A model generated the notes under the pieces. It was not told where the DNA came from. It ran no database searches and worked only from the letters and a program-made list of their open reading frames with translations. Source: Flavobacteriaceae bacterium (GTDB taxonomy: Bacteria; Bacteroidota; Bacteroidia; Flavobacteriales; Flavobacteriaceae). Taken from it: DNA of 64,000 nucleotides. The stretch covers positions 62,001 through 126,000 of the forward strand of contig JABSPK010000003.1 in the NCBI GenBank assembly GCA_013214065.1. Reading direction: 5' to 3'. This document shows, in pieces, positions 1 through 64,000 of this stretch (position 1 is its first letter; every line of letters starts with the position of its first letter). Position numbers and translations under genes: made by a program.

Positions 1-379
1 GCCCATCGCGCTTGATGAAGAATTGATCGGGGTGCTGGGTGTAACGGAACGCGAAGAATTGCTACAAACCATCCAACCCCAATACATTATTTTGAAACCG
101 AGTTTCATCGGGGGGTTCTTAGGCACGCAAAATTGGGTTTCCTTGGCCGAGGACCAAGGTATTGGTTGGTGGATCACCAGTGCGCTTGAAAGCAATATCG
201 GCTTGAATGCCATTGCGCAGTTTACCTTCGGCCTAAACCCGAAGATACCGCAGGGCCTAGGTACTGGGGGATTGTTCTCGAATAATTTCGAAGGTCCGTT
301 GCAAGTTGATCAAGGACAATTGCTATATAAAAATGGCCTATCTTGGCCGCCCAACCTAATAGAAGGTTTATGTACATAG
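1..379 (+). CDS. menC: o-succinylbenzoate synthase, C-terminal part
   Basis: The gene enters from the left edge; about 125 C-terminal residues are visible in the frame beginning at base 2. MenC is an enolase-superfamily enzyme that dehydrates SHCHC to o-succinylbenzoate in menaquinone synthesis. The visible part holds the barrel motifs IALDEEL (metal-binding acid) and ILKPSFIGG (catalytic lysine), and the usual end motif GLGTGGLFSNN. The next gene starts before this one stops, and menE follows, which supports the menaquinone assignment. The N-terminal cap domain is outside the window. Confidence 0.9.
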   Translation, partial: PIALDEELIGVLGVTEREELLQTIQPQYIILKPSFIGGFLGTQNWVSLAEDQGIGWWITSALESNIGLNAIAQFTFGLNPKIPQGLGTGGLFSNNFEGPLQVDQGQLLYKNGLSWPPNLIEGLCT

Positions 380-1308
380 AACAAGGATACAAAGGACAGA
401 TCGGACTCTGGAAATACCTGATCATTCCAGGTGGCTTCATCGCCTTGATGGTGCTCAATTATATTGCTACGGTAAGCTCACCCATGAGTACGGAAGAAGC
501 GTTGGATATGATGATCGAACAATTAGGCACGAACGTGGTTTTGGTAACCCTACTACTTCCCCTGGCCGTCGGACTGTTTGTCGTTTTAGGGTGGACGTGG
601 CTGGTACACCGTCAATCGATCACCTCCCTGACCACTTCAAGAAAGAAAGTGGATTGGAAACGCATTCTTTTCTCGTTTGTTTTATGGGGTGGTCTTACCG
701 TCGCCTTGACCGGAATCGACATCTGGTTGTCACCAGACGATTACGTATGGAATTTCGATATCAACAAGTTCATCATATTGGCCATCATCGCTATTGCGTT
801 GGTACCGCTACAGACCAGCTTCGAGGAGTACTTGTTTCGAGGCTATATGATGCAAGGATTGGGAATTGCCGCCAAAAACCGGTGGGTGCCCTTGGTAGTC
901 ACCTCCACCTTGTTCGGGTTGATGCATTTGGGTAACCCTGAAGTCGGCAAGTTGGGTTACGGCATCATGGTCTACTACATTGGAACCGGATTCTTTTTGG
1001 GGATCATGACCTTGATGGACGAGGGGCTTGAATTGGCCTTGGGTTATCACGCGGCCAACAATTTGATCACCGCTCTTTTGGTAACCGCAGACTGGACGGC
1101 CTTTCAAACCGACTCGATTTATCGTGATGTTTCCGAACCGATTTTGGGATGGGACGCCCTCATTCCCGTTTTCGTAATTTTCCCGCTCCTACTACTGATC
1201 ATGTCACGAACATACAAATGGCGTGATTGGAACGAAAAGTTGTTCGGAAGGGTGTTGTCACGTGAAGAATTCATGGCTTTGGAAGATGGAGCTGCATCCG
1301 AAATTTAA
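370..1308 (+). CDS. CPBP family intramembrane metalloprotease
   Basis: A 312-residue multi-pass membrane protein of the CPBP (Abi/Rce1-like) family. The three family motifs are present: EEYLFRGY (about residue 154), FGLMHLGNPE, and YHAANN near the C-terminal third, which together supply the metal-binding Glu and His residues. I chose the ATG at 370; an upstream TTG at 343 would overlap menC further. The gene overlaps menC by 10 bases and menE by 23, so it is probably translationally coupled inside the menaquinone operon. No direct role in menaquinone synthesis is known; the substrate cannot be read from sequence. Confidence 0.85.
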   Translation: MYIEQGYKGQIGLWKYLIIPGGFIALMVLNYIATVSSPMSTEEALDMMIEQLGTNVVLVTLLLPLAVGLFVVLGWTWLVHRQSITSLTTSRKKVDWKRILFSFVLWGGLTVALTGIDIWLSPDDYVWNFDINKFIILAIIAIALVPLQTSFEEYLFRGYMMQGLGIAAKNRWVPLVVTSTLFGLMHLGNPEVGKLGYGIMVYYIGTGFFLGIMTLMDEGLELALGYHAANNLITALLVTADWTAFQTDSIYRDVSEPILGWDALIPVFVIFPLLLLIMSRTYKWRDWNEKLFGRVLSREEFMALEDGAASEI

Positions 1309-2320
1309 GCTTAACGGAACATCTTACGACGAAACCGGATTGATCGGTCACGCCAAGACATTATGTCTTGCATCCGACTATAGAAAGGATATTGGACGTT
1401 TTTTGCTGGACTGGTTCGATCCCCATCCTGAACTCCTAGTGCAGACTTCCGGTTCAACAGGTACGCCAAAAACCATCCCACTTGAAAAGCGGAACATGGT
1501 CAATTCGGCCTTGGCCACAGGCGAACACTTCAAACTACCACCCGGCACAAGTGCGCTACTCTGCCTTTCTGCGAACCATATCGCAGGAAAGATGATGTTG
1601 GTTCGCGCCATGGTCTTGGGGTGGGACCTGGATCATGTAACGGTCGGTTCGCGACCACTTTCAGAAACTGGCAAACGTTATGGATTTTCGGCCATGGTGC
1701 CCTTACAAGCTTATCATTCGATCGATCAGCTTAATCGATTGGATAAACTCATTATCGGTGGTGGCCGGGTTTCGGCTGAACTGGCCATTCGATTGGGTTC
1801 GGTCTCGACGGAGATCCATGAAACCTATGGGATGACCGAGACCATCACCCATATCGCCACCAAACCATTAGACGCCCTTCAGTTTAAGACCTTGCCCCAA
1901 GTGACCGTTTCGAAAGACCAAAGGGGTTGTTTGGTCATCGACGCCCCACATTTGGCCCATGAACCGATCGTGACCAACGATTTGGTAGCCCTTGAAGGGA
2001 ACACTGGGTTTCGATGGCTGGGCCGTTACGACAATATCATCAACTCAGGAGGGGTGAAGTTGATTCCCGAGCAGATCGAGCGCAAGCTTGCCGGGCTTAT
2101 TTCAAACCGGTATTTTATCGCAGGGGTTCCTGATGCCGGTTTAGGGGAAAAAGTGATACTCCTTGTTGAAGGCGTTTGGGATGGACCCATAGCCGCGCAG
2201 CACTATGATCAAGCAGGGCTTTCAAAATATGAAATCCCCAAAGCGATCATCGTGTTGGATCGATTCGTTGAGACCGCCAGTGGAAAGATCGCGCGAAAGG
2301 CGACAATGGAGCGTGTGTAA
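1286..2320 (+). CDS. menE: o-succinylbenzoate-CoA ligase (AMP-binding enzyme)
   Basis: A 344-residue ANL-superfamily adenylating enzyme, short as is usual for MenE in this phylum. It carries the phosphate-binding loop TSGSTGTPKTI (about residue 55), the adenylate motif ETYGMTETITHIA, the hinge region GRYDNIINSGGVKL and the C-terminal catalytic lysine in SGKIARKA. It activates o-succinylbenzoate to its CoA ester, the step after MenC, in the cytoplasm. The start is the ATG at 1286 inside the end of the CPBP gene; a GTG at 1223 gives an implausible N-terminal extension. Position between menC/CPBP and an unrelated peptidase suggests it ends the operon. Confidence 0.93.
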   Translation: MELHPKFKLNGTSYDETGLIGHAKTLCLASDYRKDIGRFLLDWFDPHPELLVQTSGSTGTPKTIPLEKRNMVNSALATGEHFKLPPGTSALLCLSANHIAGKMMLVRAMVLGWDLDHVTVGSRPLSETGKRYGFSAMVPLQAYHSIDQLNRLDKLIIGGGRVSAELAIRLGSVSTEIHETYGMTETITHIATKPLDALQFKTLPQVTVSKDQRGCLVIDAPHLAHEPIVTNDLVALEGNTGFRWLGRYDNIINSGGVKLIPEQIERKLAGLISNRYFIAGVPDAGLGEKVILLVEGVWDGPIAAQHYDQAGLSKYEIPKAIIVLDRFVETASGKIARKATMERV

Positions 2321-2358
2321 CTCCCATTTTTCGTACTTTGTCACAAATACCCGATACG

Positions 2359-3708
2359 ATGAAAACCCTCCTAGTATGTTTGGCTACCGGCCTCGTTACG
2401 GCCACCCTGTTCGGCCAACAGATCCTTCCGCAAAAAGAACGCGCCAAGGTCATTGATGGCATGTTGGCGGAGCGCTTCGAGAACGTACTACCGGAACTTA
2501 TGGACCGCAGCGGTATCGATATGTGGGTGTTGATTTCAAGGGAGTACAATGAAGATCCCGTTTTGAAGACCATGTTGCCGGCTACCTGGTTGAACGCCCG
2601 TAGGCGGACCATTTTGGTGTTTTACCGTGATAAGCAAGCCGATCTATTGGAAAAGTTGGCGGTCGCACGCTACAATGTCGGGGCCAATATCCAATCCGCA
2701 TGGGACAAGGAAAAAGAACCCGATCAATGGAAACGACTGATACAATTGATTTCGGAACGGGATCCGAAAAAAATAGGCTTGAACTTTTCCAAGGACCACA
2801 ACATTGCCGATGGTTTGGACAAGACCGACCATGATGAATTCATAAAACGCTTGCCCGAAACTTTTCGCAAACGGGTGGTTTCGGCCGAGCGATTGGCGGT
2901 GGGTTGGATCGAGACCCGAACCGAACGCGAAATGACGATCTATAACCAATTGGTCGGTATCACCCATGATATCATCGCGGAAGCATTTTCCGAAAAGGTC
3001 ATCACTCCAGGCGTGACGACTACCGATGAAGTCGTTTGGTGGATGCGTCAAAAAATTACGGACTTGGGTTTAAAAACCTGGTTTCATCCTACGGTAGATC
3101 TGCAACGCAGCAGTGAGGGTACTGAAAATGAATTGTATGCCTTTTCGGGGCGACCTGAAGAAATGGTGATCCAACCCGGGGATTTACTGCATTGCGATAT
3201 CGGGATTACCTATTTGCGTTTGAACACCGATTGCCAAGAACTGGCTTATGTCTTACGACCTGAAGAAAAAGAAGCCCCTGGATATTTGGTAAAGGCCCTT
3301 GAAGCGGGTAATCGGGTGCAGGATATTCTGACCAAAAATATGATTGCGGGTCGCACCGGCAATGAAATTCTCGCCAAAGCTTTGGCTGAGGGTAGGGCCG
3401 CAGGGTATCGACCGACCATTTACACCCATCCTTTGGGAACGTATGGCCATTCTGCCGGTACCACTATCGGGATGTGGGATGCCCAAGAAGGGGTGATGAA
3501 AGACGACGGTGAAAATTATCCCTTGAACCCGAACACGGTTTATGCGATAGAACTGAACACCAAAGTATACCTCGAAGCATGGAAAACGGACATCCGCGTC
3601 ATGCTTGAAGAAGCCGGTTTTTACGGAGGGAATGGCTTCAGATACGTCAATGGAAGACAGACCGAACTGCTTTTGGTGCCTCGTGTTAAAAAACACTTAA
3701 ATAATTGA
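2359..3708 (+). CDS. Secreted M24 family metallopeptidase (Xaa-Pro aminopeptidase-like)
   Basis: A 449-residue protein with a signal peptide (MKTLLVCLATGLVTATLFG, cleavage near AQQ-like FGQQ). An N-terminal creatinase-like domain precedes a pita-bread M24 fold. Metal ligands are readable in order: the two Asp of HCDIGITYLRLNTD, His in YGHSAGTTIG, Glu in YAIELNTK and Glu in MLEEAGF. It should cleave peptides next to proline in the periplasm. ATG at 2359 was chosen because it starts the signal peptide exactly; a TTG at 2338 lies further upstream. It stands alone, 38 bases after menE. Confidence 0.88.
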   Translation: MKTLLVCLATGLVTATLFGQQILPQKERAKVIDGMLAERFENVLPELMDRSGIDMWVLISREYNEDPVLKTMLPATWLNARRRTILVFYRDKQADLLEKLAVARYNVGANIQSAWDKEKEPDQWKRLIQLISERDPKKIGLNFSKDHNIADGLDKTDHDEFIKRLPETFRKRVVSAERLAVGWIETRTEREMTIYNQLVGITHDIIAEAFSEKVITPGVTTTDEVVWWMRQKITDLGLKTWFHPTVDLQRSSEGTENELYAFSGRPEEMVIQPGDLLHCDIGITYLRLNTDCQELAYVLRPEEKEAPGYLVKALEAGNRVQDILTKNMIAGRTGNEILAKALAEGRAAGYRPTIYTHPLGTYGHSAGTTIGMWDAQEGVMKDDGENYPLNPNTVYAIELNTKVYLEAWKTDIRVMLEEAGFYGGNGFRYVNGRQTELLLVPRVKKHLNN

Positions 3709-3782
3709 TTATAAACACTTTTCCGTCAAAAAGAGACACTTTTCTCCATTTTTTTTGTAATTTTTGTAGTAAAATTAGCGTA

Positions 3783-5642
3783 ATGAAGAAATTGTTTTTG
3801 TGCTTGTTCTTAGCGACAAGTTTCTGTTTTGCCCAGAATACCTCAAAGACCATCCGTGGTATGGTCACTGACGGTCGTTCGACCATTGAGAATGTTGCGG
3901 TAGGTATCGAGGGGTCATCCAATAGCACCTACACCGATGCGTCGGGTAAATATGAGTTGGCCGCGGAGGTCGGTGATATCCTGACGTTTAGTTACCAAGG
4001 TTTGAAAACCGTACGCATTAAAGTCGAAGACGTTACCCGTATCCTTAATCCGACAATGGTTCCCGATATCGAGCAATTGGAAGAAGTCACGGTGGTAGGA
4101 AGCAATCGGAAAAGTCAATCCGAATTGGCGGTCGAATATCAGCAAAACCCAAATATCATCAGAACGGCTTTTGGTTACTTGAATGCCGAAACGGCCCCGG
4201 GCAATATCAAGTTCATGCGTGAAGATGAGATCAATTCGGTTGCCATCTGTATTTTGGACCTGTTGCGAAACGAATTCGCCGGGGTGCGCGTACAAGGTTC
4301 CTGTTTAGGGGCCTTCGGTCCCGGAGCAGGTAGCAGCACCCAATTGACGAATATCACGGCCCAAAATTCGAACAACCCAGGTGTAGTCGGCCTGAGTGAT
4401 CAAGGAACCGGTATCCAAAGTGCCCTGAATTCGGGCAAGGTCTTTATCCGAAGCGGGAATTCCCTGTTCAACCCAAGATCGGCCATTTTCGATGTCGACG
4501 GTCAAATTTTCAATGACGCTCCGATTTGGATCGATGTAAAGAACATCAAGCGCATCGCCATCCTGAACAATTTCGCGACGACAACGGCTTACGGAAGTGC
4601 CGGAGCCGGTGGGGTGATCGTGGTCAACACCATAGTGGCCAGTCCGCGTTCGAACAAAATCGTCGATCAAGCGAGATTGCGCAACAATTTCGTGGCCGGG
4701 AATATCAAGACCCAAGAAGAATTGCAACGCAATTGGCCAAGTTATTTACAAGACCTATACAACAGTGGTTCATTGGAGGAAGCTAAGCAGACCTATGCGA
4801 AAAATGCCAAGATTTACAGCAGCTCACCCTATTACTTTATGGATGCCCAGAAGTACTTCGTAGAAAAATGGAACGACAAGGCCTATGCCGATGATTTGAT
4901 CGGCAGCAATTTCGCGCTGTTTGACAACAACCCGGTTTTGCTCAAGGCATTGGCCTATCATTACGAGGAACAAGGTGAATTCGAGCAGGCCAATCATTTT
5001 TACAAGAAAGTATTGAAACTACGACCTGATTATGCGCAGTCGTACGTCGATATGGCGAATAGTTATCGCGATTTACGCGATGCGAAACAAGCGGCATCGA
5101 TTTACACACGATACAATTACTTGATCGAGGATGGGATGATGGAAATGGACTCGGTGGATTTCGCGACCATCTTTGAACGGGAGTACAACAACTTCCTTTT
5201 GTTAGACAAAAACGCAGTGGTCACCGGTGAAAAATCCAGCGAGCTTTATATTGCCGAAGAGGATTTCGAAGGAACCCGGCTTGTTTTTGAGTGGGACAAT
5301 AGTGAGGCCGAATTCGAATTGCAGTTCGTAAATCCGCAGAAACAATACCATACCATCAAGCACAGTTTGGCCGACAATGAAGCCAAAGTGATGCGCGGTA
5401 AGGATTTCGGCTACAGCATTTCGGAGTATTTGGTCGATGGCTCATTGCCAGGGAAATGGACGGTCAACGCCCGGTATTTGGGCAATAAGAGTTTGACACC
5501 CTCGTATTTGAAAGCGACCGTGTATTACAATTACGGAACCTATGCGCAGCGTAAAGAGGTCAAGGTCTTCAAGTTGAGCTTGAAAGACATCCCGCAAGAA
5601 CTCTTTACGATTGCCGTTGGTAGCAAGTTGGTTTCGCGCTGA
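3783..5642 (+). CDS. Secreted carboxypeptidase-regulatory / TonB plug / TPR / DUF2135-like protein without a barrel (paralogue A)
   Basis: A 619-residue protein with signal peptide MKKLFLCLFLATSFCFAQ. Residues about 25-95 form a carboxypeptidase-regulatory-like beta domain, followed by a TonB-receptor-like linker (QLEEVTVVGSN) and a plug domain ending in the classic YGSAGAGGVIVVNT. Instead of a 22-strand barrel there is a helical region with TPR-like repeats (PVLLKALAYHYEEQGEFEQA, RPDYAQSYVDMANSYRD) and then a C-terminal beta domain (about residues 500-619) resembling DUF2135/YfaP: TRLVFEW, GYSISEYLVDGSLPGKWTV, TVYYNYG. Without a barrel it cannot be a normal transporter. It is closely similar along its full length to the gene at 6389. 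ATG 3783 was chosen for the signal peptide. A terminator follows. Confidence 0.8.
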   Translation: MKKLFLCLFLATSFCFAQNTSKTIRGMVTDGRSTIENVAVGIEGSSNSTYTDASGKYELAAEVGDILTFSYQGLKTVRIKVEDVTRILNPTMVPDIEQLEEVTVVGSNRKSQSELAVEYQQNPNIIRTAFGYLNAETAPGNIKFMREDEINSVAICILDLLRNEFAGVRVQGSCLGAFGPGAGSSTQLTNITAQNSNNPGVVGLSDQGTGIQSALNSGKVFIRSGNSLFNPRSAIFDVDGQIFNDAPIWIDVKNIKRIAILNNFATTTAYGSAGAGGVIVVNTIVASPRSNKIVDQARLRNNFVAGNIKTQEELQRNWPSYLQDLYNSGSLEEAKQTYAKNAKIYSSSPYYFMDAQKYFVEKWNDKAYADDLIGSNFALFDNNPVLLKALAYHYEEQGEFEQANHFYKKVLKLRPDYAQSYVDMANSYRDLRDAKQAASIYTRYNYLIEDGMMEMDSVDFATIFEREYNNFLLLDKNAVVTGEKSSELYIAEEDFEGTRLVFEWDNSEAEFELQFVNPQKQYHTIKHSLADNEAKVMRGKDFGYSISEYLVDGSLPGKWTVNARYLGNKSLTPSYLKATVYYNYGTYAQRKEVKVFKLSLKDIPQELFTIAVGSKLVSR

Positions 5643-5975
5643 CCCTTGCTCGCCAAACCTTTTTAAAAACCCGTATCACAGGATGCGGGTTTTTTTGTAC
5701 GCCCCTTTTTTCAAAGCTGAAGTTTTAGAAAAAGGCCGGAATTCCGTAATTTAAAGAGGGGTAAAAACGACGTAGGGGATACCCCTATTCGGAAAGCAAA
5801 AAAAAATTTAACATTCAGTCATATTTTAACATTTTTGGCAGGATGTTTGTAGCTTATTAAATGTCGGTCAGCTAAGGATCGATACGGAAGTCCAAGTACG
5901 TTTCCCCCACGTCAAAGGCTTCCGGACATATGGATAAGCAGTATCATTTTTGACTACAATAGCGGTTGGAATGTA
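5643..5975. other. Intergenic region, 333 bases
   Basis: Besides the terminator at 5665-5697 it holds an A/T-rich stretch (about 5800-5870) that probably contains the promoter for the downstream genes; the nearest thing to a -7 element is GATGTTTG around 5843, one mismatch from TAnnTTTG. I see no convincing gene, RNA gene or repeat here. Confidence 0.5.
5665..5697 (+). terminator. Intrinsic terminator after paralogue A
   Basis: AAAAACCCGTATC, a four-base loop, then GATGCGGGTTTTTTT. The stem has one G-T pair and ends in a T run 23 bases after the stop codon. It separates this gene transcriptionally from the next paralogue. Confidence 0.85.
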
Positions 5976-6323
5976 ATGGCTAATAAAGTGCTCATGGGGA
6001 AAATCTTGGTTTTGGGTATCGCGATATGGTTTGGGTTGGGGCATCAACCCCACCTTAAAACCTGCTGTGACCAGGAACGAAAGGTTCCTTCCGAATATCG
6101 ACTGTTCAAGGGGTATGTAACACCTACCGAACCAATTCGGACCCGACTGTTGGTAGGACGTGAATTCGAAGAGCAGCAGGCTACCATGGGCTATAAGATC
6201 ATTGATAACGACACCTTGTATATTGCCAAACTGGACCGTTTTCCTGCAGGCCTTCTGGATTTGCGTAAAACAAGGGTGCAACGCCGGATTTTTTATGAAC
6301 GCCATATCGAGATTTATCCATGA
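5976..6323 (+). CDS. Small hypothetical protein
   Basis: A possible 115-residue protein between the two large paralogues. The N-terminus (KILVLGIAIWFGLGHQ) could be a membrane or signal segment; the remainder is mixed, with two adjacent cysteines (TCCDQ) and ending RRIFYERHIEIYP. ATG at 5994 is an alternative start. I do not recognise a family. The opposite strand is also open here, so coding status is uncertain, but this strand has the more protein-like composition and the direction of its neighbours. Confidence 0.45.
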   Translation: MANKVLMGKILVLGIAIWFGLGHQPHLKTCCDQERKVPSEYRLFKGYVTPTEPIRTRLLVGREFEEQQATMGYKIIDNDTLYIAKLDRFPAGLLDLRKTRVQRRIFYERHIEIYP

Positions 6324-6388
6324 AAAACGACAAAAAGGGCCGTGGCTAACGACGACCCAAAACATATTGAAAGCTAAAAATTTGAACT

Positions 6389-8164
6389 ATGAAAATGAAA
6401 ATGACAATCGTGCTCGCACTGGCCATGATGACCGGGCTGGCACAAGAACGTAAGGTGAAGGGAAAGGTCAGTGATGGCAAGTCCCCGATGGAAAATGTGA
6501 ATGTCCAAGTCTTGGATAAAGGCGAGGCCACGGCAACAGGAGCTGACGGCAGCTATGAAATCGCCGTAGCGACAGGAGACCGCTTACAGTACTCCTATAC
6601 CGGAATGAAAACCATAACGATCCGTGTTGAAGATGTAACCCGGATATTGAACCCGATCATGATCCCGGATATTGAAGAATTGGATGAAGTCGTGGTCGAA
6701 GGAAGCAAACGACGCTCCCAAAAAGATTTGCAAGAAGATTATGTAATCAACAACAATATAATCAAAACCGCCTGGGGATATTTGGATGCACATAGGGCAG
6801 CCGGAAATGTACGCATGCTGGATGAAAGTCAGATAAACACGGTAAACCTTGGGATTTTGGAGTTGATACAGAATAGGTTTCCCGGGGTGCGTGTCGTAGG
6901 TGCTACCACAGGTCTTCGACCAACATCGACACCAGGTCAATTTGGAGTTCAATCACCAGGAGCCGTGTTCATTCGTGGTGCGGGATCGATAAGCAATCGT
7001 GCCGCAGCCATTTTCGATGTAGACGGACAGATTTTCACGGACGTACCCACTTGGATCGACTTGGCTAATATCCAACGCATCGCGATTTTGAACAACTTCG
7101 CCACGACCACGAGTTATGGAAGTATAGGGGCTGGTGGTGTGATCGTCATCAATACCAAAACCGGTAATCCAAGAAGTGGAGAGATCGTTGACCGTGCCCG
7201 ATTACGGAACAATTATGAAAACGGCAAGGTGCTTACCAAATCGGAAATTGCCGAAAACAGGCCCACTTACATGAAGGAGCTGGAAGCGAGTGCTTCTTTC
7301 GCCGAAGCGCGTCAGGTCTTTGATCGCTTTGATGCCATGTATCAAGGCAGCCCGTATTTCTATTTGGATGCCTATACTTATTTTTCTGAAAAGTGGAACG
7401 AACAGGACTTCGCCGACCAAATCGTCGCGGACAATTTCGGTCAGTTCGAAAACAATGCCGTCTTATTAAAGGCATTGGCCTATACCTATCAGCAGCAGAA
7501 CCGTTTTGAGAAAGCCAACGAGACGTTCAAAGAGGTATTTATCCTGCGTCCGAATTATGCGCAGAGCTATATGGATATGGCCAATAGTTACAGGGAATTG
7601 AACACCCCTAAACAAGCAGCGGCTTTATACACCCGCTATGAGTATCTTTTGCAAGAAGGTTTTATGGAAGTCGATACGGCAGGTTTCGGCCCCATAATGG
7701 ACCGGGAATTCAATAACCTACTGGCCATCGATCGCAATGCTGTGGTCGACGGGCGCAAAGCGAAGAAACTATTCGTTGCCGACGAAAGCTTTAAAGGAAC
7801 CCGTCTGGTATTTGAATGGAATGATGGGGAAGCCGAGTTCGATCTGCAATTCGTCAATCCTGAAAACCAATATTACAAATGGAAACACTCCTTGGCTGAA
7901 AATGCCGATGAAATCGAGCGCGAAAAGGACTTTGGCTATAACGTTAAAGAATACCTTATCGACGATTCGTTACCAGGCACCTGGTCGGTCAACGTGAATT
8001 ACTTGGGGAACAAAAGCCTGACACCGACCTATCTCAAAGCTTCGGTATATTACAATTACGGTAGTCGATCCCAGCGTAAGGAGACCAAGGTCTTCAAGTT
8101 AAGCCTTAAGGATGTCAATCAAGAATTGTTCAAACTGCAGGTGAGTGGATTGGCCACTGAATAA
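6389..8164 (+). CDS. Secreted carboxypeptidase-regulatory / TonB plug / TPR / DUF2135-like protein without a barrel (paralogue B)
   Basis: A 591-residue paralogue of the gene at 3783 with the same domain order: signal peptide (MKMKMTIVLALAMMTGLAQ), carboxypeptidase-regulatory domain (VKGKVSDGKSPMENVNV), the near-identical segment VEDVTRILNPIMIPDIEELD, plug (ending YGSIGAGGVIVINT), TPR-like helices (AVLLKALAYTYQQQNRFEKA) and a C-terminal DUF2135/YfaP-like domain (GTRLVFEWNDGEAEFDLQF, FGYNVKEYLIDDSLPGTW). The plug is about 20 residues shorter than in paralogue A because it lacks part of an insertion after the GVRV motif. No beta-barrel follows. It overlaps the next gene's GTG start by 20 bases. 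Confidence 0.8.
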   Translation: MKMKMTIVLALAMMTGLAQERKVKGKVSDGKSPMENVNVQVLDKGEATATGADGSYEIAVATGDRLQYSYTGMKTITIRVEDVTRILNPIMIPDIEELDEVVVEGSKRRSQKDLQEDYVINNNIIKTAWGYLDAHRAAGNVRMLDESQINTVNLGILELIQNRFPGVRVVGATTGLRPTSTPGQFGVQSPGAVFIRGAGSISNRAAAIFDVDGQIFTDVPTWIDLANIQRIAILNNFATTTSYGSIGAGGVIVINTKTGNPRSGEIVDRARLRNNYENGKVLTKSEIAENRPTYMKELEASASFAEARQVFDRFDAMYQGSPYFYLDAYTYFSEKWNEQDFADQIVADNFGQFENNAVLLKALAYTYQQQNRFEKANETFKEVFILRPNYAQSYMDMANSYRELNTPKQAAALYTRYEYLLQEGFMEVDTAGFGPIMDREFNNLLAIDRNAVVDGRKAKKLFVADESFKGTRLVFEWNDGEAEFDLQFVNPENQYYKWKHSLAENADEIEREKDFGYNVKEYLIDDSLPGTWSVNVNYLGNKSLTPTYLKASVYYNYGSRSQRKETKVFKLSLKDVNQELFKLQVSGLATE

Positions 8165-9314
8165 CATATCACAAAAAGGCCGTTTCGTAGTAACGGCCTT
8201 TTTTCTTTTCTTCTGTGTTCTTGCTTCGGCCCAACAAGATCATAAAGGGCGGGTTATCGATGGCAAGACCGGAGCCCCCATTCCTTACGTGAATATCGGT
8301 ATCCAAGAACGTAATGTCGGTACGGTGAGCAATGAAGAAGGCATCTTTCACTTAGTCCTGACCCAATTCGAACCGCGACCTGACGAACTGATTTTATTTT
8401 CCGCTCTTGGCTATGAATCCCTCGAAATTGCGATAAAGGATTTTCCCATGGTTTTCAATACCTATCCCGACTTCAAAATGAAGCCCTCCCCATTGGCGTT
8501 GAATGAAGTGGTGGTCAGTAATCGTGAAGGGCGTTTCATTCCTGATAATATCGGGTACCGGAATTATGGGGAACAGGATTTCGGGTACTGGAAGGATAAC
8601 ATCGCTTTAGGGGGTGAACTCGCGACCCGCATTTTTGCCAAAACCGGTTTGCGCCGTCTAGAACGCCTCCAGTTCGAGGTTTTTCATAATCCATCCGACA
8701 GTTTACTACTCCGTGTGAACATCTATGACGATGACGGTAGCCTTGGCCGACCGAACACCAATCTGAATACCTCGAAGAAGAACATATTGGTTACCGTTAA
8801 AAAGGACGACCATATCAAGTGGGTCGATTTACAGCCCTATGACATCTATGTTAAAGACGATTTCATGGTCTCATTGGAGTTGTTGCAGGTATACGGCAAT
8901 GAAGAATTGGGCTTGCTCTTGGCCGCGGCAAGTAGCCGTTACGGATCCTATCGAAAATACGCTAGCCAAGCAAAATGGAAGCGGATCAATGATCGGAACA
9001 TGGCCTATTATTTAGAGACTTCCCTGATGGTCCCTGATAAAGTTGCCGACCGCTATGAACGGCGCACCGCGAAGAAAAAGAAAAAAGCACGCACGCTATC
9101 CGGTTTTACCATCGAAAGGGGACGCATGTTATCGAACGTCCAAGTACTGAACCAACGCACTAAGGATCAGGTCATGACCGACGAAAAAGGCCGCTATACC
9201 ATAGAAGTCCGAAAAAACGATCTCTTGCGTTTCTCCAAGGAAGGGTATAAAACGCTACAGCTCCAAGTGGCCGATAAATTGACGGCCAACATCATTATGA
9301 AAGCGCGGAAATAA
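8145..9314 (+). CDS. Secreted protein with N- and C-terminal carboxypeptidase-regulatory-like domains
   Basis: A 389-residue protein. The signal peptide core is FVVTAFFLFFCVLASAQQ. A carboxypeptidase-D-regulatory-like domain follows (KGRVIDGKTGAPIPYVNIGI, about residues 33-120) with the linker ALNEVVVSN. A middle beta-rich region of about 170 residues is not recognised. A second, shorter regulatory-like domain ends the protein (TLSGFTIERGRMLSNVQV...TDEKGRYTIEV). No ATG exists upstream of the signal core; the only usual start in frame is GTG at 8145, inside the previous gene. It sits 16 bases before the third plug paralogue, suggesting co-transcription. Regulatory-domain N-termini are common on Bacteroidota surface proteins. 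Confidence 0.75.
   Translation: MDWPLNNISQKGRFVVTAFFLFFCVLASAQQDHKGRVIDGKTGAPIPYVNIGIQERNVGTVSNEEGIFHLVLTQFEPRPDELILFSALGYESLEIAIKDFPMVFNTYPDFKMKPSPLALNEVVVSNREGRFIPDNIGYRNYGEQDFGYWKDNIALGGELATRIFAKTGLRRLERLQFEVFHNPSDSLLLRVNIYDDDGSLGRPNTNLNTSKKNILVTVKKDDHIKWVDLQPYDIYVKDDFMVSLELLQVYGNEELGLLLAAASSRYGSYRKYASQAKWKRINDRNMAYYLETSLMVPDKVADRYERRTAKKKKKARTLSGFTIERGRMLSNVQVLNQRTKDQVMTDEKGRYTIEVRKNDLLRFSKEGYKTLQLQVADKLTANIIMKARK
8173..8206 (+). terminator. Strong intrinsic terminator lying inside the next gene's signal-peptide codons
   Basis: AAAAAGGCCGTT, six-base loop TCGTAG, AACGGCCTTTTTT: a perfect stem with a T run, 9 bases after the stop of paralogue B. The same bases encode part of the signal peptide of the following gene. 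Confidence 0.85.
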
Positions 9315-9330
9315 TCCGTAACTTCTGTTC

Positions 9331-11559
9331 ATGAGCCTTGTACGAAACACCAACCTACTTTTCGTATTGTTGCTTGTGCCCGTACTGGGCATGTCGCAGC
9401 AGCAAGATGCCCTGACCGTTTTTTGGGATTGTTCACTTTCACACGCCAAAACCGAAACTACCGTTGAAACGCGATTTTTGGATAGTCTGATCCAGGCAGA
9501 CCGCATTGAAAAAGTACGATGGGTCTCCTTTTCGGACAGCTACGAAATCACGGATTTGGATGGCCCCGACTTGGGGCGGTCCTTGAAGGACGCTATTGAA
9601 AACGCGGTGTATGACGGAAGTACCGATTTCGACAATCTAGATCATGTTGCGCGAATGGGGCGGGTAGTGGCCGTTACGGATGGAAATATCGTGGTCCCCA
9701 ATGATTTCCTTTCGCTCGACAAGGGAGATTTGCTCCTGGTCAATTCCACCAAGGCCGATACCAAGACCTTACAACTATGGGGCTTTTTGAACCGGGTCGA
9801 CCTTATCGACCTCGATCCGGATAACCGATCCCAAATTGCCCCAAAAAAAGGGATCAAAGGAGCAGTATACTTGGATGGAAAGCCCCTGGCACAGGTTTTG
9901 GTCGAGGGTGCCCCAGGCAATGAGCCTGTAATTACCGATGCTTCCGGACGATTTGAATATGGCGGACGGGTGGGGGATACGCTCCGTATTTCCTTGAACG
10001 GGGAACGCGAAATGATCCAGGTCATCGCCTCTCGAGATACTGATGTCACTTTCTTTTTAGACTCACAAACCGTTGCCCTTGATGAAGTCGTGGTCAAAGA
10101 CCGTTACCTGACCAAAACCACCAAGGTCAGAACCGCCTATGGCCTCCAAAATGAAAATGCTGTTGGCTATTCGGTGGGTACGGTGGCCGATAGCGATATC
10201 AATGATTCCGAAGCGAAATTACACGAAGCCCTAGATGGTAAGGTCTCGGGCATGCAGATAACCAAAGCATCTGGTTGGGATAATCGAAGTACACTGGGCC
10301 GAACGTTGATCAGGGGAACGAATTCCATCAATATGAACAATTATGCCCTGATCGTCATTGATGGGATTCCCGTGGAGTCAACGGATAAATTCGGGGCATT
10401 CGGTGCCAACGCCACCTTGACTGCAGTGAACAATGCCAGTCCAAGTGCACAGGGGCAACGGGAGGCACTTTTCGATCATGTAAATCCGGATAATATCGCC
10501 GAGGTAACCGTGCTAAAGGGCCTTGCGGCCACCAACCGCTTCGGCACCTTGGGGGCCAACGGCGTCATCATGATCACGACCAAGACTTCCTTGGGTGGGG
10601 ATGCTTCGGGCAAACCGATCGATCGCGCGCGTCTGACCGACAACATCTTCGAAGGCAAATTGGTCTCGAAGAAGGGTCAGTTGAACACCAAATACCTCAA
10701 GGCCCTGAAAAAGGCCAAGAGCGTCAAGGCGGCGTATCAATTGTATTTGGAACAACGCGGAGCGTATAAGGAGCAATTCCACTATTATATCGATGTGGCC
10801 GATTATTTCCGAACGGCCAATACCCGTTTGGCCGATAAAGTCCTTTCGAACATCATCGAACTGGACCTGGGGTATGACGCGCTGCGGGCCCTCTATTTGA
10901 ATTACGTGCATTTGGGCGCAAATCAGAAAGCATTGTTGACCGCGCGGTTGCTGACCGAGGGCCATCCGAAGAAGATCCAGGCGCACTTCGAAGTTGCCAT
11001 GGCGCACAAAAAGGCGGGCAACTACCAACAGGCCCTTCAACTGCTCAACGGTATGGTGACCGGCACCTTGGATCCGCGTACCGATTTCAGTCCGCTGCAT
11101 AAGGTCGCGGCCACCGAACTACGCAATTTAGTCAACCAAAGGAAAGGACAACTCGATTTGGACCAGGTCGATGCCGCGTATCGCAACAACCTGACCTACA
11201 ATGCCCGGTTGGTCATCGATTGGCAAGGGGCTTCCGACGCCTTCGTTTTGAAGTTCGTGAACCCCCAAAACCGTTTTTTCGATTGGGAGCATTCGGCCTT
11301 GGCCGATAAACAGGCCATCGTCAATGAACGCCGGCATGGGTATTCGGTCGAACAATTCGAGATCGTGGGCGACATGGCCGTGGGCCAATGGCAGGTGTAC
11401 GTGACCAACCTTAGCACTTCACAAGAAACCCCGAATTGGGTCAAGTGTACGGTACAGTACAACTACGGAAAACCGAACCAACGTTCGGAAGAGCATCTGG
11501 TACGCTTGGACAAGGACAGCGACAAAGAACAGCTGTTCTTCACCTTTACGGCCAACTAA
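9331..11559 (+). CDS. Secreted vWA-like / carboxypeptidase-regulatory / TonB plug / TPR / DUF2135-like protein without a barrel (paralogue C)
   Basis: A 742-residue divergent third paralogue. After the signal peptide (MSLVRNTNLLFVLLLVPVLGMSQ) comes an extra domain of about 140 residues that looks like a von Willebrand A domain: a MIDAS-type DCSLS at residue 33 and VVAVTDGN about 90 residues later. Then come a carboxypeptidase-regulatory domain (GIKGAVYLDGKPLAQVLVEG), a linker VALDEVVVKDR, a SusC-like plug (EALDGKVSGMQI, LIRGTNSI, ALIVIDGIPV, FGTLGANGVIMITT), TPR-like helices (QAHFEVAMAHKKAGNYQQAL) and a DUF2135-like C-terminus (ARLVIDWQGASDAFVLKF, GYSVEQFEIV, CTVQYNYGKP). No barrel strands are visible. 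Its stop codon overlaps that of the convergent carboxylase gene. Confidence 0.8.
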   Translation: MSLVRNTNLLFVLLLVPVLGMSQQQDALTVFWDCSLSHAKTETTVETRFLDSLIQADRIEKVRWVSFSDSYEITDLDGPDLGRSLKDAIENAVYDGSTDFDNLDHVARMGRVVAVTDGNIVVPNDFLSLDKGDLLLVNSTKADTKTLQLWGFLNRVDLIDLDPDNRSQIAPKKGIKGAVYLDGKPLAQVLVEGAPGNEPVITDASGRFEYGGRVGDTLRISLNGEREMIQVIASRDTDVTFFLDSQTVALDEVVVKDRYLTKTTKVRTAYGLQNENAVGYSVGTVADSDINDSEAKLHEALDGKVSGMQITKASGWDNRSTLGRTLIRGTNSINMNNYALIVIDGIPVESTDKFGAFGANATLTAVNNASPSAQGQREALFDHVNPDNIAEVTVLKGLAATNRFGTLGANGVIMITTKTSLGGDASGKPIDRARLTDNIFEGKLVSKKGQLNTKYLKALKKAKSVKAAYQLYLEQRGAYKEQFHYYIDVADYFRTANTRLADKVLSNIIELDLGYDALRALYLNYVHLGANQKALLTARLLTEGHPKKIQAHFEVAMAHKKAGNYQQALQLLNGMVTGTLDPRTDFSPLHKVAATELRNLVNQRKGQLDLDQVDAAYRNNLTYNARLVIDWQGASDAFVLKFVNPQNRFFDWEHSALADKQAIVNERRHGYSVEQFEIVGDMAVGQWQVYVTNLSTSQETPNWVKCTVQYNYGKPNQRSEEHLVRLDKDSDKEQLFFTFTAN

Positions 11560-13184
11560 ACTTGTAAGACCCCAAGGTTGAATGGCTTGGTTATTGGAGC
11601 ATGATCCGCCGCTTCGATTCCGGCCGAAATCCATTTCCTCGTCGCTAAGGGGTCGATGATGGCATCGGTCCAAAGGCGTGCTGCGGCATAGTACGGGCTG
11701 ATTTGTTGATCGTAACGTGCCTTGATGGTATCGAATAAGTCCTTTTCTTTTTTAGCATCAAAGGTTTCCCCTTTCTTTTCCAAGGCCGCCTTTTCGATCT
11801 GTAACAATACCTTGGCCGCGGAGTTTCCGCTCATAACGGCCAATTCGGCACTAGGCCAGGCCACGATAAGTCTAGGGTCATAAGCCTTGCCGCACATGGC
11901 ATAGTTGCCTGCGCCATAACTATTACCGACCACCACGGTGAACTTGGGTACTACGGAATTACTGACCGCGTTCACCATTTTCGCACCGTCTTTGATGATG
12001 CCCCCATGTTCACTCTTACTCCCCACCATAAACCCGGTAACGTCTTGTAAAAAAACCAATGGAATTTTCTTTTGGTTGCAATTGGCGATAAAGCGGGTAG
12101 CCTTGTCGGCCGAATCCGAATAGATCACCCCACCGAATTGCATCTCACCTTTACCGCTTTTGACCACTTTACGCTGGTTCGCGACAATACCTACGGCCCA
12201 ACCATCGATTCGGGCATAGCCGGTTAATAGCGTCTTCCCGTATCCTTCTTTGTATTGTTCAAAATCGGAATCATCGACCAGTCGCTTGATGATTTCCAAC
12301 ATATCGTACTGATCGGATCGCGAACGGGGAAGGATTCCGAAGATATCCTCTGGGTTCTCTTTTGGGGCTTTGGCCTGAACGCGATTGTAACCGGCCGATT
12401 CGGCATCGCCGATTTTGGATATCAGCCCTTTGATGGTATCCAAGGCGGCTTTGTCGTCTTTGGCTTTGTAATCGGTTACCCCACTGATTTCGCAATGGGT
12501 CGTCGCCCCACCCAAGGTTTCGTTATCGATACTTTCACCGATAGCCGCCTTGACCAGGTAACCTCCCGCCAAGAAAATACTGCCCGTCTTATCAACGATC
12601 AGGGCTTCATCGCTCATAATGGGCAAATAAGCCCCACCGGCCACACAACTTCCCATTACGGCAGCGATCTGGGTAATCCCTGAGCTGCTCATGATGGCGT
12701 TGTTCCGGAAAATACGCCCGAAGTGTTCTTTATCTGGAAAAATCTCATCTTGCATCGGCAGGTATACCCCGGCACTGTCGACCAAATAGATAATGGGCAA
12801 ACGGTTCTCAATGGCCAATTCTTGGGCCCTAAGGTTCTTTTTTCCGGTAATCGGAAACCAGGCACCGGCTTTAACGGTGGCATCGTTGGCCACCACAATG
12901 CATTGCCTGCCGTGTACGTGGCCGATTTTGACCACTACCCCGGCCGAAGGACAACCCCCGTGTTCTTCATACATGCCCTCACCGGCGAAACCTCCGATCT
13001 CGATGCTTTGATCATCATCATCGAGCAAATAGGCGATACGCTCACGAGCGGTCAGCTTTCCTTTGGCATGGTGCTTTTCAATTCGACCTTTACCGCCGCC
13101 CAATTTGACTTTGGCAAAGCGATTCCGCAGTTCGGAGAGCTGCAGTTTGTTATGGTCCTCGTTTTTATTGAAATTGATATCCAT
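11556..13184 (-). CDS. Acyl-CoA carboxylase carboxyltransferase (beta) subunit
   Basis: A 542-residue biotin-dependent carboxyltransferase, full length for the family, closest in character to methylcrotonyl-CoA or propionyl-CoA carboxylase beta. Crotonase-fold motifs are clear: GGGKGRIEKHHAKGKLTARERI at the N-terminus (about residue 32), the oxyanion-type GSCVAGGAYLP and VGNSYGAGNYAMCGKAYDP, and the C-terminal PYYAAARLWTDAIIDP. It transfers carboxyl from carboxybiotin to an acyl-CoA in the cytoplasm; the biotin-bearing alpha subunit is not in the window. The substrate cannot be fixed by eye. It converges on paralogue C with shared stop bases. Confidence 0.9.
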   Translation of the reverse strand: MDINFNKNEDHNKLQLSELRNRFAKVKLGGGKGRIEKHHAKGKLTARERIAYLLDDDDQSIEIGGFAGEGMYEEHGGCPSAGVVVKIGHVHGRQCIVVANDATVKAGAWFPITGKKNLRAQELAIENRLPIIYLVDSAGVYLPMQDEIFPDKEHFGRIFRNNAIMSSSGITQIAAVMGSCVAGGAYLPIMSDEALIVDKTGSIFLAGGYLVKAAIGESIDNETLGGATTHCEISGVTDYKAKDDKAALDTIKGLISKIGDAESAGYNRVQAKAPKENPEDIFGILPRSRSDQYDMLEIIKRLVDDSDFEQYKEGYGKTLLTGYARIDGWAVGIVANQRKVVKSGKGEMQFGGVIYSDSADKATRFIANCNQKKIPLVFLQDVTGFMVGSKSEHGGIIKDGAKMVNAVSNSVVPKFTVVVGNSYGAGNYAMCGKAYDPRLIVAWPSAELAVMSGNSAAKVLLQIEKAALEKKGETFDAKKEKDLFDTIKARYDQQISPYYAAARLWTDAIIDPLATRKWISAGIEAADHAPITKPFNLGVLQV

Positions 13185-13288
13185 GTTTCCTATATTTCCG
13201 GTCCAGCTAAGATACTACGACAAATATGAATGCCGAGGTTAAGGTTGGGGCATTTTTTACGATATTTGATTTTCACTTATAGGAATTT

Positions 13289-13471
13289 ATGGGAATGAAC
13301 AAGAACACAGTGTTGACCTATGCTACGATAATAATGATCGTGGTGGGATTGGGAATGATAGCCTTGGGGGCGTTCAAATATGATGAAGTCGCAGGTTACG
13401 GTTTCGGTGCGGTCGGTGTCGGCTTCTTTGCCATAGCCTGGGTGTTCAATGCCCTTAAAGGAAGGGTATGA
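13289..13471 (+). CDS. Small CAL67264-type membrane protein
   Basis: A 60-residue protein with two predicted membrane segments (TYATIIMIVVGLGMIALGAF and FGAVGVGFFAIAWVF) and a short basic tail KGRV. From memory it matches the flavobacterial family annotated CAL67264 family membrane protein; function is unknown. The start is ATG 13289 or 13295. It stands between divergent acyl-CoA carboxylase and the downstream ettA, 73 bases away, possibly co-transcribed. Confidence 0.75.
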   Translation: MGMNKNTVLTYATIIMIVVGLGMIALGAFKYDEVAGYGFGAVGVGFFAIAWVFNALKGRV

Positions 13472-13544
13472 TCGGTTTTCTCCTTTAGCTGGAGCGACCT
13501 TCGAAAATTCAAGATTTAAATAACACTACCAAGAACATACACCT

Positions 13545-15236
13545 ATGTCAGACGATAAAAAGGTCATTTTTTCAATGACCGGCGTGACCAAAACCTTCAA
13601 GACGGCCAATACCCCCGTTTTGAAGAACATTTACCTCAGTTTTTTCTACGGCGCCAAAATCGGCATTTTGGGATTGAACGGATCGGGAAAGTCGACGCTG
13701 TTGAAGATCATAGCCGGAGTCGATAAGAACTATCAGGGCGATGTCGTCTTTTCACCCGGATATACCGTGGGATACTTAGAACAGGAACCCCAACTGGATG
13801 AATCGAAGACGGTGTTGGAAGTGGTCAAAGAAGGGGTGGCCGAAACGGTCGCCATCTTGGATGAATACAACAAGATCAATGACATGTTTGGGCTGCCCGA
13901 GGTCTATGAGGATGCCGATAAAATGCAAAAGTTGATGGATAAGCAAGCAGCTTTGCAAGACCAAATCGACGCCAGCAATGCATGGGAGTTGGATACCAAG
14001 TTGGAAATCGCCATGGATGCCTTACGAACCCCGGAAGGGAGCCAACCCATATCAGTATTATCAGGAGGGGAACGCCGACGCGTTGCCCTTTGCAGGTTAT
14101 TGCTCAAAGAACCGGATGTCTTGCTATTGGATGAGCCGACCAACCATTTGGATGCCGAATCGGTACATTGGTTGGAACATCATTTAGCCCAATACAAAGG
14201 CACCGTCATCGCCGTAACGCACGACCGGTATTTCTTGGATAATGTCGCAGGATGGATCTTGGAACTTGACCGTGGTGAGGGAATACCTTGGAAGGGTAAC
14301 TACTCCGGATGGCTAGACCAAAAAGCAAAACGCTTGGCCCAAGAAAGCAAGCAGGCTTCCAAACGCCAAAAGACCTTGGAACGCGAATTGGAATGGGTAC
14401 GACAAGGGGCCAAAGGAAGACAGGCAAAACAAAAGGCCCGTTTGAAGAACTACGACAAGTTGGCCAATCAAGATCAAAAACAACTCGAGGAGAAACTCGA
14501 AATCTATATCCCCAATGGTCCTAGATTGGGGACCAATGTCATTGAGGCCAGTGGAGTAAGCAAGGCGTTTGGGGATAAATTGCTTTATGAAGACTTGAAT
14601 TTCAAATTACCTCAGGCAGGTATTGTTGGGATCATCGGTCCGAACGGGGCTGGAAAGACCACCATATTCAGAATGGTTATGGGTGAGGAAACCCCCGATA
14701 AAGGATCGTTTGCCGTTGGTGAAACCGCTAAATTGGCCTATGTCGACCAAAGCCATTCCAACATTGATCCCGAAAAGACGATTTGGGAAAACTTCAGTGA
14801 TGGTCAAGAATTGGTGATGATGGGTGGCAAACAAGTAAATTCAAGGGCCTATCTGAGCCGCTTCAATTTTTCAGGGAGCGAACAGAACAAAAAAGTGAAT
14901 ATGTTATCAGGTGGCGAGCGGAACCGTTTGCACCTGGCCATGACCTTAAAAGAAGAGGGGAATGTGCTGTTGCTTGATGAGCCTACCAATGATTTGGATG
15001 TCAATACGCTTCGGGCCCTTGAAGAAGGTCTGGAAAATTTCGCGGGCTGTGCCGTGATCATATCCCACGACCGCTGGTTCTTGGATCGGATTTGCACCCA
15101 TATTTTAGCCTTCGAAGGGGATTCGCAAGTTTATTTTTTCGAGGGATCATTCTCCGATTACGAAGAAAACAAGAAGAAACGTTTGGGCACCGATATCATG
15201 CCAAAGCGCATCAAATACAAAAAGCTCATCCGATAA
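13545..15236 (+). CDS. ettA: Energy-dependent translational throttle protein EttA (ABC-F ATPase)
   Basis: A 563-residue soluble protein with two ABC domains and no membrane segments. Walker A motifs are GLNGSGKST and GPNGAGKTT; signatures LSGGERRRVALCRLL and LSGGERNRLHLAMTL; Walker B LLLDEPTNHLD and LLLDEPTNDLD. Length and the linker rich in Lys/Arg/Gln (about residues 255-315) match EttA, which binds the ribosomal E site and gates entry into elongation according to ATP/ADP. Other ABC-F proteins are possible but the end of the sequence (YEENKKKRLG...PKRIKYKKL) fits EttA. Confidence 0.93.
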   Translation: MSDDKKVIFSMTGVTKTFKTANTPVLKNIYLSFFYGAKIGILGLNGSGKSTLLKIIAGVDKNYQGDVVFSPGYTVGYLEQEPQLDESKTVLEVVKEGVAETVAILDEYNKINDMFGLPEVYEDADKMQKLMDKQAALQDQIDASNAWELDTKLEIAMDALRTPEGSQPISVLSGGERRRVALCRLLLKEPDVLLLDEPTNHLDAESVHWLEHHLAQYKGTVIAVTHDRYFLDNVAGWILELDRGEGIPWKGNYSGWLDQKAKRLAQESKQASKRQKTLERELEWVRQGAKGRQAKQKARLKNYDKLANQDQKQLEEKLEIYIPNGPRLGTNVIEASGVSKAFGDKLLYEDLNFKLPQAGIVGIIGPNGAGKTTIFRMVMGEETPDKGSFAVGETAKLAYVDQSHSNIDPEKTIWENFSDGQELVMMGGKQVNSRAYLSRFNFSGSEQNKKVNMLSGGERNRLHLAMTLKEEGNVLLLDEPTNDLDVNTLRALEEGLENFAGCAVIISHDRWFLDRICTHILAFEGDSQVYFFEGSFSDYEENKKKRLGTDIMPKRIKYKKLIR

Positions 15237-15241
15237 ACGCC

Positions 15242-16003
15242 TCAATACCAGCGAAGCAGGCTAACTTGGATTCCTTCGTTTTGCGACCTTACGATTCTCT
15301 TGAAACGTTGCACGTCACTTAACCCGGCACTACCGCGGTAGTGATAGGGAATCACTTCTTTGGGCTCGAATTCCAAGACAGCATCCGCGGCGCTCGCTAC
15401 GTCCATGGTATAGGGCAGGTTCATGCAGACAAAAGCCTTGTCGATATCCTTCAGTGCCCGCATTTCAGGGATATCTTCGGTATCCCCCGAAATATAGATC
15501 CGTTCATCGGCCATTTCCAATACGTACCCATTACCGCGACCCTTAGGGTGAAAATCGAGTGCCTCTTCGCGAAGGTTGTACATTGGAATCGCCCTAATGG
15601 TAATCCCAAAGCGTTCTTTTTGATCACCATTGTGTAAGACATCCAACTGCGGGTCAAATTCATTGGGCATCCCTTTGGCGGCGGCTTGGGGCAAGATGAT
15701 CTTTGCATTAGTGGTTTCGAGGACTTTCAAAGTCCCGAGGTCGAAATGGTCGCCATGGATGTCCGTAATCAGGATCAGGTCGGCAGGCTTTTGTCCGGCA
15801 AAGGCTTCTTTTCCCCCAACGGGATCCACATAAAGTACCACCCCGTTCCATTCCAGCACGAAGGTAGCGTGTTCGATGGGGTGAACGACCAATTGGTTTT
15901 GCGAAAGGTCTTTTTCCGTTTCAGTGGGGATCGAAGCTTGTTTATTCCGGCAGGAAAAGGCAATGAAAACGGTCAAGCCAAGCATGCAATAGAAAAACCG
16001 CAT
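15242..16003 (-). CDS. Lipoprotein metallo-beta-lactamase-fold hydrolase (UlaG-like)
   Basis: A 253-residue protein. The N-terminus MRFFYCMLGLTVFIAFSC looks like a lipoprotein signal with the lipid cysteine at residue 18. The mature part has the MBL-fold features of the UlaG/YtnP-like group: HATFVLEWNGVVLYVDPVGG, the metal motif TDIHGDHFD, ISGDTEDIPEM and a late His in PYHYRGSAG. It is probably anchored in a membrane facing the periplasm; the substrate is unknown. It ends six bases from the convergent ettA stop. Confidence 0.82.
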   Translation of the reverse strand: MRFFYCMLGLTVFIAFSCRNKQASIPTETEKDLSQNQLVVHPIEHATFVLEWNGVVLYVDPVGGKEAFAGQKPADLILITDIHGDHFDLGTLKVLETTNAKIILPQAAAKGMPNEFDPQLDVLHNGDQKERFGITIRAIPMYNLREEALDFHPKGRGNGYVLEMADERIYISGDTEDIPEMRALKDIDKAFVCMNLPYTMDVASAADAVLEFEPKEVIPYHYRGSAGLSDVQRFKRIVRSQNEGIQVSLLRWY

Positions 16004-16154
16004 TATTTTTTTATTTCCCTAAAGCTACGTATTTAAAGGCTTACCAAAGTTTTTTATCGGAAAAAGAACCGACCGAAATCTAAATCGAAAACCATGACGT
16101 ATATAAACCAAACACTAGAAATAATTTTTTAGAGCGATTACTAAAATCAAAATT

Positions 16155-17042
16155 ATGACAGAGACAAAAAGTAACAACGGATTGAAAGTGATAGCGGGCC
16201 TTTTAGGGGTGATCCTTTTAGGGACCATCATCTACACCGTTAGTCTTTACCAAGACAAGAAAAAAACCACAACTGCCTTAAAGCAGGAAAAAGATTTGGT
16301 GGTTGAAGACTTGAACAGTTTGAAGTCAGAGTATGACAAAGCGATCCTTGAAAGCAATGCCACCAATGAGGAATTGGTCGCTGCAAGGGATAACATTGCA
16401 AAATATATCGACTCGGTGCAAGGTATGAAGGCCGATATCGCCTCATTATCAAGATACCGTCGTCAAGTGAGCGTCTTGAAAGCGGAACGCGAAGAGCTAT
16501 TGAAGCAGGTCGATTCCTTGACCCAATCGAATTCATTGTTGGCCATGCAACGCGACAGTACCTTTGTCGAGTTGGAAAAACAAACCGTATTCAACGATTC
16601 ATTGGTCGTGCAGAACACCCAATTGGCTGATGCCGTTGAAAGAGGTTCGGCCTTGAACCTTTCAGAATTCAAAATCGATGCGGTAAAAGAGCGCAATAGC
16701 GGTCGATTGGTCTCAACTTCAAGAGCAAAAGCTACCGATAAGTTCAAAGTTTGTTTTACCGTTGCCGATAACGTAATCGCCCAAGCTGGTGATCGTGAGT
16801 TCTTCATCGAAGTACTTGACCCGCAAGGGAACGTTTTGGGCGAAAGCTTCAGCAAGTCAAACGAAGACGGGGCATCGATTACCTACAGCAAGGGCACCAG
16901 TTTCTACTATGAGAACAGTTCATTGGATGTCTGCGATTACATCAACAAACCGGCCAGTAATTTCCAAAAAGGGAACTACATGGTGAATGTCTATGACGAC
17001 GGCTTGAAATTGTTGGGTACCTCGAAGTTCACCCTAAAATAA
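16155..17042 (+). CDS. Membrane-anchored coiled-coil protein, function unknown
   Basis: A 295-residue protein with one N-terminal membrane segment (residues about 10-27, VIAGLLGVILLGTIIYTV), a long heptad-rich coiled coil (about 33-165) and a C-terminal beta-rich domain (about 180-295, KFKVCFTVADNVIAQAGDREF). Relatives in flavobacteria are, from memory, often mislabelled as chromosome-partitioning proteins because of the coiled coil; nothing here resembles ParA, as no Walker motif is present. It probably stands in the inner membrane with its bulk in the periplasm. It is monocistronic, with its own terminator. Confidence 0.75.
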   Translation: MTETKSNNGLKVIAGLLGVILLGTIIYTVSLYQDKKKTTTALKQEKDLVVEDLNSLKSEYDKAILESNATNEELVAARDNIAKYIDSVQGMKADIASLSRYRRQVSVLKAEREELLKQVDSLTQSNSLLAMQRDSTFVELEKQTVFNDSLVVQNTQLADAVERGSALNLSEFKIDAVKERNSGRLVSTSRAKATDKFKVCFTVADNVIAQAGDREFFIEVLDPQGNVLGESFSKSNEDGASITYSKGTSFYYENSSLDVCDYINKPASNFQKGNYMVNVYDDGLKLLGTSKFTLK

Positions 17043-17074
17043 GCTTCTAAACACTACACACACTATATACACGG

Positions 17075-17108
17075 AAAAGGGCGGTCATTGATTTGACCGC
17101 CCTTTTTT
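17075..17108 (+). terminator. Intrinsic terminator after the coiled-coil gene
   Basis: GGGCGGTCA, six-base loop, TGACCGCCC followed by six T and preceded by four A, so it can also act for the convergent fumC gene. Confidence 0.9.
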
Positions 17109-17128
17109 CATTTTCGTTTCACGAATGA

Positions 17129-18526
17129 TTATTTCAAGCTCCCCACCATATCTTCGGGTTTTACCCAAGCATCGTATTCTTCTGCGGTGACATACCCGAG
17201 ATTGATCGCTTCCTCACGCAAAGTCGTTCCATTCTGATGGGCCGTATTGGCGATTTCAGCTGCTTTGTAATAGCCTATTTTCGTATTCAAGGCAGTAACG
17301 AGCATCAAGGAATTGTTCAACAGCCGTTCGATGGTATCGTGATTGGGTTCGATTCCCGCAGCACAGTTCACATCGAAACTGACACAAGCATCCCCGATCA
17401 ATTGGGCAGACTGCAGGATGTTGGCAGCCATCATGGGTTTAAAGACATTGAGCTCATAATGCCCTTGGGTACCGCCGACGGTAACGGCTACATCGTTACC
17501 CATAACCTGGGCGCAGACCATGGTCATGGCCTCACATTGTGTTGGATTCACTTTTCCAGGCATGATCGAACTTCCGGGTTCGTTGGCCGGAATGATGATT
17601 TCCCCGATTCCTGAGCGTGGTCCGGAAGCCATCATACGAATATCGTTGGCGATTTTGTTCAAGGAAACGGCCAATTGTTTCAAAGCTCCATGGGTTTCGA
17701 CGATCGCGTCATGCGCGGCAAGGGCTTCGAATTTGTTCTCGGCGGTCACAAAGGGAAGTCCACTGAACTCGGCAATGTAGCGAGCTACCATCACGTCATA
17801 CCCTTTGGGGGTATTGAGACCGGTACCTACTGCAGTACCCCCTAAGGCCAATTCAGCCAAATGACCCATGGTATGCTTCAATGCTTTTAGCCCATGATCG
17901 AGTTGGGAAACATAGCCTGAAAATTCCTGCCCTAGGGTCAAGGGTGTGGCATCCATCAAATGGGTGCGTCCGATTTTGACCACTTTCGAAAAGGCTTTGG
18001 CCTTGGCATCCAAGGTATTCCGTAACTGTTCGACACCCGGCAGGGTCACATCGACGATCTTCTTGTAAGCCGCGATATGCATTCCGGTAGGGAAGGTATC
18101 GTTCGAAGATTGTGATTTGTTCACATCATCGTTGGGCTGAATGGTCTTTTCACCTTCCCCGATTACCATTCCCGCAATTTCATGGGCGCGGTTGGCGATG
18201 ACTTCGTTGACGTTCATGTTGCTTTGGGTACCCGATCCGGTCTGCCAAATCACCAATGGAAATTGATCGTCGTGTTTGCCGGCAAGGATTTCGTCACAAA
18301 CGGATGCGATAAGGTCCCGTTTTTCAACCGCCAAGACCCCGAGTTCGTGGTTGGTATATGCAGCTGCTTTTTTTAGATAGGCAAAGCCCTTGACCACCTC
18401 AAGGGGCATAGAGCCCGCTGGTCCTATTTTAAAGTTATTCCTAGAGCGTTCGGTCTGGGCGCCCCAGTATTTGTCAGCGGGGACTTTCACCTCGCCCATA
18501 GTGTCTTTTTCGATACGGTACGTCAT
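17129..18526 (-). CDS. fumC: Fumarate hydratase class II
   Basis: A 465-residue enzyme of the fumarase/aspartase superfamily, full length. The family signature [16 protein letters not shown] lies near residue 318; substrate-binding segments [29 protein letters not shown] and [15 protein letters not shown] are intact. It hydrates fumarate to malate in the TCA cycle without an iron-sulfur cluster. A -7-type element TATCTTTG lies on the minus strand at 18546-18553, about 20 bases before the ATG, without an obvious -33 partner. Confidence 0.96.
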
Positions 18527-18545
18527 AGTTGCAAATAATATGGAA

Positions 18546-18553
18546 CAAAGATA
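18546..18553 (-). promoter_or_regulatory. Candidate -7 element for fumC
   Basis: Minus-strand TATCTTTG fits TAnnTTTG, the Bacteroidota housekeeping -7 motif. No TTG is seen at the expected distance, so support is partial. Confidence 0.45.
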
Positions 18554-18665
18554 GCCAGTTCTTTTTCTTCCTATGAAAAAGGAGTCACTTCGCCCAATAT
18601 TTTTCTTAATGGAACGTTAAGTCCCTTGAACCAATTCCCAAATCATTACCTATGAAAAATACCTA

Positions 18666-19550
18666 TTGACCACGATTTGTGCCTTTGGGGCACTAGTGTT
18701 GCACGGACAAGCCGATTCAACGGCGACTGAAGATTCCTTTGATGAGGAAGCTTATGCCAGGGTGCTCGACAGTATCAACGATTCCTTTACGTACCAACAT
18801 GGCGAGATCAGTATCGGTAACGATCTCGCGACTTTGCACGTACCGGAAGGTTTCGGGTTTTTGGATGCCGAGCAATCCCAACGTTTGCTCACCGACCTGT
18901 GGGGCAATCCGCCTTCAGATCCCCTAGGGATGTTGATTCCGGAGGGGACTTCATTACTCGGAGATGATTTTACCTATGCCATTGAACTTACCTATTCCGA
19001 AGAGGGCTATATCGATGATGAGGATGCCGAGGATATCGATTATGATGATTTGATGGATCAGATGAAGGAAGATGCGGTAGCCGAGAACGATCGTCGTGTC
19101 GAAATGGGGTATCCCGGAATCGAAATCGTCGGTTGGGCCGCGAAACCTTTTTATGACCAAGGGGCTAAAAAACTCCATTGGGCCAAGGAAATCAAGTTCG
19201 AAGGAGAAGAAGAAAACACCTTGAATTATAACATCCGCATTTTGGGGCGCAAAGGGTACTTGACCATGAATGCCATCAGTCAAATGGGACAGCTGCCCTT
19301 GGTGCAAGAGAATGTCGAACCTATTATCGCCAGTGTTGAGTTCAACAGCGGCAACAGATATTCCGATTTCAACCCGGATCTTGATGAAGTCGCGGCTTAC
19401 GGTATTGGCGGACTCATTGCCGGAAAAGTCTTGGCCAAAGCCGGATTCTTTGCCTTGTTATTGAAATTCTGGAAGTTCATCGCACTCGGGGTCGTAGGCC
19501 TGTTCGGCATGTTCCGTAGGAAACTGTTCGGGTCCAAGGAAAATTCTTAG
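18666..19550 (+). CDS. DUF2167 membrane protein with a disrupted start
   Basis: A DUF2167-type protein of about 295 residues: HGEISIGNDLATLHVPEGFGF-like opening, then LDAEQSQRLLTDLWGNPP and a C-terminal membrane segment (GFFALLLKFWKFIALGVVGLFGM) with a basic tail. Function is unknown. The expected signal peptide is broken: the ATG at 18652 reads ATGAAAAATACCTATTGA and stops after five codons, while the open frame begins at TTG 18666. One more A in the A run would give MKKYLLTTICAFGALVLHGQ, a perfect signal peptide in frame with the rest. It is either a real single-base loss, a phase-variable run, or a sequencing error; otherwise the TTG start gives a shortened signal. Confidence 0.72.
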   Translation: MTTICAFGALVLHGQADSTATEDSFDEEAYARVLDSINDSFTYQHGEISIGNDLATLHVPEGFGFLDAEQSQRLLTDLWGNPPSDPLGMLIPEGTSLLGDDFTYAIELTYSEEGYIDDEDAEDIDYDDLMDQMKEDAVAENDRRVEMGYPGIEIVGWAAKPFYDQGAKKLHWAKEIKFEGEEENTLNYNIRILGRKGYLTMNAISQMGQLPLVQENVEPIIASVEFNSGNRYSDFNPDLDEVAAYGIGGLIAGKVLAKAGFFALLLKFWKFIALGVVGLFGMFRRKLFGSKENS

Positions 19551-19609
19551 TATCGATAACTTAGTTGCAAATTTTTCCTTGTATCTTCGCCCTGTAAATA
19601 AAAGTACCA

Positions 19610-19783
19610 ATGGTAGAATTTGATCAGTATCTCGGATTTTTAGCGTTTTTGACCATTTTGACAATCGGTTTCTGGCTAATGATATTCTTGTTGACCTTTG
19701 TGGTTCCATATTGGTTGACCGGAAATTTACTCGAGATGTGGAAGGAAAAACGCGAGGCCAAACGCGCCAAGCGAAACGCATAA
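19610..19783 (+). CDS. Small membrane protein, 57 residues
   Basis: ATG 19610 to TAA 19783 encodes 57 residues. The body is two hydrophobic segments (YLGFLAFLTILTIGFWLMIF and LLTFVVPYWLT) and the tail is strongly basic (MWKEKREAKRAKRNA), so positive-inside topology puts the tail in the cytoplasm. A TATCTTCG element at 19582-19589 could be its -7 box, and a strong terminator follows directly, so it is probably its own small transcript. I do not recognise a family. Confidence 0.65.
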   Translation: MVEFDQYLGFLAFLTILTIGFWLMIFLLTFVVPYWLTGNLLEMWKEKREAKRAKRNA

Positions 19784-19786
19784 ATT

Positions 19787-19814
19787 AAAAAGGAGCTTTT
19801 CAGCTCCTTTTTTT
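19787..19814. terminator. Bidirectional intrinsic terminator
   Basis: AAAAAGGAGCT, loop TTTC, AGCTCCTTTTTTT. A and T runs on both sides allow it to serve the small membrane protein gene and the convergent TonB receptor, whose stop codon it touches. Confidence 0.88.
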
Positions 19815-22242
19815 ATGCTCCGAATTCTTCACCATCCCCATCGAAATCCTGCTGGCGTTGGCCTCTTTTCTTTTTCTGATTGAAGCGATAGGTGAACGAA
19901 AGGTTATAACTACGAACCCGCCATTGAAACTCACTATCGGTCTCAAAGAACGGCGTTATCGTCTCACTGACCCGCCTTCGACTATTGAACACATCACTTA
20001 CGTTAAAAGCCAATGATGCTTTCTCATTGAAAAAGTCCTTGCTGAAGGCCAGATCCATTGAAAAAATGCCTTGGTTTTTGGTTTGTGCGTTTTCAGTAGG
20101 GCCGCGATAAAACACACGCGTCTGCCAATCGATCTGTTTGGGCAAAGTGATCTTATTGTTCAAACGGATAAACCAGCTTAAGTTTTCCGCGTCGAAGTTT
20201 TGGTCATTGAAATCACCTCGTGTGATCAAATTGAAAATATTGACATTACCATTGAGATTCCATTTTCGCGTCGGGCGATAATTCGAGGTCACTTCGAACC
20301 CAAAGCGTTCGTTACTAGCCAGGTTTACCGGTGTACGCCGTATGATACTGACGGTTTCGCCATCGAACAAGGTCGTTTCACCCGTATCTTCAGTGATGAA
20401 GGTAATCACATCCGTTGCCCGTTGGTAATAGATGGATCCGTTCAAGGTCAATTTCTTAAAGCGCTTTAGGTATCCGAAATCCACCTGGTTTGAAAAACTG
20501 GGGGCCAGGTTCGGGTTCCCTTGAAAAAGATTGGTTGGGCTTGAACGCGATGGAAACGGGTTGAGGAAAAAGGACCGGGGGCGTCGAATACGACGGTTGT
20601 AGCCGAATTGAAAACTCTCCCCTTCGCTCAGTTCATAATTCAGGTTCAGGGTAGGGAAGAGGCCGTTGAAATCATTATCGCTGAATTCGTTGGTCTCCAA
20701 TTGCTCAACGATCTGTTTGGTGGCCTCATACCGTAGTCCGGCCAAAAAGGAAAATTTGTCGAAGGTATTGCCGTATTGGCTGTAAAACGCATTGACACGT
20801 TGCTCGAATTCGAGTACGTTACTCGGGTCGGTAATACCCAGCTCCGTCAGGGTAGGACTGATGAAATCGACGTCGTAATCCGTACTCAATTGGTTGAAGT
20901 CCCCTCGATAACCAAACTCGAATTGTCCCCCTTTGCCTGATGGTACGACATAATCCAACTGAAAGAATACCCGTTCTTGGTCTTCGGCCGTGCGCACGCG
21001 TTCACTGTCAAAGCCATTTTGTACGATGAGCGATTCTTCGATTTCATCGCTGGTTTCGTATTGAAAAGCAAAAGTCAGCGTATGGTCTGAATTGCCATTG
21101 AATTGGGTATCGAAATTCAAGGCATATTGAAAAGAATCGTCATTCTCGGTTTCCGGATCGAAGCGAAATCCGGAGGTTTGCGTCCCGCCCGCGTTTCGTT
21201 GGCTGAAGTTGTTCGAGGTTTCACTGGTATTGTTGCGATCCCTGACAAATATGGAATTCGTGATCGAAGTGTTCTTTCCGACATACCATTCAAGCCCGAA
21301 GTTCGCGTTCAGCCCTTTACGGACCCGTTCAAAGTCACGTTCTTCGCGAATACTGTTGGTAAACTGCCCATCGCTGTCGAAAAAATCGGTGTCGTTTAGA
21401 GAATTTCCGGGGCGCTCCCGGTAATTATACCCCGTGTTGGTGAAAAAATTCAAATCCCCGGTGCGGTAGTTGAGATTACCGTTGATCCCGGCCGACCACG
21501 GATATCCGCCGTTGGCGGTGAGGGCGCCATTCAATCCTTGCAATTTACTGCGCCGTAGAATGATATTGATAATACCCCCAGATCCTTCGGCATCATAACG
21601 GGCCGATGGTGAGGTAATGACCTCCACTTTTTCTATGGATTCAGCAGGTAATTGCCGCAAAGCATCCGTGCTGTTCAATCCGGTGATCGCCGAAGGCTTG
21701 CCATTGATTAAAATTCGGGCATCATCGTTGCCACGAAGTTGCACATTGCCTTCTACATCGACCGATACCGATGGTACGTTATCGAGCACATCACTGACGG
21801 TACCCCCACGAACGGTCAGGTCTTTGCCTACGTTGTAAATCTTTTTATCCAAACGCAATTCGACCGTGGTCCGTTCGGCAATGACCTCGACTTCATCCAA
21901 CTGGGCAACATCGATGGCGAGTGAAATCACCCCCAGATCCGTATCGGAACGTAACAGTTGATTTTCAAGGCGATAGGTCGTATAGGAAATGTATTCGATC
22001 GAAACGTGGTACCGCCCTGCGGTCGTTTCGACCTCGAAACGGCCTTGTGCATCGGTGATGCCGCCGGTGACGACTTCCGGATTGCGGACCGACTGGAGGA
22101 CCAAGGTGGCGTATTCAAGGGGTTGCCCTGAATCTTTGTCGATGACTGTTCCTGAAATTTTAACTTGTGGTAGGTTTTGCGGGCGTTGGGCCATAGTAAG
22201 GGAAGTGCACGCCAGCAGCAATCCCAAGAACAGTTTTTGCAT
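19813..22242 (-). CDS. TonB-dependent receptor, outer membrane beta-barrel family
   Basis: An 809-residue receptor: signal peptide (MQKLFLGLLLACTSLTMAQ), carboxypeptidase-regulatory domain (ISGTVIDKDSGQPLEYATL, about residues 29-115), linker QLDEVEVIAER, plug (VSDVLDNVPSVSVDVEGNVQLRG is split between residues about 145-170), then a barrel of alternating strands such as LTFAFQYET, FSFLAGLRYEA and LNGSIYYQRA. The C-terminus is atypical: after YNLSFTYRF it adds a soluble tail NQKKKRGQRQQDFDGDGEEF. The ligand is unknown. It lies one base from the upstream small gene and is doubtless co-transcribed with it. Confidence 0.88.
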   Translation of the reverse strand: MQKLFLGLLLACTSLTMAQRPQNLPQVKISGTVIDKDSGQPLEYATLVLQSVRNPEVVTGGITDAQGRFEVETTAGRYHVSIEYISYTTYRLENQLLRSDTDLGVISLAIDVAQLDEVEVIAERTTVELRLDKKIYNVGKDLTVRGGTVSDVLDNVPSVSVDVEGNVQLRGNDDARILINGKPSAITGLNSTDALRQLPAESIEKVEVITSPSARYDAEGSGGIINIILRRSKLQGLNGALTANGGYPWSAGINGNLNYRTGDLNFFTNTGYNYRERPGNSLNDTDFFDSDGQFTNSIREERDFERVRKGLNANFGLEWYVGKNTSITNSIFVRDRNNTSETSNNFSQRNAGGTQTSGFRFDPETENDDSFQYALNFDTQFNGNSDHTLTFAFQYETSDEIEESLIVQNGFDSERVRTAEDQERVFFQLDYVVPSGKGGQFEFGYRGDFNQLSTDYDVDFISPTLTELGITDPSNVLEFEQRVNAFYSQYGNTFDKFSFLAGLRYEATKQIVEQLETNEFSDNDFNGLFPTLNLNYELSEGESFQFGYNRRIRRPRSFFLNPFPSRSSPTNLFQGNPNLAPSFSNQVDFGYLKRFKKLTLNGSIYYQRATDVITFITEDTGETTLFDGETVSIIRRTPVNLASNERFGFEVTSNYRPTRKWNLNGNVNIFNLITRGDFNDQNFDAENLSWFIRLNNKITLPKQIDWQTRVFYRGPTENAQTKNQGIFSMDLAFSKDFFNEKASLAFNVSDVFNSRRRVSETITPFFETDSEFQWRVRSYNLSFTYRFNQKKKRGQRQQDFDGDGEEFGA

Positions 22243-22243
22243 A

Positions 22244-22705
22244 TTATTCCTTGTTTTTCTTCTTTTTGCGTTTCTTTCGCTTCTTGGCCTGAAAACGGTT
22301 TTTCTGCAGATCCAGATAGGCCAGGTATTTTTCTTCCGGCAATCCGGCTTTCAATTCTTCGTTTTGTTGTTCGCTTAGTTTATCGAACTCTTCCTTCATT
22401 TTCTGGGGTTCCAGTTTTAAGATCTGCAACTCCATTCTCTTTTGTACGTATTTGACCAATGTAGAACGCATTACGGCCTCTTCGAATGGATCCAATTGCA
22501 GATTTTCGATGATTTTAGGCATTTGCTCATCGACGAGCTGATCGGCCGTTTTAGGTTCCGGTTCTTTTGGAGGGGTCTGCACCTGGGGAACGACACTACC
22601 GCCGCGACGGTTGTTCAACTGGTTTCGGGTGCCGAATTGTGCCATCATCGGGGCCGTAACCATAAGCATGGCCACGATTGAGGTAAGTAGTGTTGATGTT
22701 TTCAT
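22244..22705 (-). CDS. Secreted lysine-rich helical protein, function unknown
   Basis: A 153-residue protein with a signal peptide (MKTSTLLTSIVAMLMVTAPMMA), a Pro-rich linker (QVQTPPKEPEPK) and a helical body (LDPFEEAVMRSTLVKYVQKRMEL) ending in an extreme basic tail (KKRKKRKKKKNKE). The helical part vaguely recalls Spy/CpxP-like periplasmic proteins, but no LTxxQ motif is visible. The TonB receptor starts one base after this gene stops, so the two are one operon and may act together at the envelope. Confidence 0.72.
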   Translation of the reverse strand: MKTSTLLTSIVAMLMVTAPMMAQFGTRNQLNNRRGGSVVPQVQTPPKEPEPKTADQLVDEQMPKIIENLQLDPFEEAVMRSTLVKYVQKRMELQILKLEPQKMKEEFDKLSEQQNEELKAGLPEEKYLAYLDLQKNRFQAKKRKKRKKKKNKE

Positions 22706-22807
22706 TTTCGATTGGATTTCAAAAGTAGGGTAGGGTTTAGTCCTACCGGGTTAAATGTTTGTTAAATGGATTTTGCTGATTCTCGAATTAGGATTCCTTT
22801 AACGAAT

Positions 22808-23903
22808 TCAGCTTTCTCTTTGTCCCATCATCATTAGATAAGCCTTCAAAAAGGCACTGATATCCCCATCCATCACCGCATCTACGTTGCCGGTTTCATG
22901 GGCGGTTCGTACGTCTTTCACCAATTTATACGGATGCATGACATAGTTCCGGATCTGAGAGCCCCATTCGATCTTCATTTTGGAGGCTTCGATTTCTTGT
23001 CGGGCTTCTTGCCGCTTTCGTAATTCGATTTCGTACAGCTGCGATTTGAGCATGCGCATGGCCGTCGCCCTGTTGTCATGTTGTGAGCGGGAATCGGAAC
23101 AGGAAATCTGTATCCCTGTGGGTTTATGGACCAACTGCACCTTGGTCTCCACCTTGTTGACATTTTGACCTCCGGCCCCGCTTGAACGGGCCGTGGTGAT
23201 TTCGATATCGGAAGGGTTTACCTCGATTTCGATACTATCGTCGACCAAAGGGTATACATAGACCGAGGCGAAGGAGGTATGCCGCTTGGCGTTACTATCG
23301 AAGGGGGAAATGCGTACAAGGCGGTGTACACCGTTCTCACCCTTTAACCAACCAAAGGCATATTCACCCTCAATTTCAAGGGTCACCGTTTTGATGCCGG
23401 CCACATCACCTTCTTGGTAGTTCAGTTCCTTGACCTTGTAGCCGTTCTTTTCACTCCACATTATGTACATCCGCATGAGCATTGATGCCCAATCACAACT
23501 TTCGGTACCCCCGGCACCTGCCGTGATCTGTAGCACCGCGGTCAATTCATCACCTTCTTCTGAAAGCATGTTCCTGAATTCGAGGTTTTCAATACTTTCA
23601 AGCGCTTGGGAGTGCTTTTCCGTAACCTCCTCATCGGTCACTTCACCGGCTTCATGGAATTCGAGCAACACCTCCAAATCATTGGCATGGGTAGTAGCTG
23701 CGTTGAACTCCTCAACCCATTTCTTCTTCGATTTGATCGTCTGCATTTGTTTTTGGGCTTCTTGGGGGTTGTCCCAGAACCCTGGAGCGAGTGTTTTTTC
23801 TTCCTCGTTCTCTATTTCGATGAGTTTGGCATCAATGTCAAAGATACCTCCTTAACGCACCAAGGCGCTCGATAAGATCTTTCTGCTGATCTGTAGTTAC
23901 CAT
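22808..23903 (-). CDS. prfB: Peptide chain release factor 2, with programmed +1 frameshift
   Basis: The gene is read in two frames: 23903-23841 (21 codons from ATG to CTT), a skipped T at 23840, then 23839-22808, giving 364 residues, the normal RF2 length. The slip site CTTTGAC (minus strand 23843-23837) follows an internal AGGAGG (23852-23847) with a three-base spacer, the classic autoregulatory frameshift signal. The main frame carries the catalytic GGQ ([14 protein letters not shown]) and the stop-codon recognition SPF ([10 protein letters not shown]). RF2 ends translation at UGA and UAA; low RF2 lets the ribosome pause at the in-frame UGA and shift. Confidence 0.95.
23837..23852 (-). promoter_or_regulatory. 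prfB: prfB +1 frameshift element
   Basis: AGGAGG-TAT-CTT-TGA-C on the minus strand: Shine-Dalgarno-like hexamer, three-base spacer, slippery CTT codon, and UGA stop followed by C. All elements of the canonical RF2 frameshift window are present. Confidence 0.95.
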
Positions 23904-23920
23904 TCCGTGTAGATTTCAGG

Positions 23921-23950
23921 CAAAAATAAACTTTCACTATGGTTGGACAA
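23921..23950 (-). promoter_or_regulatory. Promoter of prfB
   Basis: On the minus strand TTG (23950-23948), a 19-base spacer, and TATTTTTG (23928-23921), fitting the Bacteroidota TTG-N19-TAnnTTTG pattern exactly, 17 bases before the ATG. Confidence 0.7.
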
Positions 23951-23986
23951 CCAAATTTATATATTTTTAAAATCAATTCATTTTCT

Positions 23987-26401
23987 ATGAGACCAACCAC
24001 TGTGATAAGCCTGTTTTTGCTGTTTTTAGGGGGGACGACATCCGCCCAAAATTTTGAGATGACCAAAGACTTCCAAAAGTTCGATGGCTATTTCAATTTT
24101 TACTATGACGATGCGAGTGATAAGATTTATTTGCAAGTCGATGAGCTCGAAAAGGAGTTTTTATATGTGTATTCATTAAGCAGTGGGATCGGTAGCAATG
24201 ATATCGGCCTGGATCGCGGTCAGTTGGGTAATGAACAAGTGGTTTTCTTTAAGAAAGCGGGGACCAAATTGCTCTTAGTGCAGCCCAATATGCGTTTCCG
24301 AGCGTTGACCGATAATTCCTTGGAACGGCAATCGGTCGAACAGGCCTTTGCGAAGTCGGTCTTACACGGATTTAAAATCGCCGAAGAATCAAAAGGCAGT
24401 TACTTGATCGATTTCACCGACTTTTTAATGCGTGATGCCCATGGGGTTTCCGCGCGATTAAGGCGGGCCGACCAAGGTTCGTATAGTTTGGACAAATCGA
24501 AGAGTGCCTTGGCTTTCGAGCGCACCAAAGCCTTTCCTAAGAACGTTGAGTTCGATTTGACCCTCACTTTTAAAGGGGATGCCAAAGGGGGATACATCCG
24601 ATCGGTGACCCCGAACCCGAACTTGGTAACGGTAGCCCAACACCATTCCTTAGTGGAATTACCGGATGACGGCTATCAAAAAAGACAGTTCGATCCACGA
24701 TGTGGCTCGTACCCTTTTACCTATTATGATTATGCAACACCCGTTCAAGAACCGATATTGAAGCGGTTCGTTAGAAGGCATCGTCTCGAAAAGAAAAATC
24801 CGGAGGCAGCGGTCAGTGAGGCTGTTGAACCCATCATCTATTATTTGGACAACGGCACGCCCGAACCCGTCCGTTCCGCACTATTGGAAGGGGGTAAATG
24901 GTGGAACCAAGCTTTTGAGGCCATTGGTTTCAAAGACGCCTACCAAGTGAAGATATTGCCCGATGATGCCGATCCATTGGATGTACGTTATAATGTCATT
25001 CAATGGGTACACCGTTCGACGCGCGGATGGAGCTATGGCAGCAGTGTCACCGATCCAAGAACCGGTGAGATCATCAAAGGCCATGTAAGCCTTGGCAGTT
25101 TGCGTATCCGACAAGATTTCTTGATCGCCCAAGCTTTGATGGACAAACCCTTCGCCGAACGGGATGATAATTACCAGCCCATGCTTGATTTGGCTTTGGC
25201 CCGGATCCGACAATTGTCGGCTCATGAAATCGGCCATACGCTCGGTTTTGCCCACAATTTCGCAGCCAGCACCAACAATAGGGCCTCCGTTATGGATTAT
25301 CCCCATCCACAGTTCACCCTGAACAGTGGGGCAATCGACTTTTCGAAGGCATATGATACTGGGATCGGTGAGTGGGACAAGGTTACGGTGGCCTATTCGT
25401 ATTCGGATTTCCCAAAAGGTACCGATGAGACCCAAGCGCTAAATGCCATTCTATCCGAAGCCCAGTCGAAAGGCCTGCGTTACCTTTCAGATCAAGATGC
25501 CCGACCACTAGGTGGAGCCCATGCACTAGCCCACCTTTGGGACAATGGGACAAGTGCCAGTCAAGAATTGGATGATATCCTTAAGATCAGGGAAAAAGCC
25601 ATCGCGAATTTCTCTATTGACAATATTAGAAAAGGGGAACCGAACTCGGTACTGGAAGATGTGTTCGTTCCTTTGTACTTCCTGCACCGCTACCAGACCG
25701 AGGCCGTCGCCAAGATCGTCGGGGGGCTGGATTATAATTATACGGTAAAAGGCGATGGTCAGTATACCGTAAAAGTCGTGAACAGGGCTACGCAGGAAAA
25801 CGCCTTAAAGGCCTTGTTGAAAACGATTTCACCGAAAACCCTGGCCATACCGCAAGAGAAACTAGCACTTTTCCCACCGAGGAGTATCGGGTATAACAGG
25901 ACCCGCGAATCGTTCAAAGGGAAGACCGGGGTCGCTTTCGATCCATTCGGGGCTGTCGAGACTGCCAGTGAAACCAGCTTGTCGTTGTTGTTCCACCCAG
26001 AACGAGCAAATCGATTGATACAGCAAAAAGCCTTGGATGACGACCAATTGAGCCTAAAGGAAGTTATTGAGACCGTGTTCGACAGTACCCTAAAAGCAAA
26101 ACGCCAGAAGGGATACCTCGGTGAATTACAGAAAACCATCAATTGGCAGGTCTTGCAAGAATTGATGTATTTGGCGAGCAATAAAAATAGCATGCCCCAA
26201 GTGACGGAGACTATCCTTTTTGAAATGATGCGGCTAAAAACCTACTTGGGAGACGGATCAAGGGCCACTGATCCCAACGCCATCCTGATGCGCAAAGAAG
26301 TAGAAGGCTTTATAGGAAATCCAAGGGGTTACAAAAAGAAAATGACGGCGCCGAAGATTCCCGATGGATCGCCCATTGGCATGGCCTGTTCCGAAAATTG
26401 A
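23987..26401 (+). CDS. Secreted zinc-dependent metalloprotease (DUF5117/DUF5118-type)
   Basis: An 804-residue secreted protein; ATG 23987 starts the signal peptide MRPTTVISLFLLFLGGTTSAQ. The extended zinc motif HEIGHTLGFAHN (about residue 410) is of the metzincin type HExxHxxGxxH, followed further on by a family-typical VMDYPHP methionine turn. Domain order (N-terminal DUF5118/5117-like, catalytic, C-terminal helical) matches the large zinc-dependent metalloproteases common in Bacteroidota. It should act in the periplasm or outside. The threonine aldolase gene begins three bases later. Confidence 0.85.
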   Translation: MRPTTVISLFLLFLGGTTSAQNFEMTKDFQKFDGYFNFYYDDASDKIYLQVDELEKEFLYVYSLSSGIGSNDIGLDRGQLGNEQVVFFKKAGTKLLLVQPNMRFRALTDNSLERQSVEQAFAKSVLHGFKIAEESKGSYLIDFTDFLMRDAHGVSARLRRADQGSYSLDKSKSALAFERTKAFPKNVEFDLTLTFKGDAKGGYIRSVTPNPNLVTVAQHHSLVELPDDGYQKRQFDPRCGSYPFTYYDYATPVQEPILKRFVRRHRLEKKNPEAAVSEAVEPIIYYLDNGTPEPVRSALLEGGKWWNQAFEAIGFKDAYQVKILPDDADPLDVRYNVIQWVHRSTRGWSYGSSVTDPRTGEIIKGHVSLGSLRIRQDFLIAQALMDKPFAERDDNYQPMLDLALARIRQLSAHEIGHTLGFAHNFAASTNNRASVMDYPHPQFTLNSGAIDFSKAYDTGIGEWDKVTVAYSYSDFPKGTDETQALNAILSEAQSKGLRYLSDQDARPLGGAHALAHLWDNGTSASQELDDILKIREKAIANFSIDNIRKGEPNSVLEDVFVPLYFLHRYQTEAVAKIVGGLDYNYTVKGDGQYTVKVVNRATQENALKALLKTISPKTLAIPQEKLALFPPRSIGYNRTRESFKGKTGVAFDPFGAVETASETSLSLLFHPERANRLIQQKALDDDQLSLKEVIETVFDSTLKAKRQKGYLGELQKTINWQVLQELMYLASNKNSMPQVTETILFEMMRLKTYLGDGSRATDPNAILMRKEVEGFIGNPRGYKKKMTAPKIPDGSPIGMACSEN

Positions 26402-26404
26402 CCC

Positions 26405-27430
26405 ATGGAAATCAATTTGATCAGTGATACGGTTACCCGGCCAGGGCGGGGTATGCTCGAGGCCATGATGACCGCAAAGGTCGGTGACGACGTCTTTAAG
26501 AATGACCCCACGGTCAATTTACTGGAAGCCAAAGTGGCCGAAATGTTCGGCAAAGAAGCGGCCTTGTTCTTTCCGAGCGGGAGTATGACCAATCAAACGG
26601 CGATTAAACTACATACCAATCCGGGTGAACAGTTAATTTGTGACAAGTATGCCCACGTATACAACTATGAAGGGGGAGGGGCGAGTTTCAATAGTGGGGT
26701 TTCCTGTAAACTGGTCGACGGCCATCGCGGCATGATGACGGCCGACCAAGTCGAAGCGGCCATCAACCCCCCGGATTTTTACCACAGTCCCCTGACCAGT
26801 CTTGTATGTATCGAAAATACCACGAATAAAGGCGGAGGGGCGTGCTGGGATTTTGCGGAATTGCGAAAAATCAAGGCAGTCTGCGAAACGCATGGTTTGG
26901 CCTATCATTTGGATGGGGCCCGCCTATGGAACGCCTTGGTAGCCAAGAAGGAAACCCCCGAGCAGTATGGGGCCCTTTTCGATTCGATCAGCGTTTGCTT
27001 GAGCAAAGGGTTGGGCTGCCCCGTCGGTTCGGTCTTGGTGGGAAGTGCACAGCTGATCCATGAAGCCATTCGGGTCAGGAAAATACTGGGAGGCGGTATG
27101 CGACAGGCCGGTTTTCTTGCGGCAGCCGGCATCTATGCCCTGGATCATCATATCGAACGTTTGGCCGATGACCATCGCAAAGCACAAGAATTGGGCGTGG
27201 TTTTACAAGGCTTGGAGTGTATCAAAAAAGTCGAACCCATTGAAACCAACATTATCATCTTTGAATTGGATGAATCCAAAGTGCCCACCGAGGTTTTTTT
27301 GGAAACATTGGCGACAAAAGGGATTTCGATCATCGGTATGGGCCAAGGCAAACTGCGTATCGTCACGCATTTGGATTACACCGACACCATGCACGGCATC
27401 GTTCTGGATACCCTACGTGAAATGGCTTAA
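26405..27430 (+). CDS. ltaE: Threonine aldolase, low specificity (PLP enzyme)
   Basis: A 341-residue fold-type I PLP enzyme of the beta-eliminating lyase family. The N-terminus NLISDTVTRPGRGMLEAM and the following VGDDVFKNDPTVNLLE are signatures of threonine aldolases; the PLP lysine sits in CLSKGLGCPVGSVLVG (about residue 200) and the cofactor Asp in YHLDGARLWNA. It splits L-threonine or allo-threonine to glycine and acetaldehyde. Start three bases after the metalloprotease stop suggests one transcript. Its stop overlaps that of the convergent YegP-like gene. Confidence 0.9.
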   Translation: MEINLISDTVTRPGRGMLEAMMTAKVGDDVFKNDPTVNLLEAKVAEMFGKEAALFFPSGSMTNQTAIKLHTNPGEQLICDKYAHVYNYEGGGASFNSGVSCKLVDGHRGMMTADQVEAAINPPDFYHSPLTSLVCIENTTNKGGGACWDFAELRKIKAVCETHGLAYHLDGARLWNALVAKKETPEQYGALFDSISVCLSKGLGCPVGSVLVGSAQLIHEAIRVRKILGGGMRQAGFLAAAGIYALDHHIERLADDHRKAQELGVVLQGLECIKKVEPIETNIIIFELDESKVPTEVFLETLATKGISIIGMGQGKLRIVTHLDYTDTMHGIVLDTLREMA

Positions 27431-27741
27431 GAAGTATGCGTCAAATGCCGGGTCAGGTTTTTGATGCCGTTTTCCATACCCGCTTCCGAATCGTAGGTGG
27501 CACTGTACCCGATAACTTTACCTGTATTGTTCTTTAATGCAAACTGGAACTTGCCTTGGTAATCCGTTTTTCGTTCGAAGAAGTTTTTTTCCTTCATATT
27601 CGCACGGATGTCCGCTACCATAGCCTGTATCGCTTCTTGGGTTGGGAAGTGGGCACCGTTTAATAGCACGGCCCCTGAGTCCGATTTAATACGAAACCCA
27701 AAGGTTTCGTCCTGGGTCTGAAAAATTTCCAATGTGTTCAT
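27427..27741 (-). CDS. YegP/DUF1508 family protein
   Basis: A 104-residue protein made of two copies of the short DUF1508 beta-beta-alpha unit: FGFRIKSDSGAVLLNGAHFPTQEAIQAMV is the first (residues about 14-43) and FQFALKNNTGKVIGYSATYDSEAGMENGI the second (about 65-93). Function is unknown; the family is widespread and cytoplasmic. It shares four bases with the end of the threonine aldolase gene on the other strand, and follows the ybaB gene after 47 bases. Confidence 0.8.
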   Translation of the reverse strand: MNTLEIFQTQDETFGFRIKSDSGAVLLNGAHFPTQEAIQAMVADIRANMKEKNFFERKTDYQGKFQFALKNNTGKVIGYSATYDSEAGMENGIKNLTRHLTHTS

Positions 27742-27788
27742 AGCTTTTTAAAGCTACGAAGAATACCGCAGTATTGAAAACCGGTGGC

Positions 27789-28115
27789 TTATTTGAATAA
27801 AGAATCCATACCCGGTATGTTGGGCATCCCTTCTTTTGCCACTGCGGCCAATTCGGCTTCACTCACCGCACTTGCCTTGGCAATGGCCTTGTTGAGCGTC
27901 ACCACCAAAAGGTCCTCAAGCGCTTCCGGATCCTCAAAGAGCGAAGGATCAATGGTCAGTGATTTCACCTCCCGACTTGCTGTTAGGGTCACCTTGACCA
28001 AGCCATCGGCCCCAACTTCATCCAACAAAATAGTATGCAATCGCGCTTTGGTGGCTTCCACCTTTTTTTGGGTTTCCTTGAGCTTACCCATCATTCCCAT
28101 TAGATCTCCGAACAT
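27789..28115 (-). CDS. YbaB/EbfC family nucleoid-associated protein
   Basis: A 108-residue DNA-binding protein. It begins [23 protein letters not shown], the usual amphipathic helix, and contains the family core [20 protein letters not shown] and a helical end ([16 protein letters not shown]). Such proteins form homodimers that coat DNA and are usually linked to recR/dnaX; here they are not adjacent. Divergent from the S9 peptidase gene. Confidence 0.9.
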
Positions 28116-28216
28116 GATTTGAAGTTTTGAAGGAACAAAATTACGAATTGGCCGAATAGCATTCTACAATCCCCACTAATTGATTTCTGACTATTTTTGC
28201 CATCGTTTTATACGAT

Positions 28217-30283
28217 ATGGACAAGAAAATCAAAGCGGTTAAGGAACCGATTGCCAATAGAAAACCCGAGCTGCTGTCACTCCACGGGGATGACCGGATG
28301 GACGACTACTATTGGTTGAACGAACGGGAGAATCCTGAGGTCATCGATTACTTGAACGAAGAAAATGCATACTATCGGGCGAGAACCGCACACACGCAGC
28401 CTTTTCAGCAAGATCTTTTTGATGAAATGAAATCCCGGATCAAAGAGGATGACAGTTCGGTACCCTATTTGAAGAACGGATTCTATTATACCACACGCTA
28501 CGAACAGGGTAAGGAGTATCCGATCCATTCCCGAAAACTCGGGCATTTGGATGCCAATGAAGAAATCTTGTTCGATTGCAATACCCTGGCCAAGGGGCAC
28601 GATTACTTTCGCCTATCGGGCATTGCGATCAGTCCTGATAATCGCATGGCGGCCTTTGGCGTCGATACCGTGTCGCGCCGTCAGTATACCATACAGATCA
28701 AGGACTTGGACAATGGAACGATTTTCGAGGACAAGATCACCGATACGACCGGGAGTGCCACTTGGGCCGATGACAATCGCAGTCTATTTTATGTTAAAAA
28801 AGACCCGGTTACCTTGAGGGCCGATAAAGTATACAAGCATCGGTTGGGAACACCTGAAAGCGAAGATGAATTGGTATATCATGAAACGGATACCGCCTAC
28901 AACGTCTTTGTATATCGATGTAAATCAAGAAAGTACATTGTAATAGGTTCGGTGAGTACATTGACTTCGGAATATCGTTTTTTACCTGCCGACATCCCGG
29001 ATGGTGACTTTAAGGTGTTTGCACCACGACAACGTGGCGTGGAATATTCGATCTACCATTATGGCACCCATTTTTACGTATTGACCAACAAAGACGGGGC
29101 GACGAATTTCAAGTTGATGCAGGTAGAAGAGGGGGATACCGCTGCTAGTGGTTGGAAGGAGTTCATTCCACATCGGGAGACCGTATTGCTGGAGGATATC
29201 GATATTTTCAAAGATTACTATGTCTTGACCGAACGTCAACAAGGACTCAATACCCTACGGATAGTCCGATGGGACGGCTCACAGGATTATTACATGCCAT
29301 TCGATAGTGAGACCTATGTAGCAGGGCCAACGACCAATTTGGAATTCGATACCACCAAGTTCCGCTATTACTATAACGCCATGACCGCCCCATTCGCGAT
29401 CATCGAATATGATCTGGATTCAAGAACCCATGAAATCTTGAAGGAACAGGAGGTACTTGGGGGCCAATTCGACAAGGACAATTACCGTTCCAAGCGACTT
29501 TGGGCTACCGCGGAAGATGGGATAAAAGTACCCATATCCATCGTCTATCATAAGGATACGGAACACCATGGGAACAGCCCTTTACTACTGTATGCGTATG
29601 GTTCGTATGGATCGACCATCGATCCCTATTTTTCTTCCGTTCGATTAAGTCTTTTAGATCGCGGCTTTTCTTTTGCCATCGCCCATGTGCGGGGAGGGGA
29701 GTACCTTGGTAGGTCTTGGTATGACGATGGTAAGCTGTTGACGAAAAGGAACACCTTTACCGATTTCATTGCCTGTTCGGAATACTTGGTCGCAGAGGGG
29801 GTTGCCGATGCGAAGCGTTTGTATGCCATGGGGGGATCTGCCGGTGGACTTTTGATCGGTGCGGTAGTCAATATGCGCCCTGAATTATATCATGGTGCCA
29901 TTGCGGCGGTGCCTTTCGTTGATGTAGTCACGACCATGCTTGACGATAGTATTCCTTTGACGACGGGGGAGTATGATGAATGGGGCAATCCGAACGAAAA
30001 AACCTATTATGAATACATGAAATCGTATTCGCCCTACGACAATGTGAAAGCGCAAGACTACCCGAATATGTATGTATCTACCGGTTTGCATGACTCGCAA
30101 GTCCAATATTGGGAGCCTGCCAAATGGGTAGCCAAGCTACGCCGGTTCAAGACCGACACCAATGCCCTCTATCTGGATACCAATATGGAGGCAGGCCATG
30201 GAGGGGCCTCGGGGCGATTCGAAGCATTGAAGGAAACTGCCAAGGAATACGCCTTTTTACTGGATTTGGCCGGAAAAGGGTAG
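28217..30283 (+). CDS. S9 family serine peptidase (oligopeptidase B-like)
   Basis: A 688-residue prolyl-oligopeptidase family enzyme with no signal peptide. The N-terminal part is a beta-propeller (about residues 75-410); the C-terminal alpha/beta-hydrolase domain has the nucleophile in [12 protein letters not shown] (about residue 540) and the catalytic His in AGHGGASGR (about 660), plus the oxyanion-loop segment LLYAYGSYG. Length and [17 protein letters not shown]-like region match oligopeptidase B, which cuts short peptides after basic residues in the cytoplasm. Confidence 0.88.
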
Positions 30284-30298
30284 TAAAATTAAAAATGC

Positions 30299-30306
30299 TA
30301 TTTTTG
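30299..30306 (+). promoter_or_regulatory. Candidate -7 element upstream of the cysteine-synthase-like gene
   Basis: TATTTTTG fits TAnnTTTG and lies 47 bases before the chosen ATG. No TTG is found 19 bases upstream, so only half of the promoter is supported. Confidence 0.4.
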
Positions 30307-30353
30307 CAGCTGTAAATCAAAGGATTCCTTTGATACCAAGACCTGACTTAACT

Positions 30354-31394
30354 ATGGAAAACAATGTCAATGCGCATGACAGTATTTTGGAACTCGTTGG
30401 CAACACCCCGCTTGTCAAACTGAACAAAATCGCTGCCACGCTTTCCGGAAATTTCTATGCGAAATTGGAGGCCTTCAACCCAGGGCATTCGGCCAAGGAT
30501 CGGATTGCCGTACACATCATTGAAGAAGCCGAACGTAAGGGGCTTTTGAATGCCGACAGTACCATCATTGAAACCACCTCGGGCAATACGGGCTTTAGTT
30601 TGGCCATGGCCAGTATGGTGAAGGGCTTCCGTTGTATTTTGGCGGTAAGTTCAAAATCTTCACCCGATAAGATCGATATGCTCCGGGCCATGGGGGCCGA
30701 AGTTTATGTTTGTCCGGCCCATGTCAGTGCCGAAGATCCCCGATCGTATTACGAGGTCGCCAAAAGACTACATCGAGAAACACCGGGTTCGATTTATATC
30801 AACCAGTATTTCAATGAATTGAATATAGAGGCCCATTACAGGACCACCGGGCCGGAAATTTGGAAACAGACCAACGGTCGCATTACCCATCTAGTGGCAT
30901 GCAGCGGCACTGGGGGTACCATTTCAGGGACCGCCCGATTTTTGAAGGAGCAGAACCCCGATATCAAAGTATTGGGAGTCGATGCTTATGGTTCGGTGTT
31001 GAAGAAATACCACGAAACCGGCGAGTTCGATCAAGAGGAAATCTATCCCTACCGTATTGAAGGTTTGGGTAAAAACCTGATTCCTAAAGCCACCGATTTC
31101 AATACCATCGATCGCTATATTAAGGTGACTGATGCCGAGAGTGCCCATATGGCCCGTAAATTGGCACATTCTGAAGGAATGTTTGTGGGGTATACAAGTG
31201 GGGCGGCCATGCAGGCGGTGATGCAATACCAGACCGAAGGGGAATTCGATAAGCACAGTGAAGTCGTGGTGATCTTCCCAGATCATGGGTCCCGTTACAT
31301 GAGTAAAGTCTATAGCAACGAATGGATGGAAAACCAAGGTTTTTTCAACGAAACCAATGCCGCTGAACTCAAGAAGATCGAATACGTCAAATAA
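30354..31394 (+). CDS. PLP-dependent cysteine synthase/cystathionine beta-synthase family enzyme (possible cysteate synthase)
   Basis: A 346-residue fold-type II PLP enzyme. Motifs: [14 protein letters not shown] at the N-terminus, PLP lysine in [10 protein letters not shown] (about residue 47), substrate loop [11 protein letters not shown], phosphate loop [14 protein letters not shown], and the end [20 protein letters not shown] 30354 was chosen over an in-frame TTG at 30330. Family members make cysteine, cystathionine or, in sulfonolipid-producing Bacteroidota, cysteate. The next gene encodes a serine-palmitoyltransferase-like enzyme, so cysteate synthase for capnine is an attractive but unproven reading; ordinary cysteine synthase B is the main alternative. 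A terminator follows. Confidence 0.85.
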
Positions 31395-31418
31395 GCGTTG
31401 GCGGTAAGATAGATTAAG

Positions 31419-31446
31419 AACGATGTCCGTTAGGCATCGTTTTTTG
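31419..31446 (+). terminator. Terminator between the two PLP enzyme genes
   Basis: AACGATG, a nine-base loop, CATCGTTTTTT. It is a modest stem with a T run 25 bases after the stop codon. Confidence 0.65.
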
Positions 31447-31461
31447 TTGGGTAACGTAGCA

Positions 31462-31491
31462 TTGCACGGTTCGCAAAATTCCATATTTTTG
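31462..31491 (+). promoter_or_regulatory. Promoter of the serine-palmitoyltransferase-like gene
   Basis: TTG at 31462-31464, 19-base spacer, TATTTTTG at 31484-31491. This matches the Bacteroidota consensus exactly, with the start codon 23 bases downstream. Confidence 0.7.
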
Positions 31492-31514
31492 CAGTTCAAA
31501 CAATTTAAGGGTAG

Positions 31515-32774
31515 ATGAGAGATTTATTTGATCGGATTATTGAGAATAAAGGGCCTTTGGGTAAATGGGCATCCCAAGCTGAAGGTTATTTCGTATTTCC
31601 GAAGTTGGAAGGACCGATATCCAATCGTATGAAGTTTCGCGGAAAGGAAGTCATTACGTGGAGTATCAATGATTATTTAGGATTGGCCAACCTTCCAGAA
31701 ATCAAAAAAGTCGATTCCGAAGCTGCATTGGAGCATGGTTCGGCCTATCCTATGGGAGCTCGGATGATGAGTGGCCATACCGAATACCATGAGCAGTTGG
31801 AGAACGAATTGGCAGCTTTTGTCAATAAGGAAGCCTCTTACTTGTTGAATTTCGGGTATCAGGGGTTCATGTCGGTCATCGATGCCTTGGTGTCCAAAGA
31901 CGATATCATCGTGTATGATGTCGATTGCCACGCCTGTATCATAGATGGGGTGCGTTTGCACGTGGGCAAAAGGTTCACGTTCAAGCACAATGATGTCGAA
32001 AGCTTGGAGAAAAACCTCGAGCGTGCTACCAAAATGGCCCAAGAGACCGGAGGCGGTATCTTGGTCATTTCCGAAGGGGTCTTCGGGATGCGCGGCGAAC
32101 AAGGAAAATTGAAGGAAATCGTCGCCTTGAAGGAGCGTTTTAAATTCCGTCTTTTGGTCGATGACGCCCACGGCTTTGGAACCTTAGGGAAGACAGGGGC
32201 TGGTGCAGGCGAGGAGCAAGGGGTCCAAAACGATATCGATGTCTATTTGGCCACTTTCGCCAAATCAATGGCCGGAATCGGAGCCTTCGTTGCCGCAGAT
32301 CAAGAAATCATCGATTACCTTAAATACAACCTGCGTTCACAGATGTTCGCCAAGTCCTTGCCCATGATTTTTGTAAAAGGGGCTTTGAAGCGTTTGGACA
32401 TGTTGCGTACCATGCCGCAACTTAAAGCCAAGCTTTGGGAAAATGTAGATGCCTTGCAGAATGGATTGAAGGAACGTGGCTTTGATATCGGAACCACACA
32501 AAGTTGTGTGACCCCGGTATATTTGAACGGTAGTATCCCTGAAGCCATGGCCTTGGTAAAAGACCTACGCGAAAACTATGGTATCTTCTGTTCGATCGTT
32601 GTGTATCCGGTCATTCCAAAAGGATTGATCTTACTACGATTGATTCCGACGGCAACACATACCTTAGAGGATGTTGCGGAAACCTTGGATGCCTTCTCGG
32701 CAATTCGCGATCGTCTACAAAACGGAACCTATAAAAGGCTATCGGCTGCGGTTGCCGCTGCTATGGGCGAATAA
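31515..32774 (+). CDS. Alpha-oxoamine synthase: serine palmitoyltransferase / cysteate acyltransferase-like
   Basis: A 419-residue fold-type I PLP enzyme of the alpha-oxoamine synthase family (SPT, KBL, AONS, ALAS). The cofactor residues are visible: VDDAHGFGTLG (D217, H219) and the Schiff-base lysine K250 in TFAKSMAGIGAFVAA; GSAYPMGARMMSGHTEYH is the typical substrate-side segment. In Bacteroidota this length and sequence type condenses an amino acid with a fatty acyl thioester: serine for sphingoid bases or cysteate for capnine. The neighbouring cysteine-synthase-like gene favours the cysteate reaction; sequence alone cannot separate the two. Confidence 0.85.
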   Translation: MRDLFDRIIENKGPLGKWASQAEGYFVFPKLEGPISNRMKFRGKEVITWSINDYLGLANLPEIKKVDSEAALEHGSAYPMGARMMSGHTEYHEQLENELAAFVNKEASYLLNFGYQGFMSVIDALVSKDDIIVYDVDCHACIIDGVRLHVGKRFTFKHNDVESLEKNLERATKMAQETGGGILVISEGVFGMRGEQGKLKEIVALKERFKFRLLVDDAHGFGTLGKTGAGAGEEQGVQNDIDVYLATFAKSMAGIGAFVAADQEIIDYLKYNLRSQMFAKSLPMIFVKGALKRLDMLRTMPQLKAKLWENVDALQNGLKERGFDIGTTQSCVTPVYLNGSIPEAMALVKDLRENYGIFCSIVVYPVIPKGLILLRLIPTATHTLEDVAETLDAFSAIRDRLQNGTYKRLSAAVAAAMGE

Positions 32775-32796
32775 GGAACGTCTTAGGGGAACCCAC

Positions 32797-33342
32797 TTAT
32801 TGCGTTGTCTGGTTCGCTTTCTCCCGCTTTTTCTTTCGTTTTGCTTTGAAAAACGCTTTATCCGCGATATAAATCGTTTTGTGCACTTCGCAAAATACCG
32901 TTTCGAACGATCGGTCTTGAAGGCGGGTGATCTTGACAATATCGATTTCCTTTTCCTTCGCGACCCGTTGCTTGATCACTTCAATTTCTTCATCGGTAAT
33001 GGTGAACCGTGCATATAAGTCGGATTTGGCAGGTCTTTTGAAGAATATTTGGGCCGATTTATCCCAAACGACATAGTCTTTTCCCAATAAATTCATCAGT
33101 TGTACCATGGGTATGGGGTCTACGGCTGAAAACATGCTTCCACCGAAAATTGAATTCACATAGTTCCTGTTCTTATAAGAAATGGGAAGCTTGATGTCGA
33201 TTTGCTTCAGATCCTTGGAAACAGCGCGTATTTTGGCCGTACTTCGGCGGTACATGGGCGACCAATTGAAACCGTGTTTGAACAAGGTGGCCTTTCCGAT
33301 GAATTTAGATCCGATTTCAGTGAATCGTTGATAGAATGACAT
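32797..33342 (-). CDS. DUF4442 (hot-dog thioesterase-fold) protein
   Basis: A 181-residue protein with a hot-dog-like core: IDIKLPISYKNRNYVNSIFGGSMFSAVDPIPMVQLM, with the GGSMFSAVDP segment in the place of the thioesterase active-site helix, followed by strands FFKRPAKSDLYARF and SFETVFCEVHKTIYIA. It ends in a very basic tail (KAKRKKKREKANQTTQ). DUF4442 proteins are inferred acyl-thioesterase relatives, without a proven substrate. It lies one base downstream of the GNAT-fold gene, so the two are co-transcribed, and it converges on the acyltransferase gene; a role in acyl chain handling is plausible. Confidence 0.78.
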   Translation of the reverse strand: MSFYQRFTEIGSKFIGKATLFKHGFNWSPMYRRSTAKIRAVSKDLKQIDIKLPISYKNRNYVNSIFGGSMFSAVDPIPMVQLMNLLGKDYVVWDKSAQIFFKRPAKSDLYARFTITDEEIEVIKQRVAKEKEIDIVKITRLQDRSFETVFCEVHKTIYIADKAFFKAKRKKKREKANQTTQ

Positions 33343-33343
33343 G

Positions 33344-34465
33344 CTAAACCAAGTTTTTGCGGTAGGTGCGGCGCTTTTTATGTGTCCAGGGTTTGAAGTG
33401 TTTCCACATTTGGAAAATCGCCGTATTCTCTTCCAATTCCGGGGTGCGTATGCAATTCACTATTCCTTTGGCCGTAAAGGTGTCGTGGTATTCATTGAAA
33501 ATTATGGCGGTAACGCCTTTGTTCTGATACTCAGGGTGGATGCCGATCAAATAAAAGGTAACGTCCTTACTGTGTTTTCGCGCTTGTAGCAAATGATAAA
33601 AGCCGAAGGGGAACAACTTCCCTTTCGCCTTCTGGAGTGCTTTCGCGAAAGAAGGCATGACTATGGCAAAAGCGACCAGTTTATCGTTGCTGTCGATCAC
33701 GAATTTGATATATTCCGGATTGATGAAGCCGATATACTTCTTTTTGAAATAAGCTTTTTGCGTCTCATTGATCTTGACGAAAGACGAAAGTTTGGCATAG
33801 CTCTCATTGAAAAGATCGAACATTTGATCGACCCAAGGCATGATATCCCTGCTATTGGTGAAATTGAGCTCGCGAAGACCGTAGCGCTTCTTGATCAAGA
33901 AGTTCGCCTTTTCGAAACTCTCTTTTTTGGCATTGGAAAAAAGGAACTTGTTCTCCAAATAGCCTTTTTCCTTTACCATTCCGAAAGATTCGTAATGCTT
34001 GATGTAATACGGATGGTTGTACCAGGTGATCATGGTTCCCAGATGGTCGAACCCCTCGGTCATTACCCCGACCTTATCCAGATTGGAAAAGCCTACCGGC
34101 CCTTCCATATACTCCAATTGATGGCGCCTTCCGACTTCGGCGACCTGTTCTAGCAGGGCTTTGGATACTTCGAGATCATCGATGAAGTCGAACCAACCGA
34201 AGCGCATTTTCTTTAACCCTTGATCCTTGACTTCGGCCCAATTGACAATAGCGGCCACCCTACCCACAGCGACACCGTTCTTATAAGCCAAGTAAAATTC
34301 GGCTTCGGCTGTTTCGAATGCTGGATTCCTCTTTCGATCGAAGGTTTCCAGTTCTTCTTTGATAATAGGGGGTACCCAATAGGGCGAATCCTTATAGATT
34401 GAAAACGGAAATTTGACGAATGCTTTGAAATCAGCCTTTGAGGAAACTTCTTTGATGGTGACCAT
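33344..34465 (-). CDS. GNAT-fold N-acyltransferase-like protein
   Basis: A 373-residue protein with an N-terminal GNAT-like half (YKDSPYWVPPIIKEE, EAEFYLAYKNGVAVGRVAAIVN) and a C-terminal half bearing the CoA-binding pattern TFYLIGIHPEYQNKGVTAII (about residue 320). Related flavobacterial genes are, from memory, often mislabelled GTP cyclohydrolase. GNAT-type proteins of this size include the bacterial ceramide synthase that N-acylates sphingoid bases; location beside an SPT-like gene makes an N-acyltransferase of capnine or a sphingoid base a reasonable hypothesis. It could equally be an unrelated acetyltransferase. Confidence 0.7.
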   Translation of the reverse strand: MVTIKEVSSKADFKAFVKFPFSIYKDSPYWVPPIIKEELETFDRKRNPAFETAEAEFYLAYKNGVAVGRVAAIVNWAEVKDQGLKKMRFGWFDFIDDLEVSKALLEQVAEVGRRHQLEYMEGPVGFSNLDKVGVMTEGFDHLGTMITWYNHPYYIKHYESFGMVKEKGYLENKFLFSNAKKESFEKANFLIKKRYGLRELNFTNSRDIMPWVDQMFDLFNESYAKLSSFVKINETQKAYFKKKYIGFINPEYIKFVIDSNDKLVAFAIVMPSFAKALQKAKGKLFPFGFYHLLQARKHSKDVTFYLIGIHPEYQNKGVTAIIFNEYHDTFTAKGIVNCIRTPELEENTAIFQMWKHFKPWTHKKRRTYRKNLV

Positions 34466-34525
34466 GCCCTGTAATTAGAGCCTCAATATTAAGAATTTCT
34501 AGGGCGAATCGGCTGTTTGTTCCCG

Positions 34526-35494
34526 CTAAAAATCGATGGTGGAATCCTTTTTCTTTTTCTTCCTTTTTTTCTTTTTCATGCTTTTACGGGAAATCTTGGT
34601 CTGTGGTTTTTCCTCGTTGATGGGAATCAGCTGGTCTCTGTGAAAATCCAATCGATACGACAAGCCCGTAGTGACGAACATTCGTGACGGGGTGTTTTTA
34701 AAGCTTCCACCCAAACTGATATCAGCTTGGAAATTCGGACTGAACAGATGGGCGATTCCCCCACGTATGAGCGCATCGGAATAACGATCACTGTCGATTC
34801 CCTGGTGTTCTCCGAAAACACTCCATTTTGGATTGCGAAAGGCATGCGAAACGGAAATGATATAGCTTAGTTCAGGAAAATCGGTGCTAATCCGGTCGTA
34901 AGCGATGTTCGTGATCAACACCCATCTTGGGGTCAAACGGCTTTGGGTGGCGATCATGGCCCGATACGAAATGGTGGCATCTTCAGGGTAAAATGGATTG
35001 TCGCCCAAGTTGAACGTGGCCCCACCATATAGCGAAACGGCTGGCAATAGGTTCTTGAACCTAAATTTATGGTTGGCCCGCCAGCTGTATAAATTGGGTT
35101 TGTTCGCTTCTGGATTTTTGAAGGGGTCGTACACTAGGTATTTCAGACCCAATCGGTTTCTTGAAAAGTCGGTTCGTGTCTCTTCGCGACCGAAATTATT
35201 GAAGGTCAGATTTTGATTGATAAAGGTACCCTCATAGTTGATCTCAAGGTTTTCCAACAACAGCCCGTAGCGCAGTGACAGATCCGCACCCAATATATTC
35301 GATTCGTTATTGAAATCGGTATGGTCACGTTGCTCATACATTACCCCGAATTCGGCCTGCACCACATTGCGTCCGACGGCGTAGGCACTGACAGACTGCC
35401 CAGGACGGTTCGAATTGATCACATCGGTATATTGGGCTTGACCCATACCGGTCAGGGCTAAAAACAAGAGAAACGATAGTTTTTTGGGAGCCAT
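34526..35494 (-). CDS. Outer membrane beta-barrel protein (MetA-pathway transporter-like)
   Basis: A 322-residue protein starting at the signal peptide MAPKKLSFLLFLALTGMGQAQ (ATG at 35494; ATG at 35524 would add ten residues). The opening TDVINSNRPGQSVSAYAVGRNVVQAEFGVMYE resembles the family annotated as putative MetA-pathway-of-phenol-degradation transporter: a small outer membrane barrel of alternating strands (LEINYEGTFI, HKFRFKNLLPAVSLYGG). The C-terminus is an unusual lysine run (MKKKKRKKKKKDSTIDF) that should face the periplasm. The substrate is unknown. Confidence 0.75.
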   Translation of the reverse strand: MAPKKLSFLLFLALTGMGQAQYTDVINSNRPGQSVSAYAVGRNVVQAEFGVMYEQRDHTDFNNESNILGADLSLRYGLLLENLEINYEGTFINQNLTFNNFGREETRTDFSRNRLGLKYLVYDPFKNPEANKPNLYSWRANHKFRFKNLLPAVSLYGGATFNLGDNPFYPEDATISYRAMIATQSRLTPRWVLITNIAYDRISTDFPELSYIISVSHAFRNPKWSVFGEHQGIDSDRYSDALIRGGIAHLFSPNFQADISLGGSFKNTPSRMFVTTGLSYRLDFHRDQLIPINEEKPQTKISRKSMKKKKRKKKKKDSTIDF

Positions 35495-35576
35495 CACTGA
35501 TTTTAATACTATTTTATGATACATTTTATCGGTTTGCAGGACTTACGATGTAATTTTAGATCAATAGTAAAAGTGT

Positions 35577-35837
35577 ATGGTTTTATTACAAACGATTTTA
35601 ATACTCATAATCGTATACTACGGCTTGAAATTCCTATTGAAGTGGTTGGCTCCACGCTTGCTGGTATATGCCGTGAAGAAGACCAATGATCGTTTCGGCA
35701 GGCAATTCGATGCGCGACAAGCTCATCAAGATACCTCCTACCATGAGGGGGAAACCACGCTACATACAAGGCCCGATAAGAAACGACCCAGTTCAAAAAA
35801 TGTGGGAGAATACATAGATTTTGAAGAAATTGACTGA
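35577..35837 (+). CDS. DUF4834 family small membrane protein
   Basis: An 86-residue protein: one hydrophobic segment (LLQTILILIIVYYGLKFLLKWLAPRLL) then a polar tail ending GEYIDFEEID, the family signature as I remember it. Function is unknown. In flavobacteria this gene commonly precedes yfhO, as here (25 bases apart), so co-transcription is likely. Confidence 0.8.
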   Translation: MVLLQTILILIIVYYGLKFLLKWLAPRLLVYAVKKTNDRFGRQFDARQAHQDTSYHEGETTLHTRPDKKRPSSKNVGEYIDFEEID

Positions 35838-35862
35838 TCTTTAGGCATTCAAAACCTAGTTC

Positions 35863-38304
35863 ATGAAGTTTTCTGCCAAAGCATTCTTCACCCATATTCC
35901 GGTACTTCTTGTTTTCGCGATCATCTCTTTGGTGTATTTCTATCCTGTGTTACAGGGGCGTGCCCTGTACCAATCCGATATTGCCCTTTACAAGGGCATG
36001 GCCAAAGAACGCAATGATTACAAGGCGAATACGGGTATCGAATCGTATTGGACGAACAGTGCTTTCGCGGGCATGCCCACCTACCAATTAGGAGCGAACT
36101 ACCCTCATGACTATGTCAAGAAACTCGACCGTCTCATACGTTTCTTGCCGAGACCTGCCGACTACTTGTTTTTATACTTTATCGGCTTTTATATTTTGAT
36201 GCTTTGCATGAAAGTCGATTTCCGTCTAGCCGCTTTGGGGGCATTGGCCTTCGGATTTTCTACTTATCTCATCATCATCTTAGGGGTAGGGCATAACGCC
36301 AAGGCCCATGCTTTGGGATACCTGCCTATGGTGCTTGGTGGTATCGTTTTGACGTTTCGAAAAAAGTACCTCTGGGGTTTTATCTTGACTGCTGTGGCTA
36401 TGGCGTTGGAAATCAGTGCCAACCACTATCAGATGACCTATTACTTCATGCTTTTGGTGCTGCTATTGGGGCTGGTACAGTTGATTTATGCCATCAAGGA
36501 CAAAGCGCTCAAACATTTTTTCGCCACTGTGGGCATTTTGGTGTTGGCCGTACTCTTGGGTATCGCGACAAATGCCACTGGTCTCATGGCCACCAAGGAA
36601 TATGCCGATTGGAGTACGCGTGGTACTTCCGAATTGACGATAAACAGTGATGGCAGTCCGAAAGAAGCGAAAAGTGGATTGGATCGTGACTACATCACCT
36701 ATTATAGTTATGGAGTCACCGAATCATTGAACCTCTTCGTACCGCGCTTGTTCGGGGGATCGGGGAAGGAAGAACTTGGCCGTGACTCCAAAGTATACGA
36801 ATACTTGACTGACCAGGGGTTCTCGCCGACCCAAGCCCTTGAGATTTCAGGCCTATACCTGTATTGGGGGCCGCATCCGATGTCGGGCCCGGCAGCGCCG
36901 GCCTATGTGGGGGCGTTGATCATTTTCTTATTCGTGTTGTCGTTGTTCGTGGTCAAAGGAAAAAAGAAATGGTGGCTCTTAGGAGGGGTATTGTTATCAC
37001 TGATGCTTTCTTGGGGAAAGTACTTTCCGGCACTGACCGATTTTATGATCGATTATTTCCCCTTGTATAATAAATTCAGGGCCGTTTCGTCCATTCAAGT
37101 CATCCTTGAACTATGTATCCCTATCTTGGCCATCTTGGGATTAAAGGAAGTGTTCAAGAAATCGGACCGACCCTCCGCAATCCTCAATGCTTTGAAGTGG
37201 AGTACCTTGATGACTTTAGGTCATGGGGTGGCTATTTTCATCGGTAAGGCCTTCTTTGATTTTGAGGGATCCAATGATGCGCGTTTCCAACAGTATTTTG
37301 GGGAGTCTTTGGTCGAGATACTGCGCAGTGACCGTGAAGCGGTATATGTCAACGATACCCTGCGCAGTTTGCTATTCGTAGCCCTTGGTGCAGCGGTATT
37401 GTTTATCTATCTAAAGGGCGGTCTGAAAAAGAACCTTGCCATCGGGGCCTTGGCCATCGTCTTGCTTTTTGATTTGGTCGGGGTAGACCGCAGGTATGTC
37501 AATGCCGAGGATTTCGTTCGTAGAAGGGCGGTCGAACAGCCTTTTCAAGCTAGCGCCATGGACCAACAGATCCTCCAAGATAAAGCGGTGTTCAGGGTAT
37601 TCGATCCTTCGGAAGGATTGAACGGATCCCGAACCAGTTATTTCCACAAATCCATAGGCGGGTATCACGCCGCAAAACCCGCAAAATTGCAAGATTTGGT
37701 AGAATTCCATCTGTATAGGAACAATCTCGAGGTCTTGAATATGTTGAATGTCAAATACGTCATTCAACAGGATGAGGAGGGAAGGAGTTTTCCCGGACTA
37801 AACGACGGCGCGAACGGCAACGCCTGGTTCGTCTCTAGGATCAAGGCAGTCGAAAGTTCCGATGCGGCGATCAGGGCCTTGGACAGTATCAATAGCAAAT
37901 CGGAAGCCATTGTCGATGTACGCAAGTATCCTACCTTGACAAAACGGTATTACGAGGTCGATTCAACGGCCAGCATCCAAGTTTTGGACCATCGACCGAA
38001 TACGATCCGCTATCGTACCGAGAATACGAACGAAGGCTTTGTAGTGTTTTCGGAAATGCATTATCCTAAAGGATGGCAGGCTTTTGTTGATGGTGCGCCA
38101 GTCGATCATTATGTGGTGAACTATGCCTTGAGGGGTATGCCCCTTGCTGCGGGCCAACATGAGGTAGAATTCCGTTTCGAACCCGAAGTAGTGCGAACCG
38201 GAAGCACCATAGCACTGGCTAGTAATCTCTTACTTGGCTTGGTAGTTCTGGGAGGCTTGTTCGTAGGATTTCGGGGCACCAAACCCAAAAAAAAGAAAGA
38301 CTGA
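35863..38304 (+). CDS. YfhO family multi-pass membrane protein (GT-C-like)
   Basis: An 813-residue protein with about 13 hydrophobic segments, followed by a large soluble domain and one last membrane segment (LASNLLLGLVVLGGLFVGF). The luminal loop motif GRALYQSDIALYKGMAKERNDY and SYGVTESLNLFVPRLFGGSG are typical of YfhO relatives, which resemble GT-C lipid-linked sugar transferases. Known relatives glycosylate teichoic acid in Gram-positives; the substrate here is unknown. Stop and start with the following glycosyltransferase overlap as TGATG, so translation is coupled. Confidence 0.85.
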   Translation: MKFSAKAFFTHIPVLLVFAIISLVYFYPVLQGRALYQSDIALYKGMAKERNDYKANTGIESYWTNSAFAGMPTYQLGANYPHDYVKKLDRLIRFLPRPADYLFLYFIGFYILMLCMKVDFRLAALGALAFGFSTYLIIILGVGHNAKAHALGYLPMVLGGIVLTFRKKYLWGFILTAVAMALEISANHYQMTYYFMLLVLLLGLVQLIYAIKDKALKHFFATVGILVLAVLLGIATNATGLMATKEYADWSTRGTSELTINSDGSPKEAKSGLDRDYITYYSYGVTESLNLFVPRLFGGSGKEELGRDSKVYEYLTDQGFSPTQALEISGLYLYWGPHPMSGPAAPAYVGALIIFLFVLSLFVVKGKKKWWLLGGVLLSLMLSWGKYFPALTDFMIDYFPLYNKFRAVSSIQVILELCIPILAILGLKEVFKKSDRPSAILNALKWSTLMTLGHGVAIFIGKAFFDFEGSNDARFQQYFGESLVEILRSDREAVYVNDTLRSLLFVALGAAVLFIYLKGGLKKNLAIGALAIVLLFDLVGVDRRYVNAEDFVRRRAVEQPFQASAMDQQILQDKAVFRVFDPSEGLNGSRTSYFHKSIGGYHAAKPAKLQDLVEFHLYRNNLEVLNMLNVKYVIQQDEEGRSFPGLNDGANGNAWFVSRIKAVESSDAAIRALDSINSKSEAIVDVRKYPTLTKRYYEVDSTASIQVLDHRPNTIRYRTENTNEGFVVFSEMHYPKGWQAFVDGAPVDHYVVNYALRGMPLAAGQHEVEFRFEPEVVRTGSTIALASNLLLGLVVLGGLFVGFRGTKPKKKKD

Positions 38305-39587
38305 TGCAAAAGGTGTTGGTGATCACCTACTATTGGCCTCCTGCCGGTGGTCCTGGTGTCCAGCGCTGGCTGAATTTCATCAAATACCTTCCTGAGAACG
38401 GTTACGAACCCTTGGTTTATGTGCCTGAAAAGGCAGACTATCCTATCGTTGATGAAAGCTTGAAGACCGAGATACCCAAGGTGCGTGTCCTTAGCCAACC
38501 CATATTCGAACCTTATCGCATCGCAGGGTGGTTGTCTAAAAAAAAGACCAAACGAATCAGTTCCGGTCTCATTTCTGAGTCCGGCAAACAAAGCCTGATC
38601 GAACGCCTGCTGCTATGGGTCCGGGGCAATTTCTTCATACCCGATGCCCGCAAGTTTTGGGTGAAACCTTCCATAGCCTTTCTCGGTGACCTCATCGAAA
38701 AGGAGGCCATCGAAAAGATCATCACCACAGGGCCACCGCATAGCGTGCATTTGATCGGATTGGGGATAAAACAGCGCCATCATGTGGAATGGACCGCTGA
38801 TTTTAGAGATCCATGGACCACCATTGGTTACCATAAGCGCTTGAAATTGGGAAAGCGGGCCCAAAGGCGTCACCTGCAGTTGGAATCGTCCGTTTTAGGG
38901 CAGGCCGATAAACTGATCGTGACCAGCAACCATACCAAACGACAGTTCGAAAAATTAACGGACAGGCCCATCGAGGTCATAACCAATGGCTATGAAGGGG
39001 AAAGGCCTACAGTCGCCTTGGACCGAAAATTCTCCCTTTCGCACATCGGTTCGTTGTTGACCGGCCGAAATCCGGAAACCTTATGGATCGTCTTGAAGGA
39101 ATTGATGTCCGAAGTCCCGGAATTCAAAGAACACCTAAGTATACAGCTTGTCGGCGTTGTAAGTCCACGCGTTTCGGAATCCCTTGCCTCCCATGGTTTG
39201 GAAGAATTCACCACCCATAAGGGTTATATTACCCATGAAGCGGTTTTGCAAGTCCAAGCCGCTTCACAGATATTGTTGTTGTTGGAAATCGATTCAACGG
39301 ACACCGTGGGCATCCTTCCCGGAAAGCTCTTTGAATATTTCAACGCCAAAAGGCCGATTTTGGCCATAGGACCCGCAGCTTGGGAAGCTGCTGAACTTAT
39401 CGAATCCACCCAAAGCGGGAAATTCTTCACCCACGGGGAGAAGAAGGAGCTAAAAGTCTTACTTTTAGATTGGTTCGAACGCTATCAGGAAAATAGGCTG
39501 TCAGTTGCAAGTTCGAACGTTGATGCCTACAGTAGGTCGCGATTGACCAAGGCCCTAGCCAACTATTTGACATGGGAATCGTCTTAA
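38304..39587 (+). CDS. Glycosyltransferase, family 4-like (GT-B)
   Basis: A 427-residue GT-B enzyme. The N-terminus VITYYWPPAGGPGVQRWLNFIKYL is the typical donor/acceptor loop of group 1 transferases, with DFRDPWTTIGYHKR in the middle and a C-terminal nucleotide-sugar domain (IGSLLTGRNPETLWIVLKEL, GILPGKLFEYFNAKRPILAIG). It transfers a sugar in polysaccharide or glycolipid assembly at the inner membrane. It is coupled to yfhO upstream and overlaps the flippase gene by 16 bases. Confidence 0.88.
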   Translation: MQKVLVITYYWPPAGGPGVQRWLNFIKYLPENGYEPLVYVPEKADYPIVDESLKTEIPKVRVLSQPIFEPYRIAGWLSKKKTKRISSGLISESGKQSLIERLLLWVRGNFFIPDARKFWVKPSIAFLGDLIEKEAIEKIITTGPPHSVHLIGLGIKQRHHVEWTADFRDPWTTIGYHKRLKLGKRAQRRHLQLESSVLGQADKLIVTSNHTKRQFEKLTDRPIEVITNGYEGERPTVALDRKFSLSHIGSLLTGRNPETLWIVLKELMSEVPEFKEHLSIQLVGVVSPRVSESLASHGLEEFTTHKGYITHEAVLQVQAASQILLLLEIDSTDTVGILPGKLFEYFNAKRPILAIGPAAWEAAELIESTQSGKFFTHGEKKELKVLLLDWFERYQENRLSVASSNVDAYSRSRLTKALANYLTWESS

Positions 39588-41035
39588 AACAATCACTTCG
39601 AAATACCGCAATTACCTATATTGGGTTCGGGATTGGGGCTATTAATATCCTGTTTCTATATACGAAGATCCTACCTGATGCCTATTTCGGGTTGGTCACC
39701 TTCATCTTGGCGACCGGTGCGATCTTGATGCCCTTAATGGCCTTTGGAGTGCACAATACCCTGATCAAATTTTACGCCGTCCAGACCGATTCCGAAAAAA
39801 ACGGTTTCCTCACCTTGATGTTGTTGCTGCCCATGGGCGGCATCCTTCCCATAGCGTTATCGGTACTCTTGTTCCAAGACCCTTTGGGTGCTTGGTTATC
39901 GCAAAAGAATGCCTTGGTAAAGGAGTACGTATGGTATGTGTTCCTTGTCGGAATGGCCATGGCTTATTTTGAGGTATTCTATGCATGGAGTAAGGTCCAT
40001 TTGAAATCCGTTTTCGGGAATTTCATGAAAGAAGTCTTCGCCCGACTCTGTGTGATGCTATTGTTAGTTTCCGTTTATTTCGAGCTGATCGATATTCCGA
40101 TCTTCCTTAAAAGCCTGGTGGGGGTGTACCTACTGCGTACCGTTGCCATGCAGGTTTATGCCTATCGGATCCGCCCACGAAAATTGGATTTTCGTTTCCC
40201 GGCGAATACCAATGCGATCATCACCTATAGTGTCCTTATCATTTTGGGGGGATCGGCGGCCCTGGTACTCTTAGAAATCGATAAGGTCATGATCAACCAG
40301 TTCGTCAGTATCGAAAACGTCGCCTATTATGGCGTTGCCGTTTACATTGCAACGGTCATTATCGTGCCGGCCCGGGCCATGCACCAGATCACCTACCCGT
40401 TGACCTCCGAATTATTGGCCAAAAGTGACTTTTTTGAATTGGACAGCTTGTATAAGAAAACATCCTTGACCTTGTTCATAGCCTCTGGGCTTTTGTTTTT
40501 GCTGATCATACTCAATATCGAGGATTTGTTCTTGCTTTTACCGGAGAATTACCGGAATGGATATGGCATCGTTTTTTTGATCGGCCTGGCCAAAGTATTT
40601 GATTCGCTTTTGGGCAATGCCAATGCGATCTTATACAATTCGAAGTATTATAAGACCATATTGGGTTTTGGGGTGGGGTTGGCCCTACTGACCATATTGC
40701 TCAATCTTTTGTTGATTCCGCGATTGGGGATCGATGGGGCGGCATTGGCCAGTTTTATCGCGATTGGGCTTTTCAATTTGGTTAAGATGATCTTTATCAA
40801 ACTGAAGTTCGGCTTCTTGCCTTTCAGTAGGGGAACGACCAAGATTTTGGCAACATTGGTATTATTGGGATTCCTGTTCAGCGCCTTTCATTTTCCATTC
40901 CATCCGATTCTCAATATCGTTTTGAAATCAGCGGTGCTGTGTGTGATGTATGTTGGGATTTTATACCGCTTCGAAATCTCTGAAGACGTGTCCGGGTTTT
41001 TGGCGCGCTTCCTTAAAAGAAGAACCCCGCAATAG
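39572..41035 (+). CDS. Polysaccharide flippase (Wzx/MATE-like)
   Basis: A 487-residue membrane protein with about 12-14 hydrophobic segments, a typical polysaccharide biosynthesis/oligosaccharide flippase of the MOP superfamily. It starts MGIVLKQSLRNTAITYIGFGIGAIN, the usual amphipathic entry to the first helix, and contains LEIDKVMINQFVSIENVAYYGVA, a motif around the seventh to eighth helix. It would turn lipid-linked oligosaccharides to the periplasmic side. It completes the module with YfhO and the glycosyltransferase. Confidence 0.88.
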   Translation: MGIVLKQSLRNTAITYIGFGIGAINILFLYTKILPDAYFGLVTFILATGAILMPLMAFGVHNTLIKFYAVQTDSEKNGFLTLMLLLPMGGILPIALSVLLFQDPLGAWLSQKNALVKEYVWYVFLVGMAMAYFEVFYAWSKVHLKSVFGNFMKEVFARLCVMLLLVSVYFELIDIPIFLKSLVGVYLLRTVAMQVYAYRIRPRKLDFRFPANTNAIITYSVLIILGGSAALVLLEIDKVMINQFVSIENVAYYGVAVYIATVIIVPARAMHQITYPLTSELLAKSDFFELDSLYKKTSLTLFIASGLLFLLIILNIEDLFLLLPENYRNGYGIVFLIGLAKVFDSLLGNANAILYNSKYYKTILGFGVGLALLTILLNLLLIPRLGIDGAALASFIAIGLFNLVKMIFIKLKFGFLPFSRGTTKILATLVLLGFLFSAFHFPFHPILNIVLKSAVLCVMYVGILYRFEISEDVSGFLARFLKRRTPQ

Positions 41036-41056
41036 GATGGAATCCTACTACGGGGT
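41024..41056 (-). terminator. Hairpin at the flippase/basic-protein junction
   Basis: ACCCCG..TAGGAT..ATCCTA..CGGGGT: a two-part stem with small symmetric internal loop. On the minus strand it is followed by TTCTTCTTTT, so it probably ends the basic-protein transcript while overlapping the end of the flippase gene. Confidence 0.55.
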
Positions 41057-41079
41057 CAAACAACTAACCAACCTAAAAA

Positions 41080-42240
41080 CTAACTTTTGTTTCTCGTGCT
41101 TCGCGATCTGCTGGTGGCTGAACCACTTCGCTTGGTCGAAGAACTTCTACTAACGGTCCTTCGTTGGGTATTCGATCGCTTTTGCGCTTGAGGCGTTCTT
41201 TTATTGGAACTCCTGTTCGAGACCACACTTCTTTTTTGTGGCTTTTTATATGTCGTGCTTGTTCGGGTCACGGTCCGCCTTTCTGGCGTTCGCTTTACTT
41301 CCCGTTTCGTCACGGTCGTACTTCGCTGCGTGCGCGTTACGGTACGCTGGCTTACCGAATTCGAACGGTTACTTCGCGTATTGACTTCTGCACTTCGACG
41401 TACATCACTTCGACGTACATTGCTATTCCTGTTCGTCGTACGCTCAGCGTTCCTTCGTACATTGTTCGAACTGCGGGTGGCCCTTCGCTCGGTTACTGAA
41501 CGATCCGTTCTGCTGAAATCGTTCCTTCTTCCTCGGTTTTCGCGAACCGCGACCCGACGGTCGTTTCTATAGATGTTGGCCCTTCTAGGACTCCTGTTAT
41601 AGCGATACGCTCTTCCGACTTGGGCATAGGCCCTTCTCGTATTCAATCGGTACGGTCTGTAATAGGTATAGCGTACCGGGTTGTAAAACCTACGGTAAGG
41701 GGTGTTCCATACCGTACAGAATCCTATGGCCGGTCTTGCGAACCATCTATGGAAAGGACGGTATACATAACCTCGGTTATAGATGTTGATGAATCCGGTA
41801 TAATGACTGAATACACCACCGTTCCAATACACGTTCAACCCCCCAAGACGTCTAACCCGTCCGTTGCGATACCAAACATCGATTCCTCCGATCTGGGAGA
41901 CCCGTCCATAATAATCATAGAAAATAGGAACGTTCTCGACTTGGATCACCGCACCGTAATCGTCATATTGGACGAATGGGTTGTAATCGAAACCGGAATT
42001 GAAGGTAATCCCAACATTTCCGATCCTTCCTCCGACACCTACATTGACACGATTGTCGATGTAAAAATCAAACTCACCATCGGGGTATACCGAAAACGTG
42101 ATTCCGCTTTCATTGAAGATAAATGAGTTGCCATAGCGATACATGCTAACGGCAACACTTTCTGCCGTTGCAGCTTTCGTACCCGAAACTCCGAACACCA
42201 ACGCTGCTACTAAGAGTACTAACTTTTTCATACTGTTCAT
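41080..42240 (-). CDS. Secreted Arg/Ser-rich basic protein
   Basis: A 386-residue protein; start ATG 42240 or 42231 gives the signal peptide MKKLVLLVAALVFGVSGTKA. The first half is an ordered beta-rich domain with Tyr/Phe/Asn repeats (FIFNESGITFSVYPDGEFDFYIDN, IDVWYRNGRVRRLGGLNVYWNGG). From about residue 215 the sequence is low-complexity and strongly cationic, made of Arg, Ser, Thr and Asn (TVTRTQRSTTVTKREVKRT). Nothing enzymatic is visible. The tail could bind polyanions such as DNA, LPS or acidic polysaccharide. A sigma-54-like site lies upstream. Long open frames on the opposite strand arise from the Arg/Ser codons. Confidence 0.75.
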   Translation of the reverse strand: MNSMKKLVLLVAALVFGVSGTKAATAESVAVSMYRYGNSFIFNESGITFSVYPDGEFDFYIDNRVNVGVGGRIGNVGITFNSGFDYNPFVQYDDYGAVIQVENVPIFYDYYGRVSQIGGIDVWYRNGRVRRLGGLNVYWNGGVFSHYTGFINIYNRGYVYRPFHRWFARPAIGFCTVWNTPYRRFYNPVRYTYYRPYRLNTRRAYAQVGRAYRYNRSPRRANIYRNDRRVAVRENRGRRNDFSRTDRSVTERRATRSSNNVRRNAERTTNRNSNVRRSDVRRSAEVNTRSNRSNSVSQRTVTRTQRSTTVTKREVKRTPERRTVTRTSTTYKKPQKRSVVSNRSSNKRTPQAQKRSNTQRRTVSRSSSTKRSGSATSRSRSTRNKS

Positions 42241-42284
42241 TTTTAAGTTCAAGGAGCAACTATTTACATCCCGTCCCATACAAA

Positions 42285-42300
42285 ACAAACAAAGTGCCAA
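42285..42300 (-). promoter_or_regulatory. Candidate sigma-54 promoter for the basic protein
   Basis: Minus strand TTGGCAC-TTTGT-TTGT: the -24 element is perfect and TTG sits exactly at -15 to -13, but the -12 C is a T. The start codon is 45 bases downstream. Confidence 0.4.
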
Positions 42301-42530
42301 AAATTGCATACACTATTTAAAGCATTGTAAATCAATTATATGCAATGTATTTTCGTCCTATTACAATGATTTTCTTCCAACAGCAATCAATACGGCCATC
42401 CCTAACGATGCACCGTGAAATTAATGATCAGGTCGTCTTGATTTGAAAAAAGAAGGCTACACAAAAGGGACGCTATCAAGCTGTTTTCGGAATCGCCACC
42501 GATCAAAAAACGGTCGGCACGCTATCAGTG

Positions 42531-45308
42531 TCACAGTTTTTCTTTGAGGTATTGCGCCGTAAATGAGGCCTTACTTTGCACGACTTCTTCAGGGGTGCCC
42601 TCAGCCAAGACCATGCCTCCGTTTTTACCTCCTTCAGGACCGAGATCGATGACATGGTCGGCACATTTGATCAGTTCGATATTGTGCTCGATGACGACGA
42701 TCGAATGTCCTTTTTCAAGAAGGGCATCGAAGGATTTCAACAATTTCTTGATATCATGGAAATGGAGGCCGGTGGTCGGTTCGTCAAAAATAAACAAGGC
42801 TTTTTCCTTGGTTTGTCCTTTGACCAAGAAAGAAGCCAGTTTGATGCGCTGAGCCTCACCTCCTGAAAGTGTTGACGAACTTTGTCCTAAAGTGACATAG
42901 CCCAAGCCTACATCTTGTAGGGGCTGCAGTTTGGCTACGATTTTCTGTTGACCATGTGATGAAAAGTGTGCGATGGCCTCATCAACGGTCAAGTTCAAGA
43001 TGTCGTTGATGTTCTTGCCTTCGAACCGAACCTCGAGAACTTCCTTTTTAAAGCGCTTGCCGTTGCAAACATCGCAAATCAAATGTACATCGGCCATAAA
43101 TTGCATTTCAACGGTGATCATTCCCTCACCCTTGCATTTCTCGCATCGGCCGCCGTCTACATTGAATGAAAAGTGTTTGGCTTGATATCCGCGAAGTTTG
43201 CTTAGTTTCTGGGCTGCGAATAAAGCCCTGATATCGTCATAGGCCTTGATATAGGTAACCGGATTAGATCTTGAAGAACGCCCAATGGGATTTTGATCGA
43301 CGAATTCGACACTTTTTATCGAAGCGAATTTTCCATCGATTTCGGTGAATTGACCCGCTTTCTCCCCATAGCCCCCGATTTGTTTCAAGAGGGCGGGGTA
43401 GAGGATCTTTTTGACCAAGGTACTTTTTCCACTGCCCGATACCCCGGTGACCACGGTCAGCATATTCAGGGGAAAAGTGACATCGATATCCTTAAGGTTG
43501 TTTTCGCGTGCTCCTTTGATTTGGATATAGTTCTTTGATTCCCTTCGCTTTGCAGGTACTGTGATTTCTAAGGATCCGTTCAGGTAATTGGCGGTTAGTG
43601 AGTCTGATTTTAGGATTTGATCTAAATTGCCTGTAGCGACCACTTCGCCTCCGAGGGTACCGGCTTCCGGGCCGATATCGATCACCTCGTCTGCCGCTTT
43701 CATGATGTCTTCGTCATGTTCTACAACGATTACGGTATTGCCTAGGTTGCGCAACGATTGGAGTACTTCGATCAGATTTTCGGTGTCTTTTGGATGAAGA
43801 CCGATACTCGGTTCATCCAAAATATACATCGAACCCACCAAACTACTGCCGAGTGAGGTTGCCAGATTTATCCGTTGGCTCTCACCACCCGATAGTGAAT
43901 TCGACTTTCGGTTGAGCGTCAAGTAATTCAAACCGACCTTGCTCAAGAAATCAAGTCGCGTCGTGATTTCTTTTAAAAGCCGACCCGCGATCTTGGCATC
44001 ATGATCCGACAGTTGCAGTTGGTCGAAAAAGCCGATCAATTCGTTAATGGGCAATTCGATTAAATCGGTAATGGCCTTGCCCGCTACCTTAACATAGGTC
44101 GCTTCTTCCCTAAGGCGTTTCCCTTTGCAGGCCGAACATTTGGTCTTGCCGCGATAGCGCGATAACATGACCCGGTTTTGGATTTTATAACTTTTCTCTT
44201 CAAGTTGGGTGAAAAAATCATGGAGCCCCGTAAAGTGTTCGTTTCCATCCCAAACCAATTGCCGCTGGGCTTCGGTCAGTTGATACCAAGGTTTATGGAT
44301 CGGAAAGTCGAAGGTATAGGCCGCATTGACCAACTGGTCACGATACCATGACATGCTTTCGCCCCGCCACGGAAAGATGGCGTTCTCGTATACTGACAAG
44401 GCGGTGTTCGGAACCACAAGGTCCTCATCGATACCGATAACGTCACCGTATCCTTCGCATTTCGGGCAAGCCCCGTACGGATTGTTGAAACTGAATAGGT
44501 GGACGTTCGGTTCCAGGAATTTCATTCCGTCCAACTCAAAGCGATTACTGAAGCGGCGCTGTTCACCACTGTCAAGCTCCTCAATGATGCAGCTCCCTTT
44601 TCCTTCGAAAAAGGCATTATCGACGGCATTGCCCAATCGGTTGTAGAAATCCTCATCGGATTTGACAACGATACGGTCAACGACCAATTCAAAGGTCTTG
44701 CCAATGGTTTCCGGTACTTGGTCGATACGCATCACCTGATCGTCATATTTGATCCTGGCGTAGCCTTGTTTTGAAAAAAGCCCTAAAGTCTTCAAGGTAT
44801 CGCGATCTTCCGCGACCGTTACAGGAGCCAAAAGTAAGAGCTTGGTCTGCACGGCGAAGTCCTTGACATGGGCAACCACATCCGAAACCGTATGTTTTTT
44901 GACCTGTTGGCCCGAAATAGGCGAAAAAGTCTTACCGATCCGTGCATACAATAACTTAAGGTAGTCGTATACTTCGGTCGTTGTGCCCACGGTGGATCGC
45001 GGATTGGTCGAATTTACTTTTTGCTCAATGGCAATGGCCGGGGCGATACCTTTAATATAATCTACTTTGGGTTTGTCGAGCTTTCCCAAAAACTGTCGGG
45101 CGTAAGAAGAAAGGCTTTCAACATAGCGCCGTTGGCCTTCGGCATATAGGGTGTCAAAGGCGAGACTTGACTTTCCTGAACCCGATAAACCGGTGATTAC
45201 GACCAGTTTGTTTCTCGGAATGACCACGTCAATATTCTTCAAATTGTGCAGTTTGGCACCCTTTATGATGATATTGGCCTTGGGATCTACATCTTTTATT
45301 AATGTCAT
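42531..45308 (-). CDS. uvrA: Excinuclease ABC subunit A
   Basis: A 925-residue UvrA, full length. Two ABC modules: Walker A GLSGSGKSSLAFDT and GVSGSGKSTLVKKI; signatures LSGGESQRINLATSLGS and LSGGEAQRIKLASFL; Walker B MYILDEPSIGLHP and LFIFDEPTTGLH. Zinc-module cysteines are present in CPKCEGYG, CSACKGKRL, CEKCKGEGM and CDVCNGKRF. It recognises DNA lesions with UvrB in nucleotide excision repair. ATG 45308 (MTLIKDVDPKANIIIKGA) was preferred to a TTG at 45329. Confidence 0.96.
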   Translation of the reverse strand: MTLIKDVDPKANIIIKGAKLHNLKNIDVVIPRNKLVVITGLSGSGKSSLAFDTLYAEGQRRYVESLSSYARQFLGKLDKPKVDYIKGIAPAIAIEQKVNSTNPRSTVGTTTEVYDYLKLLYARIGKTFSPISGQQVKKHTVSDVVAHVKDFAVQTKLLLLAPVTVAEDRDTLKTLGLFSKQGYARIKYDDQVMRIDQVPETIGKTFELVVDRIVVKSDEDFYNRLGNAVDNAFFEGKGSCIIEELDSGEQRRFSNRFELDGMKFLEPNVHLFSFNNPYGACPKCEGYGDVIGIDEDLVVPNTALSVYENAIFPWRGESMSWYRDQLVNAAYTFDFPIHKPWYQLTEAQRQLVWDGNEHFTGLHDFFTQLEEKSYKIQNRVMLSRYRGKTKCSACKGKRLREEATYVKVAGKAITDLIELPINELIGFFDQLQLSDHDAKIAGRLLKEITTRLDFLSKVGLNYLTLNRKSNSLSGGESQRINLATSLGSSLVGSMYILDEPSIGLHPKDTENLIEVLQSLRNLGNTVIVVEHDEDIMKAADEVIDIGPEAGTLGGEVVATGNLDQILKSDSLTANYLNGSLEITVPAKRRESKNYIQIKGARENNLKDIDVTFPLNMLTVVTGVSGSGKSTLVKKILYPALLKQIGGYGEKAGQFTEIDGKFASIKSVEFVDQNPIGRSSRSNPVTYIKAYDDIRALFAAQKLSKLRGYQAKHFSFNVDGGRCEKCKGEGMITVEMQFMADVHLICDVCNGKRFKKEVLEVRFEGKNINDILNLTVDEAIAHFSSHGQQKIVAKLQPLQDVGLGYVTLGQSSSTLSGGEAQRIKLASFLVKGQTKEKALFIFDEPTTGLHFHDIKKLLKSFDALLEKGHSIVVIEHNIELIKCADHVIDLGPEGGKNGGMVLAEGTPEEVVQSKASFTAQYLKEKL

Positions 45309-45426
45309 TCGTCGAAAAAATTTGGGCAAAGATACGATTCAAGCACGTTAATGTCTAAATTGCGGGGGTTGACATCTAAAATGCCGTAGATCACAACAAT
45401 GTTTTTTCGTCGGCAACCCGATTCTC

Positions 45427-45434
45427 TATATTTG
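45427..45434 (+). promoter_or_regulatory. Candidate -7 element of the ECF sigma factor gene
   Basis: TATATTTG fits TAnnTTTG. It places transcription start near 45440, which would give a leader of about 115 bases containing both palindromes described below. No TTG is visible at -33. Confidence 0.4.
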
Positions 45435-45438
45435 AGTC

Positions 45439-45476
45439 GTAATTAAAACCTGATAGGCCTATACAGCAATAATTAC
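45439..45476 (+). promoter_or_regulatory. 38-base dyad in the sigma factor leader
   Basis: GTAATTA and TAATTAC flank, at equal distances of seven bases, the perfect central palindrome ATAGGCCTAT (45453-45462). Candidate operator or RNA hairpin. Confidence 0.4.
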
Positions 45477-45505
45477 TTTTTACAGTTAAACTAATAACTC
45501 TGATG

Positions 45506-45523
45506 CCTTTCGCATGCGAAAGG
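45506..45523 (+). promoter_or_regulatory. Perfect 18-base palindrome before the sigma factor gene
   Basis: CCTTTCGCATGCGAAAGG is its own reverse complement and lies 30 bases before the start codon. It could be an operator or, as RNA, a hairpin near the ribosome-binding region. Confidence 0.5.
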
Positions 45524-45553
45524 TAGCTGGTAATAACCAAAAAAGTAATTTGT

Positions 45554-46135
45554 ATGGAACTGCAAATCGACGATTCTGTATTAGTCAAGAACTATCTTGG
45601 CGGAGAAGAAAAAGCCCTCGAGGTTCTCATCAACCGACACAACCAACGCATTTCTAGCTTTATTTATTCCAAAGTATTGGATAAGGATATCACTGAAGAT
45701 ATTTTTCAAGACACCTTTATCAAGGTTATAAAAACATTAAAAAGAGGTTCCTACAGTGAAGAAGGCAAGTTCTTGCCTTGGGTCATGCGAATCGCGCACA
45801 ACCTTATTATCGATCATTTCAGGAAGAACAAGAGAATGCCGAAATTCGAAGGCAGCGATGATTTCAACATCTTTTCGGTAATCAAAGACGATAAACTGAA
45901 TGCGGAAAAGCAACTGATCAAAGACCAGATCGATAGTGATTTGACCTTGTTGATCGATGAATTGCCCGATGATCAGAAAGAAGTGCTGATGATGCGTATC
46001 TATCGCGACATGAGTTTTAAGGAAATTTCCGAAAACACTGGGGTTAGCATCAATACCGCTTTGGGTAGGATGCGCTATGCATTGATCAATCTCAGAAAGA
46101 TCGTAGAACGCAATAATATCGTTTTAACGAATTAA
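45554..46135 (+). CDS. ECF-type RNA polymerase sigma factor
   Basis: A 193-residue sigma-70 family protein with region 2 (SFIYSKVLDKDITEDIFQDTFIKVIKTL, then FLPWVMRIAHNLIIDHFRKNKR for -10 recognition) and region 4 (ELPDDQKEVLMMRIYRDMSFKEISENTGVSINTALGRMRYAL, the helix-turn-helix for -35 recognition). It is a two-domain ECF factor without a membrane anti-sigma gene next to it; instead a 47-residue gene follows. Divergent from uvrA. The leader contains two palindromes. Confidence 0.92.
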   Translation: MELQIDDSVLVKNYLGGEEKALEVLINRHNQRISSFIYSKVLDKDITEDIFQDTFIKVIKTLKRGSYSEEGKFLPWVMRIAHNLIIDHFRKNKRMPKFEGSDDFNIFSVIKDDKLNAEKQLIKDQIDSDLTLLIDELPDDQKEVLMMRIYRDMSFKEISENTGVSINTALGRMRYALINLRKIVERNNIVLTN

Positions 46136-46207
46136 TCTGCATCTGGTCGAACGGCGCAATATTTCCATTTTACTGGCGTTATTTATCTGAAACATTAATG
46201 CTAGAAT

Positions 46208-46351
46208 ATGGAAGAAATTTACTCTGAAGAACAAAAAATCTGTAAAATCACCAAGGCGAGTCCTGAAACGATTCGATTTTTAATGGGATTTTCAAAAGCA
46301 CTCGAAGTGAGTGATTACAAAAACATGAAATTTGAAACGATTTTGAATTAA
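46208..46351 (+). CDS. 47-residue protein downstream of the sigma factor
   Basis: ATG 46208 to TAA 46351 encodes a small protein with one Cys and a helical centre: SPETIRFLMGFSKALEVSDY and the ending MKFETILN. From memory, similar tiny proteins lie behind ECF sigma genes in many flavobacteria. Distance 72 bases and the shared terminator point to one transcript. Function is unknown; a small regulator or anti-sigma partner is a guess. Confidence 0.65.
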   Translation: MEEIYSEEQKICKITKASPETIRFLMGFSKALEVSDYKNMKFETILN

Positions 46352-46369
46352 GAAAGTCGTCAGCACAAC

Positions 46370-46397
46370 AAAAAAAACCGCTTTAAGCGGTTTTTTT
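46370..46397. terminator. Bidirectional intrinsic terminator
   Basis: AAAAAAACCGC, loop TTTAA, GCGGTTTTTTT. It serves the sigma operon and the convergent nth gene, whose last codons it overlaps. Confidence 0.88.
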
Positions 46398-47045
46398 GTT
46401 TTTATGATAGTGCTGGATCACCGATTTCCTTCCGACGGTACGGGTGATGACATCATTTTCGAGATTCCATCCGCGAGCAGGGGAATATTCGCGACCATAC
46501 CAGATAATCTGCAGGTGCAATCTATTCCATAACTCCTCAGGAAACAGTCTTTTGGCATCTTTCTCGGTTTGAACCACATTTTTTCCATTTGAAAAACCCC
46601 AACGATACATCAAGCGATGGATGTGGGTGTCTACCGGAAACGCGGGGATGCCGAATGCCTGCGAAACCACCACACTTGCCGTTTTATGACCCACTGCCGG
46701 AAGTTCCTCCAATAGGGCCATTTCTTTTGGGACCTCTCCCTCGTATTTATCGATCAGAATCCTTGATAACCCATGGATGCCTTTGGATTTCATCGGTGAG
46801 AGTCCGACAGGCTTGATGATCTCACGGATTTCTTCAACGGTCATTTTGACCATATCAAAAGGATTATCAGCTTTTGCGAAGAGCAGCGGGGTGATTTGGT
46901 TGACCCGCACATCAGTACTTTGGGCCGATAGGAGGACGGCAATGAGCAAGGTATAGGGATCTTTGTGGTCTAAAGGGATCGGTATCGTGGGATAAAGGCG
47001 ATCAAGTGTTTCGATTGTGAAGGCTATCTTCTCTTGTTTCGTCAT
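46383..47045 (-). CDS. nth: Endonuclease III-like DNA glycosylase without the iron-sulfur cluster
   Basis: A 220-residue HhH-GPD protein. The helix-hairpin-helix LEELPAVGHKTASVVV carries the catalytic Lys, and the catalytic Asp is in FPVDTHIHRLMYRWG, so base excision of oxidised pyrimidines is expected. The usual C-terminal C-x6-C-x2-C-x5-C cluster is absent: the region reads YGREYSPARGWNLENDVITR with no cysteine, and the full protein appears to contain none. This looks like a lineage variant, not damage, because the frame is intact and the tail is full length. Confidence 0.88.
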   Translation of the reverse strand: MTKQEKIAFTIETLDRLYPTIPIPLDHKDPYTLLIAVLLSAQSTDVRVNQITPLLFAKADNPFDMVKMTVEEIREIIKPVGLSPMKSKGIHGLSRILIDKYEGEVPKEMALLEELPAVGHKTASVVVSQAFGIPAFPVDTHIHRLMYRWGFSNGKNVVQTEKDAKRLFPEELWNRLHLQIIWYGREYSPARGWNLENDVITRTVGRKSVIQHYHKNKKTA

Positions 47046-47092
47046 TTTTGTTTAATTTTATATCAAAATATTTAAACAAAATAAATACTGAT

Positions 47093-47548
47093 ATGAACAC
47101 CTTAAAAGTAGGGGATAAAGTACCTGAATTTTCCGCAAATGACCAAGATGGCAATACAATTAACTTGAGTGACTATGCAGGTAAGAAATTGATCGTTTTC
47201 TTTTACCCTCGGGCGAACACCCCGGGATGTACGGCGGAGGCCTGCAATCTACGTGATAACTACGCCGCATTGCAAGATGCTGGGTATTCCCTTTTGGGGG
47301 TCAGCGAGGACTCGGAGAAAAAGCAGGCGAACTTCCGGAACAAATATGAATTCCCTTATCCGCTATTGGCCGATGAAGACCATAAGGTCATTGAGACCTT
47401 TGGGGTATGGGGACCAAAAAAGTTCATGGGCAAGGAGTACGATGGCTTGCACCGGTCTACTTTCATTATCGATGGCAGCGGAATCGTAGAACGCGTTATT
47501 GCCAAGGTAAAGACCAATGATCACGCCGCACAGATACTGGAATCATAA
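47093..47548 (+). CDS. bcp: Thioredoxin-dependent thiol peroxidase (peroxiredoxin Q/BCP)
   Basis: A 151-residue peroxiredoxin. The peroxidatic Cys is in FFYPRANTPGCTAEACNLRD with the resolving Cys five residues on, the atypical 2-Cys BCP pattern. It reduces hydrogen peroxide and organic peroxides in the cytoplasm with thioredoxin. ATG 47093 (MNTLKVGDKVPEF) is preferred to ATG 47048, which would add 15 residues. Divergent from nth; a terminator follows. Confidence 0.93.
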   Translation: MNTLKVGDKVPEFSANDQDGNTINLSDYAGKKLIVFFYPRANTPGCTAEACNLRDNYAALQDAGYSLLGVSEDSEKKQANFRNKYEFPYPLLADEDHKVIETFGVWGPKKFMGKEYDGLHRSTFIIDGSGIVERVIAKVKTNDHAAQILES

Positions 47549-47555
47549 CAATGGT

Positions 47556-47583
47556 AAAGCCCGCATACAGCGGGCTTTTTTTT
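47556..47583. terminator. Bidirectional terminator after bcp
   Basis: AAAGCCCGC, loop ATACA, GCGGGCTTTTTTTT. It reaches the stop codon of the convergent gene. Confidence 0.88.
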
Positions 47584-49057
47584 AATCTTCTACTTCTTCT
47601 TCAACCGCCTCTTCCTCAGCGGTTTCTTTACGTATGAAGAGGTTTTTCTTTTTGATGATATCCGCGATACCTTCCGGGAGCATATCTTCCCAGCCCCCTT
47701 CACCATTGGTAATGCGCTTCAATACTTCCCTTGAGAAAATGTGCATGATATCAGGATCGTAATCGATGATATCCATCACCTTTCCGTTGTATTTGAAGAA
47801 CTTGTAGAGTTCTTTCATCCGTGGATGCACCTTGACGTTATTACTGGTCATGATCTGGCCGGTCGCCGGATCTTTCATAGGGTAGAGGTAAACCTTTAGA
47901 TCTTTGAAGAACAATTTACCGAAGGCTTCCAAAATACCTCCACTAAGATGTCTGTAGTATTTCTCATCGAACACGTCGATCATGTTGTTGACCCCCATGG
48001 TCAAACCGATTTTCGCTTTGGTGTAATTGTTGAAATACTCCACCAATTTGTAGTATTCCTGAAACTTGGATATGAGCACCATATGCCCCAAACTACTAAG
48101 GAGTTCGGCACGATCCATAAAGTCTTGTTCATCGATTTCACCTGAAGCGCGTAAGTTCGATAAGGTGATTTCGAAAATGACGATGGTGTTGTCGTAATCG
48201 ACGGTTTGCTCGCGTATGAAAATATCGTAGGATTTCTGGAACATATCCATATTCACCTTGGTCACAGGACGAAAGCTGCCCCGCAAAGCCATGATGTTCT
48301 TTTTGTAGAGCACCGAAGCCGGAAGCAGGTTGTTGCCGTCTGGCCCGAACATTACCGCATCGGTCATGTCGTTTCGTATCAACTGTAAACTCATCAAACG
48401 GTTATCGACATCCTTGAAGCTTGGGCCTAAAAAGTTGACCATGTCGATTTCGACCGTATCCTTATCGATATGGTCGTAGAGGTATTTCAACAGTTTTTTG
48501 GGTTTGTCGTGTTTGAAGAACGCCCCGTAAATCAGATTGACCCCGAGGATGCCCAAGGTTTCTTGTTGTAGCCGTGCCTCGTTCTGTTTGAAACGGATAT
48601 GAAGGATGATTTCGTCGTATTCCTTTTGTTTCGGATCGAGTTGAAACCGTAGTCCGACCCAGCCATGACCTTTATACCGTTTCGAAAAATCGATCGTAGC
48701 CACCGTATTGGCATAGGAGAAGAACAAATAATTCGGATTGCTTTCGCGATCGATTCGCTCTTCGACCAACCGCATTTCATGCTTGAGCATGGTACGCAAT
48801 CTGGCCTGGGTCACATAGCGACCGTCTTCCTCAACGCCGTAAATGGCATCACTAAAGGCTTTATCATACGCGCTCATCGCCTTGGCGATGGTTCCTGAGG
48901 CACCACCGGCACGGAAAAAATGTCGGGCGGTTTCTTGTCCGGCCCCGATTTCGGCAAAGGTTCCATAGATGTCCGGATTGAGATTGATCCGCAAGGTTTT
49001 CGCCTTGATTGATGGTAAATTTTCGAAACCGTTGTTGTTCGAGTTCGTATCGGCCAT
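47582..49057 (-). CDS. Conserved soluble protein, function unknown
   Basis: A 491-residue protein without signal peptide or membrane segments. It opens with a polar Asn-rich stretch, then KTLRINLNPDIYGTFAEIGAGQETARHFFRAGG, and ends in an acidic tail (AEEEAVEEEVED). Inner segments include LLKYLYDHIDKDTVEIDMVNFLGPSF and KVHPRMKELYKFFKYNGKV. Relatives are, from memory, sometimes labelled TonB-dependent receptor, which the sequence does not support: there is no signal, plug or barrel. I cannot assign a fold. It is divergent from the PhnP-like hydrolase. Confidence 0.75.
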   Translation of the reverse strand: MADTNSNNNGFENLPSIKAKTLRINLNPDIYGTFAEIGAGQETARHFFRAGGASGTIAKAMSAYDKAFSDAIYGVEEDGRYVTQARLRTMLKHEMRLVEERIDRESNPNYLFFSYANTVATIDFSKRYKGHGWVGLRFQLDPKQKEYDEIILHIRFKQNEARLQQETLGILGVNLIYGAFFKHDKPKKLLKYLYDHIDKDTVEIDMVNFLGPSFKDVDNRLMSLQLIRNDMTDAVMFGPDGNNLLPASVLYKKNIMALRGSFRPVTKVNMDMFQKSYDIFIREQTVDYDNTIVIFEITLSNLRASGEIDEQDFMDRAELLSSLGHMVLISKFQEYYKLVEYFNNYTKAKIGLTMGVNNMIDVFDEKYYRHLSGGILEAFGKLFFKDLKVYLYPMKDPATGQIMTSNNVKVHPRMKELYKFFKYNGKVMDIIDYDPDIMHIFSREVLKRITNGEGGWEDMLPEGIADIIKKKNLFIRKETAEEEAVEEEVED

Positions 49058-49144
49058 GCCCAGTATTATTTAGGAGTTGTCGGTGTTAACAAAGTTAATA
49101 AGTTAGGAAAATCTTTTAAACAAATATGTCATAATTTTGAATCA

Positions 49145-49921
49145 ATGGACGATGGTTTGCAAATTACCTTTTTGGGTACCGGTACTTCCCAAGGCATCCC
49201 GATCATAGGTAGCAAGCATCCGGTATGCTTGAGTAACGACCCAAAAGACAAACGGTTGCGGGTCTCGATCTTGATACAATACGGGGAAGTGAATCTGGTC
49301 ATTGATTGCGGCCCGGATTTCCGGCAGCAGATGCTGGCCCACCCGGTCGATCGACTTGATGCTATTTTATTCACCCATGAACATGCGGACCACACTTCTG
49401 GAATCGATGACATCAGGCCTTTCTTCTTTCGACAAGGGGATATCCCCATCTATGTTCACGCCAGGGTATTGGAATCCCTCCAACGACGGTTTGATTACAT
49501 TTTCGCCGATGAAGATCGCTATCCGGGAGCGCCGGCGGTTCAGGTCAATCTGATCGATAAGGATGTTCCATTTAGCGTGTCCGGCGTTCGCATACAGCCT
49601 ATTGAAGCCTTGCATAATCGGTTGCCGGTATTAGGGTTTCGAATCAAGGAATTCGCCTACCTCACTGATGTAAAGACCATTACGGATGAAGAGCGTAAAA
49701 AACTCAAGGGCCTTAAGGTTTTGGTAGTGAATGCGTTACGTATCGAACCACACTATTCGCATTTCAATCTGGACGAAGCCCTTGCCTTCGCCAAGGACAT
49801 TGGGGCCGAACGAACGTATTTTACCCACATCAGTCATTTATTGGGCTTCCATCAAGAAGTCGAGGCCCAACTGCCCGACAACGTTCATTTGGCCTATGAC
49901 AATTTGAAAATCACCCTTTGA
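49145..49921 (+). CDS. PhnP-like metallo-beta-lactamase-fold hydrolase
   Basis: A 258-residue MBL-fold protein. It starts with the PhnP-group motif FLGTGTSQGIPIIG followed by a Cys/His-containing loop (SKHPVC), then the metal-binding FTHEHADHTSGIDDIRP, and later AYLTDVKTI and YFTHISHLLG with metal ligands. The nearest characterised relatives are phosphoribosyl cyclic phosphodiesterases and tRNA-processing-like hydrolases; the substrate is not known. One base separates it from the next gene. Confidence 0.88.
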   Translation: MDDGLQITFLGTGTSQGIPIIGSKHPVCLSNDPKDKRLRVSILIQYGEVNLVIDCGPDFRQQMLAHPVDRLDAILFTHEHADHTSGIDDIRPFFFRQGDIPIYVHARVLESLQRRFDYIFADEDRYPGAPAVQVNLIDKDVPFSVSGVRIQPIEALHNRLPVLGFRIKEFAYLTDVKTITDEERKKLKGLKVLVVNALRIEPHYSHFNLDEALAFAKDIGAERTYFTHISHLLGFHQEVEAQLPDNVHLAYDNLKITL

Positions 49922-49922
49922 T

Positions 49923-50423
49923 ATGAAACGGAATATCTTTCTATACCTTTTTGTTTTTACTGCTTTGATTGCCCTTTTTTTGTTTATGAGGGGAAATAAG
50001 ACCATAAGCACCCAAGACAACGCTCTGAAAAAAAACGAAGCCGAGATCGAGCAGTTGGAAGACTCTATCCAGAACCTACAATTGCGATTGTTGGATATGC
50101 AATACTTCTCCTTGGAGAACAATGATGATGCCTTGGTGTACTTCGACCATCTGAGGATGGAAAACCCTACCCGGTACATCGAAGATAAATTGTTGGAAAC
50201 CAACGAACGGCGCGGTGACAATCCTTTGATAGCACCTTTTTACGCAGGGATGGAGAGCGATTTTAAGATCAATAAGATCAAGGTATTGAACCATCGTTGG
50301 TTATTGGCCGACTTTTCCGATGGCAAATATTGGGGGGATCTTATCATCAACTATGAGGTAAACGATGACCTTTCAGTGTCGTTTCAAGTGATCGACCACC
50401 TCTTGTATACCCGGAGCAATTAA
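49923..50423 (+). CDS. Membrane-anchored coiled-coil protein, function unknown
   Basis: A 166-residue protein with one N-terminal membrane segment (IFLYLFVFTALIALFLFM), a short coiled coil (about residues 35-62) and a C-terminal domain with Trp and aromatic residues (LNHRWLLADFSDGKYWGDLIINYEV) of periplasmic type. It is in one operon with the PhnP-like gene (one-base gap) and shares its last four bases with the convergent esterase gene. No family recognised. Confidence 0.72.
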   Translation: MKRNIFLYLFVFTALIALFLFMRGNKTISTQDNALKKNEAEIEQLEDSIQNLQLRLLDMQYFSLENNDDALVYFDHLRMENPTRYIEDKLLETNERRGDNPLIAPFYAGMESDFKINKIKVLNHRWLLADFSDGKYWGDLIINYEVNDDLSVSFQVIDHLLYTRSN

Positions 50424-51076
50424 AGGTCTTTTTCGAGCCAGGCTTTGAAGGAGTAAAAATTCTGGGGGGATACCCCGTGCCCTACGGGAAATTCTTCATA
50501 GACATGGGCGACGCCCAAATTGTTGAGGAAGGCAGGTGTACGTTGCGCCCATTCCAATGGAATGACTTGGTCTACTTGGCCATGAGACGCATAGATTTTT
50601 AGACTATCGTGTGGTTTTTGAGCATAGTCGGAAGTTAGGATACCGTTGTTGATATACCCACTCAACGCCACTACCTTATTGATTTTTTCAGGATACGAAA
50701 GGGCCACCGCATAGCTCAAAATAGTGCCTTGGCTGAATCCTATCAAATTGATGTTCGTCGCGTCAAGCCCATAAGCCGATATGGCCTCATCAATGAACCC
50801 GACAATGCGCTCCCGTGACGCAATGGCCTGTTCGTCATCGCTCCATTTCCCTTGTTCGGCCTCGAAATTAATGGCATACCAAGCATGTCCGAAAGGTTCT
50901 AGCCGATAAGGGGCTTGCACCGAAATAACAAAAAAACGCTCATCCAATTCACTGGCAAAAGAAAACAGGTCTTCTTCATTACTCCCGTATCCGTGGAGCA
51001 TAATAATCACCGGCGGGTTTTCGATTCCGGAAGCCGGACGTATCAAATGGACCAAAGAGAGTGGGGCGGGGGTCAT
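50420..51076 (-). CDS. Alpha/beta-hydrolase, carboxylesterase/phospholipase type
   Basis: A 218-residue esterase of the YpfH/carboxylesterase 2 group. The nucleophile lies in IGFSQGTILSYAVAL (G-x-S-x-G), the oxyanion region in IIMLHGYGSNEEDL, the acid in YASHGQVDQVIPLEWA and the catalytic His in PVGHGVSP. It has no signal peptide, so it acts in the cytoplasm on ester or lipid substrates. Last gene of the minus-strand operon beginning at 54591. Confidence 0.88.
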   Translation of the reverse strand: MTPAPLSLVHLIRPASGIENPPVIIMLHGYGSNEEDLFSFASELDERFFVISVQAPYRLEPFGHAWYAINFEAEQGKWSDDEQAIASRERIVGFIDEAISAYGLDATNINLIGFSQGTILSYAVALSYPEKINKVVALSGYINNGILTSDYAQKPHDSLKIYASHGQVDQVIPLEWAQRTPAFLNNLGVAHVYEEFPVGHGVSPQNFYSFKAWLEKDL

Positions 51077-51088
51077 AGATCTTTCGTT

Positions 51089-51418
51089 TTACTGGATGAA
51101 AGTAAACCATTTTTGGAAATAGGGCCCGATGACGGGTAGAACCGATCGTTTTCCTGAAATAGCCCCGATAAAACCATAGCCCCAGAGGACCAGGTAGAAC
51201 AAGTAGAGCCCCATCCATGCAAAAAGAAAGTCTGAGTAATTGAACACGATGGCCAAGGCATGAAAACTAATATGGGTGCCGAAGGCTTGCCTCGTATGCA
51301 TTCGCGCAAACCCGTTCTTAGGTTCGAGGTTCATGGTAATTGCGATCAAACTCCCCACTAGGGTCAAGTAGGCGATGATCGCGGTGGTTTTTCCTTGTTG
51401 TACCTCTTGATCAGACAT
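51089..51418 (-). CDS. Small DUF4870-like membrane protein
   Basis: A 109-residue protein with about four hydrophobic segments: TTAIIAYLTLVGSLIAITMN, FHALAIVFNYSDFLFAWMG, LYLFYLVLWGYGFIGAIS. The motif FARMHTRQAFGTHISF resembles the RHAxQA-like segment of DUF4870/Tic20-type proteins. Function is unknown. Its start codon abuts the stop of the dihydroorotase-like gene. Confidence 0.7.
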   Translation of the reverse strand: MSDQEVQQGKTTAIIAYLTLVGSLIAITMNLEPKNGFARMHTRQAFGTHISFHALAIVFNYSDFLFAWMGLYLFYLVLWGYGFIGAISGKRSVLPVIGPYFQKWFTFIQ

Positions 51419-52672
51419 TTAAATATACAGCTGGTTATTGTTGACCACCCCATAAACCTTCCCTTTAGTGGGTTGACCGATGAAAAGGCTGTTCTTCGAA
51501 GTGGAAAGGATCGATGCCGAATCAAAAGTCCCATCGACCGATGGATCGAAAAGGGTAAGACAGGCAAGTTCCCCTTCGGCGATTTTAGGAGTTTCGAGAC
51601 CGAAACGTTCACGGCCTTTGGTCAACAGTCCAATCGTTTCGTCTAAAGATAAATGCGCATTTAGGATACCAAAGGCACTTTCGAGACCGATGGTTCCGTA
51701 GGTGGCATTGTCGAACTCCAAGCGTTTGCCTTCGATGGCGATCGGTATATGATCCGAAGTCACGAAATCAATGGTACCGGAAGCCAATCCTTTACGTAGG
51801 GCTTTTTGATCTTTTGCAGTACGCAGCGGCGGATTCACCTTGGTGTTGCTATCGAAACGCTCTAAAACGCCATCGGAAACGAAAAGGTTATGTATGGCCA
51901 CACTGCAGCTGACGTCCAACCCCCTTTTCTTGGCATTGCCGATCATTTTAACGGCGTCTTCGGTCGATATGGTGGGCAAGTGGAGCTTGCCACCGGTATA
52001 TTCCAATAACTGTAAATCACGAGCTACCTGCAGCTCTTCGGCCAAATGCGGAATACCTTTAAGTCCAAGTTTGGTCGCTACGACCCCTTCGTTCACCATA
52101 CCCTGTCCTTTGATATGGTTGTCTTGTGGAAACGAACAGACCAGCCCTCCGAAATTTTGACAATATTGCAAGGCCAATTTCAAAAGGTTCGCATCACCCA
52201 AACTCTTTTTATAATCATAAAAGGCCACCGCCCCGGCCTTGGCCATGTCGTATAGTTCAGCCAATTCACCTCCCTTGGCCTGCTTGGTCAGGGTACCCAT
52301 AGGATGCAATCGACATGCTTTTTGTTGTCCGCGGTCCTTCAAAAAGATCACTCCGGGACTCGAATCCGGTAAGGGTTTCGTATTGGGGTTCAAAATTATA
52401 TCGGTAAAACCGCTTTTGGCGGCAACGGTCAATCCATGTGCGATGGTCTCGCGTTCTTCAAAACCCGGTTCCCCGAAACATACCCCCGAATCGAACCAAC
52501 CCAGACTCAGGTGGAGGTTCGGAAGTTGCACTTCCCGAATTCCCTTTTGCGATGGGATCTTGGCACTGATTTTTTCAATGCGTCCGTTTTTGATCAGAAA
52601 GTCTCGTTTTTTTAAATGAAGGGAAGGTGTGGTGGGAGCTAGTATTGTGGCTGACTTCAGAAGTACGTTCAT
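51419..52672 (-). CDS. Dihydroorotase-like protein lacking the metal-binding HxH
   Basis: A 417-residue amidohydrolase-fold protein of the dihydroorotase family. The usual D-x-H-x-H-x-R-E-P-G is replaced by GWFDSGVCFGEPGFEERETI, so both first-shell histidines are lost. Other positions are partly kept: NPNTKPLPDS, HLPTISTEDAV, and the late Asp in TSDHIPIAIEG. It is therefore probably non-hydrolytic, as with the PyrC-prime type partner of aspartate carbamoyltransferase in pseudomonads; I recall such variants in flavobacteria. ATG 52672 overlaps the upstream stop (ATGA). The real dihydroorotase should be elsewhere. Confidence 0.82.
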   Translation of the reverse strand: MNVLLKSATILAPTTPSLHLKKRDFLIKNGRIEKISAKIPSQKGIREVQLPNLHLSLGWFDSGVCFGEPGFEERETIAHGLTVAAKSGFTDIILNPNTKPLPDSSPGVIFLKDRGQQKACRLHPMGTLTKQAKGGELAELYDMAKAGAVAFYDYKKSLGDANLLKLALQYCQNFGGLVCSFPQDNHIKGQGMVNEGVVATKLGLKGIPHLAEELQVARDLQLLEYTGGKLHLPTISTEDAVKMIGNAKKRGLDVSCSVAIHNLFVSDGVLERFDSNTKVNPPLRTAKDQKALRKGLASGTIDFVTSDHIPIAIEGKRLEFDNATYGTIGLESAFGILNAHLSLDETIGLLTKGRERFGLETPKIAEGELACLTLFDPSVDGTFDSASILSTSKNSLFIGQPTKGKVYGVVNNNQLYI

Positions 52673-54591
52673 GCAAGAAATTTTTGTAGCAGTAATTCCA
52701 CCAGAGCGAAAACCAAGGCAAAAATAACAAACCATTTCCAATACGCGTATACTGCGTCTCTTTCTTCTAAGGTTTCGAAAAGGGAAGGCACCGAATCATA
52801 GACCTGAAAATTGGGCCGCACCTCAACATCCACATAACCTGCTTTGCTTTCATCACGTAGATGGTTGAACGCGAAACGTTGAATGGAATCGGAGTCACTT
52901 ACCGCCGTGTATATGCCCGCTGATGGCACGCTGTTGGTATCGGTGATCAAGCGCACCTTGTTACCCAGTGCCCGTTGCTGCGGAATACGTTGCTGTTGGC
53001 CTTGATACAGCGATACGATATCATCTTTGTCAAGACGTAATTCGAGATCGATCTCATTGCGACGCTCTACATTGAAATACAGGGCATTGCCCTTTAAGCT
53101 TTCCAAACCCATACGGTAAAAGGTCGGAACGATCAGTGGTGCACTTCTGAAATTCGAATGTTCACGATCTAAGGGAGCCGAAAAGACATAGATGTTATCG
53201 GTACCATATAAAAAGCCACTATCATCAGCGAACGAAAGTATTTTGGAAGCACCGGTGTCAAGCTCATAAACAAGGTCTACCTGTGGAAATTCGAAATTGC
53301 TGATCCGCTTTTCGAAAACATTCTCAAATAAGGGATGGGAAAAATCGATTTTCGAGATTTTTTTGCTTACCGGGGCCCTTTGATTGAACTTCATCGGGAA
53401 GAACCGACCCAAAAATGCCGAATAGGCGGTTTCATCGATGGCTGCCCCGGGAATGATGACCATCGCCCCACCTTCGGCATGAAAACTCCCTAATTGATCT
53501 TGAAGGGTTAACGGAATCGATTCGAGACCGTTTAAGACGACTAGGTTTTGACCGGCTATACTGCTGTAGTTCAATCGTTCTATAGCGGTTGAAGTCAGCT
53601 CGAATTCATCTTCGGTATAAATACGTTCCAAATAATCGCCGCCGGATCCATTGATCGCGAGTACCTTGATTTTTGGACGCTGCCCGATGGAGAAATAAAA
53701 GGTGTTGTCGTAAGACAGGCCATTGTCTTGTAAAGAAACCGTACCCAATATGGGTTCATCGATCGGAATGGAAAAAACCACTTGGTTCTTTCCGGTTGAC
53801 GAAGGTTCAATGGCACTCTTTGCGATAAGCCGATCTTTATCGAACATGGAAACCAGCACCTTTTCTTCGTCATCAAGGCCCGAAACCTCAATGACCAACT
53901 CCCTTTGGCGATTCAAGGTCTTGCCGAAGTATACCGAGTCCAAGGCAATGTTCCTGGTGGCGTCCGGACTTAACCGCACGGCGTGGATATCCGTTCCTGT
54001 AGTAGGGAAGCTGTCTTGGATAAAATTGGTTTGGAAATCGGAAATGACCACTAAATCGGATAGGGAGGTCGATTCGGGATCCATCAACGAAGCTGCTTTT
54101 TTAACTACTTGTGCTAGGGACAACTGTTTCGTTCGGGGCGCGAGTTCCAAGAGTTTGTTCGTCAGATTGGATGCCTTGACCTTCGTAAAAGTCTCATTGT
54201 TGGTGAAAAGGGTAATCGGGGTCTCTTTGGGTAGTTTTTTGATTAAATCCTGTACCGCGACCTCAAAAAGTTCCTGACCATTGGATTTGGCTTGCATACT
54301 GAAGGAATCATCGAGATAGACGACCCATTGTCGGTCCGGGTTTTGGGTTTGTTCCGAAAAGTGGGGTTGGGCAAAGGCCAAGACCAGGGCGATCAAAATC
54401 AAACACCGTGTCAATAACAACAGCCAACGTTTCAAGGTGTTGCTTTTCCTCGACTCGGAAACCACCTTGCGCAACATCGCAACGTTCGTAAAGGCGGTTT
54501 TTTTAAAACGACGCAATTGGAAAAGATGGACGATAAGCGGCAAAAGCAGCAAAAAAAGCGCCCATAAGACTTCTGGATGTTTAAACTGCAT
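52669..54591 (-). CDS. BatA-domain / vWA-containing membrane protein
   Basis: A 640-residue protein: N-terminal BatA aerotolerance-type segment (FKHPEVLWALFLLLLPLIVHLFQLRRFKK), second membrane helix (WLLLLTRCLILIALVLAFAQ), then a vWA-like domain with the MIDAS DDSFSM (about residue 97), a long periplasmic beta-rich region and a final membrane helix (WFVIFALVFALVELLLQKF). Similar proteins in Bacteroidota lie near MoxR-type ATPases; none is here. Protein-protein contact via the metal site is expected. First gene of a four-gene operon. Confidence 0.85.
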   Translation of the reverse strand: MQFKHPEVLWALFLLLLPLIVHLFQLRRFKKTAFTNVAMLRKVVSESRKSNTLKRWLLLLTRCLILIALVLAFAQPHFSEQTQNPDRQWVVYLDDSFSMQAKSNGQELFEVAVQDLIKKLPKETPITLFTNNETFTKVKASNLTNKLLELAPRTKQLSLAQVVKKAASLMDPESTSLSDLVVISDFQTNFIQDSFPTTGTDIHAVRLSPDATRNIALDSVYFGKTLNRQRELVIEVSGLDDEEKVLVSMFDKDRLIAKSAIEPSSTGKNQVVFSIPIDEPILGTVSLQDNGLSYDNTFYFSIGQRPKIKVLAINGSGGDYLERIYTEDEFELTSTAIERLNYSSIAGQNLVVLNGLESIPLTLQDQLGSFHAEGGAMVIIPGAAIDETAYSAFLGRFFPMKFNQRAPVSKKISKIDFSHPLFENVFEKRISNFEFPQVDLVYELDTGASKILSFADDSGFLYGTDNIYVFSAPLDREHSNFRSAPLIVPTFYRMGLESLKGNALYFNVERRNEIDLELRLDKDDIVSLYQGQQQRIPQQRALGNKVRLITDTNSVPSAGIYTAVSDSDSIQRFAFNHLRDESKAGYVDVEVRPNFQVYDSVPSLFETLEERDAVYAYWKWFVIFALVFALVELLLQKFLA

Positions 54592-54693
54592 GTTCTGATT
54601 CGATGCGATAAAGATAGCGTATTCCCCAAAAGCCGATTCTTATGGTGGTGTTAAGGTTTGCAGCCGCTTCATGTACTTTTCGGGTACAGCCGG

Positions 54694-55749
54694 TTAGCAA
54701 AAAAAGTAGTGATCTGTTGGCGAAGACAGCCCTTTTTCCTTCATATAACCCTTAATATAGGTCTGGGCTTCGGCATTGGCGACCGTAACGATGCTTTGCG
54801 GACGCTCCAAGGATTCCAAGAGACCGTAATGGAAAAGCGGAACCCCGTAGATTTTTTTACCGATTTTTTTTGGGTTATCACATAACCAGGTAAAGGCAAC
54901 TTTTTCGCTAACCAATCGTTTGGCCGCATACTTGCCTTTATACCCTGCACCCCATATGACCAAAGGTCTACTTGCGACATGATCGAGTTGTAGAAAATAG
55001 TCCAGTTTGATGTCCAAGAAGTAATTTTCCGCATAGTGCTCATGGGTGCGAGAGGTACGGGTGTCGTAATCACGCCATAGGTGAAGCACTTTTTGACAGG
55101 GGATCACCTTGTACCCGTGCTGGTAAAATCGAAAAACCAAATCGTAATCTTCCGGATAGCGTTCCCTATTGAAACCACCACAGGCCTCGAAATCGCTACG
55201 GTAAACCATCCAACAGGGTGAGGGGATGACACATTCCCTGTAGATTTCATCGTAGTTCGCACCCTTTTCCGTCAAGCCGTTCAACCATTTTTCATAGCGC
55301 TGGTAACCGTCACTGATGCCTCGGTCAGAGAAATAGGAGACCTGACCAACGGCAACATGGCCCTTTCCATGTGCTTTCAAGGCAGTGAGCATATGTTCGA
55401 GCCGCTCGGGCTTCATGATGTCATCGGAGTCCATTCGGGTGATCCATTCCCCTTGGGCATGTGCATATCCCGTCTGTAGGGCAGCGATGATTCCATTGCC
55501 GGAATTCCGGTAGCCCTTGATCCTCGGGTCGGTACGGGCATATTCACCGACAAGCTCGTAGCTCCTATCGGATGACCCGTCGTTGACCGCCAAGACTTCC
55601 CAATCGGTATGGGTTTGATCCTGGATGGAATCGAAACATTCGGAAATAAAGACCTCCGTATTCTTAAAGGGAATAATGATGCTGACCAAGGCCCTGCTAA
55701 TCCAAAAGTTTGCTAAGCGTTTCCCCGACCAGGCGTTCCATAACCGCAT
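54694..55749 (-). CDS. Glycosyltransferase family 2 with C-terminal Rossmann-like domain
   Basis: Up to 351 residues. The GT-A part begins ALVSIIIPFKNTEVFISECF and has the nucleotide motif VNDGSSDRSYELV and the metal-binding TRMDSDDIMKPERL. From about residue 260, LVIWGAGYKGKYAAKRLVSEK starts a second nucleotide-binding-like fold (GxGxxG) found in sugar-modifying proteins. The ATG at 55749 would overlap the SGNH gene by 53 bases and gives a poor N-terminus; TTG at 55689 (LVSIIIP) is more like other GT2 starts. Target glycan unknown. Confidence 0.82.
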   Translation of the reverse strand: MRLWNAWSGKRLANFWISRALVSIIIPFKNTEVFISECFDSIQDQTHTDWEVLAVNDGSSDRSYELVGEYARTDPRIKGYRNSGNGIIAALQTGYAHAQGEWITRMDSDDIMKPERLEHMLTALKAHGKGHVAVGQVSYFSDRGISDGYQRYEKWLNGLTEKGANYDEIYRECVIPSPCWMVYRSDFEACGGFNRERYPEDYDLVFRFYQHGYKVIPCQKVLHLWRDYDTRTSRTHEHYAENYFLDIKLDYFLQLDHVASRPLVIWGAGYKGKYAAKRLVSEKVAFTWLCDNPKKIGKKIYGVPLFHYGLLESLERPQSIVTVANAEAQTYIKGYMKEKGLSSPTDHYFFC

Positions 55750-56386
55750 ACCCGGCTTTGGTCAAATGGACTTCGTCCGTAGTCAATGCTTCAGGTAAGC
55801 CGTTGCGTTCATCGGCCATGGCCGAAAAATAATCAAGATAGGGCACGCCTTTTTCTTGGGCCATGTGGCGCAACAGTGTATTGAGTTTCGGGATATTGAT
55901 ATTAGGTGCCTTCCCGGGCCGCCAAGGATAGTCATAAGCCGGTAAGACCGAACACACCACCGGGGTTACGCCGTTTGCCTTTGCCAACTCGACCATCGAT
56001 TTGATATTGTCATGGATCTGCTCAAGGGTCATCGGGCCTGTATTGCCCGCGATGTCGTTCGTACCGGCCAATATAAGCACGACCTTAGGTTGCAAATCCA
56101 GCACATCTTGGCGAAAACGCAAGAGCATCTGGGGTGTGGTTTGCCCACTGATACCTCTATTGATATAGGTTTCGTTACTAAAAAACGAAGGGTTGGCGTT
56201 TGACCATCCCTCCGTAATACTATTCCCCATAAAGACTACACGTTCTCCTGCACCGTCTTGATCGGTAAGGGCCTGGTTCGCGGCTTGGTATTTGTTGAGG
56301 TTGGCCCAATCTTGGGCGGTGGTCATGGCCGGTTTGAAAAAATTGAGCAGCATGAAAAACAGGAGCATTCGATTGGTTAGGTGCAT
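55697..56386 (-). CDS. Secreted SGNH/GDSL hydrolase
   Basis: A 229-residue protein with signal peptide (RMLLFFMLLNFFKPAMTTAQ). Block I is VVFMGNSITEGWSNANP (a GNS variant of GDS), block II the Gly in NRGISGQTTPQML, block III the Asn in ILAGTNDIAGN, and block V the catalytic pair in TDEVHLTKAGYAVM. It should deacylate carbohydrate or lipid esters in the periplasm. Its stop overlaps the glycosyltransferase gene start region, so both may work on the same glycan. Confidence 0.87.
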   Translation of the reverse strand: MHLTNRMLLFFMLLNFFKPAMTTAQDWANLNKYQAANQALTDQDGAGERVVFMGNSITEGWSNANPSFFSNETYINRGISGQTTPQMLLRFRQDVLDLQPKVVLILAGTNDIAGNTGPMTLEQIHDNIKSMVELAKANGVTPVVCSVLPAYDYPWRPGKAPNINIPKLNTLLRHMAQEKGVPYLDYFSAMADERNGLPEALTTDEVHLTKAGYAVMERLVGETLSKLLD

Positions 56387-56411
56387 CAGATCATTTTTCT
56401 AAAAATACGGA

Positions 56412-56663
56412 TTATTGTATTAGCCAGAAGACCAACAAAGAAAGTCCGGTCAGTAGGATGATAAACGCCAATAGCCCTTTAAGCCAAAGTCGGCGGTTAT
56501 AGGCCCGCATTTGTTCACGAACGCGCAACACATCGGTTGTAGTCGATGGTTTTACATGAAGTTGCGTAATGGAAGGGGTTCCGAATACGTCCTCTTTGGT
56601 TTTACGTTTTCTTTCCTTTAATAAACTCCTATTGTACTTATAACTGACAATTGCATGTGACAT
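56412..56663 (-). CDS. Small C-terminally anchored protein, function unknown
   Basis: An 83-residue protein: basic, polar N-terminal part (SLLKERKRKTKEDVFGTP) and one C-terminal membrane segment (GLLAFIILLTGLSLLVFWLIQ) at the very end, so it is tail-anchored with a cytoplasmic domain. No family recognised. It stands 25 bases before the SGNH gene. Confidence 0.6.
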   Translation of the reverse strand: MSHAIVSYKYNRSLLKERKRKTKEDVFGTPSITQLHVKPSTTTDVLRVREQMRAYNRRLWLKGLLAFIILLTGLSLLVFWLIQ

Positions 56664-56755
56664 GGTGTTGCTTTTTTGATTGTTGATACTGCACTATATG
56701 TATCAAAAAAGCAAAATATGTTACATTATATTTAATAAATTAACAAAAATAATGA

Positions 56756-57388
56756 TTATTTTATTATATTATTGATGTATTCTTGAATATCTTCAAAGTA
56801 CTTTCCCATATGCCGACCGTCTACTAAGGCGTGGTGCGCTTGCACGGATAAGGGCATGAGCGTATTTCCTTGTTGTTCAAAGAACTTACCCCAGCTGATG
56901 CGAGGTACCGAATCGTGTGGGTGGTAACTCATGGCATGTTGCATGCTGGTAAAACTGACCCATGGAATGGCCGATAGGAACAAGTAGTCGTCACGTCCAG
57001 GTTCATCCTCGATGGAGGGATCGGTCTTCATACGTTCGCGAACCACTTCGGCCGATTGCAAGAAAGCCTTCCTATCAGCATCGTAGGGCACCGTACAGAA
57101 ACTGAATACGTCGGTTTGTTCGTTCGGAACGGTAAAGGAGGGGTGCACGGCTTGGTGCTCGACGACTTCCCCGTCGCGAATACGCCATCGGAATTCTTTG
57201 ATGTTATTTGCGACCGAAGCTATGGCATGCACCAAACAATAGGTTAGGGGCAATCCGTTTCCCTTGACGTGATCTAGAAAAGAGGAGACATCGATATTCG
57301 CGCAAATATTGAAATGGGGATGGTTCATCCCATTGAAAAACTCGAAATGCTTTTTTCTATGGGGTTGGTCAAAAACGATTTTTTTCAT
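56756..57388 (-). CDS. CatA-like O-acetyltransferase (chloramphenicol acetyltransferase fold)
   Basis: A 210-residue protein of the CAT family. The catalytic motif QAHHALVDGRHMGKYF (HHxxxDG) near residue 188 is intact, and FDQPHRKKHFEFFNGMNHPHFNI is the usual N-terminal segment; NIPWVSFTS-like region (SAIPWVSFTSMQH) is also typical. It could acetylate chloramphenicol, but chromosomal relatives in flavobacteria mostly have unknown acceptors. It overlaps the upstream secreted protein gene by four bases (ATGA), so translation is coupled. Resistance cannot be claimed from sequence. Confidence 0.82.
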   Translation of the reverse strand: MKKIVFDQPHRKKHFEFFNGMNHPHFNICANIDVSSFLDHVKGNGLPLTYCLVHAIASVANNIKEFRWRIRDGEVVEHQAVHPSFTVPNEQTDVFSFCTVPYDADRKAFLQSAEVVRERMKTDPSIEDEPGRDDYLFLSAIPWVSFTSMQHAMSYHPHDSVPRISWGKFFEQQGNTLMPLSVQAHHALVDGRHMGKYFEDIQEYINNIIK

Positions 57389-57963
57389 TCGGGCTTCGGT
57401 GGGGTTATCATGATATGGGCCCTATGGGTACCGGGATCCATCAACCAAGCATGCCCAGGAGGAGTGGGAGTGGTGGGTAGGCCCGTACTTTCCCCGGTTG
57501 CGAACGGCATGTAGAACACATAGCGTACATATGGATTATCAATTTCCTGGGTCACTTGGTTATAATCCCCTGAAAAAACACATAGGGTCGCTTTATCCGG
57601 CATGGGCAAGGTGCCGGCTTTTACTTCCGTTTCACGAATGTCAAAAATTTCCTGAAAACTTTTTCCAACTGCTTTGAGTTCACGGCCCCTAGCCATGAAG
57701 GGTTCTAGGTCCTTGTGATAGGCAGCGGTCGAAAAAGATGCTGTTTTGGGATCGTCGGCTATCGCAATGTAGGCGTTCGTGCCTTCTCGAAGTGTAATGA
57801 ACTTGCCCGAGCTATCATAGCCATAGACCATGGCCCCATCTTGGTAATCTTGGGGCACGGCCATCAAAGCGGTTTCGATTTGCCAGGCAGCAGGTGGTAC
57901 GTCTTGGGCAAGGGCCCCAATTGCCCAAAACAGGGCTAAAAATCCAAGTGCATCCCATTTCAT
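57385..57963 (-). CDS. Secreted hypothetical protein
   Basis: A 192-residue protein with signal peptide (MKWDALGFLALFWAIGALAQ). The body includes YQDGAMVYGYDSSGKFITLREGTNAYIAIADDP and a Pro/His-rich end (PTPPGHAWLMDPGTHRAHIMITPP). I do not recognise the family. It is translationally coupled to the CAT-like gene and lies three bases after the carboxypeptidase gene in the same direction, so the three genes form an operon. Confidence 0.7.
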   Translation of the reverse strand: MKWDALGFLALFWAIGALAQDVPPAAWQIETALMAVPQDYQDGAMVYGYDSSGKFITLREGTNAYIAIADDPKTASFSTAAYHKDLEPFMARGRELKAVGKSFQEIFDIRETEVKAGTLPMPDKATLCVFSGDYNQVTQEIDNPYVRYVFYMPFATGESTGLPTTPTPPGHAWLMDPGTHRAHIMITPPKPE

Positions 57964-57966
57964 AGC

Positions 57967-59454
57967 TTAATATTTTGCGGCTTTGCCGTTGGTCGCGGTT
58001 CGTACGATAAAGGCCCTAAGGTCGTCATTGGCCTTTTTTAGGTCTTCGCGTCGTAGGTACATCATATGCCCCGAACGGTATCCTTTAAACTCAAATCGAT
58101 CTTTCATGCGCCCGCTGGGATCGACCTGCCACATCGTATATTTCGCATTAAAATAGGTGGTGGCCCCGTCGTAATACCCCGATTGTACCAAAACGTTCAA
58201 ATACGGGTTTTGGGCCATGGCCTGCCGCAGGTTATCGCGGGTATTGTCGTCATCATTGTTCCACGGATGCACGGGACCGAACATGTTGTATTTGATATCG
58301 GTCTTGAAGTTCAACTCCTCTTGTAAGTAATAGTTGATAGCAGGGGTAAAACTGTGTAACCAGGAAGTGAGTTCTGCCGAGTAGTCGGGCCGAGCGCCGA
58401 ACAATTGGCGATCGATACCCAAATAGCGGCTATCCAAACGTCCGACGTTGTAGCCGCCATTATCCTTTAAGAGATTTTTCCAAAAGAAACGGGTGGGCAC
58501 ATCCAAATTATGGTCTAGGATGTCTTTCGCATCCAGTCCGGAATAATACGCCATTTTTTGTGCGACTTCCTGGCGCTCCGCTTCTGCTATAAAACCCCCT
58601 TTTGCAATGGCCGGTATCAAGGTATTGATGGTATATTCCTCGGCCTCCGGAAGCACTTCCAAAAGATCTTTGGACTGCAAAGCCGGTGGTAAGGCTTTGT
58701 GGTGCCAAGCCGCTGCGGTATAATAGGGGAGGTTCAGCGCGCTTGAAACCGGACCGCCGACCCGAATGACCTTGTAATCGGCAGGTGACACCATAATGAC
58801 CCCGTTGAGGTACATCCATTGCTGGTTTTGCAAGGCCAGCGAAAGGCCCATTACACGGGTGCCGCCATAACTTTCACCAATAATATACTTTGGGGAACGC
58901 CAGCGGTTGTTACGGGTCACGAAGGTATTCATCCATTCGGCCAGGTATTTGACATCGGCATTGATCCCGAAGAACTTATCACGGTCTACTTCCTTGCCCT
59001 TTTCAGGGATGGTCCTTGAATAACCGGTATTCGCCGGGTTGATGTACACGATGTCGGTCACGTCCAAAACGGAAAAAGGATTGGACTTTACCCCATACGG
59101 TTGTACCGGATAGCCTTCGTCATCGATTTTCAGCACCCGGGGTCCGGTATATGCCAAATGCATCCAGACCGATCCTGATCCCGGACCACCGTTGAAGGAA
59201 AATAAAATCGGTCGCGATGCCCGATCTTTGATATTGTTGCGGGTGTAATAGGTATAATGCAAAGAAGCTACGGGTTTGCCCATATCGTCCCAAACGGGCT
59301 GGGTTCCGGTTGTTGCGGTATAATTCATGGCCGTGCCATTGATGGTCACGCTATGTTGGGTGGTGATGGTGGTATCGATCGGTAATTTCCGATTCTGGCC
59401 GTTCAAAAAAAGGCTAGCCGAGAGGAAAGCCAGTAGGAGCAAGGAGTTTTTCAT
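57967..59454 (-). CDS. Secreted S10 serine carboxypeptidase
   Basis: A 495-residue secreted protease with signal peptide (MKNSLLLLAFLSASLFLNGQ). Catalytic motifs: oxyanion segment FSFNGGPGSGSVWMHL, nucleophile in YIIGESYGGTRVMG (about residue 195), Asp near QSGYYDGATTYF and His in KGYRSGHMMYLRRED. It releases C-terminal amino acids from peptides in the periplasm. First gene of the three-gene minus-strand operon; divergent from the oxidoreductase gene. Confidence 0.9.
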   Translation of the reverse strand: MKNSLLLLAFLSASLFLNGQNRKLPIDTTITTQHSVTINGTAMNYTATTGTQPVWDDMGKPVASLHYTYYTRNNIKDRASRPILFSFNGGPGSGSVWMHLAYTGPRVLKIDDEGYPVQPYGVKSNPFSVLDVTDIVYINPANTGYSRTIPEKGKEVDRDKFFGINADVKYLAEWMNTFVTRNNRWRSPKYIIGESYGGTRVMGLSLALQNQQWMYLNGVIMVSPADYKVIRVGGPVSSALNLPYYTAAAWHHKALPPALQSKDLLEVLPEAEEYTINTLIPAIAKGGFIAEAERQEVAQKMAYYSGLDAKDILDHNLDVPTRFFWKNLLKDNGGYNVGRLDSRYLGIDRQLFGARPDYSAELTSWLHSFTPAINYYLQEELNFKTDIKYNMFGPVHPWNNDDDNTRDNLRQAMAQNPYLNVLVQSGYYDGATTYFNAKYTMWQVDPSGRMKDRFEFKGYRSGHMMYLRREDLKKANDDLRAFIVRTATNGKAAKY

Positions 59455-59557
59455 TTTAGATGGATTAGTCTTTTTAAAAGTAGCGATTTTGGTTAAGAAA
59501 TGTGAAACATTTGTGATTTGGGAAATAGGTACCGTACCTTAGGGGAAACCACCTCTT

Positions 59558-60688
59558 ATGGCAAAGATCGACCGGAGACGATTTAACAAGACTTTGACCA
59601 AGGGCATTGGAGCTGCGGCCTTGACCGCCCAGTTGCCCTTGACCCTATCAATGACCCAAAAGCGAAAGCGCCTTGGCGTTGCCTTGGTTGGACTGGGTGG
59701 GTATAGCACCTATCAATTGGCACCCGCCCTTCAAGACACCGAATTCTGCCATTTGGCCGCCATCGTAACCGGAACTCCTGCAAAGGAGGCCCTATGGGCC
59801 AAACGTTTCGGCATTACCAAAGACCATATCTACAACTATTCCAATTTCGACACCATCAAAGACGATCCTACCGTGGATATTGTTTACGTCGTCTTACCCA
59901 ATGCCATGCATGCCGAATTCAGTATCCGAGCAGCCCAAGCTCAAAAACATGTCATTTGCGAGAAACCGATGGGGATGGATGTGCAGGAATGCGATGCCAT
60001 TATCGATGCCTGCAACCAAGCCGGCGTCAAATTGGGGATGGGGTATCGGCTACATTCGGAGCCTTACACCCAGGCCGTCAAACGGTTCGTTCGGGAAAAA
60101 ACCTTTGGTGCGGTGGTTAATATGGATTCCGAAGCGGCCTATACTTCCCGAGGCAATCCTGACCAATGGCGACTTGATAAAAAGCTTTCCGGAGGAGGAG
60201 CATTGATGAATATGGGATGTTATGCGATTCAAGGCCTGATTTACGGTAGTGGGGAAAACCCGATTTCGGTGACCGCCCAAGAGTTCAGCACCCGACCCGA
60301 ATACTTCAAAGACACGGACGAGACGATTACGGCCCAATTTGAATTCGCCAGTGGGGCCACAGGAGCGATGTTGACCTCGCACAACCAAAACGCCAACAAG
60401 CTACGGGTAAACTGTAAGAACGGATGGTATGAACTGGACCCTGCAAGCACTTATATCCCCCTTGCCGGTCGCACTTCGAACGGCCCACTTCGATTCGAAC
60501 AGGTCAGCCAGCAACAATTGCAAATGGACGATTTCGCCAAACACATTCTTTTCGATGCTCCCAATCGGGCCCCTGGCGAGATGGGCAAACGCGATATGGA
60601 GATCGTGGCCGCCATTTACCGTTCGATCGCCACTAAGGGGTCCAAGCAGTTTTTTGATTTTCCCTCGGGCTATGGAATGGGAGGTTAA
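59558..60688 (+). CDS. Gfo/Idh/MocA family oxidoreductase with Tat-type signal
   Basis: A 376-residue NAD(P)-dependent sugar dehydrogenase-type enzyme. The N-terminus DRRRFNKTLTKGIGAAALTA has a twin-arginine signal pattern. The Rossmann part has LGVALVGLGGYSTYQLAP and the family CEKPMGMDVQECD with the catalytic-type Lys, and the C-terminal half has the Gfo/Idh beta-sheet domain (SGGGALMNMGCYAIQGLIYG). Exported members of this family act on sugars in the periplasm with tightly bound cofactor; the substrate is unknown. Confidence 0.88.
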   Translation: MAKIDRRRFNKTLTKGIGAAALTAQLPLTLSMTQKRKRLGVALVGLGGYSTYQLAPALQDTEFCHLAAIVTGTPAKEALWAKRFGITKDHIYNYSNFDTIKDDPTVDIVYVVLPNAMHAEFSIRAAQAQKHVICEKPMGMDVQECDAIIDACNQAGVKLGMGYRLHSEPYTQAVKRFVREKTFGAVVNMDSEAAYTSRGNPDQWRLDKKLSGGGALMNMGCYAIQGLIYGSGENPISVTAQEFSTRPEYFKDTDETITAQFEFASGATGAMLTSHNQNANKLRVNCKNGWYELDPASTYIPLAGRTSNGPLRFEQVSQQQLQMDDFAKHILFDAPNRAPGEMGKRDMEIVAAIYRSIATKGSKQFFDFPSGYGMGG

Positions 60689-60709
60689 CGCGAATTATCT
60701 TGTAGTCCT

Positions 60710-61474
60710 TCAAAACTTTTCAAAAACCCCTAAACCAAATAACGCAAAGTCGTATTTGACGGGGTCAATTGCATCCAATTTTCGCAATTGCCGATCAAGT
60801 TCCAGGAGGGCCTTGGCATCGTTCTGTTTACGACCGAGCAGCTTAAGTTGTCGGGCAACCCGACCCGAATGCACATCAAGGGGGCAGGATAATTTAGAAG
60901 GGGGAATGTCTTTCCAAATCCCAAAGTCCACCCCTTTGGCATCCGACCGCACCATCCACCGCAAAAACATATTGATCCGTTTGGCGGCGGATCCCTTTTC
61001 AGGATTCGAAACGTGCTTCACCGTACGTTTTTCATGGGGCAAGGAGAAAAAGAGGCTATGGAACTTCACAATTGCCGTTTGAAGCCCCGATGCATCTTGA
61101 TGGCGGGTAAATACTCCTTCCAATCCGTCATGGTTTGCATACAAATGCTTCAAGGCAGTCATAAAATACCGAAGATCGGCCCCATTAAAAGTGCGATGTA
61201 CGAATCCATCCAATGCCCCCAGGTCTTGTGGGTCGTGTTCCATGACGAAATCAAATGGGGAATGTTGCATCAACGCCATCAGTCGCGCTGCATTGTTGAT
61301 GATGCTTTTGCGATTGCCCCAGGCGATGGTAGCGGTTAGAAATGCACTGATTTCAATGTCTTCCTTGCGTTCAAAGCGATGCGGAATCTGCAAAGGGTCG
61401 TTTTCCAAAAAGGAAGGGTGTTCGTAAGCGGTAGCCTTTTCATCCAAAAAAACCTTTAAATCCGCCTTATTCAT
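60710..61474 (-). CDS. TIGR02757 family protein
   Basis: A 254-residue cytoplasmic protein recognised by ISAFLTATIAWGNRKSIINNA, FVHRTFNGADLRYF and the late MFLRWMVRSDAKGVDFGIW and PLDVHSGRVARQL. The last motifs resemble the DNA-glycosylase-like HhH region, but no function is established. It overlaps the CPBP protease gene by four bases (ATGA), so it is coupled to it and to the LolD-type gene. Confidence 0.88.
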   Translation of the reverse strand: MNKADLKVFLDEKATAYEHPSFLENDPLQIPHRFERKEDIEISAFLTATIAWGNRKSIINNAARLMALMQHSPFDFVMEHDPQDLGALDGFVHRTFNGADLRYFMTALKHLYANHDGLEGVFTRHQDASGLQTAIVKFHSLFFSLPHEKRTVKHVSNPEKGSAAKRINMFLRWMVRSDAKGVDFGIWKDIPPSKLSCPLDVHSGRVARQLKLLGRKQNDAKALLELDRQLRKLDAIDPVKYDFALFGLGVFEKF

Positions 61475-62031
61475 GCAAATAGGTTTTTGAATACCATGGC
61501 CAAAATAAAAGGCCCTAGGATAATGCCGTTAAAAGCGGCATGCAAGAGCATCGCATGAAAGAGGCCTAGTTTTACGCGGATGTACCCCAAGAAAATTCCG
61601 CTAATCAATTGGGGCAGGACCAACAACGGCGCCCACCAGATCGAAACGTCATAACTCGTGAAGTTAAAGAAATGGATGGCTGCAAAGCCCAAGGTCAAGA
61701 AATAGAACACCAAGGGAAACAGACTTGAATTTTTAAAAAGACCCATGGGGGCCCTGAAAATCAGTTCCTCCATCAGTGGCGCCAAAATGATGGCTAAACC
61801 AAAGATCATCAAAGGGGAGTATTGTTCGAACATCTGGCTGACGGCATGATCACCGAAATCGATGCCAATGGCCGTTTGCAGGATGTTCAAGAACATCCCG
61901 GCGCAGACCGAGAGCATTAGCATCCAGACCAAAAGCCCGAAAAACAAACGAAGCTGGAGTTTTTTAGAAGCACGTAATCGGACGTATTCCGGATTGCGAA
62001 AAAAGCGCCAAACACGCAGCGGTAGGATCAT
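61471..62031 (-). CDS. CPBP family intramembrane metalloprotease
   Basis: A 186-residue CPBP protein with four or more membrane helices. Motifs: [13 protein letters not shown] (about residue 87), [12 protein letters not shown], and [12 protein letters not shown] near the C-terminus, the three conserved metal-binding elements. It overlaps both neighbours by four bases, in a LolD-CPBP-TIGR02757 operon order. Substrate unknown; it is unrelated in context to the CPBP gene at 370. Confidence 0.85.
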
Positions 62032-62690
62032 AGGGCGATGTTTCCGTCGATGATGGTCAACTTTCGATCGGCCATATCGGCAAGGGTAGGGTTATGGGTC
62101 ACGATGATGAAGGTTTGACCGAACTCATCCCGCAGTTGGAAAAACAGACGATGCAAGTTTTCGGCACTTTCCGAATCAAGGTTTCCACTGGGTTCGTCGG
62201 CAAAAATCACAGAAGGCTTGTTGATTAAGGCCCGCGCAACGGCCACCCGTTGTTGTTCTCCGCCTGAAAGTTCTGAAGGCTTGTGATCGTACCGGTCCGA
62301 AAGACCCAGAAAATCGAGTAATCTTTTGGCCTCGGTTTCCGCCTCGTTTTTTGTCGTTCCCTTGATAAAAGCGGGGATGCACACATTTTCAAGTGCCGTA
62401 AACTCGGGTAGGAGTTGGTGGAATTGGAAAATAAATCCGACCTGCTCATTTCGGAACCGGGCAAGCTGTTTGTCGTTCAAGCCGGTGACCCGGATGCCAT
62501 TGATGTCCAATTCCGCTGCACCGACATTACTGGGCGTGTCCAACGTGCCCAACAATTGCAAAAGTGTCGTTTTGCCGGCCCCTGATGGACCGACAATGGC
62601 CACGACTTCGCCTTTATCGATGTTTAGACTGACCCCTTTCAAGACCTTGAGGTCGCCATAATTTTTTTCAAGTTGTTTCGCTTGGATCAT
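62028..62690 (-). CDS. lolD: ABC transporter ATP-binding protein, LolD-like
   Basis: A 220-residue ATPase: Walker [17 protein letters not shown]-loop [18 protein letters not shown], signature [16 protein letters not shown], Walker [17 protein letters not shown]. Length and the [11 protein letters not shown] segment fit LolD/MacB-type ATPases, which drive lipoprotein release or efflux from the inner membrane. No permease gene is adjacent. ATG 62690 ([12 protein letters not shown]) was chosen; a start at 62762 would add an improbable extension. Confidence 0.87.
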
Positions 62691-62843
62691 GGGTAATAAT
62701 TCAAGTTGAAAGTACGCATTCGGATCCACCCCACAAAAAACCGGCTTTAAAAAGGAATCCAAAACTTTTACGACTATTAAGCATACGTTAAAAAGCAGTG
62801 ATCCTTTTGGAATATCAAAAAAAATGTTGAACTTTTACCATAA

Positions 62844-63407
62844 ATGAATAAACAAAATATGGACGATTTTAAAACTGCCATTTTCGCCAATGGATGTTTT
62901 TGGTGTACCGAAGCCGTTTTCCAGCGCATTAAAGGCGTGCACGATGTGACTTCTGGATATACTGGAGGTCATATCAAAAATCCGGCCTATCGTGAGGTTT
63001 GTAGCGGCCGAACGGGCCATGCGGAAGCCATTCGAATCGAATTCGACCCGGAGGAAGTAACCTTTTCCGAATTGCTGGAGGTCTTCTTTGCCACCCATGA
63101 CCCGACGACTTTAAACCGTCAAGGCAACGATGTAGGAACCCAATACCGCAGTGAGATTTTCTACACTTCGGAACAGCAACGAGTAGAAGCGGAAGAATTT
63201 ATTGCCTTGTTGGAGGAGAAAAGGGTTTTCGCCTCACCCATCGTTACAGCGATATCGCCCGAAGCGCACTTTTATGAGGCCGAAGACGCACATCACAACT
63301 ACTACAATGAGAATCGTTCGCAACCGTATTGTCAAATCATTATCGATCCAAAGATCAATAAGTTGAGTAAATATTATGCAAATAAGTTGAACACGGTCAC
63401 CACCTGA
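62844..63407 (+). CDS. msrA: Peptide methionine-S-sulfoxide reductase
   Basis: A 187-residue MsrA. The catalytic motif ANGCFWCTEAVFQRI holds the nucleophile Cys; GYTGGHIKNPAYREVCSGRTGHAEAIR and FFATHDPTTLNRQGNDVGTQYRS are full family signatures. It reduces the S form of methionine sulfoxide using thioredoxin. A start at 62844 or the ATG at 62859 are both possible. The final segment KINKLSKYYANKL is normal. Confidence 0.95.
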   Translation: MNKQNMDDFKTAIFANGCFWCTEAVFQRIKGVHDVTSGYTGGHIKNPAYREVCSGRTGHAEAIRIEFDPEEVTFSELLEVFFATHDPTTLNRQGNDVGTQYRSEIFYTSEQQRVEAEEFIALLEEKRVFASPIVTAISPEAHFYEAEDAHHNYYNENRSQPYCQIIIDPKINKLSKYYANKLNTVTT

Positions 63408-63521
63408 CAAGGTGTTGGTTATGAAAGGAATGTGAAGGGGGGGCTATAGGGTTCCTCTTTTTTTTGTTGGAAATTGAACGGCCATCCGGTTTAGTTTGCG
63501 GTTTTTGATTATTTTTCAATC

Positions 63522-63818
63522 ATGTCAGTGAAGAAAGATAAACGCGTCAAATACTTACTACTGGGATTGTTACTCGATTTGATCGGGATGTCTTCCTTGC
63601 TCATTCCGGGAATAGGCGATTTCCTGGATGTAATCTGGGCACCCATTGCCGGGTGGTTGATGACCCGGATGTATAAGGGAAGGATCGGTCAAGCCGCAGG
63701 GGTCGTTACCTTTATTGAGGAATTGGTGCCGGGCCTCGATATTATCCCCACCTTTACCATCATGTGGGTCTACACCTACCTCTTATCCGGAAAGAAGGCG
63801 AAGACTACCAACGGGTGA
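63522..63818 (+). CDS. Small membrane protein, function unknown
   Basis: A 98-residue protein with three hydrophobic segments: YLLLGLLLDLIGMSSLLIPGI, FLDVIWAPIAGWLMTRMY, and LDIIPTFTIMWVYTYLL, with basic ends. The segment GIGDFLDVIWAPIAG is reminiscent of a small conserved Bacteroidota family, but I know of no function. It stands 114 bases after msrA; no gene, RNA or clear signal is seen in that gap. Confidence 0.75.
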   Translation: MSVKKDKRVKYLLLGLLLDLIGMSSLLIPGIGDFLDVIWAPIAGWLMTRMYKGRIGQAAGVVTFIEELVPGLDIIPTFTIMWVYTYLLSGKKAKTTNG

Positions 63819-63927
63819 TCCTCCCATGGCTTCGAAATAGCAACTTTTTCGAAACGTTTTCTTTTTTTATTCGCTTATTTATTGGTTACCTTAGCTTGCA
63901 AACACATTTTTACCAAAAACACCATAC

Positions 63928-64000
63928 ATGAAAAATTACCTACTGCTCGCCGCAGTAATTTGCCTCAATTGGTCTAGCCTTGTCGGGCAAGATGTATTGC
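63928..64000 (+). CDS. Secreted protein, N-terminal fragment at the window edge
   Basis: ATG 63928 opens a signal peptide (MKNYLLLAAVICLNWSSLVG, then QDVL) and runs off the right edge. Only 24 residues are visible, so no function can be given. Confidence 0.7.
   Translation, partial: MKNYLLLAAVICLNWSSLVGQDVL

Follow-up and report, generated by a model that had tools for sequence, protein, structure and literature searches.

A tandem-GNAT protein of the bacterial ceramide synthase family beside CapA and CapB: a candidate sulfonolipid N-acyltransferase in Flavobacteriaceae

Which protein attaches the second fatty chain of a sulfonolipid is the question raised by a locus of a Flavobacteriaceae bacterium (GCA_013214065.1, contig JABSPK010000003.1), where a GNAT-type gene lies close to CapA and CapB in the 64,000-nucleotide stretch of DNA that was analysed, here called the window. 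Sulfonolipids have been tied to gliding, have effects on immune cells and induce rosettes in choanoflagellates, according to the accessible portions of two reports (PMC10191378; PMC11211663). In the former, as far as its available text goes, the CapA, CapB and CapC steps are followed by an N-acylation that is given without an enzyme, and the available text of the latter identifies the third of four steps (PMC10191378; PMC11211663). No named enzyme for sulfonolipid N-acylation was found in the open-access literature, and subscription papers may say more. The window shares CapA and CapB with the CapA-CapB-CapC / Cys-CFAT-KCR / SulA pathway, both close to the GNAT gene; in the open-access papers, enzymes are named for the steps to cysteate, 3-ketocapnine and capnine and for none beyond, to which the GNAT protein would add N-acylation.

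Gene content of the locus

The features discussed below are the following.

30354..31394 (+): CapA, cysteate synthase, 346 aa; NCBIfam NF053679, 649.1 bits, cut-off 600
31515..32774 (+): CapB, cysteate C-fatty acyltransferase (CFAT), 419 aa; 714.9 bits to PDB 28eh, 570 bits to 7u7h
32797..33342 (-): DUF4442 protein, 181 aa; PF14539
33344..34465 (-): GNAT protein of tandem type and of the bacterial ceramide synthase family, 373 aa; candidate for N-acylating capnine or 3-ketocapnine
33500..33535 (-): CoA-loop-like segment PEYQNKGVTAII of the GNAT protein, residues 311-322; coordinates derived from residue numbers
34526..35524 (-): outer-membrane-barrel-type protein, PF13557; 60 bp upstream of the GNAT gene on the same strand

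CapA is an NCBIfam equivalog match above its cut-off (NF053679), and CapB is assigned by homology to PDB 28eh (E 2.5e-214), scoring 284.6 bits against the Bacteroidetes SPT model, for which the cut-off is 640. Because of these CapA and CapB matches and the SPT score under the cut-off, the locus is taken to carry the first two sulfonolipid genes and not an SPT, and the gene described as SPT-like in an earlier sequence-only reading (31515..32774, plus strand) is CapB/CFAT rather than SPT. The two ORFs which that reading placed next to it are both present as described (373 and 181 aa), with DUF4442 downstream of GNAT on the same minus strand and one base between them. The 3' end of CapB (plus strand) lies 22 bases from the end of DUF4442 (minus strand), and since these two genes are on opposite strands, the four genes form two convergent pairs and not a single operon. 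Promoter and terminator scans gave nothing beyond the level of shuffled sequence.

The nearest matches of the GNAT protein (74-79% identical) are from Croceitalea, Flagellimonas and Allomuricauda records, and many Flavobacteriaceae keep orthologues at 69-79% identity, a conservation which argues that the ORFs are not chance. The PF13557 outer-membrane gene, found in 78 of 80 relatives' loci, is the probable operon partner of GNAT, and this gene, lying 5' of GNAT, may connect an outer-membrane protein with the making of sulfonolipids. The ORF at 35863 is presumably YfhO. On the other side, a prolyl oligopeptidase (S9, 28217-30283) and YbaB (27789-28115) adjoin CapA and are syntenic in relatives too.

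Relationship of the GNAT protein to bacterial ceramide synthases

The sequence-only reading had named a profile comparison with bacterial ceramide synthase (bCerS) as one that could overturn its proposal of an N-acyltransferase. The comparison set consisted of plasmid-borne proteins of Roseomonas, Pseudomonas sp. BYT-5 and P. veronii (YghO), together with E. coli YghO. When 20 GNAT orthologues were aligned by hhalign with the three proteobacterial CerS proteins, a probability of 100 was obtained (E 1.4e-44) over 366 columns at 23% identity. Pairwise comparisons gave 107-126 bits across GNAT residues 1/2-372, with full-length matches to the proteins of Roseomonas (25.7% identity, 126 bits), BYT-5 (23.6%, 117 bits) and P. 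veronii (24%, 107 bits), and E. coli YghO matched at 26% identity (E 1e-29). Other GNATs of solved structure matched the window protein along some 50 residues with no phmmer E better than 0.25, their best E in a profile search being 0.0036. The homology to CerS is thus full-length and goes beyond the generic GNAT fold, and the assignment as an N-acyltransferase stands as the best available.

In the BYT-5 cluster, the aminotransferase passes the SPT model NF047599 (615.5 over 500), and the genes with it encode an NAD-dependent epimerase, a fatty acyl-AMP ligase and a protein that binds phosphopantetheine. The P. veronii synthase also passes NF047599 (612.4), and E. coli yghO lies beside an aminotransferase, an ACP, an epimerase and an acyl-AMP ligase in what is, by annotation, a BYT-5-like arrangement. 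The Roseomonas stretch holds lipid and LptF/G genes, and SPT was not found within the part examined. The window protein is homologous from end to end to CerS proteins whose genes accompany spt-acpR-cerR-aasR, the trait by which membership of the bCerS sequence family was judged.

The tags CC_1154 and CCNA_01212 are taken here to be one gene. In the available part of one report, yghO (ECD_02850) is listed together with CC_1154 (PMC9386255), one of several genes that Caulobacter needs in order to make dihydroceramide, as described in the available text of two papers (PMC9386255; PMC11324152), and BF9343_4218 is the B. fragilis CerS as cited in the accessible text of PMC10865984. With these bCerS/CerS/Aca proteins (Caulobacter CC_1154, E. 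coli YghO, B. fragilis BF9343_4218) the window GNAT shares size, full-length homology, a tandem GNAT architecture and a link to an alpha-oxoamine synthase. It differs in that the partner is CapB (cysteate), whereas that of bCerS is SPT (serine), in having neither an acyl carrier protein gene nor one for a CerR-type epimerase beside it, and in its identity to the proteobacterial proteins of only 23-26%. Another relative is the Bacteroidaceae GNAT encoded beside parE-coaD-S41 (Bacteroides finegoldii WP_007747535.1, Phocaeicola, Prevotella), which is 37-38% identical over its full length and, unlike the window GNAT, is not beside CapB. The Bacteroides and Prevotella GNAT proteins are 57% identical to each other, in agreement with the CerS identity of over 50% between Prevotella copri and Bacteroides given in the available text of PMC10865984.

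As the sequence-only reading had described, the protein is similar in size to bCerS (373 aa, against 374-385 aa in the three proteobacterial CerS proteins) and has a CoA-loop-like segment, PEYQNKGVTAII, in which, across 20 orthologues, P311 and G317 never vary while Q314, K316 and A320 hardly do, G317 being invariant in both alignments A1 and A2. It matches Pfam Acetyltransf_1 at 23.7 bits (cut-off 20.7), and its AlphaFold model (mean pLDDT 92.4, pTM 0.88) is a tandem GNAT, so that the predicted model has the architecture of about 375 aa seen in the bCerS family. The model has the same fold as MAB_4324 (7q3a; Z 22.2, 303 residues, rmsd 3.5) and shares a fold with N-myristoyltransferase 1nmt (Z 14.8, 281 residues, rmsd 4.9), and the identity of the tandem GNAT acetyltransferases (7q3a, 5kf1, MshD 1ozp) and 1nmt to the window protein is 8-13%. 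Its top structural matches are acetyltransferases of sugars and thiols, no bCerS structure was among the PDB sequence matches or the listed structural matches, and a viral library search returned GNAT-fold and N-myristoyltransferase-type proteins with no functional lead; likeness of the modelled fold says nothing about substrate.

Genomic partners of the GNAT family in Bacteroidia

Coupling to CapA and CapB was examined in 40 relatives, the window's own genome included, with a single-sequence search and a GNAT threshold of 150 bits. GNAT was present in 28 of 34 relatives with CapB and in 0 of 6 without (p 2.4e-4). It was also present in 22 of the 23 whose CapA scores at least 490 bits, as opposed to 6 of 17 others (p 5.2e-5); both p values are uncorrected for phylogeny. 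In 15 of the 28, CapB is at most 1 kb from GNAT, 14 of these being in the window's family and one (G030) in another, where a 285-aa SDR directly after CapB (L176:4165-6318) is a candidate 3-ketocapnine reductase. The six CapB-positive relatives lacking a GNAT of at least 150 bits comprise three with a distant member (G022, G031, G038) and three with none (G007, G029, G037); in G029 and G037, a profile search likewise found no GNAT of the family. In G007 and in a further genome, G203, CapA-CapB is kept, and a search with the family profile at a limit of E 0.01 also found no GNAT. Their loci (L184 in G203, L185 in G007) keep CapA-CapB and the flanking peptidase and YbaB, and the CapB proteins of G203 and G007 score 699 and 708 bits against 28eh (715 for the window's CapB); these genomes may have another N-acyltransferase or free capnine lipids.

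Among 80 close loci, CapB is in reach in 53, always convergent and with a gap of at most 250 bp in 26, and was not found in the sequence covered at the other 27. The adjacency of CapB and GNAT in Flavobacteriaceae is mostly inherited synteny, since the whole stretch is syntenic, the outer-membrane gene being matched in 78 of the 80 loci and the next gene in 77. The Flavobacteriaceae neighbourhood was accordingly for the most part set aside as independent evidence, and weight was moved to the coupling with SPT in other families, because the flanking genes are conserved as well. The sequence-only reading had offered a four-gene block of 4 kb, of which CapA-CapB and GNAT do recur in Flavobacteriaceae, mostly as synteny, and the fourth gene, DUF4442, does not. 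A tree from a quick search unites the CapB-adjacent GNATs (SH-aLRT support 97) within a larger clade to which SPT-adjacent GNATs belong as well.

For the class as a whole, 295 Bacteroidia genomes were sampled. SPT over the cut-off occurs in 23 of them; the GNAT profile matches 206 at E 1e-5, and 73 reach 200 bits, a line picked after the scores were known. By that line, GNAT is found in all 23 SPT genomes versus 50 of the 272 others (Fisher 5.5e-16), and, within seven families containing both SPT and non-SPT genomes, a stratification defined post hoc with the data known, in 14 of 14 versus 2 of 36 (joint p 1.4e-7). The two genes are at most 1 kb apart in 15 of the 23. In eight loci that were examined, the synthase adjoins GNAT and the two are joined by an NAD-dependent epimerase-type protein of about 330 aa (Pfam on three); the synthase passes the SPT cut-off in seven, the eighth (L177) scoring 545. 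Three loci, L159, L165 and L166, combine an SPT (674, 693 and 684 bits over 640) with a GNAT from the subfamily to which the window protein belongs. SPT also occurs without CapB in nine genomes, all nine of which have GNAT; in five of these (f47), the neighbours of GNAT are an S41 peptidase gene and one of parE type, as in Bacteroides finegoldii, with SPT elsewhere in the genome and CapB absent. The accessible part of PMC11324152 has cerS always in an operon separate from the de novo genes, and that of PMC11334938 has the three genes not close in sphingolipid-producing Bacteroidota, statements from which, as they stand in those parts, the clusters of SPT, GNAT and epimerase (L190, L189, L191, L193, L159, L165, L166) depart.

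The window genome (G000) has one GNAT member of the bCerS-related family and no SPT at E 1e-150, the best score being 334 bits (cut-off 640). A ceramide synthase in the strict sense would have a serine-derived base available from an SPT in its genome; as the window genome is without an SPT over the cut-off, its GNAT is filed as a family relative rather than a ceramide synthase.

At E 1e-90 or better, CapB-like proteins are found in 258 of the 295 genomes, 60-79% identical among the matches listed, the window's own aside, which is seemingly far wider than known sulfonolipid producers. Among the 272 SPT-negative genomes, GNAT is present in 48 of 244 with CapB versus 2 of 28 without (p 0.078); co-occurrence with CapA/CapB is seen in Flavobacteriales, with exceptions, and is weak class-wide. 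With GNAT in just 48 of 244, a different enzyme would be needed in the remaining 196 genomes with CapB, and because of this weak link GNAT is not a general answer for all bearers of CapB, or many of them N-acylate otherwise or not at all. GNAT with neither CapB nor SPT was found in two genomes (G233, G313). Alistipes, a known sulfonolipid producer, was not found in the sample: the 7u7h chain, which we take to be its SulA, had no match at E 1e-200 in the 295 genomes, a result that is uninformative with no positive in the set.

Alternative readings and a proposed role

The sequence-only reading had cast DUF4442 as the operon partner of GNAT in acyl handling, and the one-base gap, the shared strand and a weak YiiD_C thioesterase-like match would suit a two-gene unit of transferase and thioesterase-type partner dedicated to sulfonolipids. 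The ORF matches PF14539 (47.2 bits, cut-off 25), which we take to be of the hot-dog class, and its YiiD_C and TIGR00369 matches are weak and both under cut-off. Against such a unit, DUF4442 is beside GNAT in none of 29 (L002-L030) and none of 80 (L031-L110) other loci (0/109), some of which end shortly past GNAT. The slot between GNAT and CapB in relatives holds hydrolase-, kinase-, amidohydrolase-like or other genes, or nothing, as judged from translations. DUF4442 homologues are encoded elsewhere in other genomes, occurring in 8 of the 40 relatives (the window's own genome counted), with none beside GNAT in four other homologue-bearing regions examined. The neighbourhood largely refutes the unit, which is highly improbable, and DUF4442 was rejected as a member of the block; it is probably a lineage-specific insert between convergent genes, outside the conserved system, and is not needed to explain GNAT and CapB. 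What occupies this convergent gene end varies, close relatives carrying differing inserts there (L032, L035, L036, L047, L055, L070). A literature search on the term DUF4442 found no functional study.

Two further readings concern the substrate. GNAT may be a long-chain-base N-acyltransferase of the bCerS family that acts on another substrate, such as recycled bases, bases imported from outside, or what a second alpha-oxoamine synthase of this genome produces, with CapB nearby as inherited synteny. This would fit the genomes with CapA and CapB that lack GNAT (G007, G203), those with GNAT and neither CapB nor SPT (G233, G313), the weak class-wide link to CapB and the salvage role for CerS raised in the available text of PMC11324152; it is unlikely, given that GNAT tracks CapB and CapA in Flavobacteriales and that nothing in the window genome passes the SPT cut-off. 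Alternatively, the protein may transfer an acyl or acetyl group to some other amine, its resemblance to CerS being old ancestry only, as the 23-26% identity, the acetyltransferases of sugars and thiols at the top of the structural matches and the unrelated neighbourhoods of weaker relatives, some with nucleotide-sugar genes, could suggest. These weaker relatives were sampled at 20 loci, 19 of them in one clade; SDRs of a single cluster occur at five, and no CapB or SPT is labelled. The window GNAT's own subfamily stands in SPT operons (L159, L165, L166) and the GNAT family is in every SPT genome sampled, which makes this reading quite improbable. A distant tandem-GNAT group (L209-L211, L216, L217, L226) lies beside nucleotide-sugar-type or SDR genes.

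The preferred reading is that the GNAT protein belongs to the bCerS/CerS/YghO family and has CapB, not SPT, as its long-chain-base partner here, which the full-length homology and the gene couplings make likely, and it is, with good probability, a credible candidate for the sulfonolipid N-acyltransferase within the bacterial ceramide synthase family. Of the sequence-only reading as a whole, the candidate N-acyltransferase has held and DUF4442 as a conserved partner has fallen. The base available to GNAT is most likely capnine or 3-ketocapnine, because of the coupling to CapA/CapB in Flavobacteriales and the lack of an SPT over the cut-off in the window genome. In the proposed mechanism, GNAT would N-acylate capnine or 3-ketocapnine and so add the second fatty chain of the sulfonolipid; we infer its catalysis, substrate, acyl donor and the order of reduction and acylation. 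That it is a dedicated capnine N-acyltransferase, the last sulfonolipid enzyme in Flavobacteriaceae, arising through a partner swap from SPT to CapB and with the outer-membrane barrel gene co-travelling, is a reading toward which the balance tips slightly.

One named gene can thus be deleted or expressed in a genetically workable relative, F. johnsoniae being a genetically workable strain. If it is true that GNAT changed partner from SPT to the cysteate acyltransferase, then sphingolipid and sulfonolipid pathways would share one N-acyltransferase family, and the two pathways would meet at a single enzyme family.
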